Assembly: GCA_001295865.1 (NCBI GenBank)
Contig: LJHW01000015.1
Coordinates: 1-64,000 of the forward strand
Origin: a beta proteobacterium AAP65
Lineage (GTDB): Bacteria > Pseudomonadota > Gammaproteobacteria > Burkholderiales > Burkholderiaceae_C
Length of the DNA: 64,000 nt
Direction: 5' to 3'
The translations under genes and the position numbers were made by a program. The notes beneath the pieces were generated by a model. It was not told the DNA's origin and did no database searches. It worked only from the letters and a program-made list of their open reading frames with translations. Numbering within the stretch: the first letter of the stretch is position 1; each line of letters begins with the position of its first letter. Below are positions 1 to 64,000 of this stretch, one piece after another.

Positions 1-31
1 CGGGCGGGTGGGCGCCGGGGCCGGGCGGGCC

Positions 32-490
32 TCAGGGCATCATCGCGCCGGCCGCCTTGATGGCCTCGCGGATGCGGCCGTAGGTGCCGCAGCGGCACAT
101 GTTCTCGATGGCGTCGATCTCGGCATCGGTGGGCGTGCGCTTCTTGTTGAGCAGGTCCACGGCGGCCATGATCTGCCCGGGCTGGCAGAACCCGCATTGC
201 GGCACGTCGCGGTCCAGCCAGGCCTGCTGCACCGGGTGCAGCTTGTCGCCCTGGGCCAGGCCCTCGATGGTGACGACCTTCTTCATCCCGACGTCCTTGA
301 TCTTCATGGCGCAGGTGGTGACGGCCTGACCACCCACCAGGCAGGTGCAGGCCTTGCAGACGTTGACGCCGCAGCCGTACTTCGGGCCGTTGATGCCGAG
401 CTTGTCGCGCAGCACCCAGAGCAGCGCCATCTCGGCCGGGGCCTCGACGCTGACGGCTTGTTCGTTCACGTTCAGGTTGTAGATGGGCAT
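32..490 (-). CDS. iorA: (2Fe-2S)-binding subunit of a molybdenum hydroxylase (isoquinoline 1-oxidoreductase alpha type)
   Basis: Small electron-transfer subunit of a xanthine-oxidase-family hydroxylase, passing electrons from the Mo-cofactor subunit encoded just upstream. The 152-residue protein is of normal length. It shows the plant-ferredoxin type cluster motif (C40, C45, C48, C60) and the second all-alpha [2Fe-2S] motif (C99, C102, C132, C134). The start is supported by GAGGAG about 8 bases before the ATG. It lies 11 bases downstream of iorB on the same strand, so the two form an operon transcribed leftward; an electron acceptor such as a cytochrome could follow beyond the window edge. 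The natural substrate is not proven; the IorA/IorB assignment rests on family architecture. Confidence 0.9.
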   Translation of the reverse strand: MPIYNLNVNEQAVSVEAPAEMALLWVLRDKLGINGPKYGCGVNVCKACTCLVGGQAVTTCAMKIKDVGMKKVVTIEGLAQGDKLHPVQQAWLDRDVPQCGFCQPGQIMAAVDLLNKKRTPTDAEIDAIENMCRCGTYGRIREAIKAAGAMMP

Positions 491-501
491 GGCGAGGCTC
501 C

Positions 502-2697
502 TCAGACGAAAACGGGGGCCGGCAACTGGCCGGGCGGCGTGGGAACGAAAGCGGGCTGCGCGTTCAGCGGGAACTTGCGCGGCTTGCGCCCGGTGGCCTT
601 GGCGTAGGCGTTGGCGATGGCACCGGCCGGCGCCGACATGCCCACCTCGCCCATGCCCGCGATGGGCTCGCCGACATCGGGCATCACGATCACTTCCACC
701 TGCTTGGGGAAGTCACGCATCTTCGCGAAGCGGTACTGGTTGTAGCTGACCTCCTGCACCAGGCCGTCCTTGATCGTCAGGCCGGCGTTGAGCACCAGCG
801 AGATGGCCTCGGCCAGACCGCCGTGCGCCTGCTGTGAGATGCCCGAGGGGTTGATGGGCTTGCCCACGTCGATGGCGATGGTGGCGCGCGTGACCTTGCA
901 GTGGTTCGGGTCGCGGCCGTCGAGCTCGACGATGCAGGCCGTGAAGGCGCGCGATTCCATGTGCACGCCCACGCCCTGCGCGAAGCCCGGCGGCATGGCC
1001 TTGCCCCACTGCGCCGCGGTCACCACGCGCTGCAACACGGCGCGGGCCCGCGGCAGGCGCAGGAACTCCAAGCGGAAAGCAACGGGGTCCTTGCCCAGCC
1101 GTGCCGCGATCTCGTCGACGATGATCTCCTCCACCGTGCGCGCCGGCATGATGTGCACCGAGCGGTACGACACCGTGGGCAGGTCGATGCTCACCGGGAA
1201 GATCTGCTTGCTGCTGACGCCGAAGTTGTAGGGCGAGGCCACCATCGTCTTGAAGAAGAACTCCTCGTAGGCGAGGTTGCCCACCGTCTGCTGCACGCCC
1301 AGCGGCAGCGCGCCAGCCAGTGCCGTGCCGATCTCGCCGTAGCCGTGCCGCGCATCCAGCCGGACGAGGCCGATGTTCTGCTGGTAGCTCAGCACCTTGC
1401 CCGGGATCAGCAGCGTGCGCGGCAACAGCGTGGCGCGCACCTTGTGGAACTGCGGAGGCCGGCTGCGCGTGTGGCGCACGTCGTCGCTGCGGTGGTACAT
1501 CAGCTTGCACGGGCGGCCGGTGAGCTTGGAGACCTGGGCTGCCACCTGCACCGGGTCCCAGAACAGGCGGCGACCGAAGCTGCCGCCGCTGGGCACGACG
1601 TGGGCCTTCACCGCGGTCTGTGGCAGGCCAAGGTCGGCAGCGATGGCCTGCAGCGCGACGATGGGCGTCTGCAGGCCGGCCCAGATCTCGCAGCGGCCCG
1701 GCTTGACGTCGACGATGGCGCACTCCACCTCCAGCGGGCAGTGCGAGGCGGCCGGGAACTCGAACTCGGCGTCGATGGCGATGGTGCCCAGCGGGGCCGG
1801 CAGCAGCGGCAGCACCGCGGCCTTCAGCTTGGCCTGGATGCCGGCATCGGAAAGGCCCTTGTTGGGCCCATCGCCCCAGGTGATGTCGAGGGCACGGCAG
1901 GCGTCCCAGGCCTGGCCGAAGGTCTCCGCCATCACGGCCACGCCAGGCGGAATGCCGACGACGGTGCCGCCCCCCGGGATGACCACGATGTCGACGACCC
2001 CGGGCATCGCCATCACCGCCGTGCGGTTGTTGACACTGATCACACGGCCGCGGATCTGCGAGGGCATGCGGCACATCGTCGGCATGGCCCCGGGCACGGC
2101 GATGTCCATCGTGAACTTCTTGCGGCCGGTCACGATGTCCAGGTTGTCGAGCTTGCGGGTGGGCTTGCCCAGCACGCGGTACTGCGCAGGGCTGCCGGGC
2201 GTGCCAACCTGGGGCGGCAGCCCGGCCTTCAGGCGCGCTTGCGCCACCAGCAGCTTGATGAAGGGCTCGAAGCTGCGGATCGTCGAAGAACCCCCGGTCA
2301 GCTGGTTGAAGAGCAGCTCGGGCTGGGCATCGGCCGAGACCACGCGCACCTGCGCGAGCGGCACGCCGGCCTCCTCGGCGATCATCATCGCCAGCGCCGT
2401 CATCACGCCCGTGCCCGATTCCAGGCGCGGCATCTGGAAGGTGTAGACGCCGTCGGCGCCGAGGTCGAGCTTCACCAGCGGCATCGTCGGTGCGCTGGTC
2501 TGCACGATGGAGTCGCCAAGGTCGTAGAAGTCGACCACATCCGGCGGTGTCAGCGGCAGCGGCAGCGCCTGGGCGGGGGCCGGCGCCACCGCCAGCCCGA
2601 CGGCACCGGCCATCGGGGCCGAGGCTGCCAGCGCCAGCACGCCCCGCCGGCCGAGGTGGGGGGCGTCGGGCGCCGGGTTCGCTTGGGAATCGCTCAT
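502..2697 (-). CDS. iorB: Molybdopterin-binding subunit of a xanthine dehydrogenase family enzyme (isoquinoline 1-oxidoreductase beta type)
   Basis: Catalytic Mo-cofactor subunit of an IorAB-type hydroxylase that would oxidise an N-heterocycle or aldehyde with water as oxygen donor. The chosen ATG gives 731 residues and has AGGAG 8 bases upstream; longer in-frame starts lack this. The N-terminus carries a twin-arginine type signal (R17-R18 before a hydrophobic Ala-rich stretch), so it is probably exported folded. The Mo-domain glycine stretch GGSFGRR and the C-terminal GMGEVG segment with the expected catalytic Glu are visible. It is co-transcribed with the [2Fe-2S] subunit and divergent from a Crp-family regulator that may control it. 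Whether it is an isoquinoline or an aldehyde oxidoreductase cannot be told from sequence. Confidence 0.88.
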   Translation of the reverse strand: MSDSQANPAPDAPHLGRRGVLALAASAPMAGAVGLAVAPAPAQALPLPLTPPDVVDFYDLGDSIVQTSAPTMPLVKLDLGADGVYTFQMPRLESGTGVMTALAMMIAEEAGVPLAQVRVVSADAQPELLFNQLTGGSSTIRSFEPFIKLLVAQARLKAGLPPQVGTPGSPAQYRVLGKPTRKLDNLDIVTGRKKFTMDIAVPGAMPTMCRMPSQIRGRVISVNNRTAVMAMPGVVDIVVIPGGGTVVGIPPGVAVMAETFGQAWDACRALDITWGDGPNKGLSDAGIQAKLKAAVLPLLPAPLGTIAIDAEFEFPAASHCPLEVECAIVDVKPGRCEIWAGLQTPIVALQAIAADLGLPQTAVKAHVVPSGGSFGRRLFWDPVQVAAQVSKLTGRPCKLMYHRSDDVRHTRSRPPQFHKVRATLLPRTLLIPGKVLSYQQNIGLVRLDARHGYGEIGTALAGALPLGVQQTVGNLAYEEFFFKTMVASPYNFGVSSKQIFPVSIDLPTVSYRSVHIMPARTVEEIIVDEIAARLGKDPVAFRLEFLRLPRARAVLQRVVTAAQWGKAMPPGFAQGVGVHMESRAFTACIVELDGRDPNHCKVTRATIAIDVGKPINPSGISQQAHGGLAEAISLVLNAGLTIKDGLVQEVSYNQYRFAKMRDFPKQVEVIVMPDVGEPIAGMGEVGMSAPAGAIANAYAKATGRKPRKFPLNAQPAFVPTPPGQLPAPVFV

Positions 2698-2767
2698 CGG
2701 TGTCTCCTGGGTGGGCCCGCGGTTCAGACCGCGCTCCACGATGCTGCGAGCAGCCGCGCCGGCAGGT

Positions 2768-2783
2768 TGTCGTTGCGATGACA
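2768..2783. promoter_or_regulatory. Possible operator between iorB and the Crp-type regulator gene
   Basis: An inverted repeat TGTC-N8-GACA sits in the 180-base divergent intergenic region. Its two-fold form and spacing resemble sites bound by Crp/Fnr-family dimers, but the arms are only 4 bases, so it could be chance. Confidence 0.3.
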
Positions 2784-2876
2784 GGCGCGGGTGGTGCTTT
2801 CCCGGTGCATCCGCCGCCCGCGCGCGCGCGTATGCACAGGCACAAAGGCGCACACCAGCGCCGCAAGGAGACCCGG

Positions 2877-3698
2877 ATGCCCCTGCCCGCACAGCCGCAG
2901 ACCCTGGAGCAGATGCTGCGCCGCAGCCTGTGGGCCCCCAGTCTGGCGCCCGAGCTGGCGGACGCGGTCTTGGCCCAGAGCTTCGAGCGCACCGTGCCGG
3001 CCGGCGGCTATGCCATGCGGCGCGGCGAGCCGATCGAGCTGTGGATCGGGGTCATCGAGGGGCTGGTCAAGATGTCGGTGTCCCAGCCCGATGGCCGCAT
3101 CTCGACCTTCACGGGCGTCACGGCTGGCGGCTGGGCCGGGGAAGGCTCGCTGCTCAAGCCCGGAGCGTGGCGCTACGACGGTGTGGCGGTGCGTGACACC
3201 CGGCTGGCCTGCGTGCCGCGGCACGTGTTCGAAGAACTCGTGGCCACGAGCCTGCCCTTCAATCGCTACCTGCTCAGCCAGCTGAACGCGCGGCTGAGTC
3301 TGTTCATCAGTTTGGTGGAATTCGACCGGCTGCTCGGCCCGGATGCGCGCGTCGCCCGCTGTCTCGCGAGCTTGTTCGACCCCGAGCTCTATCCGCAAGC
3401 GAGCCACTTCGTGGCCCTGAGCCAGGAAGAGATCGGCCTGCTCGCTGCGGTTTCACGCCAGCGCGCCCACGCCGCGCTGCACGCCTTGGAAAACGCCGGG
3501 CTGCTGCGCATCGAGTTCGGCGGCGTCACCGTGCTCGATCTGCCCGGCCTGCGCGGCTACAGCGGCGCGTTGCCGCTGCGCCAGCGGCCCCAGAAACAGC
3601 CCAGGCACGCTGCAATGCCGCCGCCAGAGACGCTGGGCGGGCCTTCCGCGCTGGAGGCCTGGGTGGGGGCCTGGCCGGCACGCCCCAGGCCGGCCTGA
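2877..3698 (+). CDS. Crp/Fnr family transcriptional regulator
   Basis: DNA-binding regulator of 273 residues with an N-terminal cyclic-nucleotide-binding-like beta-barrel (about residues 20-130), a long dimer helix and a C-terminal winged helix-turn-helix (about 180-235, recognition region around LSQEEIGLLAAVSRQRAHAAL). The Fnr-type N-terminal cysteine cluster is absent, so it is not an oxygen-sensing Fnr. The start is chosen by AAGGAG 6 bases before the ATG at 2877; the open frame runs further upstream without a better site. The C-terminal 40 residues are Pro/Gln-rich and probably disordered. It is divergent from iorAB and most simply regulates it, an inference from position only; the ligand is unknown. 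Confidence 0.85.
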   Translation: MPLPAQPQTLEQMLRRSLWAPSLAPELADAVLAQSFERTVPAGGYAMRRGEPIELWIGVIEGLVKMSVSQPDGRISTFTGVTAGGWAGEGSLLKPGAWRYDGVAVRDTRLACVPRHVFEELVATSLPFNRYLLSQLNARLSLFISLVEFDRLLGPDARVARCLASLFDPELYPQASHFVALSQEEIGLLAAVSRQRAHAALHALENAGLLRIEFGGVTVLDLPGLRGYSGALPLRQRPQKQPRHAAMPPPETLGGPSALEAWVGAWPARPRPA

Positions 3699-3735
3699 GG
3701 CCGCTGGGGCGAGGCGGCGCCGGCGCCAGGCTGCG

Positions 3736-4344
3736 TCAGGCCTGCGCGTTGCGGCGCGTGTTGCGCAGCACCAGCGCGCCCACACCCAGGGCCATCATCA
3801 GCCACGTGCCGGGCTCAGGAATGGCGGCCACGCCAACTGTGAGGTTGCCCATGCCGGCGTAGACACCCGTGGTGGACGTCACTTGCATGGACGTGATGCC
3901 CACCATCGACGTGAAGCCGCGGAAGCTGCCCACGGTTTCGCTGCTGGGCGTGAAGGTGGTGATCGTGCCGTCGCTCAGCGTCAGCGTCACGGGCACCGGC
4001 TGGAACACATCGCTGATGTTGGTGGACCAGAAGTTGCCGCCAATGGCGGTGACCGTGGCGCCGCTGAAGGTGACCGTCAGCGCTTCGGTCGGCAGGTTGG
4101 TGCCGATCAGGCTGCCGTTGCCGTACAGGCCACCCGGGGCCGAGACGGTGTAGGTGAAGCCGTTGCCAGTGAAGGTGGCAGAGGGGTCGCCGCTGAAGAA
4201 CGGGTCGCCGAAGTTTTCCGTGTAGGCACCCGGGGCCACGTTGGCCAGGAAGGCCGCCGAGGTGGTGTAGGTGGTGGTCTGGGCCGAGGCGGCAGCAGAT
4301 GCGGCGACCAGCGCCACGGCCAAAGCGACTTGCGTAACCTTCAT
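3736..4344 (-). CDS. PEP-CTERM sorting domain-containing exported protein
   Basis: Secreted or surface protein of 202 residues, with a cleavable signal peptide (about residues 1-20, ending ASAQ) and a C-terminal sorting tag: IPEPGTW, a hydrophobic helix, then a basic tail. The tag is the type processed by exosortases, so the host should encode an exosortase/EPS system elsewhere. The body is Gly/Thr/Ser-rich beta-type sequence with no recognised enzyme motif. The start was chosen by AGGAG before the ATG at 4344; a longer frame lacks a signal peptide at its start. It converges on the Crp gene with a 37-base gap. Function unknown. Confidence 0.85.
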   Translation of the reverse strand: MKVTQVALAVALVAASAAASAQTTTYTTSAAFLANVAPGAYTENFGDPFFSGDPSATFTGNGFTYTVSAPGGLYGNGSLIGTNLPTEALTVTFSGATVTAIGGNFWSTNISDVFQPVPVTLTLSDGTITTFTPSSETVGSFRGFTSMVGITSMQVTSTTGVYAGMGNLTVGVAAIPEPGTWLMMALGVGALVLRNTRRNAQA

Positions 4345-4452
4345 GGATGCGAACTCCTGTGTTGAGGGGTAGCAGGCTGGCAAGACCGCCATGCCTGTGA
4401 CAACTTGCACAGCCATGATGGTCCGCAAGGCCCTTCCGCGAACCCCTCATTC

Positions 4453-4473
4453 CCAGGGGCGCCAAGCCCCTGG
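4453..4473. repeat. Inverted repeat, 8-base arms, 5-base loop
   Basis: CCAGGGGC and GCCCCTGG form a perfect hairpin in the gap between the DUF4198 gene and the PEP-CTERM gene. No T-run follows on either strand, so it is not a clear intrinsic terminator. It may be a transcript-end hairpin for the DUF4198 operon or a regulatory site. Confidence 0.4.
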
Positions 4474-4543
4474 AGGGGCCCCCAACCCTTCCCAGCACAC
4501 TGCAAGTTAGGGGGAGGGCCACGCCGCCCCGGCTCGTCCCGGC

Positions 4544-5362
4544 TCAAGGGCGTGGCAGCACCTCGAAAGCTAGCGTGATGAAGCGGCTGTCCCAGGCGTC
4601 GGCCTGCTGCTCAGAGGCCCGCAAGTCCACGCCCCGCAGCACCCAGCGCGCGGCCAGCGGCACCGGCACGCTCACGCGCCCCTCGGCATCGGTCTGGCGC
4701 CACACGCCCAGCGGGCTCAAGTCGCTGCGCAGTTCCAGCGGCAGGCCGGCCAGGGGCTGGCCGTCCCGCAGCAACTGGGCGCGCAACGTATCGCCGGCGC
4801 GCAGCGGCAGGGGGCTTTCCAGGCGCAGGTCGATGGGCAAACCGGCAAGGTCTGCCGCCAACGCTGCCGGGCCGGCCGCCGGCTCCAGCGCGTTGAGCTC
4901 CACACGCGCCACCTTGGTGTAACTCTCCTGCCAGCGCACGCCGCGCCCGCGCAGCGCGGCCCAGCGTTCACGCACCGCCGGCAGGGCGCTGACCTCCTTC
5001 AGGTACACCTCCACCGTCACGTCGTCGATGTCGATGCTGATCGGGTGCAGCTGGGCCCAGCAGCTCAGTGCCGCCGGGGCGGGCACGGGGCGGGCCGAGC
5101 GCAGCACCACGGCCGTCGGCCGGTCGGCCACCCAGCGCATCGGCGCCAGCCGCTGGCCGGGGCCCTGGCAGCCGTGGCTGCGCAGCTGCACGAGCGGGAT
5201 GGTGATCTCCTGCAGCGGGAACTGGTTGCCCGTGCCCAGCGCGAACACGGCCTCGCCACGGTCGGTGCGCGGCAGCGGCGCGAACCAGCTGTCGTGCGCA
5301 CTGGCGGCGGCACCGGCGCCCAGCAGGGCCGCGAACAGCGCGGCTTGCAGGGGGCGGCGCAT
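4544..5362 (-). CDS. DUF4198 domain-containing periplasmic protein
   Basis: Exported protein of 272 residues with an N-terminal signal peptide (about 1-22) followed by the HDSWF segment typical of DUF4198 proteins, which are periplasmic beta-sandwich proteins often found beside TonB receptors or nickel/cobalt transporters. The ATG overlaps the stop of the TonB receptor gene by one base (TGATG), so translation is probably coupled. A role in handling the ligand brought in by that receptor, possibly a metal, is inferred from context; no catalytic motif is visible. Confidence 0.75.
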   Translation of the reverse strand: MRRPLQAALFAALLGAGAAASAHDSWFAPLPRTDRGEAVFALGTGNQFPLQEITIPLVQLRSHGCQGPGQRLAPMRWVADRPTAVVLRSARPVPAPAALSCWAQLHPISIDIDDVTVEVYLKEVSALPAVRERWAALRGRGVRWQESYTKVARVELNALEPAAGPAALAADLAGLPIDLRLESPLPLRAGDTLRAQLLRDGQPLAGLPLELRSDLSPLGVWRQTDAEGRVSVPVPLAARWVLRGVDLRASEQQADAWDSRFITLAFEVLPRP

Positions 5363-7455
5363 CAGAAGCTCACCTGCAGCGTCAACCGCAGGTTGCGCGG
5401 TTCGGCGGGGTGCACGTGGCGGTCGGCCACGGGCGCGGCCTCGCCGGGCAGCTGCGATTCGTAGAAGTACTGGATATCGTTCACGCGGCGGTCGAAGAGG
5501 TTGAAAACGTCCAGCGTCACGCTGGCGGGGTGGCCCACCAGCCGGTCCAGCGCCTTGGTCAGGCGGAAGTTGAAGGTGGAGGCCGGGATCGAACGCACGC
5601 TGTTGTCTTCGGCCAGCGCGCCGGCCCCGAGGTAGCGCCACTGCAGGCTGGCCGTCCAGCCGTCCAGGTCTTTCACGGTGCCGGCCACGCTGGCCACGCG
5701 GTCGATGGCGTTGGGGATGCGGCTGCCGTCCTTCAGGCGCGCATGGCTGAAAGCCAGGTCGGCATCGAACAGGAACCAGGGCGCCGGCTGCCAGCGGTTG
5801 CTGAACTCGATGCCGCGACGTCGGCTGCCCTGGCTGACTTCCGTCGCGCCGGCATCGCCGATGTAGACCAGCTCGCTGGCCGAGCGCAGGCCCCACACCG
5901 ACACCGAACTCTGCAGGCCGCGCACGGCCTCGGTGCGCAGGCCGATCTCGGCGCCTGTCAGCGGCACCAGCGCAGGCACGGGGTCGACGGGGTCGCCGCT
6001 CTTGGGATCGAAGCGCGCCGTCAGGCCACGTGCGTCGTTGCTGTGGAAGCCGCGGCCGGTGTTGACGAAGAGCTCGGTGCGCGGCGTCACCGCCCACACC
6101 ACGGTGAGCTTGGGCGAGAGCTGGGTGTCGCTGGCGCTGCCGCCGTTGGCCGGCAGCGTGAGCGCGTTCACGCGCGCCTGCAGGCGGTCGGCACGCAGGC
6201 CGAGCACGGCGCGCCACTCGGGCGTGAATTCCAGCGAAGTCTGGGCGAAGACACCCAGTTGCGTCTGGCGCACGCGGTCTTCGCGCACGGTGTTCGAGAT
6301 GCGGCGCGCCACGCTGTCGTACAGACCCACGCGGATGCGGTCGTGGCGCAATTGCACGCCGGCCACGGAGCGCGCGGCGAAGGGCCCCACGTCATGGCTG
6401 ACGATGTGCTCAGCGTCCAGCCCGTAGACCGTGCGTTTGTCGGTCTGCTTGAACTGGTCACCATCGGCCGGGCGCTCCAACGCGTAGCTGAAGTTGGAGT
6501 TCAGATCGAGGTCGTAGTGGATCAGGTAGCCCGACACGTTCGTGCGCCCGGCCGTGCCATCGTTGTGCCACTGTGCCGAGAGGCTGCTGCGCTGGCTGTC
6601 GCCGCCGGTGGTGGGGTCGAGGCTGTCGTAGCGGCCAAAGGGGCGGCCCTGGTAACTGCCGGCATCGATCAGGCGCTGCGGCACCTGGTCGGTGGCCGTC
6701 CAGCGCGAGCGGTAGGCCATGGCCGTGGCGTGCCAGCCCCGGGCGCGTGTGCCGCCGCTGAGCGTGAACACGCCGTTGACCTTGCGCACGCGCTCAGGCA
6801 CGGTCCAGGGGCCGTCGGTGTTCATCAGCTCCAGCGCACCCAAGGCCGTGAGACCAGGCGCCACCGTGCCCGAGGCCCCGGTCACGCCACGCCGGTAGCC
6901 GTTTTCGCCCAGCGTCAGCTGCGCGAAGGGCGCAGCCACGCTGTGCAGGTATTCGATGTCGGCCGAACCCGCGGCGGCGAAGTCGCCCACCGCCGCGTAG
7001 TAGGGGCCCTTGCGGTATTCCACGCGGTCCACCAGCTCGGGCAGGAGCCAGTTCATGTCGCTGTAGCCCTGGCCGTGGCCGTGCGTGGGCATGTTCACCG
7101 GCATGCCGTTGATGCGCGTGGCGAAGTCGGTGCCGTGGTCGAGGTTGAAGCCGCGCAGGAAATACTGGTTGGCCTTGCCGTCGCCCGAGTGCTGCGTGAC
7201 GATGACGCCGGGCACGAACTCGAGCACCTCGCCCGGGCGCTGCGCCGGGCGGCTCTGCAGCAGCGCACGCCGGATGGTGCCGGCCGAGGCCGCGTCTTGC
7301 GTGCCCACCGCGTTGTCGTAGTGGCCACCCTGCACGATGATGGTCTGCGGCGCGCCCGTGACAGGCCCGCCATGGTTGGCCAGCGCGGGCAGGCTCAGGA
7401 TGGCGCAGGCGGCCAGGGCCAAGGGTGACAGTCGAAGGGCAAGGGGCGGGCGCAT
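5362..7455 (-). CDS. TonB-dependent outer membrane receptor
   Basis: Outer-membrane active-transport receptor of 697 residues. It has a signal peptide (ending about residue 26, PALANH), an N-terminal plug domain (about 50-160, with the FVPGVIV and NQYFLRGFN-type plug motifs) and a 22-strand barrel ending in the aromatic terminus LQVSF. A His-rich loop in the plug (HGHGQGYSD, about 123-131) may contact a metal ligand. It is followed by the overlapping DUF4198 gene. The intergenic region upstream shows no cobalamin-riboswitch box. The ligand is unknown; a metal complex is a guess from the DUF4198 partner and the His-rich segment. Confidence 0.88.
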   Translation of the reverse strand: MRPPLALRLSPLALAACAILSLPALANHGGPVTGAPQTIIVQGGHYDNAVGTQDAASAGTIRRALLQSRPAQRPGEVLEFVPGVIVTQHSGDGKANQYFLRGFNLDHGTDFATRINGMPVNMPTHGHGQGYSDMNWLLPELVDRVEYRKGPYYAAVGDFAAAGSADIEYLHSVAAPFAQLTLGENGYRRGVTGASGTVAPGLTALGALELMNTDGPWTVPERVRKVNGVFTLSGGTRARGWHATAMAYRSRWTATDQVPQRLIDAGSYQGRPFGRYDSLDPTTGGDSQRSSLSAQWHNDGTAGRTNVSGYLIHYDLDLNSNFSYALERPADGDQFKQTDKRTVYGLDAEHIVSHDVGPFAARSVAGVQLRHDRIRVGLYDSVARRISNTVREDRVRQTQLGVFAQTSLEFTPEWRAVLGLRADRLQARVNALTLPANGGSASDTQLSPKLTVVWAVTPRTELFVNTGRGFHSNDARGLTARFDPKSGDPVDPVPALVPLTGAEIGLRTEAVRGLQSSVSVWGLRSASELVYIGDAGATEVSQGSRRRGIEFSNRWQPAPWFLFDADLAFSHARLKDGSRIPNAIDRVASVAGTVKDLDGWTASLQWRYLGAGALAEDNSVRSIPASTFNFRLTKALDRLVGHPASVTLDVFNLFDRRVNDIQYFYESQLPGEAAPVADRHVHPAEPRNLRLTLQVSF

Positions 7456-7642
7456 GGGCTGGGGGGATGCTGTTCAGGGGCCCGGCGCAAGGGCACGGGT
7501 GCGAGGTTGTACGACAAAGCCGCTGTCCCGGATGCACCGCGGCTTCGGCGCCCTGCCCTTGGTCTGGCCGCGCAGCGCGCCGTCGGGGGTGGCGCCAACT
7601 TTGAAACAATGCCGCCCTCCACCACCGTTGAACCCGGGCGCC

Positions 7643-7960
7643 ATGTCCTACCAAGACCCCTTGTGGAAGTTGCGCCACGCGATCGCCGGCGTGGCCCTGG
7701 CCCTGGTGCTGGCCGTGCTGACGGCGGCTTTCGCCGGCCGTGTGCTCGGTGACCTGTTCGTGGGCAGCTACGGCGCGCGCGTGGCCTTCTACGGCGCGCT
7801 GCTGCTCTACGTGGTGGTGGGCGCCGGCGTGCTCTTTGCCAAGGTGGCGCAACACGAGACTCGCCCGCTCTCGGCGGGCCGCGTGGTGCTGTGGTTCGCC
7901 AGCCTGTGGTTGTGGCCGCTGCTGTTGCTGGCGCGGCGCCCCGGCCCGGAACAGCCTTAG
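7643..7960 (+). CDS. Small integral membrane protein, unknown function
   Basis: A 105-residue hydrophobic protein with three predicted membrane segments (about 13-33, 45-66 and 80-98) and a basic C-terminus. It is divergent from the TonB receptor and its 3' end overlaps the carbonic anhydrase stop by four bases in convergent orientation. Start by ATG at 7643 after a CCGGGCGCC leader; no strong Shine-Dalgarno. No family recognised. Confidence 0.6.
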   Translation: MSYQDPLWKLRHAIAGVALALVLAVLTAAFAGRVLGDLFVGSYGARVAFYGALLLYVVVGAGVLFAKVAQHETRPLSAGRVVLWFASLWLWPLLLLARRPGPEQP

Positions 7961-9123
7961 TCCGACTGCAGGATGCGGCGACCCGAGGCCGATTGCACCG
8001 GGCGCGCGTTCATCGGATAGATGCGCGAAAACAGCCCGATCTGCTCGGCCGTCAGCGACAGGGGCGAACGCATCACCACCCACTGCACCCCCTCGGAGCA
8101 AGGCGGCGTGGTCAGCGAACCCATGTAGGTGTAGTAGCGGCGGTCGTCGGGCAGCAGTTCGGTCAGCGCCAGCGGCTGGCGCGCCGGGCGGGCCTCGCCA
8201 CGCTCCAGGGGCAGGTTGTTCCAGACGTCCTGCACCACAGCGTGCGGCGGGCCTTCGTCGAACAGCAACGCCACCACGGCCAGACGGCCCTGGGCGTCCT
8301 TGTGCACGAGGTGCAGCGACATCTCGAACTGGCGTCCGTCGATGCGCTCTTCGCTGGGCCGGTGGAAGTGGAACTGCTGCAGTTCGAACTTGCGCCCGCC
8401 GATGTCGATGCTGTTGCCGGGCTGCAGGTTGACCTGCACGGTGTGGCCGTTGTCGATGACGCTGAACGGGCTGTCCTGGTAATCGAACTTCACCGGCTCC
8501 AGGTTGACGGCCAGACCACCACGGATGTCGATGGGGCTCTGGCGCTCGCCGGTCTTGCACAAGCCGAACTCGGGCTTGAGCTTGGCCCAGGCGGCCGGGC
8601 CGTGCTCGCCTTCGTAGCCCCAATGCACCGCACCGGCGCCGGGGCCGTGGGCGACCTTGCCCCCGCGGGCCCGACCCGACGCGACACCTTGCGCCGCTGC
8701 GCCGCTGGGCCCCTGCAAACCGCTGCGTGTGCTGATGCGCACGTCGAAGGAGCCGCTGGCGGTGGCGCCCTTGGGCGCCACGAGGCGGTCGGCCAGGCGC
8801 TGGCGCAGGTGCTCCAGCGGGTCGGCGCTGGCGGCCGCCGTGTCGGCCGGCAGGGGCACGTCCTCAGGGGCGGGTGGGGCCGCACGTGCGGCAGGGGCGG
8901 CTGGGCGGCGGGTGGCCGGGGCCATGATCGTCGTCGGCGAACGGCCGGCCGCCGCGTTCGGGGGTGAACTGCGTGCCGGGGCCGGCTTGGCCGCGCCCTG
9001 CGCCCCGGCTTCGGCCCGCGCGCTGTCGGCGCCGGCACCCGCCAGAGCCAGCGCCAGGGCCGGGGCCAGCGTGGCGCGCACCAAGGCGGGCCACGGAAAT
9101 GCGGGGTTCAAGCTGGGCGTCAT
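7957..9123 (-). CDS. Alpha-class carbonic anhydrase with a long N-terminal extension
   Basis: Periplasmic zinc enzyme interconverting CO2 and bicarbonate. The catalytic domain (about residues 165-388) carries the three zinc histidines H252, H254 and H271, the SPIDI segment, the proton-gate Thr in SLTTPPCSEGV and a probable disulfide pair C189/C342, all typical of alpha-class bacterial enzymes. The first 30 residues form a signal peptide; residues 35-165 are an Ala/Pro/Arg-rich, probably disordered extension that makes the protein about 140 residues longer than the usual secreted form. It sits alone between convergent and co-directional neighbours, with the protease terminator upstream of it. 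Confidence 0.9.
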   Translation of the reverse strand: MTPSLNPAFPWPALVRATLAPALALALAGAGADSARAEAGAQGAAKPAPARSSPPNAAAGRSPTTIMAPATRRPAAPAARAAPPAPEDVPLPADTAAASADPLEHLRQRLADRLVAPKGATASGSFDVRISTRSGLQGPSGAAAQGVASGRARGGKVAHGPGAGAVHWGYEGEHGPAAWAKLKPEFGLCKTGERQSPIDIRGGLAVNLEPVKFDYQDSPFSVIDNGHTVQVNLQPGNSIDIGGRKFELQQFHFHRPSEERIDGRQFEMSLHLVHKDAQGRLAVVALLFDEGPPHAVVQDVWNNLPLERGEARPARQPLALTELLPDDRRYYTYMGSLTTPPCSEGVQWVVMRSPLSLTAEQIGLFSRIYPMNARPVQSASGRRILQSD

Positions 9124-9205
9124 GGTCAGGGCTCCTCGGTTTCATATCGGCCGGCAGCACCGCCAACTTGATGGCTGAAGCCCTGCCGCCCAGCGCGCTG
9201 CCCAT

Positions 9206-9240
9206 GAAAAAACCCCTGGCCGGCAAGCCGGGCAGGGGTT
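9206..9240 (-). terminator. Rho-independent terminator of the dockerin metalloprotease gene
   Basis: Read on the minus strand, a GC-rich stem (AACCCCTGCCCGGC, loop, GCCGGCCAGGGGTT with one mismatch) is followed by a run of T residues. It lies about 65 bases after the protease stop codon and before the carbonic anhydrase gene, isolating the two units. Confidence 0.85.
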
Positions 9241-9307
9241 CCATGCGAAGGGGCCTGCAGCCGCCGCGGTGCCTGGGCACCGCAGCGGGCCTGCCCTCAC
9301 TGGGGCA

Positions 9308-12295
9308 TCAGCTGCAGCGCACGCCCACCGTGGCGCGGTTGGCAACGTAGGCGAGGTCGCGCACGTCGATGACACCGTCGTTGTTGAAGTCGGCGCGCGG
9401 GTCGAAGCCCGGGTCGCCCACACGCTTGCCGATCAGCGACTTCATGATCGCCAGGTCGTCGCAGTCGACCTTGCCGTCGCCCGTGAGGTCGGCACGCAGC
9501 ACCACCGTGAGGTTGGTGTTGGAGATGTCGAAGAACACGTTGTTGATCGCCTCGACCTTGATGCGCGCGGCCGTGGCGTTGACCAGGGGCACCGTCACCT
9601 TCTGCGAACCGTCGTTCGGCGTGCTGGCCGCCATGACGTAGGGGAAGGTCAGGCCGCCGTCCACCGACATCGAGATCTTCACGTTCGCGGTGCCGATGGG
9701 CGCAGCGCTGGTGCCGGCGACGTCCCAGGTCACGGTGACCGGCGAGCCCGCTTCCAGCGAGGTGGCGGTGTTCGGGAAGGTCACCAGGAAGGGGCCGGTG
9801 CCCGGGGCCAGCGTCAGCACCGTGTTGGCGCTGTTCACGCCGCCGCGGCCGTCACGGGCCGTGAGGCGGAAATTCAGGCGCGCCGGGCTGGCGTTCACGC
9901 CTGCGAAGCCAACGTAATCGGCCGTGGGCAGGAACTCCGAGTTGCAGTCCAGCTGGGCCGCCCCAGTCAGCGTGGCGCAGTTGCCCGTCTCGGCGTTGGT
10001 GTTGTTCGCAACGATCTGCGGCAGGTCGGGGAAGACGCGCGTCGGGTTGCCGTCGGTCTGGTTCTGGCCTGGCGGGTTGTAGATGCTGGCATCGAACACT
10101 GCGCGCGTGCCGAACTGGCGGAACAGGGGGCCGTTGGTCTTGACGCTGTTCGGCAGGCCGGTGCCGGTGCTACCGCCGCGGTCGTTCTGCTCCCACATGT
10201 AGGTCACAGGGTCGCCATCGGGGTCGGTAGCGCTGCCCGTGAGCGCAAACGGCGTGCGCAGCGGGATGGTGTAGGCCGCCGGGGCGCTGACCACGGGTGC
10301 CGAATTGCCAGTGGCGACGACCGTGCCACCGCCGCGCGTGGTGGTGCCCCCCTTGACCACTTCACCGACGTAGCCGGTGCAGCCGCCGGTGCAGTTCACC
10401 AGCTCGAGGTTGCCGGCATTCAAGCCTGCCAGCGCACCACCGAAGCCGATGGTGAAGCCGGTGTCGGTGAGCGTGGAGATCGACACCGTGCCGCCCGCCG
10501 GCCAACCGGGGATGGCCTGTACCGCGGCCTGGATGCCGGCGGCGGTGAAGTTGGTACCGCGCACGATGGGTGCCGAATCGGCGCCGTTGTAGCGCAGCAC
10601 GAACTGCTGGCCGTTGGTGGTGTAGCCCGTCAAGGCCGCCTGCTGCACTTCGGTGAGCACCTGCTCGGCAGCGCCGATGTGGGTGGTGATCTCGTCGAAG
10701 CTGCGCTGCGAGAAATACGGGTCGCTGTTGTTCTGGGTGTTGTCGCTGCCGCAGATGCCGGCATAGGCCATCACCGAGGTGCCGCTGCCCGGCTCGACCG
10801 AGTTGTTGGCGCTGCGGTTGCCCCCCGAGCAGCTGCCCGTCACGCCGTTGAACGTGTGGTTGCCGGCGAACTGGTGGCCCATCTCGTGCGCCACGTAATC
10901 GATGGCGAAGACGTCGCCGTCCGGCGGCACCACGCCCGTGCAGCCCTGCGCCTTGCCGGCGAGGCCGACCACGCCCAGGCTGGCGATGCCGCCCCCGTTG
11001 CCGCCCAGCGCGAGGTGGCCGATGTCGAAGTTGCTGGCCCCAATGAGCAGGCCCACGACCGTGCGTGTGCGTGTCAGGCCGCTGCTGCTGCAACTGGCCA
11101 CTTGCGCCGAGGTGTAGCAGGCCGCGCCGCCGCAGGGGCCGTTGGCGCCCGTGGCCAGGGCCGCGGTGTTCAGGTTGAGCACGTCGTTGTTGGCGACCAG
11201 CACCATGCGCACCGAGAGCTCGTCTTCGTAGACCTGGTTGACGCGGTTCATCAGCTCGACCTTGGCCGCGGTGACGTTGGCCGCACCGTGGTAGTTCGCG
11301 TAGGCCGGGTCGGTGACCATCGCTAGGCGGTAGGTGCGCAGCTGGTTGCCCACCGAAGCCATCAGCGGCGAGCCGTCGGCCACCACCTCGTAGACCGCGC
11401 TGGTGCTGGTGCGACCGTCGGTGATGCTGACTTCGTAGCTGCCGGCGGCGCGGTAGGGGTCGGCCTTGAAGCTGGCGCTGAGCGTGCCGTCTTCGCTGGC
11501 GGTGGCGTACACGGTCTGGCGGGCCACGGCCTGGCCGGCCTGGCGCACGGTGAGCGTGACGGTGCTGTTGGGCACGAAGCCCATGCCGTTGATCTGCACG
11601 TCGTTTCCGGCGTGGTACTTGCCGCGCGACAGCGAGACCTGCGCCACACGCATCAGGCCCTCGCTGAAGCTTGTCACGCGGGCCGGCAGGTCGGCACGGG
11701 CGTAGCTGGCGTAGACGCTCTGGTCGCCCTTCATGTAGGGCTCGACATACCAGGCGCCCTGTGCCGAACGCACCGCGGCCTGCACACCCAGCTGCGTGAC
11801 GCTCAGGCGCAGCGTGGCGCTGGGGTCGTCGATGCCGCGGCCGGCGTAAGTCTTGATGTGCGGATGCTTGGCGGCCAGACCGGGCTCCATGATGGGCGAG
11901 TCGACAACGCTGAAGCGCTGGAAGCCGCCGGCGGGATCGGGCAGCACCATCACCAGCGGGTTCTGCCGCGCGGCGCTGCTGCGCTCGGCGGGGGCGGCCT
12001 GCAGCAGACCGGCCAGGCTGAGGCGGTCGAGCGTGACGGTGCGCATCTTCGTGGCCTTCACAGCCACGGCAGCACCACCGGCCGCGCGCGACGAAGCCGC
12101 GCGACGCACGTCTTGCCAGAAAGCGCGCGAAGGATGCGCCGCTGCCGTCGCTGCCGCCACGGGCGTGGCGCGGCTGTTGCTGGCCGTGCCGCGCGCCTGG
12201 GCGCTGGCGTCTTGCGGCGCCGCGGCGCCCAATGCCAACACGGCGGCCGAAGCCAAGGCGCCCAAGGGCATGACGGACTTGCGTGACATCTTCAT
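9308..12295 (-). CDS. Secreted reprolysin-like zinc metalloprotease with C-terminal dockerin
   Basis: A 995-residue exported protease. The signal peptide spans about 1-33; an N-terminal propeptide-like region and an Ig-like segment precede a metzincin domain with HEMGHQFAGNH near residues 468-478, matching HExxHxxGxxH. Later come beta-sandwich modules, and the last 60 residues (coding about 9308-9490) hold two calcium-binding loops, DLTGDGKVDCDDLA and DFNNDGVIDVRDLA, the form of a type I dockerin. The ATG at 12295 has AGAGG upstream; the frame extends further but without signal-peptide features. A cohesin-domain protein is encoded 1 kb away on the other strand, a likely binding partner. A terminator follows. 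Confidence 0.88.
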   Translation of the reverse strand: MKMSRKSVMPLGALASAAVLALGAAAPQDASAQARGTASNSRATPVAAATAAAHPSRAFWQDVRRAASSRAAGGAAVAVKATKMRTVTLDRLSLAGLLQAAPAERSSAARQNPLVMVLPDPAGGFQRFSVVDSPIMEPGLAAKHPHIKTYAGRGIDDPSATLRLSVTQLGVQAAVRSAQGAWYVEPYMKGDQSVYASYARADLPARVTSFSEGLMRVAQVSLSRGKYHAGNDVQINGMGFVPNSTVTLTVRQAGQAVARQTVYATASEDGTLSASFKADPYRAAGSYEVSITDGRTSTSAVYEVVADGSPLMASVGNQLRTYRLAMVTDPAYANYHGAANVTAAKVELMNRVNQVYEDELSVRMVLVANNDVLNLNTAALATGANGPCGGAACYTSAQVASCSSSGLTRTRTVVGLLIGASNFDIGHLALGGNGGGIASLGVVGLAGKAQGCTGVVPPDGDVFAIDYVAHEMGHQFAGNHTFNGVTGSCSGGNRSANNSVEPGSGTSVMAYAGICGSDNTQNNSDPYFSQRSFDEITTHIGAAEQVLTEVQQAALTGYTTNGQQFVLRYNGADSAPIVRGTNFTAAGIQAAVQAIPGWPAGGTVSISTLTDTGFTIGFGGALAGLNAGNLELVNCTGGCTGYVGEVVKGGTTTRGGGTVVATGNSAPVVSAPAAYTIPLRTPFALTGSATDPDGDPVTYMWEQNDRGGSTGTGLPNSVKTNGPLFRQFGTRAVFDASIYNPPGQNQTDGNPTRVFPDLPQIVANNTNAETGNCATLTGAAQLDCNSEFLPTADYVGFAGVNASPARLNFRLTARDGRGGVNSANTVLTLAPGTGPFLVTFPNTATSLEAGSPVTVTWDVAGTSAAPIGTANVKISMSVDGGLTFPYVMAASTPNDGSQKVTVPLVNATAARIKVEAINNVFFDISNTNLTVVLRADLTGDGKVDCDDLAIMKSLIGKRVGDPGFDPRADFNNDGVIDVRDLAYVANRATVGVRCS

Positions 12296-12502
12296 CGGGG
12301 ATCCTCTGCGGGGCCTGCGGCAACCTGGGCCCTCCTGGAGGCCGGATGCCGGGCGGTTGGGAAAATAGTGCCGTGCTGTCTTGCGGCGCACGGCTTGTCT
12401 GGACTGCTGCGTTGCGGCCGGCTCCATGCCGTATGGGGGTAATGCCGCCGTCGCCGTGGTGCCCGCAGGCGCACACTGCACCGTGGTCTCCACCCATTCA
12501 CT

Positions 12503-13123
12503 ATGACGCGCAGCGCCTCCAACATCCACGATCTCGACACCTTCACCCCCTCATTCGGGGGTCGCGCAGACCCAGGCGCACGGTGCCGGCTTGCGGCGCT
12601 CGGCCTGTGCTGGATGCTCCTGCTGGGCACCGGCGCCCCCCTGGCCGCCCCCGCTTCCCCAACGTTCACCGGGGCCCCCACGGCCATGCCGCCCACGCAC
12701 GCACCCAGCACCACGCCGCGCCCCAGCGCCGCCAGCATCCAGCACATCACGCTGGAGCGCGATTGCCAAGGCTGCACCAGCATCCTGCGGCTCGAACTGC
12801 CTCGCGGCGGGCCCGCCATGGCACACCAGATCGGCAAGGCCCGCCACCGCACCGCCGACAGCAGCGCCAGCGCCCCGCTGCCCGCGGCCGAGTTCGAGGC
12901 CCTGGCGCAGGCGCTGGTGGCAGCAGGCTTTTTTTCGATGGCCGACGTGTACCAGGACGAAAGCCTGGCCGACGGCGCCTGGGCCACCGTGACGGTGCGG
13001 CATGCAGGCGGCACGCACAGCGTCTTCAGGCGCGAAGACGCCGGCCCCGAAGCGCTCAAGGCCCTGGAGGCCGCGCTCGACGCGCTGCAGGCCCGGCTGC
13101 ACTTCGTGCCAGTTCAACGTTAG
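12503..13123 (+). CDS. Exported protein with DUF6438-like domain
   Basis: Hypothetical 206-residue protein with a membrane/signal segment at about residues 28-49, a Pro/Thr linker, then a domain starting ITLERDCQGCTSILRLEL whose paired cysteines and following layout resemble DUF6438. Function unknown. It is divergent from the metalloprotease and upstream of, and co-directional with, the cohesin PEP-CTERM gene 143 bases later, so it may be part of the same unit. The start is uncertain, as no clear ribosome-binding site is seen. Confidence 0.65.
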   Translation: MTRSASNIHDLDTFTPSFGGRADPGARCRLAALGLCWMLLLGTGAPLAAPASPTFTGAPTAMPPTHAPSTTPRPSAASIQHITLERDCQGCTSILRLELPRGGPAMAHQIGKARHRTADSSASAPLPAAEFEALAQALVAAGFFSMADVYQDESLADGAWATVTVRHAGGTHSVFRREDAGPEALKALEAALDALQARLHFVPVQR

Positions 13124-13156
13124 CCGCATCCCCCGAATGCGGGGTTCGAACCCCGC
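13124..13156 (+). promoter_or_regulatory. Two overlapping, mutually exclusive hairpins ahead of the cohesin gene
   Basis: Directly after the upstream stop codon, CCGCAT(N7)ATGCGG (13124-13142) and the perfect 18-base palindrome GCGGGGTTCGAACCCCGC (13139-13156) share four bases, so both cannot form at once. No T-run follows. This may be a processing or attenuation site between the two genes. Confidence 0.4.
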
Positions 13157-13266
13157 AGACGGCGACATCGGCCGACAGAGGTGACAGCATGCAGCATCGA
13201 CAACGAGGACGGCGGCTTGCCAGCCGTCCCCGAACACCCCAGACAGCCACGCAGGGAGCCCCGCGG

Positions 13267-13839
13267 ATGAACATGGTGAAGCTGAGCAAAAAGACGCTGC
13301 TTGCAGCCGCTCTCGGTCTGGCCGCCTGGGGCAGCGCCCTGGCGCAGGCCACGGTGTCGCTGAGCGCCACGCCCAATCCGGTCAACGTCGGCAGCACGGT
13401 GCAGGTGTCGGTGAACATCAGCGGCGCGCTCGATCTCTACGCCTACCAGTTCTCGCTGCTCTTCAACCCCGCGGTGCTGCAGGCCACGGGCAGCAGCGAC
13501 GGCAGTTTCCTGTCGGGCGGCGGCACGGTGTTTTTTGTGCCGGGCGCGATCGACAACACGGCCGGCAGCATCAACTTCACGGCGGCGTCGCTGCTGGGCC
13601 TGCTGCCCGGTGTCGACGGCAGCGGCACGTTGGCCACGCTGAACTTCAACGTCACGGGCTTCGGCACCAGCGCGCTGAATTTCGCCGACGGTGTGCTCGT
13701 CAATTCCGAACTGGGCGACCTGCCGGCGCAGTTCGTTGACGGCGCGGTGCAGGCCGTGCCCGAACCCGGCACTTGGCTGATGCTGGGCCTGGGCTTGGCG
13801 GCCGTGGCCGGTGCAGCACGCCGCCGCAGCGCTGCCTGA
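13267..13839 (+). CDS. Cohesin domain-containing PEP-CTERM protein
   Basis: A 190-residue surface protein: signal peptide (about 1-27), a cohesin-type beta-sandwich (about 30-155, including the LYAYQFSLLFNPAVL stretch characteristic of cohesin modules) and a C-terminal PEP-CTERM tag (VPEPGTW, hydrophobic helix, RRR) for exosortase processing. Cohesins bind dockerins; a dockerin-tailed protease is encoded on the opposite strand about 1 kb away. The likely role is a surface receptor for one or more dockerin proteins, inferred from domains. The ATG at 13267 gives an N-terminus with a normal signal peptide. An intrinsic terminator follows immediately. Confidence 0.85.
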   Translation: MNMVKLSKKTLLAAALGLAAWGSALAQATVSLSATPNPVNVGSTVQVSVNISGALDLYAYQFSLLFNPAVLQATGSSDGSFLSGGGTVFFVPGAIDNTAGSINFTAASLLGLLPGVDGSGTLATLNFNVTGFGTSALNFADGVLVNSELGDLPAQFVDGAVQAVPEPGTWLMLGLGLAAVAGAARRRSAA

Positions 13840-13860
13840 ACCCCGCAGCGCTGAAAACCC

Positions 13861-13885
13861 AACCGGCCCTCGAGGCCGGTTTTTT
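13861..13885 (+). terminator. Rho-independent terminator after the cohesin gene
   Basis: AACCGGCC, a five-base loop and GGCCGGTT are followed by a run of six T residues, 22 bases after the stop codon. It separates this gene from the convergent MFS gene. Confidence 0.92.
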
Positions 13886-13914
13886 GTGCCTGCCTGTCAG
13901 CCGCGCTGGGCTTG

Positions 13915-15132
13915 TCAGTCGCTGCCCTGCGGCAAGCGCGGCTTGACCCACAGCCAGGCCACGATGCCGACGGCCATCAGCGCCAGCGAGGTGAGCGCCA
14001 GCGCCAGCGGGCTGTGCATCACCAACGGCACCAGCAGGCCGGCCACCGCGGCATTGGCCAGGCTGCCGATGCACGACTGCACCGAAGACGCCATGCCGCG
14101 GCGCTCAGGCACCTGGTCCAACGTCATCAAGGTGACCACCGGCACCATCAAGGACCAGCCGAACGAAAACACCGCCACCGGCAACATCGCCCACGCCCAG
14201 TGCGGTTCGAAGAGCAGGTTCAGCGCCACGTTCACGACCGAGGTGAGCAGCATGATCACGAAGCCGTGCCGGATCTGGTGGCGCGGCTTGATGCGCCCGG
14301 CCAGCCGGCCCGACAGCGCCGCGCCACCCATGATGCCGCTGATGGTCAACACGAAGAACCAGAAGAACTGCGTCGGCCCCAGCGCGAGGTGCTCACCCAG
14401 GAACACCGGTGCCGCCAGCACATAGAGGAACATGCCGTTGAAGGGGATGCCGCTGGCCAGCACGAGCGCCATGAAACGCGGGCTCTTGGCCATCTGCCAG
14501 TAACCGCGCATCAGGTGGCGCACCTCGAAGGGCTGGCGCGCCTGCACGTGCAGCGTCTCGGGCAGCCAGCGCCACATGCTGGCCAGCAGCACCGCCCCCA
14601 GCAGCACGAGCAGCCAGAAGATGGCGTGCCAGTCGGTGTGGGCGTACAGCAGGCCGCCGATCATCGGCGCCACCGCCGGCGCAATGCCGAAGTAGATGGT
14701 CACCTGCGACATCACCCGCTGCGCATCGGCCGGCGGGAACATGTCGCGGATGATGGCGCGCGAGACCACCATGCCGGCGCCCGCGCTCATGCCCTGCAGC
14801 GCGCGGAAGAACACCAGTTGGCCGATGGTCTGGCTGAGCGCGCAGCCCAGCGAGGCCAGCGTGAACAGCGCCACCCCGGCCAATACCACGGGCCGGCGCC
14901 CCAGGCTGTCGGAGAGCGCGCCGTGGAAGAGGTTCATCACCGCGAAGCCCAGCAGGTAGCTGGACAGCGTCTGCTGCATCTGCACCGGCGTGGCGCCCAG
15001 CGAGCTGGCAATGCCCGAGAAAGCCGGCAGGTAGGTGTCGATGGAAAACGGACCCAGCATGCCCAGACAGGCCAGCAGCAAGGCCAGCGTCCAGCGGGGG
15101 CCGGGCCACAGGAGCTTGGCGTCGGGGTTCAT
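13915..15132 (-). CDS. Bcr/CflA family MFS drug/metabolite exporter
   Basis: Inner-membrane proton-driven exporter of 405 residues with 12 predicted helices. The first loop motif GALSDSLGRRPVVL (about residues 72-85) is the MFS motif A, and FSIDTYLPAF early in the protein is typical of the Bcr/CflA (DHA1) group, which exports bicyclomycin, chloramphenicol, sulphonamides or cysteine-pathway metabolites. The actual substrate is not predictable. It is divergent from the intradiol dioxygenase, 63 bases apart. Confidence 0.88.
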   Translation of the reverse strand: MNPDAKLLWPGPRWTLALLLACLGMLGPFSIDTYLPAFSGIASSLGATPVQMQQTLSSYLLGFAVMNLFHGALSDSLGRRPVVLAGVALFTLASLGCALSQTIGQLVFFRALQGMSAGAGMVVSRAIIRDMFPPADAQRVMSQVTIYFGIAPAVAPMIGGLLYAHTDWHAIFWLLVLLGAVLLASMWRWLPETLHVQARQPFEVRHLMRGYWQMAKSPRFMALVLASGIPFNGMFLYVLAAPVFLGEHLALGPTQFFWFFVLTISGIMGGAALSGRLAGRIKPRHQIRHGFVIMLLTSVVNVALNLLFEPHWAWAMLPVAVFSFGWSLMVPVVTLMTLDQVPERRGMASSVQSCIGSLANAAVAGLLVPLVMHSPLALALTSLALMAVGIVAWLWVKPRLPQGSD

Positions 15133-15195
15133 CGTGGCGGGGTCAAACCAGGCAGTTTAGGCGCGCGCCGGGTTTTCGATGCTTCAATCAAGCCC

Positions 15196-15852
15196 ATGTC
15201 CTGCCCACCCTGCCCCCGCCGCCGTGCTCTGCTGGTGGCCGCCGCCGGCACCGCCTTGGCCGCCCCCACGCTGGCTTCGTCGCGCCGCGCGCTGGCCGAG
15301 ATGACCGAAGGCCCCTTCTACCCGCCGCGCGCCTGGCGCGAAGCCTGGCCCGACCAGGACGCCGACCTCTCGCGCGTGCGCCAGGGCGAGCGCTTGCTGC
15401 AGGCGCAAGGCGAGCACCTGGGCCTGGAGCTGGTGGTGGCCGACACGCAAGGCCGCCTCGTCGACGGCGCCGAGATCGAGATCTGGCAATGCGACGCGCT
15501 GGCCCACTACCGCCACCCGCGCGTGAAGGCCGAACCTGGCCGCTTCGACCCCGGCTTCCAGGGCTTTGGCGCCGCACGCAGCGGCGCGCAGGGCCAGGCG
15601 CGGCTGCGCACCATCAAACCCGTCCCCTACCCCGGACGCACGCCGCACATCCACTTCAAGCTGCGACACGCGAGCTTCGGCGAGCTGACATCGCAACTCT
15701 TCGTGGCCGCCGACCCGGGGAACGAGAGCGACTTTCTTTGGCGCCGCCTGAAAACGGCCGACCGCCCTGGGCTGACGCTGGCGCTGCAACAGGCCACGCT
15801 GGACAACGGCCTGCGCTGGATGGCCCGCCACACGCTGGTGGTGCCGGCCTGA
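15196..15852 (+). CDS. Intradiol ring-cleavage dioxygenase (protocatechuate 3,4-dioxygenase beta-like), exported
   Basis: Fe(III) dioxygenase-family protein of 218 residues. The expected iron ligands are present: Y105 (AHYRHP), Y145, H151 and H153 (YPGRTPHIHF). The N-terminus has a basic then hydrophobic leader (PRRRALLVAAAGTALAAP), so it is probably exported by the Tat or Sec route, unlike cytoplasmic catechol or protocatechuate dioxygenases. Related secreted proteins are widely annotated, but their substrates are mostly untested. No catechol-pathway genes lie nearby, so a catabolic role is doubtful. Confidence 0.82.
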   Translation: MSCPPCPRRRALLVAAAGTALAAPTLASSRRALAEMTEGPFYPPRAWREAWPDQDADLSRVRQGERLLQAQGEHLGLELVVADTQGRLVDGAEIEIWQCDALAHYRHPRVKAEPGRFDPGFQGFGAARSGAQGQARLRTIKPVPYPGRTPHIHFKLRHASFGELTSQLFVAADPGNESDFLWRRLKTADRPGLTLALQQATLDNGLRWMARHTLVVPA

Positions 15853-15891
15853 AACCTGGGCCGCTGCGCGAGGCGGCACGCCGGCAAAAGT

Positions 15892-16218
15892 GTGAAGTCA
15901 GCCGATAGGCCGGATTCTGTGCAGCCGGCCTTCTGACGAAGACCTGCCGTGACCGCCATTCCTCTGGGCCGGAGGTCGCCCTGCCGGCTCGGTGCTACCT
16001 ACCCGCACACTCCTCGGGCCGAGTCAACGTGTGCCTACTTGGTATTGCTGCGCGTAGAGATTGCCCGTTTCACCCGAACTGAATCGGCTCGTCTCTGTTG
16101 CTCTGATCCTCACCTCGCGGTGGACAGCCGTTAGCTGCTACGCCGCCCTGTGCAGTCCGGACCTTCCTCCAGTGCCGTGTTTCCACGCTCGCACCAGCGG
16201 CGGTCTGGCTGACTTCAC
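15892..16218 (-). ncRNA. rnpB: RNase P RNA, class A
   Basis: Catalytic RNA that removes 5' leaders from tRNA precursors. On the minus strand the ends pair as a perfect 12-base P1 helix, GTGAAGTCAGCC (16218-16207) with GGCTGACTTCAC (15903-15892). Conserved core elements are clear: GAGGAAGGTCCGGACT near the 5' side (CR-I region) and the ACAGAATCCGGCCTATC segment near the 3' end. The length, about 327 bases, is normal for this group. Exact ends may differ by a few bases. Confidence 0.97.
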
Positions 16219-16225
16219 AGGGTCG

Positions 16226-16231
16226 ATTATC
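16226..16231 (-). promoter_or_regulatory. Probable -10 element of rnpB
   Basis: GATAAT on the minus strand ends 7 bases before the first base of the P1 helix, the position expected for a sigma-70 -10 box. No convincing -35 hexamer is seen. Confidence 0.55.
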
Positions 16232-16263
16232 ACGGCGACCGCCGGCCAGCCTTGCGGCGGGGG

Positions 16264-17394
16264 TCAACCGGCACGCAGTTGTGCCAGCGGGATGGCCTGT
16301 TCCTGCATCACCCGGTTGCCCAGGTCGAGCAGCGACAGCTTCACTTCGCCGGCGATGAAGTCGAAGCTGACGATGCCATGGTGCTTGACCGTCACCAGCG
16401 GCCCGACGCGGTTGGGGCCGGGCTCGTTCGCCGGCGACCAGGCCTTGGTGGCCCCGCTGGAGGTCATCTCCCACAGCGGATAGCGCAGTTCCGGGCCCGC
16501 ATGGCGGTAGATGCCACCGACATGGCGGTCGCCCGACACCACCACGACGCCGTGAGCACCACTGGCGCGGATGGTGCTGAACAGCCGTTCGCGCTCCAGC
16601 GGCAGGTTGCCCCATCGCTCCCAGCCGTGACCTTCAACCACGCACTGGATGCTGCTGACGATGAGGTGCGCATCGGCAGGCGTGGCCAGCCGCTCCTCCA
16701 GCCACCGCCACTGCGCCGCACCGAGCATCGTCTTCGCCGGGTCCGCGTCGGGCAGGTAGCGCTCCTTGCCGGTGGCGCCACGCTGGTCGGTGGGTTTCAG
16801 CGATGAGCGGAACCACCGGGTGTCCAGCCCGATGACCTGCACACGCCGTTCGCCGACGGCGATCATCTGCGCGTGGTAAACGCCCGCCCGCTGGCGGCGC
16901 GGGTCGGCCTGGGGCACGCGCCAGAAACGCAGGAACTCGTCCTTCGCGACCTGCGCGAGCTCCCAGCCGGCGCCGCCGTCGTTCTGGCCATAGTCGTGGT
17001 CGTCCCACACGGCCAGGTGCGGTACGGCCTGGCGCAGGCGCTGGAAGCCCGGCTTGGCGCCCAGGGCGTCATACGCGGCGCGCAGCCGCGCCTGCGTGGC
17101 CGGCGGATCGCTGGCGTAGACGTTGTCGCCGGCGAAGACGAAGTAGTCGGGCTGCATGGCCAGCGCTGCATCCCATACCGGCTGCGGTTCGTTCTGATCG
17201 GCACAGCTGGTGACGCCCACGCGCAGCAGGCCGGCGCGGGCCCCCTGCACGTCAGCAGCGGGTGCCGCGGGTGCCATGGGTGCGCAGCCAGCCATCCACC
17301 CAGCGACGGGGCCACCCAGCGCGGCGGCCGCTACGGCGGCGCCACGTCGAGCGCTTCCGGACAGCAGGCGACGGCGCGAAAGATGGGGGTTCAT
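16264..17394 (-). CDS. PhoD-like alkaline phosphatase family metallophosphoesterase, Tat-exported
   Basis: Periplasmic phosphodiesterase/phosphatase-like enzyme of 376 residues. The Tat signal SRRRLLSG lies at the N-terminus. Metal-site motifs are present in order: GDNVYAS, WDDHDYG, and GDRHVGG toward the C-terminal half, as in the PhoD/calcineurin-like superfamily. The second ATG (17394) is chosen because GAGG lies 5 bases upstream; the first in-frame ATG is 21 bases earlier. The gene follows the TRAP transporter genes by 39 bases on the same strand and may share their operon. The substrate is unknown. Confidence 0.85.
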   Translation of the reverse strand: MNPHLSRRRLLSGSARRGAAVAAAALGGPVAGWMAGCAPMAPAAPAADVQGARAGLLRVGVTSCADQNEPQPVWDAALAMQPDYFVFAGDNVYASDPPATQARLRAAYDALGAKPGFQRLRQAVPHLAVWDDHDYGQNDGGAGWELAQVAKDEFLRFWRVPQADPRRQRAGVYHAQMIAVGERRVQVIGLDTRWFRSSLKPTDQRGATGKERYLPDADPAKTMLGAAQWRWLEERLATPADAHLIVSSIQCVVEGHGWERWGNLPLERERLFSTIRASGAHGVVVVSGDRHVGGIYRHAGPELRYPLWEMTSSGATKAWSPANEPGPNRVGPLVTVKHHGIVSFDFIAGEVKLSLLDLGNRVMQEQAIPLAQLRAG

Positions 17395-17433
17395 GGGATC
17401 CTCGGTACGGTTCATCGAAAGTTGGGCTTCGCC

Positions 17434-19305
17434 TCAGCGCACCCCCAGCAGCGACGGCAGCCCGGTCGCCAGCACCGGCAGCAGCGCGATGAGCACCGTG
17501 CCGACGAAGATCGCACCCATCGCCGGCAGCACCGACACGGCCACGTAACGGATGCTCTTGTTGAACATCGCCGACGCGAAGTAGATGTTCAGCCCCGCAG
17601 GCGGGCACAGGTACCCGACCTCCATGGCCGCCAGGAAGATGATGCCGAAGTGGATGGGATCGATGCCGTAGGCCACCGCCACAGGCAGCAAGAGCGGCAC
17701 CAGAACGACGATGGCGGCGTAGATCTCCATCAGCGCGGCAGCCAGGAACAGGAACAGGCACAGCAGGATCAGGAACACGGTCTTGTTCGGCACCACACCC
17801 TGCACCCACTCGGCGGCGGCATCGGGCACGCCGGTATCGACCAGGTAGTTGGTCAGCGCCAGCGCCATGCCCAGGATCAGCATCACGCCGCCGATCAGCA
17901 TGGCGCAGTCGGCCAGGCAGCGGCCCAGCAGGCGCGCACCGAGTTCGCGGTGCGCCAGCGCCTGCGTCAGCACCGCATAGGCGGCGGTGAGCGCTGCGCT
18001 CTCGGTCGGCGTGGCCACGCCACCGGCCAGAGAGCCGATGGCCACCACCGGTGCGCCCAGCTCCCATTTCGCGGCCCAGGCGGCCCGCGCGGCGCCGCGT
18101 GCGCTGGGCCGTGGCGCATCGGCCAGCGGCTGCACCTGCGCGTCGCGGCGCAGGAAACCCCCGATCAGCAGCAGGCAGGCGACCATCACCAGCGCTGGCA
18201 CCACGCCGGCCAGGAACATCTGCTCGATGGGGACGCGGGCGATCACCGCGTACATGATCAGCGGCACCGAGGGCGCCAGCAGCACGCCCAGAGCGCTGGC
18301 GCTGGTCACCAGGCCGATGCCGCGCCGTTCGGGGTAGCCGGTTTTGAGCAGCATCGGCAGCAGCAGACCGCCCAGCGCAAGGATGGTGACGCCGCTGCCG
18401 CCAGTGAGCGCCGTGAAGCCCGAGCACAGCGCGGCCACGGCCGCCACGGTGCCCCGCATGCCGCCGCCGAACAAGGCCACGAACACGGCGCCCAGGCGTT
18501 GCGCTGCGCCCGTACGGGCGAGCACCAGACCCGCCAGCGTGAACAACGGCAATGCCGGCAGCGAAGGGTTGACGGTGATCTGGTAGTGCGACAGCGCCAC
18601 CGAGGCCAGCGGCAGCCCTTCGCTCCAGAAGAGGGCCAGCGCCAGGCCACCGAGCACGGCAAAGATGGGCGCTCCGGCCAGCAGGGCCAGCACCACGGCC
18701 AGCGCGGCGGGCGCCAGGGGGAAGGGGTAGCCGTCGCAGAACCAGCCCAGCACCACACCCGCGGCCGGCAGCGCCAAGCCTGCCGTGGTGGCCAGCCACC
18801 ACGGTGCCGACCAGGCCATCGCCGTGCGCGCGCCCAGTTGCAGGCCCAGGAGCGCAAAACCCACCGGCAGCGCGGCCTGCAGCGACCACACCGGCAGGCC
18901 ATAGGCCAGTTCCTGCGCCGCGCCGATCTCGGTGGCCACGAAGCGCCAGCTGGCCACCGCCAGCAGCCCGCAGACCAGCGCCGAGCTGCCCAGCGCCCAG
19001 GCCTTGACGGCGGCCTGCAAGCCGGGCCCGCCCACCTGGTCCAGGCTGCTGCCCAGCGTGGTGAGGTGACCGCAGCGCCCGGCCGCCAGCGCGCCGAACA
19101 TCGCCAGCACCAGGCCCAGGTGCTGCACCACCACTGGCGCGTTCTCGACCCCACGGCCCAGGAAGGGCCGGGCGGCGATCTCGATCAGGGGCACGATCAG
19201 CATCAGCGCCAGTGCCAGGCCGGCGAGCGCCTCGTCCCAACGCCCCCACGGGCTGCGGCGCGACCCCTCGGCCGCAGGCGGCGCAGCGATGTCCAGGCCC
19301 GACAA
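17434..19305 (-). CDS. TRAP transporter fused small and large permease (DctQM type)
   Basis: Inner-membrane part of a sodium-driven tripartite transporter. The N-terminal portion (about residues 20-170) is a four-helix DctQ-like domain; the remainder (about 190-623) is a DctM large permease ending in the EVGYLCPPAGLNIYFASA region typical of DctM. The gene starts at, or within bases of, the DctP stop; a TTG at 19305 is the most plausible start, but no strong ribosome-binding site decides it. Translation is probably coupled to dctP. The substrate class (an organic acid or similar anion) cannot be read from sequence. Confidence 0.85.
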   Translation of the reverse strand: MSGLDIAAPPAAEGSRRSPWGRWDEALAGLALALMLIVPLIEIAARPFLGRGVENAPVVVQHLGLVLAMFGALAAGRCGHLTTLGSSLDQVGGPGLQAAVKAWALGSSALVCGLLAVASWRFVATEIGAAQELAYGLPVWSLQAALPVGFALLGLQLGARTAMAWSAPWWLATTAGLALPAAGVVLGWFCDGYPFPLAPAALAVVLALLAGAPIFAVLGGLALALFWSEGLPLASVALSHYQITVNPSLPALPLFTLAGLVLARTGAAQRLGAVFVALFGGGMRGTVAAVAALCSGFTALTGGSGVTILALGGLLLPMLLKTGYPERRGIGLVTSASALGVLLAPSVPLIMYAVIARVPIEQMFLAGVVPALVMVACLLLIGGFLRRDAQVQPLADAPRPSARGAARAAWAAKWELGAPVVAIGSLAGGVATPTESAALTAAYAVLTQALAHRELGARLLGRCLADCAMLIGGVMLILGMALALTNYLVDTGVPDAAAEWVQGVVPNKTVFLILLCLFLFLAAALMEIYAAIVVLVPLLLPVAVAYGIDPIHFGIIFLAAMEVGYLCPPAGLNIYFASAMFNKSIRYVAVSVLPAMGAIFVGTVLIALLPVLATGLPSLLGVR

Positions 19306-19307
19306 GG

Positions 19308-20342
19308 TCAGCGGCCCCGCGTGGCGCGGAAGGCGCGCAGGTGGGCGAAGACCTCGTCGAAGGTGGCCGCCGGCACCATCGTGCCGCGGATGCGCGGGTA
19401 CAACTGCTCGGCCAGACGGTCCCACTCGCGCATCTGCTCGGGCGTGGGGCGGTGCACGATCAGGCCGCGCTTCTTCATCGCCTCCACCGCCTCGTCGACC
19501 TCGCGGCGCGCCTGCGTGCGCATCTGCGTCCCGGCGCGTTCACCGCCGGCGCGCAGGGCCTGCTGGCCGGCAGGTGTCATCGCGCTCCAGGCCGCCTTCG
19601 TGATCACGAGCGCACCGACGATGGGCGCCCAGTTGATCTCGAGCATGTGCTTGGCGGTGTTGAAGATCTGCCCGGCCAGCGCGAAGTACGGCGTCGAAGG
19701 CACCACCTCCACCATGCCGGTCTGCACCGCCGGCAGGATGTCGGCCGTCTCCAGCGGCACCGGCGTGTAGCCCAGGCTCTTCATGATGTCCTGCTGCTCT
19801 GGCTCGGAGCCCCAGGCGAAGAACTTGCGGCCTTTGAAATCGCCCGGCAGCACGGCCCGTTCGGTGGAGAAAAAGCGCACCCAGCCGGCGTCGCCCCAGC
19901 CGAGCACCACAAAGCCCTTCTCGGCAAAACGCGCCTCCAGCGTGCCGCGCATCTTCTCGCGCACGTGGTCGACCTCTTCCCAGTCGCGGAACAGCATCGG
20001 CAGCGTCTGCATCGCCGCCACGGTGGGCTCGATCTCGCGCAGGCCCACCACCGACATCAGCGCGCCCTGCAACTGGCCGATGCGCATGCGCCGTGCCATC
20101 TCGGCCTCGCCGCCCTGGCTGCCATCGGTGAAGACGGTGAAGCGGGCGCTGCCGCCCTGCGCTGCGCGCCAGGCCTCGCCCAGCTCCATCAGGCTCTGGT
20201 GGTACAGCGAGTTCTTGGGCACCAGCGAGCCCACGCGCAGCTGCACCGGGCGCTGCGCCCGCAGCGTCGGGGCCGTGGACAGCAGGCCCAGGCCGGCCAG
20301 GGCGGAAAGCGTCTGTCGGCGGGTGCGTTGCGATGGGTTCAT
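19308..20342 (-). CDS. TRAP transporter substrate-binding protein (DctP type)
   Basis: Periplasmic solute receptor of 344 residues delivering ligand to the DctQM permease encoded directly downstream. A signal peptide with a TRRQTLSALAGLGLL leader ends at about residue 29. The DctP fold signature is visible: an early GSLVPKNSLYHQSLMELGEAW segment and the conserved Arg-bearing central region around GRKFFAWGSEPEQQDIM. It is preceded by the TatT-like lipoprotein gene (37-base gap), giving the order tatT-dctP-dctQM. Confidence 0.88.
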   Translation of the reverse strand: MNPSQRTRRQTLSALAGLGLLSTAPTLRAQRPVQLRVGSLVPKNSLYHQSLMELGEAWRAAQGGSARFTVFTDGSQGGEAEMARRMRIGQLQGALMSVVGLREIEPTVAAMQTLPMLFRDWEEVDHVREKMRGTLEARFAEKGFVVLGWGDAGWVRFFSTERAVLPGDFKGRKFFAWGSEPEQQDIMKSLGYTPVPLETADILPAVQTGMVEVVPSTPYFALAGQIFNTAKHMLEINWAPIVGALVITKAAWSAMTPAGQQALRAGGERAGTQMRTQARREVDEAVEAMKKRGLIVHRPTPEQMREWDRLAEQLYPRIRGTMVPAATFDEVFAHLRAFRATRGR

Positions 20343-20379
20343 GCGGTGGAGGCGGTTGGGGCTCGGAGCCAGCGGGGTT

Positions 20380-21318
20380 TCAGAAGCGGTCGTCGATCGT
20401 GTCCAGCAGCCACTGCGCGCGTTGTCGCAGTACCTGGTTGGCGAGGTCCTGGCGTGGCGTGGCTGCGGCGATGGCCAACCGCAACAGCCGCTCGAAGTCT
20501 TCGCGCTGGCCGGCCGGCAGGGCGACCGATTCGGCGCGCGTGATCAGGGCGCTGGCGCTCGGCGCACCCGCGGCCGCATCGGCGCGCGCCAGGTAGCGCT
20601 CGGCCGCAACCACCGTGCCGCCAGGCCTGGCGAGTTCGAACTGCGCCATCAGAACCGCCAACTGGCCTTGGCCATGCGCGGGCGTGGTCTCGTAAGCGGC
20701 ACGCGCAAGGCGAATCGCCGCTGGCAGATCGGCCACCAACTCCGGCTTGTCCTTGGACAGTGCGATCCAGGCGCCCCACGAGGCCGCCGCCCAATAGGCC
20801 AGCCCGACGTGCTCTGGTGCCAGCCGCAGCGCCTGTGTGCCTTCGGGCCCCTGCAGCGCGCGGGCCAGGCCCGGCTGCTGGATCTCCAGCGCCGCCATCG
20901 CATGGCGGTGCGCGCGTTCATACAGGCGCGCCGCGCGCTGGCGCTGGCGCAAGGCGGCGCGGGCGTCGGTGTCTTGCAGCATCTCGGCCTCGAAGGCCAC
21001 GAAGGCATAGGCGTACTGCGTGAAGCCGCCCGCCACCGACTCTGCCAGCGCGGCATGGCCCGGCACCTGGCGCAGCACCGACTCCGAAAGCTTCAGATAA
21101 AAGGCCGCCGCATCCCGCGCCAGGCCGAGATCGGGTTCCTCGGCCTGACCCTGGCCGGCCAACTCGTCAGCCACGCCCTTGAGCAGGAGCGTGCGCGGTG
21201 CACAGCCTGCCAGCACAAGGGCCGCAGAGAGCAGCAAACCCAGGGCCCAGGTTCGCGGCGCCCAAAGCGCAAACGAGCCGGGCCGCGACGCAGGTGAAGG
21301 GGCAAGGGCTTCAGTCAT
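20380..21318 (-). CDS. TRAP transporter TatT component family lipoprotein
   Basis: Lipoprotein of 312 residues with a lipobox LAGC (about residues 34-37) after a hydrophobic leader, followed by an all-helical, Ala/Leu-rich body with TPR-like periodicity. It matches the TatT family first described as a partner of TRAP binding proteins in spirochaetes, where TatT trimers associate with the solute receptor. Position at the head of a TRAP operon supports this. The ATG at 21318 gives a proper lipoprotein signal; a longer frame upstream does not. Confidence 0.8.
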   Translation of the reverse strand: MTEALAPSPASRPGSFALWAPRTWALGLLLSAALVLAGCAPRTLLLKGVADELAGQGQAEEPDLGLARDAAAFYLKLSESVLRQVPGHAALAESVAGGFTQYAYAFVAFEAEMLQDTDARAALRQRQRAARLYERAHRHAMAALEIQQPGLARALQGPEGTQALRLAPEHVGLAYWAAASWGAWIALSKDKPELVADLPAAIRLARAAYETTPAHGQGQLAVLMAQFELARPGGTVVAAERYLARADAAAGAPSASALITRAESVALPAGQREDFERLLRLAIAAATPRQDLANQVLRQRAQWLLDTIDDRF

Positions 21319-21561
21319 CAAGGGGAACAGGCTATGTCCCTTCGGTGAAAGTGCGGTGACGCTGGCAGGCCCGGGCCAGCACCGGGCCGTTGCATGCGCC
21401 CTCACCAGCACCGCCATGGCGGCGAGGGCCGTGCGCACGCACGAGCCAGCGGCAAGCCTCCAGCGCTGGCGTGGCGGACTTCAACGCGCCGATGTGGGGC
21501 ACGCCGCACGCCTACACTCCCGGCCCTTCGATAGCCCCGGTCGCTGTAGGACCATTTGCGC

Positions 21562-23382
<1,821 letters not shown>

Positions 23383-23416
23383 AGCTGAGGCGCGAGGCGC
23401 GCAGCCGGTGCTGCGC

Positions 23417-24133
23417 TCAGATCGACATCTTCTGCCGCACGCCCTCGGCTTCCATGTCGGCGCCGCGCCCGCGCTGCACGATCTCGCCGCGCTCCATCAC
23501 CAGGTACTGGTCGGCGATTTCGGCGGCAAAGTCGTAGTACTGCTCCACCAGCACGATGGCCATGGTCTTGCGGTCGGCCAGCATGCGGATGACGCGCCCG
23601 ATGTCCTTGATGATGCTGGGCTGGATGCCCTCGGTGGGCTCGTCCAGCATCAGCAGCTGCGGGCCGGCGGCCAGCGCGCGCGCAATGGCCAGCTGCTGCT
23701 GCTGCCCGCCCGAGAGGTCACCGCCGCGGCGGTGCAGGAACTGCTTCAGGATGGGAAACAGCTCGAAGAGCTCGGCCGGGATGGCCGTGCCGCCAGGCTT
23801 GACAGCCAGGCCCATGCGCAGGTTCTCTTCCACCGTCAGGCGGCCGAAAATCTCGCGGCCCTGGGGCACGTAGCCGATGCCGCGTTTCACACGTTCGTAG
23901 CTCGGGGCTTTGGTGATGTCCTGGCCGGCCAGCTTGACGCTGCCGGTCTTCACGGGCACCACGCCCATCAGGCTCTTGAGCAGCGTGGTCTTGCCCACGC
24001 CGTTGCGGCCCAGCACCACCGTCACCTCGCCCAGCCGCGCCTCAAAGCCGAGGCCGCGCAAGATGTGGCTGCCGCCGTAATACTGGTTCAGGCCCTCGAC
24101 CTGCAACACAGGGCGCGTGGTGTCAGCGGCCAA
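23417..24133 (-). CDS. urtE: Urea ABC transporter ATP-binding protein UrtE
   Basis: Second ATPase of the UrtABCDE urea importer. It shows Walker A (GRNGVGKTT), the ABC signature (LSGGQQQQL) and Walker B (LLMLDEPTEG), with the family start QVEGLNQYYGGSH near the N-terminus. The TTG at 24133 is chosen because GAGG lies about 6 bases upstream; an in-frame GTG at 24109 would give the more canonical N-terminus and remains possible. The gene overlaps urtD by 11 bases, so it is the last gene of the tightly coupled operon. Confidence 0.92.
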   Translation of the reverse strand: MAADTTRPVLQVEGLNQYYGGSHILRGLGFEARLGEVTVVLGRNGVGKTTLLKSLMGVVPVKTGSVKLAGQDITKAPSYERVKRGIGYVPQGREIFGRLTVEENLRMGLAVKPGGTAIPAELFELFPILKQFLHRRGGDLSGGQQQQLAIARALAAGPQLLMLDEPTEGIQPSIIKDIGRVIRMLADRKTMAIVLVEQYYDFAAEIADQYLVMERGEIVQRGRGADMEAEGVRQKMSI

Positions 24134-24965
24134 GGTACACCTCGACAACCTTCTCGTTGGCCTGCACGTCGGACAGCAGCCCCTCGGCCAGCACTGAGCC
24201 CTCGTGCAACACCGTCACCTGCTTGCGCCCCTGCGTCAGCTGGTCGACGAACTTCATGTCGTGCTCCACCACCACCAGGCTGTGCTGGCCCTCCAGCGTG
24301 AGAAAAAGCTCGGCGGTGCGTTCGGATTCTTCGTCGGTCATGCCGGCCACGGGTTCGTCCAGCAGCAGCAGTTTCGGGTCTTGCATCAGCAGCATGCCGA
24401 TCTCCAGCCACTGCTTCTGGCCGTGGCTCAGCAGCCCCGCGGTGCGCCGCACCTCGGGCTGCAGGTGGATGAGCTTCAGCACGTCTTCGATGCGGCCGAG
24501 CTGTTCGCTGCTGAGGCGGTGGAAGAGTGCGGCACGCACGCCGCGGTCGGCCTTCAGCGCGAGCTCGAGGTTCTCGAAAACGCTGAGCTGCTCATAGACC
24601 GTGGGCTTCTGGAACTTGCGGCCCACGCCGATCTGGGCGATCTGCGGTTCGCTCAGGCGCAGCAGGTCGACGTTGCTGCCGAAAAAGACGGTGCCGCTGT
24701 CGGGTCGCGTCTTGCCGGTGATGCAGTCCATCATCGTCGTCTTGCCCGCGCCGTTGGGGCCGATGATGCAGCGCAGCTCGCCCACGTTGATGGTGAGCGA
24801 GAGCTTGTTCAGCGCGCGAAAGCCGTCGAAGCTGACCGTGATCTCGTCAACGTACAGCGCCACGCCCTGGCCGAAATAGACCTGCTCGCCGTCAACGACG
24901 CTGCGGGTCTTGCTGCGGTGAGCGGCGAGCTTCTGCGCACCGGCCTCCATCAGGTCGGGCGTCAT
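24123..24965 (-). CDS. urtD: Urea ABC transporter ATP-binding protein UrtD
   Basis: First ATPase of the urea importer, 280 residues. Walker A (GPNGAGKTT), signature (LLSHGQKQWLEIG) and Walker B (LLLLDEPVAG) are present, with the long insertion and VVVEHDMKFV H-loop typical of branched-chain-amino-acid-like (HAAT) transporters. The ATG overlaps the urtC stop by four bases (ATGA). Confidence 0.95.
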   Translation of the reverse strand: MTPDLMEAGAQKLAAHRSKTRSVVDGEQVYFGQGVALYVDEITVSFDGFRALNKLSLTINVGELRCIIGPNGAGKTTMMDCITGKTRPDSGTVFFGSNVDLLRLSEPQIAQIGVGRKFQKPTVYEQLSVFENLELALKADRGVRAALFHRLSSEQLGRIEDVLKLIHLQPEVRRTAGLLSHGQKQWLEIGMLLMQDPKLLLLDEPVAGMTDEESERTAELFLTLEGQHSLVVVEHDMKFVDQLTQGRKQVTVLHEGSVLAEGLLSDVQANEKVVEVYLGR

Positions 24966-26086
24966 GCACGGTCCTCCGGCTTGCGGCGACGCAGCTTGGC
25001 GAAGAGGCCGATCAAGCCCTGGGGCAGGAACAGCGTCACCGCGATGAACAGCGCGCCCAGGAAAAACAGCCAGTACTCCGGAAAGGCCACCGTGAACCAG
25101 CTCTTCGCACCGTTGACGAAAAACGCGCCGAGGATGGGCCCGATGAGCGTGGCGCGCCCGCCGACCGCGGCCCAGATGGCGATCTCGATGCTGGCCGCCG
25201 GGCTCATCTCGCCGGGGTTGATGATGCCCACCTGCGGCACGTACAGCGCGCCGGCCACGCCGCACATCACGGCGCTGAGCGTCCAGATGCTGAGCTTGTA
25301 GGCCACGGGGTTGTAGCCGGTGAACATCACGCGCGTCTCGGCGTCGCGGATGGCCTGCAGCACACGCCCGTACTTGCTCTGCACGATGAAACGCGCCATC
25401 AGGAAAAAGGCAATGAGTACCAGCCCGGTGATAACGCACAGCAGCACACGCATGCTGGGCGTGGCGATGGGCACATCGAGGATGCGCTTGAAATCGGTGA
25501 AGCCGTTGTTGCCGCCGAAGCCGGTTTCATTGCGGAAGAACAGCAGCATGGCCGCGAAGGTGAGCGCCTGCGTGATGATGGAGAAGTAAACGCCCTTGAT
25601 GCGGCTGCGGAAGGCGAAGTAGCCGAACACGAAGGCCAGCAGGCCCGGCACCAGCACCACCAGCAGCATCTGCGCGATGAAGCTGTCGCTGAGCGCCCAG
25701 TGCCACGGGAATTCCTTCCAGTCCAGGAAGACCATGAAGTCGGGCATTTCGCTCTTGTACTGGCCGTCGGTGCCGATCTGGCGCATGAGGTACATGCCCA
25801 TCGCGTAGCCACCGAGCGCGAAAAAAAGTCCGTGGCCGAGCGAGAGGATGCCGGTGTAGCCCCAGATCAAATCCATGGCCAGAGCGCAGATGGCGTAGCA
25901 AAGGATCTTGCCCAGCAGCGTGACGTAGAAGTCGCTCAGGTGCAGCGCATTGCCTTCGGGCACCAGCAGGTTGAGCACCGGCACCAGCACCGTGATCACC
26001 ACCACCGCCGCCAGCACCGCGGCCCAGCCCTTGGCGCCAAGCAGCGAGTTCCTGGGCGCGAAGCCCGTGTCGGTCAGGGCACTCAT
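24962..26086 (-). CDS. urtC: Urea ABC transporter permease UrtC
   Basis: Inner-membrane permease of 374 residues with about 9-10 helices (LivM-like). The segment DLIWGYTGILSLGHGLFFALGG is the family's conserved loop. It overlaps urtB by four bases upstream and urtD by four bases downstream, so the subunits are made in fixed ratio by coupled translation. Confidence 0.95.
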   Translation of the reverse strand: MSALTDTGFAPRNSLLGAKGWAAVLAAVVVITVLVPVLNLLVPEGNALHLSDFYVTLLGKILCYAICALAMDLIWGYTGILSLGHGLFFALGGYAMGMYLMRQIGTDGQYKSEMPDFMVFLDWKEFPWHWALSDSFIAQMLLVVLVPGLLAFVFGYFAFRSRIKGVYFSIITQALTFAAMLLFFRNETGFGGNNGFTDFKRILDVPIATPSMRVLLCVITGLVLIAFFLMARFIVQSKYGRVLQAIRDAETRVMFTGYNPVAYKLSIWTLSAVMCGVAGALYVPQVGIINPGEMSPAASIEIAIWAAVGGRATLIGPILGAFFVNGAKSWFTVAFPEYWLFFLGALFIAVTLFLPQGLIGLFAKLRRRKPEDRA

Positions 26087-27660
26087 TCGGCGCTTCTCCC
26101 CTTGAGGGCGAAGATGCCTTGCGGCCGCTTCTGGATGAAGGCCACGATGAAGAGCAGCACCATGATCTTGGCCAGGACCGCGCCCTGCCAGCCTTCGAGC
26201 ACCTTGTTCATCAGCCCCAGGCCCAGGCCGGCGTAGACGGTGCCGGCGATCTGCCCCACGCCGCCCAGCACCACGACCATGAAGCTGTCGACGATGTAGC
26301 CCTGGCCGAGGTCAGGCCCCACGTTGCCCACCTGGCTGAGCGCGCAGCCCGCGAGACCCGCGATGCCGGCGCCGAGCGCGAAGGCATAGGTGTCCACACG
26401 CGCCGTGTTCACGCCCACGCAGGCGGCCATGCGCCGGTTCTGCGTGACGCCGCGCACGAAGAGGCCCAGGCGCGTCTTGCCGATCAGCAGCGCCATGCCC
26501 AGCAGCACCAGCGCCGCAAAAGCCAGGATGGCCAGGCGGTTGTAGGGCAGCACCAGATTCGGCAGCACCTGCACACCGCCGGAGAGCCAGCTCGGGTTCT
26601 CGACGCCCACGTTCTGCGCGCCGAAGAGGCTGCGCACGCACTGCATCAGGATGAGGCTGATGCCCCAGGTGGCCAGCAGCGTTTCCAGCGGCCGGCCGTA
26701 GAGGAAGCGGATGACGCTGCGCTCCATGGCCGCGCCCACCAGGGCGCTGGCGAGAAAACTCAAGGGAATGGCCGCCAGGATGTAGGCGTCGAAGGCCCCC
26801 GGGAAGTAGGCGCGGAAGACGTTCTGCACGCCCCAGGTGGCGTAGGCGCCGATCATGATCAGCTCGCCATGCGCCATGTTGATGACGCCCATCAGCCCGT
26901 AGGTGATGGCCAGGCCCAAGGCCGCCAGCAGCAGGATGGAGCCCAGGCTCACGCCCGTGAACAGCAGGCCCAGGCGTTCGCCCCAGGCCAGGCGCGCGTT
27001 GACGGTGTCCAGCGTGCGCTGCAGCGCGGCCTTGACCTCGCCGTCTTCTTCGGCGGCCAGGCGCTCGATGAGCAGGCCCTTGACGGAAGGCTGGTCGCTG
27101 TCGGCCAGCAGTTGCGCGGCGGCCAGGCGCTGCGCACGGTCGCTGCTGGCCACCTGCGCGGTGGCTTTCAGCAGGGCCAGCGCAGCGCGGATCTGTGGGT
27201 CGGTTTCGCTCTTGGCAGCTTTCTCGAAGAGCGCGAGCTTGCCTTCATCGGCCTGCTCCTTCAGCTCTTCCACGGCCTTCAGGCGCACGGCGCGCTCGGG
27301 CGAAAACAGGTTCAGCGCCGAGAGCGCCGCTTCCAGTTCGCGGCGCACGCGGTTGGGGTTGACCACGTCTTCGGCCTCGGCCGGCAGCGTGGCCGCGGCA
27401 GCCGTGGCCGCATCGGTCACCTGGTCACCACGCACGATGTAGGCCTTGCCACCAGCGAGCTTCACCTCGTCGGCCAGCAGGGCCTGCACGTAGGCGCTGA
27501 GCGCCGGGTCGGCGGCCAGCACCACTTCGTTCAGCGCAGCGATGCGGTCGTCGCTCTCGCCCTGCGCGATGCGCAGGGCCTGGTCGGGGCTCAGCGCCAG
27601 CGCCGAGCCCACCCACAGGCAACACCACAGCGCTGCGCACAGCGTGCGCAGCAGTCTCAC
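26083..27660 (-). CDS. urtB: Urea ABC transporter permease UrtB
   Basis: Inner-membrane permease of 525 residues. A signal-like leader (1-22) is followed by an extracytoplasmic helical-repeat region (about 25-225, HEAT-like) and then the LivH-type permease (about 235-525, containing YGLMGVINMAHGELIMIGAY). The N-terminal extension is usual for UrtB and distinguishes it from LivH. It starts four bases after the urtA stop. Confidence 0.95.
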   Translation of the reverse strand: MRLLRTLCAALWCCLWVGSALALSPDQALRIAQGESDDRIAALNEVVLAADPALSAYVQALLADEVKLAGGKAYIVRGDQVTDAATAAAATLPAEAEDVVNPNRVRRELEAALSALNLFSPERAVRLKAVEELKEQADEGKLALFEKAAKSETDPQIRAALALLKATAQVASSDRAQRLAAAQLLADSDQPSVKGLLIERLAAEEDGEVKAALQRTLDTVNARLAWGERLGLLFTGVSLGSILLLAALGLAITYGLMGVINMAHGELIMIGAYATWGVQNVFRAYFPGAFDAYILAAIPLSFLASALVGAAMERSVIRFLYGRPLETLLATWGISLILMQCVRSLFGAQNVGVENPSWLSGGVQVLPNLVLPYNRLAILAFAALVLLGMALLIGKTRLGLFVRGVTQNRRMAACVGVNTARVDTYAFALGAGIAGLAGCALSQVGNVGPDLGQGYIVDSFMVVVLGGVGQIAGTVYAGLGLGLMNKVLEGWQGAVLAKIMVLLFIVAFIQKRPQGIFALKGRSAE

Positions 27661-27664
27661 GGGC

Positions 27665-28963
27665 TTACTTCTTGGCGGCCATCACGGGCTCGTCCTTCTT
27701 GCCCTTGTTCTCGGGGATGTAGGGGCTCCAGGGCTGCGCCTTCACGGGGCCCTTGGTCTTCCACACCACGTTGAACTGGCCGTCGGCCTTGATCTCGCCG
27801 ATGAACACGCTCTTGTGCAGGTGGTGGTTCTTCTCGTCCATCTTGCTGACGATGCCCGAGGGCGCCTTCACCGTCTGGCCGGCCATCGCGGCGATGACCT
27901 TGTCGGTGTCGGTGCTCTTGGCCTTGGTGACGGCCTGCGCCCACATGCGGAAACCGATGACGCTGGCTTCCATCGGGTCGTTGGTCAGCGGCTTGTCCTT
28001 GTGGCCGGCGATGTTCTTCGCCTTGGCGTAGGCGCTCCACTGCTTGATGAACTCGTCGTTGGTCGGGTTCTTGATGCTCTGGAAGTAGTTCCAGGCCGCC
28101 AGGTGACCCACCAGCGGCTTGGTGTCCACGCCACGCAGTTCTTCTTCACCCACCGAGAAGGCCACCACCGGCACGTCGGTCGCCTTCAGGCCCTGGTTGC
28201 CCAGTTCCTTGTAGAAGGGCACGTTGCTGTCGCCGTTGATCGTGGAGACAACCGCGGTCTTCTTGCCCTCGCTGCTGAACTTCTTGATCTTGGCGATGAT
28301 GCTCTGGTAGTCGGAGTGGCCGAAGGGGGTGTACTCCTCCATGATGTCGCTGTCGGCGACGCCCTTGCTCTTCAGGAAGGCGCGCAGGATCTTGTTGGTG
28401 GTGCGCGGGTAGACGTAGTCGGTGCCCAGCAGCACCCAGCGCTTGGCGCTGCCGCCGTCCTTGCTCATCAGGTATTCCACCGCGGGGATGGCCTGCTGGT
28501 TGGGCGCGGCACCCGTGTAGAAGACGTTCTTGCTGAGTTCTTCGCCTTCGTATTGAACGGGATAGAACAACAGGCCGTTGAGCTCTTCGACAACCGGCAG
28601 CACGCTCTTGCGCGAAACGCTGGTCCAGCAGCCGAAGATGACGGCGACCTTGTCCTTGCTGATGAGCTGGCGGGTCTTCTCGGCGAACAGCGGCCAGTTC
28701 GAGGCCGGGTCCACCACCACGGGCTCGAGCTTCTTGCCCAGCAGGCCGCCCTTGGCGTTGATGGCCTCGATCTCCATCAGGATGGTGTCCTTCAGCACCG
28801 TCTCGCTGATGGCCATGGTGCCGGACAGCGAATGCAGCACGCCGACCTTGATGGTCTCTTGCGCGAAGGCGCTGGTGCTGATGCCGAAGGTGGCTGCGGC
28901 GGCGGCCGCGGCGATGAGGGTCTTGCCGACGTGGCGGCGTGTGGTGCTGCTGGGCTCGTTCAC
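27665..28963 (-). CDS. urtA: Urea ABC transporter substrate-binding protein UrtA
   Basis: Periplasmic urea receptor of 432 residues. After a signal peptide (about 1-35, ending SAFAQ) it begins ETIKVGVLHSLSGTMAISE, a hallmark of UrtA. The start is a GTG at 28963 with GGAG and GAGAG upstream; no in-frame ATG fits. It is the first gene of urtABCDE. Two strong palindromes lie between it and the hemerythrin gene and are candidate control sites. Confidence 0.95.
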   Translation of the reverse strand: MNEPSSTTRRHVGKTLIAAAAAAATFGISTSAFAQETIKVGVLHSLSGTMAISETVLKDTILMEIEAINAKGGLLGKKLEPVVVDPASNWPLFAEKTRQLISKDKVAVIFGCWTSVSRKSVLPVVEELNGLLFYPVQYEGEELSKNVFYTGAAPNQQAIPAVEYLMSKDGGSAKRWVLLGTDYVYPRTTNKILRAFLKSKGVADSDIMEEYTPFGHSDYQSIIAKIKKFSSEGKKTAVVSTINGDSNVPFYKELGNQGLKATDVPVVAFSVGEEELRGVDTKPLVGHLAAWNYFQSIKNPTNDEFIKQWSAYAKAKNIAGHKDKPLTNDPMEASVIGFRMWAQAVTKAKSTDTDKVIAAMAGQTVKAPSGIVSKMDEKNHHLHKSVFIGEIKADGQFNVVWKTKGPVKAQPWSPYIPENKGKKDEPVMAAKK

Positions 28964-29011
28964 GGTCTCTCGCTCCTGGCTGTGGGTCGGGTGTTGGATG
29001 CCCAGGAGGAT

Positions 29012-29052
29012 GCGGGGCCGGCCCCGCGCGAGAAATACGCCGGACGGCGTAT
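29012..29052. promoter_or_regulatory. Two palindromes upstream of urtA
   Basis: GCGGGGCCGGCCCCGC (29012-29027, perfect 8+8) and ATACGCC-GGAC-GGCGTAT (29035-29052, perfect 7+7) sit in the 100-base gap between the hemerythrin stop and the urtA start. The second has the ATA...TAT ends of some nitrogen-regulator sites, but its spacing does not fit the NAC consensus. Operator or terminator roles are both possible. Confidence 0.45.
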
Positions 29053-29063
29053 GGGTGCGGTGC

Positions 29064-29492
29064 TCAGGCCTCGGCCGGGTTCCCCGCCTTCGCGGCCTGA
29101 ACGGCCTGCATCGCCTGGGCCAGCCCCCAGTCCATGCTCTGCGCGTGCACCGGGAACCACTGCGCCAGCGCCGGCACCAGCGCGCCCACCACGGCCACGT
29201 CGCCCTGCTGCACCAGCCGGCGTTGCACTTCGTGCACCAGTTCCAGCACCTGCCGGTGCTCCTTGCCGTGGCAGTGGTCGGCGCCGAAGCCGATCTCCTG
29301 CAGCCAGCGCTCTTCCTGCGCGAAATGCGCTTCGGTGTGCTGCACGAAGGCGTCCAGCACGGCGGCGAGCTGGATGGCATCGCTGCCCAGCGCCGCTTCC
29401 ACGCAGGCGAGCCGTTCGACGAACTCGCGGTGGGTGTCGTCGATCTCGGGTTGCTGCAGGGCGAGGGCGTCGGACCAGGTGAGCGCGGGCAT
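29064..29492 (-). CDS. Bacteriohemerythrin
   Basis: Soluble four-helix di-iron O2-binding protein of 142 residues, near the usual length of single-domain bacteriohemerythrins. Ligand residues are recognisable: the early His in DDTHREF, HTEAHFAQEE in the second helix, the HCHGKEH...LVHEV region, and HAQSMDW with the final His and Asp. It lies upstream of and co-directional with urtA, but the 100-base gap with palindromes makes co-transcription uncertain. A link to urea metabolism is not known. Confidence 0.85.
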   Translation of the reverse strand: MPALTWSDALALQQPEIDDTHREFVERLACVEAALGSDAIQLAAVLDAFVQHTEAHFAQEERWLQEIGFGADHCHGKEHRQVLELVHEVQRRLVQQGDVAVVGALVPALAQWFPVHAQSMDWGLAQAMQAVQAAKAGNPAEA

Positions 29493-29570
29493 CGTCGTCG
29501 AAGGAGGGCGCGGCCAGGAGCGTGCCGCCGCCGCATTCTGCCCAGGTCGCGCCGGCTAAGCTCGCGGCCC

Positions 29571-30131
29571 ATGCCGATGCCCCCTGCCCCGCCGCAACCC
29601 AGCCTCCTCCGCGTCTTGTCGGCCCGTTTCGACCTGCGGGCGCTGGAGCCCCCGCAGCCACTGGCCGAGCCCGCGCTGCAGGCGGCGCAGGCACACGCCG
29701 CCTGGCCGGGCCTGCTGGCCTGGTGCCACCAGCCTGCGCGCTGGGCCGTGCGCACCCTGCCGGGTGACACCGGCCTGGCCGGCGAGGCCGGCACCGACCT
29801 GGCCCACGCCCTGTGCCTGGTGGTGGACGGCAGCCTGCAGCTGCGCGCCTGCCGCGGTGCAGCGGCCCGGCTGGCCCTGCGCCTGCGCACCAAAATCAAC
29901 GATGTGGCGCTGGGGCGCCCCCGCCAGCCCGCCGACCCCTGGGACGCCGGCTGGCTGCGCCCTGGCCGCGAAGGTTTGCAGGCCTTGGCGCAGTTCACGC
30001 CCCGCCGGCCCACGCTGCTGGTGGCAGGCCCGGCGCTGGGCTGGGCGCACCAGCAGGAGGCCGAGGCGCTGTTGCGCGCGCGGCAGGCGCAGGCGCTGCA
30101 ACCGCTGCGGCTGTTGCTGCTGCAGGCCTGA
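29571..30131 (+). CDS. Hypothetical protein
   Basis: A 186-residue Leu/Ala/Arg-rich cytoplasmic-looking protein with no signal peptide, membrane segment or recognised motif. It is divergent from the hemerythrin gene and converges on the diguanylate cyclase gene with 13 bases between. Codon use matches its neighbours, which supports it being real. The ATG at 29571 is the best candidate; an ATG six bases later is also in frame. Confidence 0.55.
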   Translation: MPMPPAPPQPSLLRVLSARFDLRALEPPQPLAEPALQAAQAHAAWPGLLAWCHQPARWAVRTLPGDTGLAGEAGTDLAHALCLVVDGSLQLRACRGAAARLALRLRTKINDVALGRPRQPADPWDAGWLRPGREGLQALAQFTPRRPTLLVAGPALGWAHQQEAEALLRARQAQALQPLRLLLLQA

Positions 30132-30144
30132 GGCCCGTTGTGCG

Positions 30145-31182
30145 TCAGGCCGCCAGGTCGGCGGCCGGCTCACCGGCCATCACCACCTGGTCGCGGCCGC
30201 GGCGCTTGGCTTCATAGAGCGCGGCGTCGGCGGCGCGCAGCCAGGCCTCGACATCGCGCACGGCCGCCAGCGCGCTGACGCCGATGCTCACCGTCAATGG
30301 CTCGCTGCCCAGCAAGCCGCTGGCGGCCACGCGCTGCCGCAGCGCCTCGGCCACCTGTTGCGCGTCGGCTTCGGAGGCGCGCGGCAGCAGCAGCATGAAC
30401 TCCTCGCCGCCGGTGCGGAACAGCAGATCGCCCAGGCGTTGCCGCGTGCCGATCAGGCGCACCAGGCCCTGGAGCACCTCGTCGCCGCGGCCGTGCCCGT
30501 GGCGGTCGTTGATGCGCTTGAAGTGGTCGACGTCGATGGCCAGCAGCACCGGGCCGGGGCCTGGCGCGGCCTGCTGGGGCAGGCTCAGGTTGTCGAGTTG
30601 CGTCTGCAGGTGGCGGCGGTTGTAGCAGCCGGTGAGCGGGTCGGTGATGGCCTGCAGCATCAGCGTCTGCTGCAGTTGCCCGATGAGCCGCAGCACCATC
30701 AGGATCATCAGCAGCACGAAGGCCAGCGAGAACAGCACCCGCAGCGCTAGCCCGGTGCCGAGCGTCACCTGCGCCAGCACGCACACGGGCAGCACCAGCA
30801 GGCCGCAGAACAGCAGTGCCTTGCGGTGTGGCAGCGCGAAGAACAGCAGGAAAAGCATGGGGTAGGACCACACCAGCCCCGGCATGCCCTGCAGGTAGGT
30901 CGACGTGAGGATGGCCGCGATGAGCAGCACCGCCAACAGCTCGAAGGGCACCAGCGGCGTCTGCGCTGCGCGCAGCCTTGCCGCGTTGCGCAGCAGCAGC
31001 AGTGAAACCGCCGCGTTCAGCAGACCCATGGCCAGGTTGCCCTGCACCAGGTGCACCACGCCCGTGGCGACGATGGCCCAGCCGCCCAGGCGACAAAAAC
31101 GCGCGACCAGGCTCCCGCGGTGCTCGGCGAGCACGTCGTGGTCGATCTGGAATGTCTGCGCCCAAGCGCGCCAAGCCCTCAT
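30145..31182 (-). CDS. Membrane-bound diguanylate cyclase (GGDEF)
   Basis: Enzyme making cyclic di-GMP from two GTP. It has about six membrane helices (residues 30-168) and a C-terminal GGDEF domain (about 175-340) with intact active site GGEEF (258-262), and an upstream RxxD (R249-D252) that is a product-inhibition I-site at the right distance. The 345-residue length fits. It is co-directional with the downstream hemerythrin-urtA run and separated from the response regulator by 45 bases; no sensory domain beyond the membrane region is evident. Confidence 0.92.
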   Translation of the reverse strand: MRAWRAWAQTFQIDHDVLAEHRGSLVARFCRLGGWAIVATGVVHLVQGNLAMGLLNAAVSLLLLRNAARLRAAQTPLVPFELLAVLLIAAILTSTYLQGMPGLVWSYPMLFLLFFALPHRKALLFCGLLVLPVCVLAQVTLGTGLALRVLFSLAFVLLMILMVLRLIGQLQQTLMLQAITDPLTGCYNRRHLQTQLDNLSLPQQAAPGPGPVLLAIDVDHFKRINDRHGHGRGDEVLQGLVRLIGTRQRLGDLLFRTGGEEFMLLLPRASEADAQQVAEALRQRVAASGLLGSEPLTVSIGVSALAAVRDVEAWLRAADAALYEAKRRGRDQVVMAGEPAADLAA

Positions 31183-31227
31183 CGCAGCGTTTTCGGCCGA
31201 ACGCCGGGGTTCTGTAACGGCGCCGGC

Positions 31228-32217
31228 TCAGCTGCGTGAGAGTTCGCGCACCCGCTGCAAGGCCATGGCGGCCGCGGCCGTGCGCGTTTCGACACCCAGC
31301 TTTTCATAGATGCGCTCCAGGTGTTTTTTCACGGTGGCCGGGCTGCTGCCCAGGATGTCGCCGATGTCGCGGTTGGTCTTGCCCTTGGCCACCCAGTACA
31401 GCACCTCGCTCTCGCGCAGCGTCAGGCCGAAGGCCTGCATCGTGGCTTCCACGGTGGCCGCATCGCTCACCTCGCGCAGCACCACGAGCCAATCTTCGTC
31501 GACTGTGCGGCCCTGCAGCGTGGCCACCAGCTGGCGCGCACCACGCGCGGTGCTCAGCGGGCGCACCTCGCGGCCGGCGGCGGCGTCGAGCAGCCAGGCG
31601 TGCAGCGGGGCGGGCAGCTGGTCGGGCACGGCATCGAAGTAGGCCGGCAGCCACTGGCGCGCCAGCGGCGTCTGCCAAACCAGGCGGGGCGCGGCGGCCG
31701 GCGTGGCGCCCAGGCGCACGGCGATGGTGGCGTGGCCGTAGGCATCCAGCGCGTTGCGCGCCTGCCGCGCCTGGCGCGCGGCCTGCATGTGCGCGGCCAT
31801 GCGCGCCAGCACCTCTGGCGCGCGGATGGGCTTGGTGACGTAGTCCACGCCACCGGCGTCGAAGGCCGCCAGCACATGCTCGGTCTCGGTCAGGCCGGTC
31901 ATGAAGATGATGGGGATGTGCGCCGTCTCGGGCCCGGCCTTCAGGCGCCGTGCCACTTCGAAGCCGTCGATGCCCGGCATCACGGCGTCGAGCAGCACGA
32001 TGTCGGGGTCGGCCTGCGCGGCGCGCTGCAGAGCGCGCGCGCCGTCGGTGGCCACCAGCACGGTGTAGCCGGCGGCGTCCAGCGCGTCGTGCAGCACGGC
32101 CAGGTTGTCGGGCACATCATCGACGATCAAGACGACGCCCGCGCTGCGGGCACGGCCCAGGGGATCGGCGGCGGCGCTGGGGTCGGACGGGTTCTCAGGC
32201 GGGTTCGGCACGGGCAA
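31228..32217 (-). CDS. Response regulator, REC plus LuxR-type HTH
   Basis: Transcription factor of 329 residues: receiver domain (about 27-145, phospho-acceptor D77, acidic pair D33-D34, K129), a middle segment of about 100 residues with no clear motif, and a LuxR-type helix-turn-helix (about 264-320, LTLRESEVLYWVAKGKTNRDI). It overlaps the 3' end of the hybrid kinase gene by 23 bases, so the two are made together and form a cognate pair. The reading begins at TTG 32217; a GTG at 32211 is equally possible. Likely targets are the neighbouring urea genes (inference from position). Confidence 0.9.
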   Translation of the reverse strand: MPVPNPPENPSDPSAAADPLGRARSAGVVLIVDDVPDNLAVLHDALDAAGYTVLVATDGARALQRAAQADPDIVLLDAVMPGIDGFEVARRLKAGPETAHIPIIFMTGLTETEHVLAAFDAGGVDYVTKPIRAPEVLARMAAHMQAARQARQARNALDAYGHATIAVRLGATPAAAPRLVWQTPLARQWLPAYFDAVPDQLPAPLHAWLLDAAAGREVRPLSTARGARQLVATLQGRTVDEDWLVVLREVSDAATVEATMQAFGLTLRESEVLYWVAKGKTNRDIGDILGSSPATVKKHLERIYEKLGVETRTAAAAMALQRVRELSRS

Positions 32218-35200
32218 GGGCGAGGTCGATCAGGGCTTGCACGCCCTCGAACTGGAAGGCCTGGGCCAGGGCACGCAACGGGGCCAACCAGGCCTCGCAT
32301 TCTGGGCTTTCGCTTTCGATGCGCGCCAGCGCCTGCTGCACGCCGCGTGGGTAGCCCAGGCGCACCATCTCCTGCAGCGCCAGCAGCTGCGCGCGCGTGG
32401 GCAGCGGGGCGTCGGCCGGCGGGGTGGCGGGCGGCGGTGGTGGCAAGGCGGGCGCTGACAACCACACCAGCGCGAGGTGCTGGCCCAGCCAATCGAGCAG
32501 TTCGTCGAAACGCACGGGCTTGGTGATGAAGTCGGCCGGGGTGATGCCGCAGTCGTTCTCCAGGCCCTTGTCGAAGGCATTGGCCGAGACGATGGCCACC
32601 GGCGCTTCGCTCAGGCCCTGGGCGCGCAAGGTGCGGATGGTCTGCCAGCCGTCGATGCCGGGCATGGCCAGGTCCATGAGGATGGCGTGCACCGGCGCGG
32701 GCGGCTCGGCGCTGCGGGCCTCTTGCAGCAGCGCCAGCGCGGCCTGGCCCGAGCCGGCTTCCAGCACGTCGAAACCCAGGGCCTGCAGGCGCCGCGCCAG
32801 CAGCGTGCGGTCGACCTCTTCGTTGTCCACCACCAGCAGCCGGCGGCGTGCGCCTTCGTAACCGCGGCGTGGCGGGCGCGGGCCGGGCACGCGCTGGCCT
32901 CGCAGCTCGGGCAGGAAAAGACGCACGCGGAAGACCGTGCCTTCGCCCAGCTTCGTGCTCACCGTGAGCTCGCCACCCATCAGGTCGGTCAGCATCTTGG
33001 CGATGGTCAGGCCCAGGCCGGTGCCACCGCCCGGGGCGGCGCCCGTGCTGCCGGCCGGGCCGCCGCGCGAGAAGGGTTCGAAGATGCGTTCCAGGTCTTC
33101 GGCCGCGATGCCCGGGCCGGTGTCCTCGATCTCGAACACGGCCATGTCGCGCAGGTGCGCGGCGCGAAAGGCCACGCGCCCGCGCTGCGTGAACTTCACC
33201 GCGTTGCCCAGCACGTTGATGAGGATCTGCGTCAGCCGCCGCTCGTCGGCGCGCACCAGCGCCGGCGCGCCTTCGATGTCGTGCTCGAAGCGCAGGCCCT
33301 TGCTCAGCGCCTGCAGCTCGAACATCTGCACGATCTGCTGCAGGCTCTCACGCAGGCGCATGGGCTTGGGCTCGAGCGTGAGCTTGCCACCTTCGATGCG
33401 CGCGATGTCCAACGTGCCTTCGATCAACCCCAGCAAATGCTCGCCGCCGCGCCGGATGACGCCTACGGCCTGCTTGCGGTGCACGGGCAGCGTGGGGTCT
33501 TCGTCCAGCAGCTGCGCGTAACCGAGGATGCTGTTTAGCGGCGTGCGCAGCTCGTGGCTGATGGCGCTGATGTAGCGCGTCTTGGCCTGGTTGGCGCCCT
33601 CGGCCTGGCGACGCGCGGCCTCGGCGGCCAGCCGGGCGCGCTGCAGCTCTTCGTCGGTGCGGGCGTGGCTGTCGATCTCGCGCACCAGGGCTTCGGTCTG
33701 GCGGTTGCTTTCTTCCTGCGCCACGCGGCGGCTGATCTGCGTGAGCACCAGCCACCAGGCGATCACGCCCGACAGCAGCAGCAGCGCGCAGTAGGCCTTG
33801 ATGAAAGCCGTGCGCAGCGCCGGCGCCGCGGCGGCCGCGGCCTCGGTGCCGGCAGCGGCGAGGGCGCGAACCTCGGCCTCGTGCAGCAGGTAGAGCAGCG
33901 CGGCCAGCGAGGGCGCCACCACCGCCATCACCAGCAGGTAGCGACCCAGGCCGGTTTCCAGCTGCGGCCACCAGCGCTGCGGCGTCAGGCGGCGCAGCGC
34001 GGCGGTGAGCTGCACGCCGGCGCGTGCGGCCTCGGGTTTGCACAGGTCGTGGCAGCGCGCGTCCAGGCTGCAGCACAGGCTGCAGATGGGGCCGCCGTAG
34101 GCCGGGCAGCCCGCCATGTCTTCGCCTTCGTACTCGCGCTCGCAGATGACGCAGCGGCGCAGCGCCTGCAGGCCGCTGCGTTGGGCGAGGTAGGCGCCCT
34201 CGCACTCGCCCTCCGCCGCGGCTGTGGCCTGCGGCCCGCGCGCCAGGTAGTAGCGGCTCTTCGTGGCCCACGCGATCAGCGGTGCGGCGACGAAGGCCAC
34301 CGCCATCGCGATCACCGCCGAGAAGGCCTCGGCCATCGGCCCGAAAGCGCCCAGGTGCGCGGTGATGGAGAGGACGGAGGCCAAGCCCATCGCGCCCACG
34401 CCCACGGGGTTGATGTCGTAGAGATGGGCGCGCTTGAACTCGATGCCTTTGGGCGACAGGCCCAGCGGCTTGTTGACCACCAGGTCGGCCACCACTGCCA
34501 TGATCCAGCTGATGGCGATGTTGCTGTACAGGCCCAGCACGCCGCCGATGGCCTGGAAGACTTCCAGCTCCATCAGCATCAGCGCGATCAGCGTGTTGAA
34601 CACCATCCACACCACGCGGCCGGGGTGGCTGTGCGTCACGCGCGCGAAGAAGTTGCTCCAGGCCAGGCTGCCGGCATAGGCGTTCGTCACGTTGATCTTG
34701 AGCTGGCTCACCACCACGAACAGCGCCGTGGCCGCCACCGCCCAGCCGTAGTGGTTGAAGACCAGCTCGTAGGCAGCCAGGTACATCTGGTTGGGGTCCA
34801 CCGCGCGGTCGGCGGGCACTGCCAGCTTCAGCGCCAGCAGGGTCAGCAGCGCGCCGCCCAGCATCTTCAGCACCCCGGGCACCACCCAGCCGGGCCCGCC
34901 CAGCAGCACCGCGCCCCACCAGCGCCAGCGGTTGGCGCGGGTCTGCTCGGGCATGAAACGCAGGTAGTCGACCTGCTCGCCCATCTGCGTGATGAGGGCC
35001 ACGCCCACGGTGAGCGCGCTGCCGAAGAGCAGCGGGTTGAAGCTGCCGCCCTGGCCGTCCAGGCCCGCGTAGCTGCGCAGGTCGCTGGCCAGCGTCGGGT
35101 GGGCCTGGAAGACGTAGACATAGGGCAGTACCAGCAGCACGAGCCACACCGGCAGCGTCCACATCTGCAGCTGGCTGACACGCGTGACGCCGTGCGTCAC

Positions 35201-35713
35201 CAGCGGTATCACCACCAGCGAGCACACCAGGTAGCCCCAGGCCGGCGGCAGGCCGAAGGCCAGCTCCAGCGCGTAGGCCATGATGGCCGCTTCCAGCGCG
35301 AAGAAGATGAAGGTGAAGCTGGCGTAGATGAGGCTGGTGATGGTGCTGCCGATGTAGCCGAAGCCGGCGCCGCGGGTGAGCAGGTCCATGTCCAGCCCAT
35401 GGCGGGCGGCATAGACGCTGATGGGCAAACCGGCGGCAAAGATGATGGCCGCGGTGCCCAGGATCGCCCAGAAGGCGTTGACGAAGCCGAACTGCAGCAG
35501 CAGCGTGGCGCCCAGCGCCTCAAGCACCAGGAAGCTGGCCGCGCCGCCCACCGCGGTGTGCGCCACGCGCCAGGGGCTCCACTTGCGGAAAGAACGCGGC
35601 GTGAAACGCAGCGCGTAGTCTTCCAGCGTCTCGCTGGCCACCCAGGCGTTGTAGTCGCGCCGGACCTTGATGACACGTTGCTGCGGGGCGGGGGCGGTCG
35701 GCGGCGGCGTCAT
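32195..35713 (-). CDS. Transporter-fused hybrid sensor histidine kinase
   Basis: A 1172-residue membrane sensor. Residues about 45-485 form a 12-helix transporter resembling the nucleobase:cation symporter-1 (purine/cytosine permease) family. Then a cytosolic Cys cluster (C521, C524, C536, C544, C547, C548, C554, C558), two more helices (about 590-610 and 640-658), a coiled linker, HisKA with H720 in SHELRTP, an ATPase with N837, DTGPGI (864-869) and GTGLGL (897-902), and a receiver with D1014 and K1065. A Pro-rich C-terminal tail of about 90 residues follows. The gene is divergent from ureA and overlaps its response regulator. It probably senses substrate binding or transport, as proposed for CbrA-like transporter kinases; urea or a purine-derived compound is a guess. 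Confidence 0.9.
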
Positions 35714-35761
35714 CAGGGCCTGCGGGTTTGCACGTTGCGGGCCAAGCGGGCTGTGCGGCTT

Positions 35762-35778
35762 ACATTGGCACCCAATGT
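35762..35778. promoter_or_regulatory. Perfect palindrome between the hybrid kinase and ureA
   Basis: ACATTGG-CAC-CCAATGT, arms of 7 bases, lies 16 bases before the ureA ATG in an 80-base divergent gap. It is placed to control both genes and suits a dimeric regulator such as the adjacent LuxR-type response regulator. The same bases contain a sigma-54-like GG-N10-GC pattern (35767-35780), though it is very close to ureA. Confidence 0.5.
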
Positions 35779-35793
35779 GCTGACGAGTGGCTT

Positions 35794-36096
35794 ATGGACC
35801 TGACGCCAAGAGAGAAAGACAAGCTGCTGATCTTCACGGCCGCCTTGCTGGCCGAGCGCCGCAAGGCACGCGGGCTCAAGCTCAACGTGCCGGAGGCCAT
35901 CGCGCTGATCACCGCCGCCATCATGGAAGGCGCGCGCGATGGCAAGACCGTGGCGCAGCTGATGAGCGAGGGCAAGACCGTGCTCACGCGCGACGAGGTG
36001 ATGGAGGGCGTGCCCGAGATCGTCACCGAGATCCAGGTCGAAGCCACCTTCCCCGACGGCACCAAGTTGGTGACCGTGCACCAACCCATAGCATGA
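35794..36096 (+). CDS. ureA: Urease gamma subunit
   Basis: Smallest structural subunit of Ni-urease (urea + H2O to ammonia and carbamate). The 100-residue length and the sequence [20 protein letters not shown], with [13 protein letters not shown], are standard. It begins the urease cluster; ureD, which normally precedes ureA in related genomes, is absent, and a sensor kinase occupies that place. The stop overlaps the next small gene (ATGA). Confidence 0.97.
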
Positions 36097-36293
36097 CGCT
36101 GCGAGCACGCCCCATGATGAAACTGCAACGCACCCTCACGCCGCTGGCCGCGGCCCTGCTGGCCAGCGCCGCCCAGGCCCACGAAGGCCACGGCATGCCC
36201 GGCACACACCACTGGCACACGCAAGACGTGCTGATGCTGTTGGGCCTGGCCGCCGCGGTGGTGGGCCTGGCTTGGTACTTCCGTCGCAAGTGA
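36093..36293 (+). CDS. Small His-rich membrane protein within the urease operon
   Basis: A 66-residue protein: basic N-terminus, signal-like helix ending ASAAQA, a His/Gly segment [16 protein letters not shown], one C-terminal membrane helix (about 45-63) and an RRK end. Six His residues in 16 suggest a metal-binding (nickel?) role at the periplasmic face, but this is inference. The first ATG overlaps the ureA stop; ATGs at 36114 and 36117 are alternative starts. It lies between ureA and ureB, an unusual place. Confidence 0.65.
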
Positions 36294-36310
36294 CCCAGGG
36301 AACCGACGCC

Positions 36311-36615
36311 ATGACCCCCGGCGAACTGCTGATCGACGAAGGCGAGCACGAGCTCAACCCCGGCCGCGACAAGTTCACGCTGCTGGTGGCCAACACCGGC
36401 GACCGTCCCATCCAGGTGGGCAGCCACTACCACTTCGCCGAAACGAACGCAGCGCTGCAGTTCGACCGCCAGGCCGCCAGGGGCTACCGGCTGAACATCG
36501 CCAGCGGCACCGCGGTGCGCTTCGAGCCCGGGCAGGAGCGCACCGTCACGCTGGTGGCCTTCGGCGGCCGGCGCCAGGTGTGGGGCTTCCGCGGTCTCAC
36601 GAACGGAGGCCTGTG

Positions 36616-36616
<1 letters not shown>
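36311..36616 (+). CDS. ureB: Urease beta subunit
   Basis: Structural subunit of 101 residues. [19 protein letters not shown] and the [10 protein letters not shown] segment are diagnostic. Its stop codon shares bases with the ureC start (TGATG), so translation is coupled to ureC. The neighbours ureA and ureC make the assignment certain. Confidence 0.97.
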
Positions 36617-38346
<1,730 letters not shown>

Positions 38347-38362
38347 GCGCAGCTCAGGCGGT

Positions 38363-38749
38363 TCAGGCGCGGGGAGCGCTGTGCGTACGCAGCCAAGAGG
38401 CGAAGGCGGCTTCGTCCATGGAGCCGGCGGCGACCGCAAGCATGGTGAGCGTGGCCTCAGCCTGCGTGGCGACGAGCCGGCGCCCGTTCAAGGCAAGGAA
38501 CAAGCCGACCGCGAGGAAAGCCGTGCGTTTGTTGCCATCGACGAAGGGGTGGTTCTTTGCCAGGCCGACGCCGTAGGCCGCCGCGAGATCGGCGAAATCG
38601 GGCTCACCGTGGGCCGCCAGGTTCAGCGGGCGCGCCAGGACCGATTCGAACAAACCTTCATCGCGCAAGCCAGGCGCGCCGCCATGCTCGGCAATGCTCT
38701 CGTCATGCAGCAGTTCCAGCGCCTGCCGCCGCACCCAGCGCCAGTTCAC
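38363..38749 (-). CDS. doc: Death-on-curing (Fic/Doc) family toxin
   Basis: Doc-type Fic protein of 128 residues with the core HPFVDGNKRTA (about 67-77), in which the catalytic-type His and the nucleotide-loop residues are intact. Doc of phage P1 phosphorylates EF-Tu; that activity is likely here but untested. The ATG overlaps the antitoxin stop by four bases. Its presence inside the urease cluster, antisense to ureC and ureE, is probably a later insertion. Confidence 0.88.
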   Translation of the reverse strand: MNWRWVRRQALELLHDESIAEHGGAPGLRDEGLFESVLARPLNLAAHGEPDFADLAAAYGVGLAKNHPFVDGNKRTAFLAVGLFLALNGRRLVATQAEATLTMLAVAAGSMDEAAFASWLRTHSAPRA

Positions 38750-38970
38750 TTGGCGAGCTGGTGGAAGGTGTCGCGGAACTCGCGCATGAACTCGCGCCCG
38801 GCCTTGAGCTCTTCATCCAGCGTCGGGTCGTAGGGCGTGAGCGTCACGCCGTTGGCGGCCTCGGTGACGAACACCGTGTCGCCCTTCTCCAGCTTCAAGC
38901 GCGCCAGCACTTCCTTGGGCAGGATGACGCCGACCGAGTTGCCGATCTGGGTGAGCTTCAGTGCGGTCAT
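38746..38970 (-). CDS. AbrB/MazE-type antitoxin of the Doc module
   Basis: A 74-residue protein with an N-terminal SpoVT/AbrB swapped-hairpin DNA-binding domain (LTQIGNSVGVILPKEVLARL) and a charged C-terminal tail that would neutralise Doc. It is first in the pair, as expected for the labile antitoxin, and overlaps doc by four bases. A perfect palindrome upstream is its likely operator. Confidence 0.88.
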   Translation of the reverse strand: MTALKLTQIGNSVGVILPKEVLARLKLEKGDTVFVTEAANGVTLTPYDPTLDEELKAGREFMREFRDTFHQLAK

Positions 38971-38984
38971 GGTCCAAACTCCGT

Positions 38985-39000
38985 TATAACGAACGTTATA
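38985..39000. promoter_or_regulatory. Likely operator/promoter of the toxin-antitoxin module
   Basis: TATAACG-AA-CGTTATA is a perfect 7+7 palindrome 15 bases before the antitoxin ATG. It overlaps AT-rich -10-like sequence on the minus strand and fits autoregulation by the AbrB-type antitoxin. It is conspicuously AT-rich against the local GC background. Confidence 0.7.
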
Positions 39001-39047
39001 CCAACCGCCCCACCCTGCCCCCGCAATACGCCTCGCCCAAGATCCCC

Positions 39048-39689
39048 ATGATCACCGTCAACAAGCTCATCCCCCAGGGCCGCGGCCTGGCCCCCGTGCT
39101 CGTGAAACGCGCCGCCATGCTGGCACTGGACTGGGACACGCGGCAGAAAAGCCGCTTCGACGCCGAAGACAGCCAGGGCCGCACGCTGGCCGTCTTTCTG
39201 CCGCGCGGCAGCGTGGTGCGCGGCGGCGACGTGCTGGTGGCCGAAGACGGCTCGCTGGTGGCGGTGCAGGCCGCGCCGCAGGCGGTGATGGTGGTGCGGC
39301 CCTGCGCCGAACATGGCCAGCCTTTCGACCTGCTGCGCGCCGCCTACCACCTGGGCAACCGCCACGTGCCGGTGGACCTGCGCGCCGACCGCCTGCAGTT
39401 CGAGCCCGACCCCGTGCTGGCCGAGATGCTGCGCCGCATGCACCTGACGGTGACGGAAGAGCAGGCTGGCTTCGAGCCAGAAGGGGGGGCTTACCAGGCG
39501 GGCGGGCACGGCCACGCTCACGACCATGGGCACGACCACGGCCATGCACATGATCACGGCCACGCCCCCGCCCCGGCCCGCGGCAAGCCCATCGCCATCG
39601 CCGTCAGCGCCGCCCCGGCACCGCACGTGCACGGCCCGGGCTGCGGCCACGACCATGGTCACGGCCATGACCACGACCACAAGCACTGA
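39048..39689 (+). CDS. ureE: Urease accessory protein UreE with His-rich tail
   Basis: Nickel metallochaperone that supplies Ni(II) to the UreG/UreF complex. The N-terminal and metal-binding domains (about 1-145) match the family ([37 protein letters not shown]). The C-terminal 60 residues hold two His/Asp/Gly tracts with about 19 His, probably a nickel store. Length 213 is long because of the tail. The toxin-antitoxin promoter lies just upstream, so ureE may need its own promoter. The coding end overlaps the ureF start. Confidence 0.95.
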
Positions 39690-40389
39690 CACGCCACCCG
39701 TGGCTGCCCCCGCCGCCACACTGCTGCAGCTGATGTGGCTGGCGTCGCCGGCCCTGCCGGTGGGCGGTTTCAGCTATTCCGAGGGCCTGGAAGCCGCCGT
39801 CGAAGCCGGCCGTGTCACCAACGAGCCGCAGGCCGCCGATTGGCTCTCGGCCCAGTTGCAGCTGACGCTCGCGCGCAGCGACCTGCCCGCGCTGGCACAA
39901 GCCCACGCCGCGTGGGCCGCGCACGACGGCGCGCAGGCGCAGGCCGTCAACGACTGGCTGCGCTGCACGCGTGAAAGCGCCGAGTTCCGCGCCCAGGCCG
40001 AACAGATGGGCCGCAGCCTGCTCGACTGGCTGAAAAACAGCCCCCACACCGCCGACCCGCGCCTGGCGCAGCTGGCCGCGCTGCCGCCCGCACCGCTGTG
40101 GCCCACGGCCTTTGCGCTGGCCGCCGTGCTGGCGCAGGCGCCGGTGCGCGACAGCCTGCTGGCCTTCGGCTGGGGCTGGGCCGAGAACATGGCGCAGGCA
40201 GCGATGAAAGCCGTGCCGCTGGGCCAGGCCGCTGCGCAGCGCCTGCTGCAGCGGCTGGCCGCCGAACTGCCCGCCGCGGTGGACCAGGCGCTGGCTTTGC
40301 CACCTGCCGAGCGCCAGGCCTACAGCCCGATGCTGGCCATCCTGAGCGCACAGCACGAAGCGCAGTACTCGCGGCTGTTCCGCAGCTGA
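39667..40389 (+). CDS. ureF: Urease accessory protein UreF
   Basis: Maturation factor that controls UreG GTPase activity while the active-site Lys is carbamylated and nickel is inserted. The family core [20 protein letters not shown] (near residue 20) is diagnostic, and it ends as expected with AQYSRLFRS. Length 240 or less, depending on start: the ATG at 39667 overlaps ureE by 23 bases; a GTG at 39700 would give a more standard N-terminus. UreF normally needs UreD, which is not found nearby. Confidence 0.93.
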
Positions 40390-40519
40390 TCGGGGGCGCA
40401 CCGGCTGCGGCGAGCGCGCCACGCGTTCACAGATCTTTGCCGGTGCAGGCCCCCGCGGCCCCGCCCGCCGTTGCATGATCAGCCCCCTGCCCTGCCTCGC
40501 ACACCGCAAGGACACGACC

Positions 40520-41062
40520 ATGGCCACGAGCTTCACTCTTTCCTCCGCCGCACTGGCGCTCGGCGCACTGCTGGCCCTTGGTCCGGCACCCTCACACGCC
40601 GGCGTCGATGTTTCCATCGGCCTGAACATTCCCCTCATCGGCCATGGCCACGGCCACCGCGGCTGGGGGCCGGGTCACGGCCGTGTCTACGGCCACCTGC
40701 CGCGTGGCGCGGTGAGTGTCGTGATCGGCGGCGGGCGCTACTGGCACCATGGTGGCCGCTACTACCAGCCCTGGGGCAGCCGCTGGATGCTGGTGGCCCC
40801 GCCCGTGGTGCTGGCCGCGCCGCTGGTGGTGGAGGCCGCGCGCCCGGCACCCGTGCCCGCGGCCGAGACGCTGCCCGTGCCCGCCAGCAAACCCGACCCG
40901 GTGATCTACCCGCGCAACGGCCAAAGCGCCGAGCAGACCGAAGCCGACCGCCAAGCGTGCAACCGCTGGGCCACCACACAGCCTGCCGCGATGGCCGATG
41001 CCAGCGTCTTCCACCGCGCGGTAGAAGCCTGCATGGACGGCCGCGGGTACACGATGAAGTGA
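40520..41062 (+). CDS. Secreted DUF6515-like protein inserted between ureF and ureG
   Basis: An exported 180-residue protein: signal peptide (1-27), a Gly/His segment (GHGHGHRGWGPGHG), a central beta-like stretch HLPRGAVSVVIGGGRYWHHGGRYYQPWG resembling DUF6515 proteins (key residues about 56-85), and a C-terminal region with two Cys about 30 apart (QACNRWA ... EACMDGRGY). AAGGA precedes the ATG. The His-rich part could bind metal. Function unknown; its position in the urease cluster is the only hint. Confidence 0.7.
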   Translation: MATSFTLSSAALALGALLALGPAPSHAGVDVSIGLNIPLIGHGHGHRGWGPGHGRVYGHLPRGAVSVVIGGGRYWHHGGRYYQPWGSRWMLVAPPVVLAAPLVVEAARPAPVPAAETLPVPASKPDPVIYPRNGQSAEQTEADRQACNRWATTQPAAMADASVFHRAVEACMDGRGYTMK

Positions 41063-41134
41063 GCAAGCGGGCGTTCACGCGCTGATGTGAACGCCGCAGC
41101 GGGGCCCTTGCACGCTTCGTGCATCATGCCCCGC

Positions 41135-41797
41135 ATGAATCACACCAAGCTGCACCACATCCCCGGCCGCACCAAGAAACTGCCCCCGCTGCGCGTGGGC
41201 GTGGGTGGGCCGGTGGGCTCGGGCAAGACCACACTGGTCGAGATGCTCTGCAAGACCATGCGCGAGCGCTGGGACCTGGTCGTCGTCACCAACGACATCT
41301 ACACCAAGGAAGACCAGCGCCTGCTCACCGTGGCCGGCGCGCTCGCGCCCGAGCGCATCGTCGGCGTGGAAACGGGCGGCTGCCCGCACACCGCCATCCG
41401 CGAAGACGCGTCCATCAACCTGGAAGCGGTGGACCGGCTGCTGGAGCAATTTCCCGAAGCCGACATCGTCTTCATCGAAAGCGGCGGCGACAACCTCGCA
41501 GCCACCTTCAGCCCCGAGCTGAGCGACCTGACGATCTACGTCATCGACGTGGCCGCCGGCGAGAAGATCCCGCGCAAGGGCGGCCCCGGCATCACCAAGA
41601 GCGACCTCTTCGTCATCAACAAGACCGACCTCGCGCCCTATGTCGGCGCCGACCTCGGCGTGATGGAAGCCGACACGCAGCGCATGCGGCCCGACCACGC
41701 CGGCCGCCGGCCTTACGTGATGAGCAACCTGCGCACCCAGCAAGGCCTGGCCGAGGTGGTGGCCTTCATCGAGAAACGCGGCCTGCTGGTGGCGTGA
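41135..41797 (+). CDS. ureG: Urease accessory GTPase UreG
   Basis: SIMIBI-class GTPase that drives nickel insertion. It shows the P-loop GGPVGSGKT, the metal-binding CPH motif in [13 protein letters not shown] (the Ni/Zn dimer site), IESGGDNL and the NKTDL specificity motif. Length 220. The start at 41135 gives the typical N-terminus ([21 protein letters not shown]); an ATG nine bases earlier is in frame. It is the last urease gene here; tdk begins 31 bases downstream. Confidence 0.96.
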
Positions 41798-41828
41798 GGC
41801 GCGCCGGCAGGCGGGTAGAGTGCCGGCC

Positions 41829-42422
41829 GTGAGCAAACTGTATTTCCGCTACGCGGCCATGAACGCCGGCAAGAGCACCAACCTGCTGCAGGCCGCCTAC
41901 AACTACGAAGAGCGCGGCATGCGCGTGCGCCTGTTCACCGCGGCGCTGGACAACCGCACCGGCGTGGGCGTGATCGGTTCGCGCCTGGGCCTGCAGCGCC
42001 AGGTGGAGACCTTCGGGCCCGAGACCGAGTTCAGCCTCGAAGGCCTGGGCGCCGGCATCGCCTGCGTGCTGATCGACGAGGCGCAGTTCCTCACGCACGA
42101 GCAGGTGCAGCAGCTGCACCGCCTGGCCCACCGCGGCGGGCCGCCCATCCTCTGCTACGGGCTGCGCAGCGATTTCCGCGGCGTTGCCTTCCCCGGCTCG
42201 GCCGCGCTGCTGACGCTGGCCGACGACCTGGAAGAGATGAAGACCATCTGCGCCTGCGCGCGCAAGGCCAGCATGAACCTGCGTGTGGACGGCGAGGGCC
42301 GGCGCGTGAAGGAGGGCGAGCAGGTCGTCATTGGCGGCAACGAGCGCTACCGCGCCGTGTGTCCCAGCTGCTTCTACGCCGAAGACGACGACGAGGTGGC
42401 CGCGCCCGGCCTTTTCGGCTGA
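41829..42422 (+). CDS. tdk: Thymidine kinase (type II)
   Basis: Phosphorylates thymidine for salvage. The P-loop AMNAGKST, catalytic DEAQFL, the lasso/TMP-binding region and four zinc-site Cys (CAC ... CPSC) are all visible. The GTG at 41829 gives the expected start SKLYFRYAAMNAGKST; another GTG lies nine bases upstream. Length 197. It follows ureG closely on the same strand. Confidence 0.93.
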   Translation: MSKLYFRYAAMNAGKSTNLLQAAYNYEERGMRVRLFTAALDNRTGVGVIGSRLGLQRQVETFGPETEFSLEGLGAGIACVLIDEAQFLTHEQVQQLHRLAHRGGPPILCYGLRSDFRGVAFPGSAALLTLADDLEEMKTICACARKASMNLRVDGEGRRVKEGEQVVIGGNERYRAVCPSCFYAEDDDEVAAPGLFG

Positions 42423-42431
42423 GGCTGGGCG

Positions 42432-43178
42432 TCAGCGCAACGGGCGCCTGCGACGCACCAGCCCCAAGGCTGCCGCACCTGCGAGCATCAGTGCCCAGCT
42501 GCCCGGCTCGGGCACGGCAGGCGCCGTGCCCGTCACATAGACAGGCAGGATGTCGATGAAGCGCTGCCCGTTGGTATCGGTCTGCAGCAGCGGACTGCGC
42601 AGCACGATTTGGATCTGCGCTGCCGTCAGCGCAGCAGGGTTGTCGGGGATATCGAGGTAGGTGGGATTCATCAGGTTGCCCGTCGACCCCGACACGGTGC
42701 TCAGTCCCAGGTTGTAGCCCAGGCTCTGGGCGCTCAGGTGTACGGCAAACAAGCGCGCCATGGCGGCGGCCTCGATGGCGGTCACACCCTGGCTGACACC
42801 CGCCACGGCGTCCTGGTTGGCGCTGAAGTCGTTGGTGTTGAGCGTGTCCACGAAGACCAGCGCCACGGTGGGGTCGGCAGCAGCCAAGCCCAGGGTCGGG
42901 CGCAGCGCAAAGAACTCGGCACGGTTCAGGTCCAGCAGGCTGGCATCGGCCAAGTTGCGACCCGGCGCAACGCGCAGGTCGATGGCCACACCCGCGTCCG
43001 AGAAGAGGCGTTCGATGGCGGCTTCGGGCACGGCGATCGTGTCCACGGCCTGTGCCGGCGACAAGGCGAGGCACAAAGCCGACGCCACGAGACACTGCCG
43101 CGGCAACTGCAGGGCCCGCAAACGCAGGCCTTGCCAGCCGGGGAGGCGGAAACGGAAATGGGACGACAGGGTTTCCAT
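42432..43178 (-). CDS. PEP-CTERM protein resembling an inactivated metalloprotease
   Basis: A 248-residue exported protein with a signal peptide (to about 44), and a PEP-CTERM tag at the end (VPEPGSW, hydrophobic helix, RRRR). The middle keeps the frame of a zinc metalloprotease active site, but the key residues are changed: residues 150-159 read AQSLGYNLGL where active relatives have AHELGHNLGL, and NLMNP (168-172) looks like the Met-turn. The changes replace the His, Glu and second His, so catalysis is not expected. It may be a binding protein derived from a protease. The ATG at 43178 has GAGAG upstream. It converges on tdk with a 9-base gap. Confidence 0.8.
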   Translation of the reverse strand: METLSSHFRFRLPGWQGLRLRALQLPRQCLVASALCLALSPAQAVDTIAVPEAAIERLFSDAGVAIDLRVAPGRNLADASLLDLNRAEFFALRPTLGLAAADPTVALVFVDTLNTNDFSANQDAVAGVSQGVTAIEAAAMARLFAVHLSAQSLGYNLGLSTVSGSTGNLMNPTYLDIPDNPAALTAAQIQIVLRSPLLQTDTNGQRFIDILPVYVTGTAPAVPEPGSWALMLAGAAALGLVRRRRPLR

Positions 43179-43273
43179 GACGCGGACTCTCGGGTGATGC
43201 ACAAAAACGCCATCCTGCCCGAGCAGCGTCTCAGCCGCGTCTCAGCACCGGGCCCTTGCAGGCACGCGGCGCC

Positions 43274-44185
43274 TCAAGCGGCCGGACGCTGCGCCATGGC
43301 CTCACCCAGGCGCGTCGGCCGGCCCGGAGCCCAATCGGGGTTGAAGCGCAACGGGCCCTGAGGGAAGAGCAGGACGACCGTGCTGCCCAGCAGAAAGCGG
43401 CCCATCTCGGCGCCTTGCGCGAGCTCGATGCTCTGGTCGGCATAACGCCAGTCGCGCACGGTGCCGGGGCGCGGCGGGTTCACCACGCCGTGCCACACGG
43501 TGGCCATGCTGCCGACGATGGTGGCGCCCACCAGCACGTTGACCCACAGGCCCTGCGGGCCGTCGAACACACACACCACACGCTCGTTGCGCGCGAACAG
43601 GCCGTGCACACCGCGCGCAGTGGCCGGGTTCACGCTGAACAGCTCGCCCGGCACGTGGATCATGCGAAGCAGCCGCCCGGCGCAGGGCATGTGGATGCGG
43701 TGGTAGTCCTTGGGGCTGAGGTAGATGGTGGCGAAGTGGCCGCCGTGGAAATGCGCAGCCAGCGCGCTGTCGCCGCCCAGCAGCGCGGTGGCGCTGTAGC
43801 GGTGGCCCTTGGCCTGGAAGATCTGCTCGCCGTCGATGGCGCCGAACTGGCTGATCGCACCGTCCACCGGGCACACCAGGTCGGCCGTCGCCAGCGGGCG
43901 TGCGCCGGGCTTCAGCGGGCGCGTGAAGAACTCGTTGAAGCTGGCGTAGCTGGCCGGGTCAGGGTTGGCCGCCTCGGCCATGTTCACGCCGTAGCGCTGG
44001 ATGAAGCGGCGGATGATGGCCGTGGTGAGCGCGCCGTCTTCGCGCCGCGCCACGGCGCCGGCGAACTGCGTGAGCAGTTGCTTGGGCAGCAGGTGCTGCG
44101 CAGCGACGGACAAACGCTCGCCCAGCGGGCGAGCGGCCTCGGCCTCGGCCTTGGCCGAGCCTGGGGTGGGGACGAGCGCGCTCAC
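43274..44185 (-). CDS. psd: Phosphatidylserine decarboxylase proenzyme
   Basis: Membrane enzyme making phosphatidylethanolamine. The self-cleavage and pyruvoyl site LGST (in GRFLLGSTVVLLFP, near residue 264) and HIHMPCAG-like region (YHRIHMPCAG) are present. Length 303 matches the short proteobacterial form. It overlaps sppA by four bases and is transcribed after it. Confidence 0.95.
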   Translation of the reverse strand: MSALVPTPGSAKAEAEAARPLGERLSVAAQHLLPKQLLTQFAGAVARREDGALTTAIIRRFIQRYGVNMAEAANPDPASYASFNEFFTRPLKPGARPLATADLVCPVDGAISQFGAIDGEQIFQAKGHRYSATALLGGDSALAAHFHGGHFATIYLSPKDYHRIHMPCAGRLLRMIHVPGELFSVNPATARGVHGLFARNERVVCVFDGPQGLWVNVLVGATIVGSMATVWHGVVNPPRPGTVRDWRYADQSIELAQGAEMGRFLLGSTVVLLFPQGPLRFNPDWAPGRPTRLGEAMAQRPAA

Positions 44186-45186
44186 TTCAGCACCGGCAGT
44201 TCACGCAGCGCCTTCACGGCACCGGCGCCGATGCTGGCGCCGAAACGTTTGGCCAGACGTTCGGCCACGTTGTCCTGCGGGGTGTAGTCGATCACCTCTT
44301 CGGCCTTGACGATTTCACGCGCCACGAAGTCGAGGTTGCCCAGGCCGTCGGCCAGGCCCAGCTTCACCGCTTCTTCGCCGTTCCAGAACAGGCCCGAGAA
44401 GGTGTCGGGCGCTTCTTTCAGGCGCTCACCACGGCCTTGTTTGACCACGGTGATGAACTGCTGGTGGATCTGGTCGAGCATGGCCTGTGCCATCGCTGTC
44501 TGCTGCGGGTTGGCGGGGCTGAAGGGGTCGAGCATGGCCTTGTTGCTGCCGGCGGTGAGCAGCCGGCGCTCCACGCCCAGCTTCTCCATCGTGCCCGTGA
44601 AGCCGAAGCCGTCCATCAGCACGCCGATGCTGCCCACGATGCTGGCCTTGTCGACATAGATCTCGTCGGCCGCCGCGGCGATGTAGTAAGCGCCGGAAGC
44701 GCAGACCTCTTCCACCACCGCGTAGACCTTCTTGCCGTGCAGGGCCTTCAAGCGGCGGATCTCGTCGTTGACGATGCCGCTCTGCACCGGGCTGCCGCCC
44801 GGCGAGTTGATGCGCAGCACGATGGCCTGCGAGCCCGGGTCCTCGAAGGCGCTCTTCAGCGCACCCACCAGCAACTCGGCACTGGCTTCGGTGTCCACCG
44901 CGATCTCGCCGCGCACCTCCACCAGCGCCGTGTGCGGCGTGCTGTGCGTCGGCGCGCTGCCTTGCTGGAAGAAGCTGAGCCACAGCACCGCCGCCACCAG
45001 CCCCAACCACGCAAGACGGAAGAAGACGCGCCAGCGGCGCTCGTTGCGCTGCTGGCGCAGCATTTCCATCGCCACGCGCTCCAGGCTGCTTTCCAGCGCG
45101 GGCTTGGCGCTGGCAGCGGGGGTCGGCCTGGGTTCGAAGGGGGGCTCCACCGGTCCGCCAGGCGGGGTGGTGTCAGGGCTGCTCAT
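44182..45186 (-). CDS. sppA: Signal peptide peptidase, S49 family (SppA-type)
   Basis: Membrane serine protease that degrades cleaved signal peptides and other membrane peptides. A Pro-rich N-terminus, one membrane helix (about 52-70) and the S49 domain are visible, with the nucleophile in EVCASGAYYIAAAADEIY and the downstream region around VGSIGVLMD. The 334-residue form is the short, single-domain type. The ATG overlaps the Rieske gene stop by four bases. Confidence 0.9.
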   Translation of the reverse strand: MSSPDTTPPGGPVEPPFEPRPTPAASAKPALESSLERVAMEMLRQQRNERRWRVFFRLAWLGLVAAVLWLSFFQQGSAPTHSTPHTALVEVRGEIAVDTEASAELLVGALKSAFEDPGSQAIVLRINSPGGSPVQSGIVNDEIRRLKALHGKKVYAVVEEVCASGAYYIAAAADEIYVDKASIVGSIGVLMDGFGFTGTMEKLGVERRLLTAGSNKAMLDPFSPANPQQTAMAQAMLDQIHQQFITVVKQGRGERLKEAPDTFSGLFWNGEEAVKLGLADGLGNLDFVAREIVKAEEVIDYTPQDNVAERLAKRFGASIGAGAVKALRELPVLK

Positions 45187-45632
45187 GGGGGGCTTTCTGG
45201 TGCCGCGGGTGCTGCTGAACCGCCGGGGGCGGGCGGCTCGGGGACGGGCAATGGGGGCACGGGCACGATGTCGCGGGAAGGATACCAATACACCTGCCCG
45301 TCGCGCTCGGCCACGGCCACGGGCGTGAGGCGGCCGCGACCGCAGGGCCCGCCGATGCAGCGGCCGCTGTGCGGCTCGTAGGCGGCACCGTGCAGGGTGC
45401 ACAGGATGTAGCGCTTCTCGATGTCGAGAAACTCGCCTGGCTGCCAGTCCATCTGCGTGGGCACGTGCACGCAGCGGTTGAGGTAGGCGCGCAGCTGGCC
45501 CTCGAAACGCATCACGAAGGCCACCTCGTTGCGACCGTACTGCCGCACGTCCCAGAGGAAGGCGCGGCCCTTTTCTTCCAGCGTGTGCGAGGCGCACAGC
45601 GGCAGGCCGGCCTCAGGCGTGGCGGCGTCCAT
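45183..45632 (-). CDS. Rieske (2Fe-2S) domain protein
   Basis: A 149-residue protein with one Rieske motif: CVH in NRCVHVPTQMD and CTLH in YILCTLHGAAYEP, giving the two Cys and two His ligands of a Rieske cluster. The C-terminus is Pro-rich. It has no signal peptide and no transmembrane helix, so it is a soluble electron carrier of unknown partner. It is part of the run hadphosphatase-Rieske-sppA-psd. Confidence 0.88.
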   Translation of the reverse strand: MDAATPEAGLPLCASHTLEEKGRAFLWDVRQYGRNEVAFVMRFEGQLRAYLNRCVHVPTQMDWQPGEFLDIEKRYILCTLHGAAYEPHSGRCIGGPCGRGRLTPVAVAERDGQVYWYPSRDIVPVPPLPVPEPPAPGGSAAPAAPESPP

Positions 45633-45641
45633 GTGCAGGTG

Positions 45642-46313
45642 TCAGGCGTTGTCGGCCAACCACGCGTGCAGCTCCTGCGTGCTGTGCGCGATGAAGAGCG
45701 GGCCGTGCCCTTCGAAGGCCTCGGGCTCGTGCGCGCCGAAGCTCACCGCCACACGCGCCGTGCCGGCGTTGGCGGCCAGCTGCAGGTCGTGCGTGGTGTC
45801 GCCGATCATCAGCGTGCGCTCGGGCGGCACGCCCAGCTCGGCCATCAACTCCTGCAGCATCAGCGGGTGCGGCTTGCTGGCGGTCTCATCGGCCGTTCGC
45901 GTGGCATCGAACAGGCCCTGCAGCTGCGCGAATTGCAGCGCATCGTCCAGCCCGCGGCGGTTCTTGCCGGTGGCCACGGCCAGGAAGTGCTGGCGCGCCT
46001 TCAGCGCGTGCAGCATCTCCAGCGTGCCCGGGAAGAGCACCAGGCTGTCCTTCTCGGCCCAGTAATGGTGGCGGTAGCGCAGGCCCAGCTCGGGGTAGCG
46101 CTCGGCCGGCAGGCCGGGCACGGCGTGCTGCAGCGCGTCTTGCAGGCCCAGGCCGATGACGTAGGCCGCGGCCTCGTCGGTGGGCACCGCCACGCCCAGG
46201 TCGCGGCAGGCGTTCTGGATGCAGCGCACGATGAGCATGGTGCTGTCGTAGAGCGTGCCGTCCCAGTCGAAGGCAATCAGGTCGAAACGGCGACGGCGGG
46301 CGGGTGTGTTCAT
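45642..46313 (-). CDS. HAD-superfamily phosphatase (phosphoglycolate phosphatase-like)
   Basis: A 223-residue haloacid-dehalogenase hydrolase with the nucleophile motif FDWDGTLYDS (near residue 14) and the acidic C-terminal motif MIGDTTHDLQLA. It resembles phosphoglycolate phosphatase (Gph) and related HAD-IA enzymes; the specific substrate is undetermined. It overlaps rluC by four bases and the Rieske gene follows after 9 bases. Confidence 0.87.
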   Translation of the reverse strand: MNTPARRRRFDLIAFDWDGTLYDSTMLIVRCIQNACRDLGVAVPTDEAAAYVIGLGLQDALQHAVPGLPAERYPELGLRYRHHYWAEKDSLVLFPGTLEMLHALKARQHFLAVATGKNRRGLDDALQFAQLQGLFDATRTADETASKPHPLMLQELMAELGVPPERTLMIGDTTHDLQLAANAGTARVAVSFGAHEPEAFEGHGPLFIAHSTQELHAWLADNA

Positions 46314-47296
46314 GGGTGCAAAAGTGTCTCGCAGTCGGCAGGCAGCGGCGCCACCAAGGTGATGCGCTCTGCCGTGGCAGGGTGGTCGAAGGCCAGCTGG
46401 CGCGCGTGCAGGAACATGCGCTCGAAGCGCGTGGCGCGCGCAAAAGCCTTGTTGCGGGCGAAATCGCCGTACTTGGGGTCGCCGACGATGGCGCAGCCAT
46501 TGCTGGCCAGGTGCACGCGGATCTGGTGCGTGCGGCCGGTCTTGAGCGTGACGTCCAGCAGGCTCAGCGCCTCGCCGCCGGCCTGCAAGCGCTGCGCCAC
46601 CTTCACCAGCGTGATGCTGCGGCGGCCGTCGGCGTGGTCGGCGGCCACCACGCGCACGTGGCGCTCGCCCTGGGCGTCCAGGCCCTTGTGCAGCGCCTGA
46701 TCGATGACTTTCAGCTTGTCGGGCCAGGCGCCGAAGACCAGCGCGGCGTAGGTCTTGCCCGTGTCGCGGTTGCGGAACTGGTCTTGCAGCGCGGTGAGCG
46801 CACTGCGCTTCTTGGCCAGCAGCAGCACGCCCGAGGTTTCTTTGTCGAGCCGGTGCACCAGCTCCAGGAAGCGGGCGGTCGGCCGCGAAGACCGCAGCTG
46901 CTCGATCACGCCCGAGCTCACGCCGCTGCCGCCGTGCACCGCCACGCCGGCCGGTTTGGCGATGGCCAGCAGGTGTTCGTCTTCCAGCAGCACCGGGAAC
47001 TCACGCGCGGGGGCTGGCGGGGCGGTGCTGGGCTCGGGCAGGCGCACTGGGGGCACCCGCACCTCGTCGCCTTCGGCCACGCGGGTGTCGGCGCTGGCGC
47101 GGCCCTTGTTGACGCGCACCTCGCCCGAGCGGATGACGCGGTAGACGTGCGTCTTGGGCACGCCCTTGAGCACGCGCATCAGGAAGTTGTCCAGGCGCTG
47201 TCCGGCCGACTCGGCGTCCACGGTGAGGCGGCGCACGGCGGGTGCTTCATGGTCGGCCGAGGCCCGGGCTTTGGCCCCTATAATCCGCGGCTCCAC
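46310..47296 (-). CDS. rluC: Ribosomal large subunit pseudouridine synthase (RluC type)
   Basis: Modifies uridines of 23S rRNA. An S4 RNA-binding domain (about 25-90) precedes the catalytic domain with HRLDKETSG, whose Asp is the nucleophile, and GRTHQIRVHLA. Length 328 as read from the ATG at 47296; this start lies inside the presumed rne promoter, so a GTG at 47236 may be the real one. It is divergent from rne, the usual arrangement in this group. Confidence 0.93.
   Translation of the reverse strand: MEPRIIGAKARASADHEAPAVRRLTVDAESAGQRLDNFLMRVLKGVPKTHVYRVIRSGEVRVNKGRASADTRVAEGDEVRVPPVRLPEPSTAPPAPAREFPVLLEDEHLLAIAKPAGVAVHGGSGVSSGVIEQLRSSRPTARFLELVHRLDKETSGVLLLAKKRSALTALQDQFRNRDTGKTYAALVFGAWPDKLKVIDQALHKGLDAQGERHVRVVAADHADGRRSITLVKVAQRLQAGGEALSLLDVTLKTGRTHQIRVHLASNGCAIVGDPKYGDFARNKAFARATRFERMFLHARQLAFDHPATAERITLVAPLPADCETLLHP
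47279..47284 (+). promoter_or_regulatory. Probable -10 box of the rne promoter
   Basis: A consensus TATAAT on the plus strand, 602 bases before the rne ATG, is the best promoter-like hexamer upstream. The -35 region is poor. If used, it gives a leader of about 595 bases. Confidence 0.55.
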
Positions 47297-47885
47297 GTTT
47301 GCGCTGTAAGTGCTTGATTTATCGGAGTTTACCCGGGCCTTGCCGGTGTTAACGTGGACAGCGGGGCGGGCCTTGTGTCAGGCCGCCCGCAAAAGTAGGT
47401 GATGCAACGCCAGCAACTGGTGTGCGGGCCGGGGCCCCAGGAGGCGCCCGGCGGTACACGGCAGCCGGCGGCAGAAGAACGAAGAAGAACCCGCTGGGTC
47501 CGACGAGACCCGGCATCCGTGAACAACCCCGGTGGCAGCCGGCCTCGCAAGAGTGGCTGCCACCCGCGCCCGGTGCGCAACGCTGCAGCCCATGCACTCC
47601 CCGTCTCCCGCCAACCCCCACATGCGCCTGACAGCGCCGCGGCCCTTCGCCGCCGGCCTGCGCGCGGGGGCATCGCCGCGCGATCCGCGGCGGTCAGGGC
47701 CGACGCCGCATGCCGCTGCAGCCGCGCCCGAAGCGCACGCGCCAACGCTGCGCTGCTGACCGCCCTCACCCGGCGGCAGCTACGCAGTCCAGGGCATTTC
47801 GCGCCGCCGGTTTTTCCGCGTTTTTCGTGCATCGATGTGAGAACGGGCGCGGCCCCTTGAAGGGCCGTTCCACGCAGGAGTGCAC
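47297..47885 (+). other. Long non-coding leader of rne
   Basis: No supported gene in these 589 bases; small open frames on both strands change with reading frame and lack start signals. A hairpin with a single-base bulge (GCGGGCC at 47366, pairing to GGCCGCCCGC ending 47390) lies near the start. In enterobacteria the rne leader is long and structured and lets RNase E control its own mRNA; a similar role is inferred. Confidence 0.5.
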
Positions 47886-50800
47886 ATGAAACGCATGCTG
47901 ATCAACGCCACGCAGCCGGAAGAGCGGCGCCTGGCCATCGTCGACGGGCAAAAACTGCTCGACTTCGAAACCGAAATCGAAGGGCGCGAACAGCGCAAGG
48001 GCAACATCTACAAGGCGGTCATCACCCGCGTGGAGCCCAGCCTGGAAGCCTGCTTCGTCGACTACGGCGAAGACCGCCACGGCTTCCTGCCCTTCAAGGA
48101 AATCAGCCGCAACTACTTCCGCGACGGCGCCGACGTCAAGAACGCGCGCATCCAGGACGCGGTGAAGGAAGGCGACAGCCTGCTCGTGCAGGTGGAAAAA
48201 GAAGAGCGCGGCAACAAAGGCGCCGCACTCACCACCTTCGTCAGCCTGGCGGGCCGCTACCTGGTGCTGATGCCCAACAACCCGCGCGGTGGTGGCGTCA
48301 GCCGCCGCATCGAGGGCGAGCAGCGTGAAGAGCTGAAGGAAAACCTCGACCAGCTCGACTACCCCAAGGGCATGAGCCTGATCGCGCGCACCGCCGGCAT
48401 CGGCCGCAGCGCCGAAGAGCTGCAGTGGGACCTGAACTACATGCTCAAGCTCTGGGACGCCATCGACGGCGCTTCCAAGGGCGGCAAGGGCGCCTACCTG
48501 ATCTACCAGGAGAGCAGCCTCGTCATCCGTGCCATCCGCGACTACTTCACAGCGGACATCGGCGAGATCCTGATCGACACCGACGACATCTACGACCAGG
48601 CGCTGCAGTTCATGACGCACGTGATGCCCGAAACGGCACACCGCGTGAAGCGCTACCGCGATGACGCGGCCCTGTTCAGCCGCTTCCAGATCGAGCACCA
48701 GATCGAGACGGCCTTCAGCCGCACGGTGAACCTGCCCTCGGGCGGCGCCATCGTCATCGACCACACCGAAGCGCTGGTCAGCGTGGACGTGAACAGCGCG
48801 CGCGCCACGCGCGGCAGCGACATCGAGGAAACCGCCACGCGCACCAACCTGGAGGCCGCGGATGAAGTGGCGCGCCAGATGCGCCTGCGCGACCTGGGCG
48901 GGCTCATCGTCGTCGACTTCATCGACATGGAAGAGAGCAAGAACCGCCGCGAGGTCGAACAGCGCCTGCGCGACGCGCTGCGCTCCGACCGTGCCCGCGT
49001 GCAGTTCAGCAGCATCAGCAAGTTCGGCCTGCTCGAACTCAGCCGCCAGCGCCTGCGCCCGGCGCTGAGCGAGGGCAACCACATCACCTGCCCGCGCTGC
49101 AACGGCACCGGCCACATCCGTGACACCGAGAGCTCGGCGCTGCAGATCCTGCGCATCATTCAAGAAGAAGCGCTGAAGGAAAACACCGCCGCCGTGCACG
49201 TGCAGGTGCCGGTGGAAGTGACCAGCTTCCTGCTCAACGAGAAGCGCAGCGAGATCACCAAGATCGAACTGAAGCAGCGCGTGACCGTGCTGCTGGTGCC
49301 CAACAAGCACCTGGAGACGCCGAACTACAAGCTCGAGCGCCTGCGCCACGACGACCCGCGCCTGGAAGGGCTGCAGGCCAGCTACACGATGATCGAAGAG
49401 CCGAGCGACGAGGTCGGCATCACGCGCCGGCGCAGCTCTGAAGACCGGGCCAAGCCCAAGCAGGAACCGCTGATCAAGGGCGTGCTGCCCGACCAGCCGG
49501 CCCCGCCCGCACCGCCCCCCGCGCCCGTGCCTGCACCGGCTCCGGTGGCTGCGCCCGTGGCCGCCCCCGTGGTGGCCGCGCCCGCCCCGGCGCCGGCCGC
49601 CGGCGGTGGTTTCTTCGCTTGGGTGGGCCGCCTCTTCGGCGGCAGCCCGGCACCGGCCGCAGCGCCGGCCCCCGTGGCTGCACCGGTGGTGACCCCCGCT
49701 GCTGCGCCGGCGCCCGAGAAGCGCGAAGGTGGCCGCGATGGCCGCCGGGGCGAACGTGGTGGCCGCGGTGGTGAGCGCAACGAGCGCCAGGCCGAGCGTG
49801 GCGGCGAACGCGGGGGTGAACGCGGCGGCCGCGGCCAGCGCGAGCGCAACGAGCGCGACGGTGGCCGCCGTGAAGGTCGTGAGGGCCGTGAAGGCCGCGA
49901 CAACCGCACACCCCGCCCCGAAGCCCTGGCCGCCGAAGGCAGCGCCACACCGGCGCGCGAAGAACGCGCACCGCGCGGCGAGCGCGGTGAACGCGGTGAG
50001 CGGGGTGAGCGCAACGGCGAGCGCCGCGGCCCGCGCCCCGAGCGCAACACAGCGGCCGTGGCCGCTGACGAGGCCTTGCTGGCCGCCGTGGCGGCCACGC
50101 CGGCCGCTGGCGCCGAAGCACTGCCCGGCGCTGAAGGCGCTGCGGCGGCCGAAGGCGAACGGGAGGGTGGCCGTCGCCGCCGCCGCCGTGGTGGCCGCGA
50201 CCGTGACGGCCGCGCCGAGAACGGCGCCGACGCCAGCACCGAAGGCAGCAACGAAGAAGGCAGCAGCGCCCCGGTGAACGGCGCTGCGCCGGCCGAGGGC
50301 GAGCCAAGCGCAAGCGCTGTGGCCGAAGCCGGTACCGAAGGCGCCCCGTCGGCCGAAGACGGTGGCGACAACGGTGAACGCGGTGAACGCAGCCGCCGCC
50401 GCCGTGGTGGCCGCGGCCGCGACCGCCAGCGTGAAGCTGGCAACGGTGCCGAAGGCGCCGTGCGCGAAGACGGCGAGTTCGAACCCGCTGCCGCGGCGCT
50501 GATGCCGGCGATGCACGACGATGGCGAAGCCGCCCCGGCCGAAACCCCGGCAGCGCCGCAGGCCGAGGCCCCGGTGGCTGCCGAAGCGGCCCCAGCGCAG
50601 CACGCCAGCACCCCAGCGCCCGCGGCCGTTGCGCCGGCGCCCGTGCCCGTGCCTGTGCAGCCCTTCGTGCTGCCGCTGGCCGACCTGCAAGCCCTGGCCG
50701 AACAAGCCGGCCTGCAATGGGTGGGCAGCGACGCCGACAAGGTGGCCGCCGCCCAGGCCGCCATCGCTGCCGAGCCGAAACCCATCCACGTGCCGCGCGA

Positions 50801-50906
50801 ACCCAAGCCGCCGGTGGTGCTGGACGAAGGCCCGCTGGTGCTGGTGGAGACCCGCAAAGACCTCTCGCAGCTCAAGCTGCCGTTCGACCAGCAGCAGGCA
50901 GGCTGA
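47886..50906 (+). CDS. rne: Ribonuclease E
   Basis: Endoribonuclease and degradosome scaffold of 1006 residues. The catalytic part begins with the S1 domain (about 36-120), continues through the [19 protein letters not shown] region (near 303) and the zinc-link CPRCNGTGH (Cys near 402 and 405). From about residue 540 the protein is low-complexity, with Ala/Pro-rich and Arg/Glu/Gly-rich tracts, typical of disordered RNA- and partner-binding regions. AGGAG precedes the ATG by 5-7 bases. The start lies after a long leader that may mediate autoregulation. An intrinsic terminator follows. Confidence 0.96.
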
Positions 50907-50921
50907 AGCCGGCCCGCGAGC

Positions 50922-50960
50922 CCAAGAAAAAGTCCCGCCTCGGCGGGACTTTTTTCTTGG
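50922..50960. terminator. Bidirectional terminator between rne and the sucrose operon
   Basis: CCAAGAAAAAGTCCCGCC, a two-base loop and its complement ending in TTTTTTCTTGG form a strong hairpin with T-runs on both strands. It lies between two convergent stop codons and can end both transcripts. Confidence 0.93.
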
Positions 50961-50981
50961 GGCGCCTGGCTGCAGCCGGGC

Positions 50982-52460
50982 TCAGAGCTGCAGTTCGGCC
51001 GCGCTGCCGCCAGCGCCGCTGTGCAGCACGCGGCCAGTGCCTGCGCGCAGATCGGCCTGCAGTTCGGCGTAGGCCGCGCCTTGCTGCCAGCGCATCACGA
51101 GCTGGCTGTCGGGCGCTTCAACAAGCTGGAAACTGCCGCCGAAGGCCGGGTGTTCGTTGCGCAGGCGGATCAGCGCCAGCAGCCGCGCCACCACCGGCCG
51201 CTGCAGCGCGCTGGTGATCTCCGCCGGCGTGTAGTGGTGGCGGTTGATGTCACGCCCCACACCCGTTTTCTCCAGCAGCGCCAGATCGTTCTCGCCCGCG
51301 AGCAGGCCCACGTAGTAGATCTGCGGCACGCCGGGCATGAAAAACTGGATCGCACGCGCCACCAGGTAGGCCGCATCGTTGCGACCCAGCGCGTCGTAGA
51401 AGGTGCAGTTGACCTGGTAGAGGTCGAGGTTGCTGGCCGCAGCGCCGGTGGCGCGGCGGCTGCTGCCACCGCTGTTGTCGTGGATGCGCTCCACCAGCGC
51501 GTCCAGCTCGGCCGGCGGCACCAGGCCCGGGCGGCCTTCGCGGTCGGTGGCGTCGGCGCCGATGTCGATGATGCCGATGCCGTCGTGCGTGTCCAGCACC
51601 GTCAGCGCGTTGTTCGGGCGCACCGCGATCCAGCGCTTCAGCGGCGCGGCCGTGCCGTTGAACAGCGCGTGCAGCACCAGCGGCGGCAGCGCGAAGTCGT
51701 AGACCCAGTCGACCTGGCGTGCGATCTCCACCTGGCGCTGGTAGTAGCTGTGGATCTCCACCAGCACTTCGATGCCCAGCGCCTTCGCTTGCGCGGCGAA
51801 CGAGGCGATGAAATCGAAGGTCTCGGGCAGCATGAAACAGCTGGTGCCGGGCTTCTTGATGGCGTAGCCCACCGCATCCAGCCGCACCATGCCGATGCCG
51901 TTGCTGGCAAAGGTCTGCAAGATGCCTTGCAGGTAGGCCGCACCCTGCGGGTGCTGCACGTTGATGTCGAGCTGGCTGGGCGTGAAGGTGGTCCACAGCA
52001 GGCGCTTGTTGCCGTTGGCCAGCGGCACCACGGTGCAGGGCATGCCCGGGCGCGGGCGGTAGATGGCCAGCAGGTCGGCTTCGGTGGCGCCGTTCGGGAA
52101 CACGTCGTCCAGGCCCAGGAAGAGCCCGGCGTAAGGCGAGGCGCTGCCGCGCTGCGCGTAATCCAGGAACTGCGGCGACTGGCTCGACATGTGGTTGACG
52201 ATGACATCGCCCATCACGTCCACGTGCTGCGTCAGCGCACGCACATCGGGCCAGGCGCCCAGGCGCGGGTCGACCAGGGTGTGGTCGATGGGGTCGAAGC
52301 CCGCATCGGCGCCGTCGATGGGATGGAAAAACGGCAGCAGGTGCACGCCGCCGAACAGGCCGGCCAGCGCGCCGCCGGGCGCCAGCAGGGCCTGCAGGGC
52401 CTGCAGATCGCCGCCGCCCAGGCGGTCGACGTAGGTGATGAGCTGGACCTGGTTCTTCAT
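50982..52460 (-). CDS. Sucrose phosphorylase (GH13)
   Basis: Cleaves sucrose with phosphate to alpha-D-glucose 1-phosphate and fructose. The 492-residue protein has the GH13 catalytic residues in place: D195 (MVRLDAVGYA), E235 (VLVEIHSYY) and D290 (LTVLDTHDGIG), and the family start QLITYVDR. Some related enzymes prefer glucosylglycerate or sucrose 6-phosphate, but the fructokinase and sugar permease next to it favour sucrose. The start at 52460 overlaps the permease stop by four bases. It is the last gene of the operon. Confidence 0.9.
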   Translation of the reverse strand: MKNQVQLITYVDRLGGGDLQALQALLAPGGALAGLFGGVHLLPFFHPIDGADAGFDPIDHTLVDPRLGAWPDVRALTQHVDVMGDVIVNHMSSQSPQFLDYAQRGSASPYAGLFLGLDDVFPNGATEADLLAIYRPRPGMPCTVVPLANGNKRLLWTTFTPSQLDINVQHPQGAAYLQGILQTFASNGIGMVRLDAVGYAIKKPGTSCFMLPETFDFIASFAAQAKALGIEVLVEIHSYYQRQVEIARQVDWVYDFALPPLVLHALFNGTAAPLKRWIAVRPNNALTVLDTHDGIGIIDIGADATDREGRPGLVPPAELDALVERIHDNSGGSSRRATGAAASNLDLYQVNCTFYDALGRNDAAYLVARAIQFFMPGVPQIYYVGLLAGENDLALLEKTGVGRDINRHHYTPAEITSALQRPVVARLLALIRLRNEHPAFGGSFQLVEAPDSQLVMRWQQGAAYAELQADLRAGTGRVLHSGAGGSAAELQL

Positions 52461-53794
52461 GCGGGGTTCTTGTCGATGCGCGCCACAGGGGCCGCAGGCG
52501 TGGTCTTCACGAAAAGCACGGCCACGGCGGCGCAGGCCAGCAGCGTGCCGGCCAGGCGGATGACGTTGTCGGGTTGCCCGCCGAGCACGCTGTCGTAGTA
52601 CAGCGGCAGCGTCAGCATCTGGATGAGCATCGGGATCACGATGAACATGTTGAAGATGCCCATGTAGACGCCCGCGCGCTCCGGCGGAATGCTGCCGGCC
52701 AGCATCACGTAGGGGTTGCCCATGATGCTGGCCCAGGCCAGGCCGATGCCCACCATGGGCAGAAAGAGCCAGGCCTGGTCGGTGATGTTCGGCAGCGCCC
52801 ACATGCCGGCCGCCGCCGCCAGCAGGCAGAAGGCGTGCACGGCCTTGGGCCCGAGCTTGCGCACGAAGGGCACCATCGCAAAGGCGGCGATGAAGGCGAC
52901 GAAGTTGTAGAAGCCGCCGATCTGGCCGTTGAGCAGGCTGGCATCGCGAAAGCCCGCCGATTTGGCATCGCTGGTGTCGAACACCGTCTTGGCCAGGCTG
53001 GGCACGATGTAGATCCAGTAGCACATCATTCCGTACCACTGGAAGAGCTTCATCCACCACAGCTGGCGCATGGTGGGGGGCATGTCCTGGATGGCCTGCC
53101 AGATCTCGCGCAGCGTGGCGCCCATGCCGCGCGGCTGGGCGCGGATGTGCGCCAGCTCATCGGGCGTGAGCGGCAGCTCGGGCACCTTGCGGATGCTCCA
53201 CCACACGGTGGTGAAGGACAGCAGCGCACCGATGATGAAAGCCGCCAGCGTGACCTGCGGGATGTGGTTGTCGCCCACCGCATCCTTGTTCATGCCCATC
53301 CACACGAGCAGGCTGGGCGCCAGGTAGGCCAGGGTCTGCGCCAGGCCCGTGAAGGCGCTTTGCGTGAGGAAGCCCAGCGAGTGCTGGTCGCGATTCAAAC
53401 GGTCGCTGACGTAGGCGCGGTAGGGCTCCATCGTCGTGTTGTTGGCCGCGTCCAGGATCCACAGCAGCCCGGCCGCGAACCACAGCGTGGGGCTGAAGGG
53501 CATGATCAACAGGCCCAGGCTGCACAGGATGGCGCCAATCAGGAAATACGGCGTTCTGCGGCCCCAGCGGCTGGCGGTGCGGTCGCTCATCGCGCCGATC
53601 AGCGGCTGCACCAGCAGGCCCGTCATGGGGCCGGCGAGCCACAGCAGCGGCAGGTCCTTGCCCTCGGCGCCCAGGTAGGCGTAGATCGGGCTCATGTTGG
53701 CCTGCTGCAGCCCGAAGCTGAACTGGATGCCAAAGAAGCCGAAGTTCATGTTCACGATCTGCCAGAAGGACAGTCGTGGCTTGAAAGAGGTCAT
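52457..53794 (-). CDS. MFS sugar transporter (sucrose/H+ symporter-like)
   Basis: Inner-membrane 12-helix transporter of 445 residues. [17 protein letters not shown] is a sugar-symporter type loop (GPH/SLC45-like), and the family-typical [21 protein letters not shown] opens the first helix. In this context it imports sucrose for the phosphorylase encoded immediately downstream. It begins 17 bases after the fructokinase stop. Confidence 0.88.
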
Positions 53795-53811
53795 GGGCGG
53801 CCTGTGGGGTG

Positions 53812-54765
53812 TCAGAGGGTGGGCCCGGCCGCTGGCGGGCCGAAGCCCAGGGCCAGCCGGAGTTCTTGCACGCGCGCCAGCGAAGCCGGCAGCGCGCCGC
53901 GCCAGGTGCACACGGCGGCGGCCAGGCGGTTGGCCGCCTGCAGGCTGGCCTGCAGTGGCCAGCCGTGGGCCTGGCCGGCCAGCACGGCGGCGGTGAAGGC
54001 GTCGCCGGCACCCACGGTGTCTTGCAGTTGCACCAGCGCTTCGGCAGCGCCTTCGGCATCGATGCGGCCTGCGCCATCGGCCGTGAACCAGCCCTGGGCA
54101 CCGCGTGTCACCACCCAGCGCTGCACGCCGAAACGCTGCGACAGGCCTTGCAGCGAACCGCTGCCGAACCAGCCGTGCAGACGCTGCAGTTCTTCGTCGT
54201 TGACCTTCACCCAATCGGCCAGGTGCAAGGCTTCTTCGGCCAGGGCCGGCAGGCCAGGCACCTCGCGAAGGTTCAGGTCGAGCACACGCAGCGCCGGCGT
54301 GGCGGCCAGGCAGCGCGTGAGCGCCGCGCGCGAAACCGCGTGGCGCAGCGCCAGGCTGCCGTAGCAGACCAGGCGCGGCGCATGGGCCTGCAGCAGCGGC
54401 AGCGCAGCCTCGGCGTCGATGTGGTCCCAGGCGCTCTCGGCCGCGATCTCGAAGCGGTGGCCCTGCTGCGGGTCGGCCGCAGGCAGCACCTGCACCAGGC
54501 CCGTGGGCTGCAGCTCGTCGGCCTGCACACCGCGCAGTGGCAGGCCCAGCAGCGCCATCTCGGCACGCAGGGCCTGGGCCGCGGCGTCGAGCCCCAGCCG
54601 GGTGATGAAGAGCGTGGGCACGCCGAAGGCCGAGAGCCAGCGCGCCACGTTGAAGGGCGCGCCGCCCGGCACCTGGCTGCCGTCGGGGTAGGCGTCAACC
54701 AGCGCTTCGCCCAGCACCGCCACGCTGGCGGCGCTGCTGCGGGCGGCAGCGGCGGGCTCGGTCAT
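53812..54765 (-). CDS. PfkB-family sugar kinase, probable fructokinase
   Basis: Phosphorylates fructose released by sucrose phosphorylase. The 317-residue protein has the ribokinase-like N-terminus (GEALVDAYPDGSQVPGGAPFNVA) and the PfkB signature DTVGAGDAFTAAVLAG near the C-terminus with the catalytic Asp. Fructose is inferred from the locus. It starts 5 bases after the TonB receptor stop. Confidence 0.88.
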   Translation of the reverse strand: MTEPAAAARSSAASVAVLGEALVDAYPDGSQVPGGAPFNVARWLSAFGVPTLFITRLGLDAAAQALRAEMALLGLPLRGVQADELQPTGLVQVLPAADPQQGHRFEIAAESAWDHIDAEAALPLLQAHAPRLVCYGSLALRHAVSRAALTRCLAATPALRVLDLNLREVPGLPALAEEALHLADWVKVNDEELQRLHGWFGSGSLQGLSQRFGVQRWVVTRGAQGWFTADGAGRIDAEGAAEALVQLQDTVGAGDAFTAAVLAGQAHGWPLQASLQAANRLAAAVCTWRGALPASLARVQELRLALGFGPPAAGPTL

Positions 54766-54770
54766 CACGC

Positions 54771-57104
54771 TCAGAAGTTGTACTTCACGCTGAGCTTGGC
54801 GGTACGCCCGTTGATCGAGCGTGCTGCACCGCGGCCGTCGTTGCTTTCGGTGTAGCCGATGGCGTTGAACAGGTTGTTCACCGACAGCGAGACCGTGGCC
54901 TCTTGCGTGAGGTTGTAGCTCGCGAAGGCATTCACCGCCACGAAGGCCGGCAGCGTGATCGTCACCGGGCCGGTCGGGCCGTCGTCCTTGGAGGCCGTGG
55001 TGCCCACGATGCTGGCCCCCACCAGCGCCTCGCCCAGGCTCACGCTGGGCGTGAGCTGGTAGACGAGCTTGGCCTGGCGCTTGGGCGCCTTGCCCACCAG
55101 GGCCGGGTTGCTGCTGCGCGAGACCTCGGCGTCGGTGTAGGTGGCGCCGGCCTGCAGGCTGAAGATGCCGGCGCGCACGGCGGCTTCGAGTTCGATGCCC
55201 TTGGCCTTGAACTGGTTCGCGGTCACGCGCACCGGGTTGGTGGTGGGGTCGACGTTGATTTCGTCGGTCTTGGCGATGAACACCGTGGCGAAGACGCTGG
55301 TGCCGCCGCTGCGCCACTTCACGCCACCTTCGAGCTGCTTCACCTCGTTGACCGGGATGCGCGAGCTGCTGCCGTTGACCAGCGCCGGCGGGTTGAAGAA
55401 GGTGATGCGGTCGGCGTTGTAGGCTGCGCCCTTGCTGGTGCGCGCGAACAGCGCCACGTCACGGTTCAGCTGGTAGTTCGCGCCCAGCGAGTAGGCGGTG
55501 TTGCTGAAGCTGTAGTTGATGCGGTTGGGCGCGGCCAGGTTGTAGCTGAGGCCGGCATTGCTCTGCCAGTAGTTGCCGCTGGCGCTGTTGCTGTCGCGGC
55601 GCAGGCTGGCGTCCATGGTCAGCGGGCCGGCTTCATAACCCAGCAGCACGTAGGGCGCGTTGGTCTTGTACTTCGAGGCCTGGGTGTTGGAGCAGCAGCC
55701 GCCGAAGCCCGGCGAGCCGTTCACCACGCCCGGCACGTTCAGCAGCCGCGCGCCATCACCCTGGGCCGTGAGCGAGTACTGGTTGAAGTTCCACGTCAGG
55801 TCGAGCTGCTGCTGCGAGGTGTAGAAGCCGCCGGTGGCGGTGAGCTTGTGGCCCGCGCCCAGGGCGAAGGCCTTGCTCACCTTGAAGTCGTTGGCCAGCA
55901 GGCCGACGTCGTCGACCTTGGTGTTGAAGATGACGGCCGTGAACTGGTCGCCCGTGTAGGCGCCCCCGCCCACCAGCGTGGTGCCGGCCGGCGCCGCGGT
56001 GACATCGGTGCCCGGGAACACCCCGATGAAGCGGCCGCTGTTCTTAGACCAGCGGAAGTTGTTCTGGAAACGCAGCCCGGCGGCCGTGAGGTCGAGCTCG
56101 GCGCCCAGCGCGTCGCTCTTGGCGCTGAGGCCTTCGCGGATGTTGCTGGTGCCACGCGCGTTGTTGCCCAGCAGCGTGTTGTCCAGCGGCCAGTTGGCGT
56201 TGTAGAAGGCCGTGGTGCGCGGGTCGAGGCCGGCGATCTCTTCGATCTTGCCGCCGTTGTAGCGCACCGGCGTGGGCATGAAGGTGGGCGTGCGGTCGTT
56301 CAGGTGCTTGAAGCTGACGCGGATGAAACCGTTGTCGAACTCCTGCGTGAGGTTGCCGCGGATCTGGCCGCCCTGCGCGGTGCCGTCGGCCCCATCACGG
56401 CCGCCATCGCCCTTGCGGTAGAAGCCGCCCACCCAGTAACGCGTCTTCGGTGCCAGGCGGCCGCCGTAGCCGGCGTCGATGCGCTTTTCGTCGTAACCCA
56501 GGCCCAGGCTCAGCGCGACGCTGCCGCCTTCCACGTCGCCGGTCTTCTGGATGAAGTTGATGATGCCGCCGGGCGCACCCGTGGCCAGCGTGGAGGCCGA
56601 GCCGCCGCGCAGCACTTCCAGACGGTCGAGGCTGCTGTCCACACGCAGCCAGGTGTCGGGCGTGGCGAAGGCGATGTCGCCGAACTGCAGCACCGGCAGG
56701 CCGTCTTCCTGGAACTGGATGTAGCGCGCGCCACCGGCCGAGATGGGGATGCCGCGCACGCCGATGTTGGCGTTGCTCTCGCCGCCGCTGCTCTCGCTGC
56801 GCAGGCCGGGCACCGAACGCAGCACCTCGGTGGCGCTGGTGGCGGTGTTGGTGACGAGGCTGTCGCCCTCCAGCGAGCTGACCGAGACACTAGAGCGCAT
56901 CTTGCTCGTGGTGCCGGTGGAGCCGGTGACGACGATGCGGTCGAGCTTCAGGCCGTCTTGTGCGGCGGCCGGGGCGGCCGCTGCAGGCGCGGCGGCCTGC
57001 GTCTGCGCCTGCGCCGCAGGCAGGCCCAGGAAGGCCAGCGCCAGCGCGGCAGCCAGGGGGTGGGGGCGCGAAGGCCGGCGGTTCAGGGCGGTGCGAGCGG
57101 GCAT
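54771..57104 (-). CDS. TonB-dependent receptor of the sucrose locus
   Basis: Outer-membrane receptor of 777 residues: signal peptide (to about 33), an Ala/Gln-rich linker, a TonB-box-like IVVTGST segment (57-63), a plug domain (about 70-180) and a barrel ending in KYNF. First gene of the sucrose operon, preceded by two LacI-type palindromes, so it is probably induced by the sugar and imports sucrose or an oligosaccharide. GGAG lies 8 bases before the ATG. Confidence 0.9.
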   Translation of the reverse strand: MPARTALNRRPSRPHPLAAALALAFLGLPAAQAQTQAAAPAAAAPAAAQDGLKLDRIVVTGSTGTTSKMRSSVSVSSLEGDSLVTNTATSATEVLRSVPGLRSESSGGESNANIGVRGIPISAGGARYIQFQEDGLPVLQFGDIAFATPDTWLRVDSSLDRLEVLRGGSASTLATGAPGGIINFIQKTGDVEGGSVALSLGLGYDEKRIDAGYGGRLAPKTRYWVGGFYRKGDGGRDGADGTAQGGQIRGNLTQEFDNGFIRVSFKHLNDRTPTFMPTPVRYNGGKIEEIAGLDPRTTAFYNANWPLDNTLLGNNARGTSNIREGLSAKSDALGAELDLTAAGLRFQNNFRWSKNSGRFIGVFPGTDVTAAPAGTTLVGGGAYTGDQFTAVIFNTKVDDVGLLANDFKVSKAFALGAGHKLTATGGFYTSQQQLDLTWNFNQYSLTAQGDGARLLNVPGVVNGSPGFGGCCSNTQASKYKTNAPYVLLGYEAGPLTMDASLRRDSNSASGNYWQSNAGLSYNLAAPNRINYSFSNTAYSLGANYQLNRDVALFARTSKGAAYNADRITFFNPPALVNGSSSRIPVNEVKQLEGGVKWRSGGTSVFATVFIAKTDEINVDPTTNPVRVTANQFKAKGIELEAAVRAGIFSLQAGATYTDAEVSRSSNPALVGKAPKRQAKLVYQLTPSVSLGEALVGASIVGTTASKDDGPTGPVTITLPAFVAVNAFASYNLTQEATVSLSVNNLFNAIGYTESNDGRGAARSINGRTAKLSVKYNF

Positions 57105-57158
57105 GCGGTGTCTCCGTCAGGTGGTTGTTGTGCCTGTACAGGAGCGATTGGAAGCGCA

Positions 57159-57174
57159 TTGCAATCGATTGCAA
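57159..57174. promoter_or_regulatory. LacI-family operator, primary
   Basis: TTGCAATCGATTGCAA is a perfect 16-base palindrome with the central CG typical of LacI-family sites. It lies 55 bases before the receptor ATG, between the regulator gene and its probable target operon. Confidence 0.85.
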
Positions 57175-57216
57175 ACTAGGGAAAACCAAAACTTCTGATG
57201 CCCTGCACCGCAGAGC

Positions 57217-57232
57217 CTGCAATCGATGGGCA
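57217..57232. promoter_or_regulatory. LacI-family operator, secondary (imperfect)
   Basis: CTGCAATCGATGGGCA matches the primary operator at 12 of 16 positions and is centred 58 bases upstream of it, a spacing that could allow looping or cooperative binding. Confidence 0.55.
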
Positions 57233-57279
57233 AGTGGAGGCGGTGCGGTGCCAGGCCTCGCGGCCCTGCCCGCCCAGCC

Positions 57280-58302
57280 TCAAAGCGCGCTGCCGCGCAG
57301 CACGAGGTGAACCGGCAGCGTGCGCGGCGCGGCGCGTTCGCCGGCCAACAGGCCGAGCAAGGCGTCGACGATTTCCACGCCGGCCAGCGCCACCGGCTGG
57401 TGCACCGTCGTCAACGGCGGGCTGCTGAAGGCGGCCACCGGCATGTCGTCGTAGCCCACCACGGCCACGTCGTGCGGCACGTCGCGGCCCGCGGCCTGCG
57501 CCGCCTGCACCGCCTGCAAGGCCAGCAGGTCGCTGCAGGCCACCACGCCGTCCACCGCAACGCCACTGGCGAAGAGGGTGTCGAGCGCAGCACGTGCGGC
57601 GCCGATCTCGAAAGGCACCGGCAGGTCCAGCTGGGCATCGGGGGCGAGGCCCGCCGCGGCCAGCGCCTGGTGGTGGCCCTGGCGGCGCAGCATCACCTCG
57701 GGCAGGCTGGCGTCGCCGACGAAGGCGATGCGGCGGCGCCCGCCGTCCAGCAGGTGGCGAGTGGCCAGCAGGCCGCCGGCCACGTTGTCGCCGCCCACGC
57801 TGCAGTACAGCTGCTGCGGCAGTTGCCCGCCCCACACCACCAGCGGCACACGGCGCGCGGCCAGTTCGTTGAGCTGGTCGTGGTGGCGCCACTGGCCGAT
57901 GACGACCACGCCGATGGCCTTGCCGGTGTCGTAGAGCGCCGAGGCAGCGTCCAGGCGCTCGGCGTCCACGCGCGAGAGCAGCATGTCGTAGCCGCGGTCG
58001 GTCAGCGCGTCGGCGATGCTGCCGACGATGGAGAGGAAAAACGGGTCGCTGATGTGCTGGCGCGACTGCGCATCGAAGGGCACCACCACCGCGATGGTCT
58101 GGTTCTTCTTCAGGCGCAGGTTCTGCGCGCTGAGGTTGATGCTGTAGTTCAGCGAACGCGCGAGTTCGGCCACCCGCTCGCGCGTGGCGGCGTTGACCAG
58201 CGTGCTGCCGTTCAGCGCCCGCGAAACGGTGGACACCGACACGCCGGCCAGGCGCGCGATGTCGGCCATCTGCAGGCGCTTGGCCTCGGCGTCGGGGTTC
58301 AT
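57280..58302 (-). CDS. LacI family transcriptional regulator of the sucrose locus
   Basis: A 340-residue repressor: HTH (about 11-31, MADIARLAGVSVSTVSRAL), hinge helix, and a periplasmic-binding-protein-like ligand domain. It is followed by the palindromic operators and the sucrose operon, so it probably represses that operon until sugar is present. It begins 19 bases after the nagZ stop on the same strand, so some of its transcription may come from the nagZ operon. Confidence 0.92.
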   Translation of the reverse strand: MNPDAEAKRLQMADIARLAGVSVSTVSRALNGSTLVNAATRERVAELARSLNYSINLSAQNLRLKKNQTIAVVVPFDAQSRQHISDPFFLSIVGSIADALTDRGYDMLLSRVDAERLDAASALYDTGKAIGVVVIGQWRHHDQLNELAARRVPLVVWGGQLPQQLYCSVGGDNVAGGLLATRHLLDGGRRRIAFVGDASLPEVMLRRQGHHQALAAAGLAPDAQLDLPVPFEIGAARAALDTLFASGVAVDGVVACSDLLALQAVQAAQAAGRDVPHDVAVVGYDDMPVAAFSSPPLTTVHQPVALAGVEIVDALLGLLAGERAAPRTLPVHLVLRGSAL

Positions 58303-58321
58303 CGGCTGTGGCCCTGCCGGC

Positions 58322-59386
58322 TCAGGGCAGGCGTTCCAGCGCGCGCTGGTAGACGGCGTCGTGCATCAGCGCGTCCCAATCGAGCGGGGGGCTCTGCGGC
58401 AGCAGCGCCAGGCGGCGCAGTTCGCTGTCGGGGTCGGGGTGCCAGAGGCCGCGCGCGGCGCCTTCGGTCAGGTGCTGCAGCAAGGCGTCGATGCCGGCGC
58501 CACCCTCCACGAGCGACTGGTTGCACAGCAGCACCAGGTCGCAACCCGCGTTCAGCGCCAGCATCGCGGCTTCGGACGGCGTGAGCAGCGAGCCCTGCAG
58601 CCAGCGTGCGCCTTCCATGCTGAGGTCGTCGGTGAAGACCGCCCCGGTGTAGCCGAAGCGCGCGCGCAGCACCTCTTTCAGCCAGCGCTCTGAATACGTG
58701 GCCGGCCGCGGATCGACCTTGGGATAGACGACGTGGGCCGACATCACCGCCGTCAGCGTGGTGGAGAGCCACTCGTAGGGCTGGGCGTCGTCGGCCAGCA
58801 CGGCCTTCAGGCTGCGCTTGTCCACGGGCACGGCCACGTGGCTGTCAGCGGTGGCGTAGCCGTGGCCGGGGAAGTGTTTGCCGCAGTGCGCCATGCCCGC
58901 GCGCAGCATGCCGTGGGCCACGCTCTTGGCGAGCATCGTGACCACACGCGGGTCGCGGTGGAAGGCGCGCGCGCCGATGACGCTGCTGCCGCCGTGGTCG
59001 AGGTCGAGCACGGGCGCGAAGCTGAAGTCGACGCCGCAGGCGCGCAGCTCGGCGGCCAGCACATAGCCCAGGGCGCTGGCGGCATCGGTGGCGGCCATGG
59101 CATCGCGCATCCACAGCTCGCCCAGCGCGCGCATGGCTGGCAAGGCGGTGAAGCCGTCGCTCACGAAACGCTGCACGCGGCCGCCTTCGTGGTCGACGCA
59201 GATCAACACATCGGGCCGCAGGCGCTTGATCTCGGCCGTCAGCGCGGTGAGCTGCAGGCGGCTTTCGAAGTGGCGCGCGAAGAGCACCACGCCGCCCGTC
59301 AGCGGGTGCTTGAGGCGGCGGCGGTCGTGTTTGTCCAGCGTGGTGCTGGCGATGTCGAGCACGACGGGCGCGTGGGTCAGGTTCAT
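58322..59386 (-). CDS. nagZ: Beta-N-acetylhexosaminidase NagZ (GH3)
   Basis: Cytoplasmic peptidoglycan-recycling enzyme that removes GlcNAc from 1,6-anhydro-muropeptides. The 354-residue length fits, and the GH3 signature [14 protein letters not shown], which holds the acid/base His, plus the FTDDLSMEG motif with the nucleophile Asp are present. The start overlaps the acpS stop by four bases. Confidence 0.95.
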
Positions 59387-59790
59387 GGCAGGGGGCTGCG
59401 GGTTTCGACGACGACGAAGGAGGCGGCGTAGTCGGTTTCGTCGGTGACGGTGACGTGCCCCACGAGGCCACGCGCTTCGAACCACGCGGCGAGCTCGCCG
59501 CTGAGCTTGAGCACGGGCTGGCCGCTGGGCAGGTTGAGGATCTGGCAGTCGCGCCAGGTCATGGGGCTGCGGATGCCCAGGCCGATGGCCTTGGAAAAGG
59601 CTTCCTTGGCGCTGAAGCGGGTGGCGAGAAAGCGCAGACCGCGTGCCTCCACGCGCGCGCGGCGGGCGTGGAAGACCTGCAGTTCCTCGGGCCCGAGCAC
59701 ACGCTCGGCAAAACGGTCGCCGCCGCGGCGCGCCACGGTGGCGGCGATGCGGCGGATGTCGCAGACGTCGGTGCCGATGCCGAAGATCAT
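59383..59790 (-). CDS. acpS: Holo-[acyl-carrier-protein] synthase
   Basis: Attaches 4'-phosphopantetheine to acyl carrier protein. The start [15 protein letters not shown] and the metal-binding [13 protein letters not shown] motif are complete. Length 135. Overlaps with pdxJ (upstream) and nagZ (downstream) of four bases each. Confidence 0.95.
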
Positions 59791-60572
59791 GGCCGCGGTT
59801 GGGCCTCGGCGATGCAGGCGAGGTAACGACGCACGGTTTCCGGCAGGCCGAACTCGAGCGCATCGCCGATCAGCGCGTGGCCGATGGAGACTTCGCTGAC
59901 GCCGGGAACGCCGCGCAGAAAGTCAGTGAGGTTGTCGCGGTTGAGGTCGTGGCCGGCGTTGACAGCCAGGCCGGCCGCCTGGGCTGCGGCAGAGGCGGCG
60001 GCGAAGCGCGCAAGCTGCAGGCCCTGCCCCTCGCGGCCCCAGGCCGCCGCATACGGCTCGGTGTAGAGCTCGATGCGGTCGGCCCCCACCGCGCGCACCA
60101 GCGCCATCTGCGCTGGCTCGGCGTCCATGAACAGGCTCACGCGCACGCCCAGGTCGTGGCACTCGTCGATCAAGGGTTGGAGCCGCTCACCGTCCACGGC
60201 CAGGTTCCAGCCGTGGTCGCTGGTGAACTGGTCTTCGCTGTCGGGCACGAAGGTGGCCTGGTGCGGCTTCACGGCGCGGATGAAGGCCATCAGGTTCTGG
60301 AAGGGGTTGCCCTCGATGTTGTATTCGGCCTGCGGCCAGTCTTTCAGCAGCGCGGCCAGGTCGTGCACGTCGTGCGCGCGGATGTGGCGCTCGTCGGGCC
60401 GCGGGTGCACGGTGATGCCCTGGCAGCCGGCCTGCAGGCACAGCGTGGCCGCGCGCTGCACGCTGGGGATGCCCAGGTGCCGTGTGTTGCGCAGCTGGGC
60501 CACCTTGTTGACGTTGACCGACAGCGCGGTGGCCGCGTGGCGAGGGGTGTCGGAAGCGACGAGTGGGTTCAT
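59787..60572 (-). CDS. pdxJ: Pyridoxine 5'-phosphate synthase
   Basis: Final step of the DXP-dependent vitamin B6 pathway. [16 protein letters not shown], the HPRPDERHI motif and [11 protein letters not shown] are conserved, and the length of 261 residues is a little longer at the N-terminus than usual. It starts 4 bases after the recO stop. Confidence 0.95.
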
Positions 60573-60576
60573 GGGT

Positions 60577-61371
60577 TCAGCGCGGGGCCGCCAGGCGCTG
60601 CAGGCCGCGCCAGACCTCGCGCGTGCGCAAAGGCAAGGGGCCCAGATGATAGTGAAGCAGGCTGCGCAGAGGCCCGCGCAGGGCCGGCGCCACGGGCGTG
60701 CAGGTCTCGCGCAGCGCGGCCATGCCGCCGCCCGCGCCCGGGTGGGCTTGCGCCATCTCTGCCGCCACGGCCAGCGCCAGCTCCAGCGCGCGCCAGGTGG
60801 CGCCGGGCAGGCCCTCGGGCTGGGCCAGCAGGCCGGCATCGGCGCGCAGCGTGTAGAGGCTCTCGTCTTGCAGCGGCTCGGCAGTGAGCGTGTCGGTGTC
60901 CAGCTCGGGCAGCCAGCCCAGTTCGCGCAGCAGCACCAGCTCGAAAGCGCGCAGCGCCGGCGCCTCCTCGGCACCCGTGGCCAAGGCCGCCAGCGTGTCG
61001 GCATAGGCGTCGAACAGCGCCGGGTGCGGGTCTTGCCGCGCCAGCAGCTTCAGCAGCAGTTCATTCGCGTAGAAGGCCGGGAACATCGCGGCCGCAGCCA
61101 GCAGCGGCCGGCCGCCGGCGAACTCGGCGCTGCGCAGGTTGTAGATCTCGGCCGCGTCATCGGCCGGCGCCTTGCCCAGCGCTACCAGCAGCGGCTGAAA
61201 GGGCAGCAGCACGGCGCGGAAGTTGGAGGTGGGCCGCTTGGCCCCCTTGGCCGCCACCACCACGCGGCCCTGGCCGCGGGTGAAGAGCTCGACGATCAGG
61301 CTGGTCTCGCTCCAGTCGTGCTGGTGCAGCACGTAGGCCTGGAGCGGGGCGCTTCCTCTACTCGTAGCCAT
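60577..61371 (-). CDS. recO: DNA repair protein RecO
   Basis: RecF-pathway recombination mediator: OB-fold N-terminus ([20 protein letters not shown]) and helical C-terminal domain. No four-Cys zinc site is seen, which is common in betaproteobacterial RecO. The ATG at 61371 overlaps era by 14 bases; an ATG at 61395 would overlap more. Length 264. Confidence 0.9.
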
Positions 61372-62290
61372 AGGAGCGCAGGTGGGCTTCGTCATCGGCC
61401 CAGCCGGAACGCACCTTCACCCACAGCTCGAGAAAAACCTTGGCGTCCCACAAGCGCTCGAGCTCCTGGCGCGCTTCGCTGCCGATGCGCTTGAGCCGCT
61501 CGCCGCCGTCGCCGATGACCATGCCCTTGTGCGCATCACGTTCCACCACGATGGTGGCGGCGATGCGGCGCAGCTCGCCCTCTTCCTGGAACTTGTCGAT
61601 GACGACCGTGCAGCTGTAGGGCAGTTCGTCGCCGGTCAGGCGGAAGAGCTTCTCGCGGATCATCTCCGCGGCCATGAAACGTTCGCTGCGGTCGGTGAGC
61701 GCGTCTTCTTCGTAGAACCAGGGCTGTTCGGGCAGGTAAGGCTGCACGATGCCGAGCAGGCGCTCGATGTCGGCCGCGCGCGTGGCCTGCATGGGCACGA
61801 ACTCGGCGAAGGCGTGGCGCTCCTGCATCTGCTTCAGCCAGGGCAGCACGTCTTGTCGGCGCGCCAGCGCGTCGAGCTTGTTGGCGATCAGCAGCACCGG
61901 CTTGCCCTGCATGCTCTCGGCCTGCAGCAACGACAGCACCTTGGCATCGGGCAGGCCGAAACGGCCGGCTTCCACCACGAAGAGCACCACGTCCACGTCG
62001 CCCAGCGAGCTGAGCACGGTGCGGTTGAGCGTGCGGTTCAGCGCCGTGGCGTGTTTGTCCTGGAAGCCCGGTGTGTCGACGAAAACAAACTGCGCCTGCC
62101 CCACCGTGCGTATGCCGGTGATGCGGTGGCGCGTGGTCTGCGCCTTGTTGCTGGTGATGCTGATCTTCTGCCCCACCAGGGCGTTGAGCAGCGTGCTCTT
62201 GCCGACGTTGGGGCGGCCGACGATGGCCACCAGGCCGCAGCGCTGGTCAGCGGCTTCAGAGGAAGAGTCGGTGTCGGTTTCGGTGTTCAT
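61358..62290 (-). CDS. era: GTPase Era
   Basis: Essential GTPase for 16S rRNA and 30S maturation. G1 [10 protein letters not shown]3 DTPGF, G4 NKLD and the C-terminal KH domain ([21 protein letters not shown]) are present. Length 310. The ATG overlaps the rnc stop by four bases. Confidence 0.97.
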
Positions 62291-63006
62291 GAACGCAGGG
62301 CGCTTCCGGGTCGGTCGTTGGCCTTCAGGTTGTCCAGCAGGCGCCGGGCCGCTTCCTGTTCGGCATTGCGGCGCGACTTGCCTTCGCCCCGTTCGGTGAG
62401 GCCCAGCGCGGCCACGGCGCACTCCACCTCGAAGGTCTGGTTGTGCGCCTGGCCGCGTGTGGCGGTGATGCGGTAGGCCGGCACGGGCACCTTGCGCGCC
62501 TGCAGCCACTCTTGCAGCTCGGTCTTGGCGTCCTTGGTCCAGCTTTCCACCTCGGTGGCCTGGATGATCTCGCCGAAGAGGCGCTGCACCAGGCCCTGGG
62601 CGGCGTCGTAGCCACCGTCGAGGAAAGCGGCACCGATCACGGCCTCCAGCGCATCGGCCAGCAGCGAGGCACGCTGCGCACCGCCGCCGCGCAACTCGCC
62701 TTCGGACATGCGCAGCACTTCAGGGATGCCCAGCTGGAGCGCCACGCGGTGCAGGCTGTCCTCGCGCACGAGATGGGCGCGCACGCGTGTGAGGTCGCCT
62801 TCGTCGCTGCCGCCGTGGCGCTCATAAAGCAAGCGCGAGATGGCCAGGCTGAGCACGGCATCGCCCAGGAATTCGAGCCGCTCGTTGTGATCGGCACCCC
62901 AGCTGCGGTGGGTGAGCGCGCGGCGCAGCAGTTCGGGCTGCGCGTAGACATGGCCCAGCCGCTTCTGCAGCGCGGCCAGGGCCCCGCCCGGCCCGGGGGG
63001 GCTCAC
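62287..63006 (-). CDS. rnc: Ribonuclease III
   Basis: Double-strand-specific RNase processing rRNA precursors. The signature [13 protein letters not shown] and the second acidic site ([17 protein letters not shown]) are intact, followed by a dsRNA-binding domain (about 160-228). Length 239. It overlaps the DUF4845 gene and era by four bases each. Confidence 0.97.
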
Positions 63007-63419
63007 TTGGAGCGGCCCTCGTACTTGACGAGGATGTAGACCGAACCGTAGATCGGGATGAGCTTGTCGTAGGCGAAGCCGACCACCACGCGGTCGTTCT
63101 CCTTCGTCACCAGCAGGTCCTTGCCGGCGATGGAGGTGATGGAGAACTCCACCTCCTTCTGGCGGTCGAAGGCGGCGCGCACCTCGGCCACCGTGGGCGG
63201 CTGCTGTGCGGCGATCTTCTCGACCGTGCTCTTGATGGTGAGGTACTCGTTGACCGTCGGGAAGACGCGGATGACGAGGTAGGCGCCGAAGCCCACCGCC
63301 AGGGCCCAGAACAGCAAGCCGAAAAGGGTGAGGCCACGCTGGCGTGCGCGGCCCGCGCTGCGCGCCTGGGCGGCCGCGCGTGGGTGGGCTGCGGTGTGCG
63401 TGAGCTTGCCTGCGGTCAT
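63003..63419 (-). CDS. DUF4845 membrane-anchored protein
   Basis: A 138-residue protein with an N-terminal single membrane helix (about 28-50, GLTLFGLLFWALAVGFGAY) and a soluble periplasmic domain. It is the conserved gene between lepB and rnc in betaproteobacteria; function unknown. The ATG at 63419 is preferred over an earlier in-frame start 69 bases upstream. Confidence 0.87.
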   Translation of the reverse strand: MTAGKLTHTAAHPRAAAQARSAGRARQRGLTLFGLLFWALAVGFGAYLVIRVFPTVNEYLTIKSTVEKIAAQQPPTVAEVRAAFDRQKEVEFSITSIAGKDLLVTKENDRVVVGFAYDKLIPIYGSVYILVKYEGRSK

Positions 63420-63471
63420 CGCCTGTCTTCTCCTGTTGTCGGCGCGTGCAGACCCCAGGGACGGGGCCCGC

Positions 63472-64000
63472 TCAGTGGAAAGCGCCAATGCGCCCCAGGT
63501 TGCCGAAGTTCATCCACACGAAAAATGCCTTGCCGACGATATTCTCGTCGGGCACAAAACCCCAGAAACGCGAGTCTTGCGAATTGTCGCGGTTGTCGCC
63601 AAGCGCAAAGTAATGGCCCGGCGGCACCTTGCAGACCACGCCCTCGGGGCTGTATCGGCAGTTCTGGGCAAAAGGAAAGGTCTTGGGCTCGGGGCCGTAG
63701 TAGGCGCCGCGCCGCGGGTCGACGCGGATCTGGTGCTCCACATCGCCCAGCTTCTCGGTGAACAGCGGCGCGTAGCTCAGGCTGTCGTCATCGTAGTGCT
63801 CACCCTTGGACACGGTGGCCACGGGCTGCCCGTTGATGCTGAGCTTCTGGTTCAGGTATGAGACCTCGTCGCCAGGGATGGCCACGACGCGCTTGATGTA
63901 GTCGAGCCGCGGGTCGGCCGGGTAGCGGAAGACCATCACGTCGCCGCGCTGCACCGGGTTGTTGTCGATGATCTTCTTGTTGATCACCGGCAGCCGCACG
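63472..64000 (-). CDS. lepB: Signal peptidase I, C-terminal part (runs off window)
   Basis: Only the C-terminal ~176 residues are in the window; the start and the catalytic Ser lie beyond base 64000. The segment DYIKRVVAIPGDEVSY holds the catalytic Lys and GDNRDNSQDSRFWG is the box E motif. It precedes the DUF4845 gene, as is usual; lepA would be expected upstream. Confidence 0.95.
   Translation of the reverse strand, partial: VRLPVINKKIIDNNPVQRGDVMVFRYPADPRLDYIKRVVAIPGDEVSYLNQKLSINGQPVATVSKGEHYDDDSLSYAPLFTEKLGDVEHQIRVDPRRGAYYGPEPKTFPFAQNCRYSPEGVVCKVPPGHYFALGDNRDNSQDSRFWGFVPDENIVGKAFFVWMNFGNLGRIGAFH

Follow-up and report, generated by a model that had tools for sequence, protein, structure and literature searches.

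The window analyzed here, a stretch of 64,000 nucleotides from the beta proteobacterium AAP65, is likely to encode an NCS1 transceptor kinase, which would respond to urea or an amide and whose LuxR-type partner would bind a palindrome upstream of urtA and activate urtABCDE. The nature of the ligand and of the metal, the route of the phosphate, the identity of the response regulator as the binder, and activation rather than repression are all points that we infer from sequence.

The hybrid histidine kinase gene (32195..35713, minus strand) is an open reading frame of 1172 codons with recognizable Pfam domains. From the N-terminus, the protein comprises an NCS1-fold permease half (residues about 30–489; 34247..35626, minus strand), recognized by hhalign and by comparison of an AlphaFold model with CodB and Mhp1, a Cys-rich module defined from alignments (residues about 515–563; 34025..34171, minus strand), and a helical hairpin predicted from the secondary structure of the AlphaFold model (residues 579–674; 33692..33979, minus strand). 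The kinase core follows, with HisKA (PF00512, residues 711–776; 33386..33583), HATPase_c (PF02518, residues 823–934; 32912..33247) and receiver (PF00072, residues 960–1074; 32492..32836) domains, all on the minus strand. No HPt domain was found in the kinase by Pfam scan. Directly downstream of the kinase, as in nearly all loci examined, lies the gene for a response regulator of 329 amino acids (31228..32217, minus strand, TTG start uncertain), in which Pfam recognizes a receiver and a GerE/LuxR-type helix-turn-helix domain. Residue checks placed the phospho-accepting residues His720 and Asp1014 in the kinase, and Asp77 of the regulator is likewise in place. The pair therefore has the HisKA, HATPase and receiver domains, the phospho-accepting residues and the cognate regulator of a two-component system. 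The open reading frame, the Pfam domains and the fold are in good agreement with the original prediction of a permease, a Cys-rich module, HisKA, ATPase and receiver domains in one protein of 1172 residues.

The kinase and regulator genes overlap by 23 bases, as had been predicted, provided that the regulator uses its TTG start; the uncertainty of that start codon makes the exact length of the overlap uncertain too. In a homologous locus (L059) the overlap is likewise 23 bases, there with an ATG start. On the same strand as the kinase, beyond a GGDEF gene (30145-31182, minus strand), lie the urea uptake genes urtA (27665..28963, GTG start, TIGR03407), urtB (26083..27660 as listed, TIGR03409, the true start of which may be downstream), urtC (24962..26086, TIGR03408), urtD (24123..24965, recognized from its reading frame and translation, a frame that finds urtD genes in homologous loci by tblastn) and urtE (23417..24148, TIGR03410), all on the minus strand. 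They form the predicted target operon, headed by urtA and ending at 23417. On the opposite side, ureA (35794..36096, plus strand), identified from its sequence and conserved in homologous loci, diverges from the kinase with 80 bp between the two starts and is followed by ureB, ureC, ureE, ureF and ureG. Hence, the kinase does lie between urea uptake and urease and diverges from ureA, as originally described.

The family of the permease half was not evident from standard domain searches. None of 23 homologues gave a credible Pfam match for this half, the gathering cut-off of PF02133 not being reached, and searches of the permease half and of the Cys module against Pfam and the PDB by sequence gave no usable match. 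A profile of the family did, however, find a distant standalone permease (L177) with an E-value of 8e-48, and this protein passes the PF02133 cut-off. Profile–profile comparison by hhalign matched the permease family to a wider NCS1 set with an E-value of 1e-31, and to two NCS1 proteins selected by Pfam alone over 378 columns with an E-value of 2.3e-6. The SSS family was also tried as a candidate and was ruled out, since the hhalign comparison with SSS proteins encoded in that genome gave a probability of 0.7. The AlphaFold model, which covers 675 residues with a mean pLDDT of 81, was closest in fold to CodB (Z 34.1) and Mhp1 (Z 27–29), with the next families at about 23. Judged by profile homology and modeled fold, the permease half is thus a member of the NCS1 superfamily, although Pfam misses it, which bears out the earlier impression of a resemblance to NCS1 carriers. 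The described design of a transporter fused to a kinase is upheld as well.

The Cys-rich module contains eight cysteines, at positions 521, 524, 536, 544, 547, 548, 554 and 558, each conserved without exception across the homologue alignments, a pattern suggesting that the module possibly binds metal. The same module is carried by permease copies that have no kinase (L178 and L302), indicating that it belongs to the permease unit and not to the kinase.

Next, the genomic surroundings of the family were surveyed. The kinase–regulator pair is widespread in Pseudomonadota, with 35 kinase homologues among 200 genomes of the same order, and related permeases were also found in another class of the same phylum. 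The survey took in about 115 kinase loci; 80 of them were well covered, with flanks of 8 kb or more in both directions. The pair lay near urease, near urt genes, or near formamidase together with a urt-like transporter in 68 of these 80 loci; in the other 12 none of these urea/amide genes was nearby. Two forms of the locus stand out. In the usual Burkholderiales form, to which the window belongs, the kinase is divergent from ureA. In the second form it diverges from a transporter resembling Urt (about 40% identity), which is followed by fmdA and fmdB, with FmdA assigned to PF03069 at E-values below 1e-178. Among the 200 genomes, urease was present in 33 of 35 kinase genomes versus 48 of 165 others, and the FmdA clade in 23 of 35 versus 6 of 165, counts that ignore shared ancestry; as the genomes are related, test values overstate the evidence. 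In the two kinase genomes that lack urease, the kinase is longer and differently built.

Variants of these arrangements separate the sensor half from the kinase. In three congeneric genomes (G460, G754 and G755), a kinase-free permease with Cys module takes the place of the ABC transporter; it diverges from the kinase and immediately precedes fmdA. Two loci (L181 and L182) join the sensor half to a receiver-less kinase, which adjoins a gene of the receiver–kinase type, near fmdA. In L302, a further kinase-free copy lies amid open reading frames that read as allophanate hydrolase, carbamoylase and amidase, names given by sequence and not by profile. Across the gene neighborhoods, it is the sensor half that accompanies amide and urea metabolism, whatever the kinase type, and the neighborhoods point to a urea or amide ligand rather than to purines. 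In the permease tree, loci of the formamidase type appear to branch off early, and a later group takes in most of the urease type, including the window. Only nine positions differ between urease-type and formamidase-type permeases, so that the permease sequence, which barely differs between the two types, does not assign the ligand.

A conserved palindrome links the pair to the uptake genes. A motif search of the gaps that separate the kinase from urt genes of the amide type gave the palindrome ATACGTCAnnTGACGTAT, and the window contains a predicted operator of the response regulator, ATACGCCGGACGGCGTAT (29035..29052, no strand assigned), which precedes the urtA start by 81 bp. No other exact match to TACGYCRNNYGRCGTA occurs in the genome; with about 0.3 exact matches per genome expected by composition, a single one is not unusual, and it is the position of the site that carries weight. 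Based on a relaxed palindrome (TACGYCAnnTGRCGTA, at most two mismatches) and de-duplicated urtA-type genes, the site was present before these genes in 54 of 62 kinase neighborhoods, among them 35 of 37 with true urtA genes, versus 0 of 45 in kinase-less genomes; shuffled sequences attained such a match in 0.4% of cases. In a pattern search of 36 genomes, the palindrome also occurred at urtA genes remote from the kinase, in G049, Zoogloea, Denitromonas, Polaromonas, Acidovorax and Variovorax. In formamidase-type loci it lies between the kinase and the target. In some kinase genomes (G047, G091) the true urtA has no palindrome; where the kinase lies at a formamidase locus, the separate true urtA is without the site, so that the system follows the uptake genes that are paired with it. 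The palindrome and the kinase system occur together, and the response regulator is the putative binder of this site. Control of urtABCDE, which the original prediction had put forward, gains support from the distribution of this site, as far as regulation can be read from DNA.

The same prediction also allowed for control of urease by the pair. If the pair chiefly controlled ureA, with urt as a side target, it would be acting on its nearest gene, and the short divergent layout is kept in 55 loci, in all of which the gap is shorter than 500 bp. However, no palindrome was found in the window's kinase–ureA gap nor in the other gaps inspected, the palindrome being located at urtA-type genes. In a first motif scan of the ureA gaps, the conserved coding sequence of ureA swamped other signals; after the gaps had been trimmed, the scan yielded a sigma-54-like signal and not a palindrome. 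In the window, a sigma-54-like −24/−12 site, TGGCACCCAATGTGCT (35766..35781, plus strand), with one mismatch to TGGCACN5TTGCW, points towards ureA, and another (35729-35744) points towards the kinase. Among the 55 homologous gaps, such sites faced ureA in 46 and the kinase in 39, compared with 2.9 expected. An inverted repeat in the ureA gap, ACATTGG-CAC-CCAATGT, at first seemed to be an operator, but we now assign it to the sigma-54-like site. With sigma-54-like promoters in place of a palindrome, there is no support for the regulator controlling ureA directly, and we consider urease unlikely to be the chief target. A different objection concerns the binder itself: the palindrome might be the site of another regulator, the pair acting elsewhere. 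Against this, the motif tracks the kinase system (54/62 versus 0/45), follows urtA away from the kinase, stands between the kinase and its target where the locus is of the formamidase type, and is missing where the LuxR-type regulator is missing (in L181 and L182 the best match has three mismatches). We regard this explanation as very improbable.

As for the ligand, the sensor might instead detect a compound derived from purines or pyrimidines (allantoin, uracil, cytosine or hydantoin) and so link purine breakdown to urease. In favor of this, the best fold matches, CodB and Mhp1, are NCS1 carriers of known structure for cytosine and hydantoins, respectively. The genes that accompany the permease relatives argue otherwise: across the loci these are urease, urt, formamidase, amidases and an allophanate hydrolase-like gene, and kinase-free permease copies stand directly before formamidase. 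Moreover, allantoinase, the sole purine enzyme searched for in the window's genome, gave a best match of 170.8 bits against a cut-off of 357.85. A purine-derived or pyrimidine-derived ligand thus seems quite unlikely, and of the two kinds of ligand named in the original prediction, urea or a precursor derived from purines, the neighborhoods favor the former, extended to amides, and speak against the latter, including allantoin.

In the reading that we prefer, the sensor half would be an NCS1-fold carrier of a subfamily linked to urea and short amides, and the binding or transport of the ligand would alter its conformation. The Cys-rich module and the membrane hairpin would relay the signal to the HisKA/HATPase core, and phosphate would pass, directly or via a relay, to Asp77 of the LuxR-type regulator. 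Bound to the palindrome that precedes urtA by 81 bp, the regulator would then switch on urtABCDE. Urease would be under its own sigma-54-like promoter, so that nitrogen limitation probably sets urease and the kinase–regulator pair tunes uptake. The ligand in the window's genome is most likely urea, because FmdA is absent from this genome and the only exact site is at urtA; in relatives with a formamidase at the locus, formamide or amides like it are the probable ligands. We also lean, with somewhat less assurance, towards a broader family of transceptor kinases, in which an NCS1-fold urea/amide sensor would occur with or without a kinase, on at least two kinase types, and with a defined operator at uptake genes.

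If true, this would add two things that the literature searched does not describe: a transceptor kinase of the NCS1 type, and a switch by which urt genes respond to urea. NCS1 would become an added transporter class among kinase fusions, with kinase-free counterparts that share the Cys module and with a defined DNA target. Urea is a major nitrogen source and a fertilizer, and urea sensing would become directly testable in many Burkholderiales; the system may also be a natural urea or amide biosensor. In the literature searched, which was mostly without subscription journals, we found no characterized NCS1-type kinase, urea- or formamide-responsive kinase, or NCS1 amide carrier; priority is unproven.

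Several described systems are comparable in part. In Ectopseudomonas guguanensis G3, a pair annotated as hybrid kinase and LuxR-family regulator lies beside urtABCDE and fmdA (PMC13296017), in the gene order of the formamidase-type loci; the likeness is one of annotation, and no sensor or target is described there. A Bradyrhizobium urt-like transporter beside formamidase, for which an amide other than urea was proposed as the substrate with SIMBAL (PMC3098086), is of the type found near the kinase in formamidase-type loci; no sensor kinase is discussed in that work. CodB (7qoa) and Mhp1 (2jln, 4d1a) resemble the sensor half in fold (Z 34 and 27–29, respectively), but are plain cytosine and hydantoin carriers without Cys module or kinase. 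The ammonium sensor kinase Ks-Amt5 (PMC5764959) also joins a transporter-like domain to a histidine kinase and detects a nitrogen compound, but it differs in having the Amt fold, not NCS1, and in its ligand. Transporter–kinase fusions have been termed rare in the CbrA literature (PMC13022988), and the system described here is a variant of this CbrA-like design with an NCS1 sensor; the described fusions that we found use SLC5 or Amt domains. CbrA/CbrB of Pseudomonas (PMC13022988, PMC7096432), CrbS (PMC5715377) and RpuS (PMC9100948) are SLC5–STAC histidine kinase systems. Pfam scans of the window's kinase family gave no match to the STAC domain, a result at the level of Pfam profiles. Like CbrA, CrbS and RpuS, the window's kinase has a complete transporter joined via a linker module to a histidine kinase, a nutrient as its predicted ligand and a partner regulator; unlike these SLC5/SSS proteins, its transporter is of the NCS1 type, its linker is a Cys-rich module with a predicted hairpin, and its predicted target is urt.

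The 80-bp gap between the divergent kinase and ureA genes of the window contains two sigma-54-like -24/-12 sites, one on the forward strand (35766-35781) and one on the reverse strand (35729-35744), which are arranged back-to-back. In many homologues the ureA start codon is located only 12-17 bases from the -12 element, so that almost no leader would remain.

Between the LuxR-type regulator gene and urtA, the window carries a GGDEF-domain gene (diguanylate cyclase; 30145-31182, reverse strand), which showed no conserved link to the kinase system. Immediately upstream of the predicted operator and urtA lies a 142-aa ORF (29064-29492, reverse strand) that reads like a bacteriohemerythrin, the name being taken from its sequence rather than from a profile.

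An exact match to the operator palindrome in genome G119 (L274:1501-1516) sits 37 bases 5' of a membrane-protein ORF that, judged by sequence, resembles a nucleoside transporter; this match represents either chance or an additional target. Loci L047, L057 and L058 come from genomes G191, G091 and G047. Two of these genomes, G047 and G091, carry the kinase pair, yet the palindrome was found neither at the locus nor upstream of the true urtA.

Two longer kinase relatives, of 1373 aa (L068:8142-12263) and 1396 aa (L071:8623-12813), differ at the kinase end and occur in genomes without urease and without the FmdA clade (the formamidase of formamidase-type kinase loci). These relatives may respond to a different ligand. 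Genes for NadA, NUDIX and GGDEF-EAL proteins were observed near the L068 relative.

A standalone permease (L177:7949-9442) matched the NCS1 profile PF02133 above the cut-off and adjoins a CN-hydrolase and a Peripla_BP_5 protein; it is possibly an NCS1-family amide carrier.
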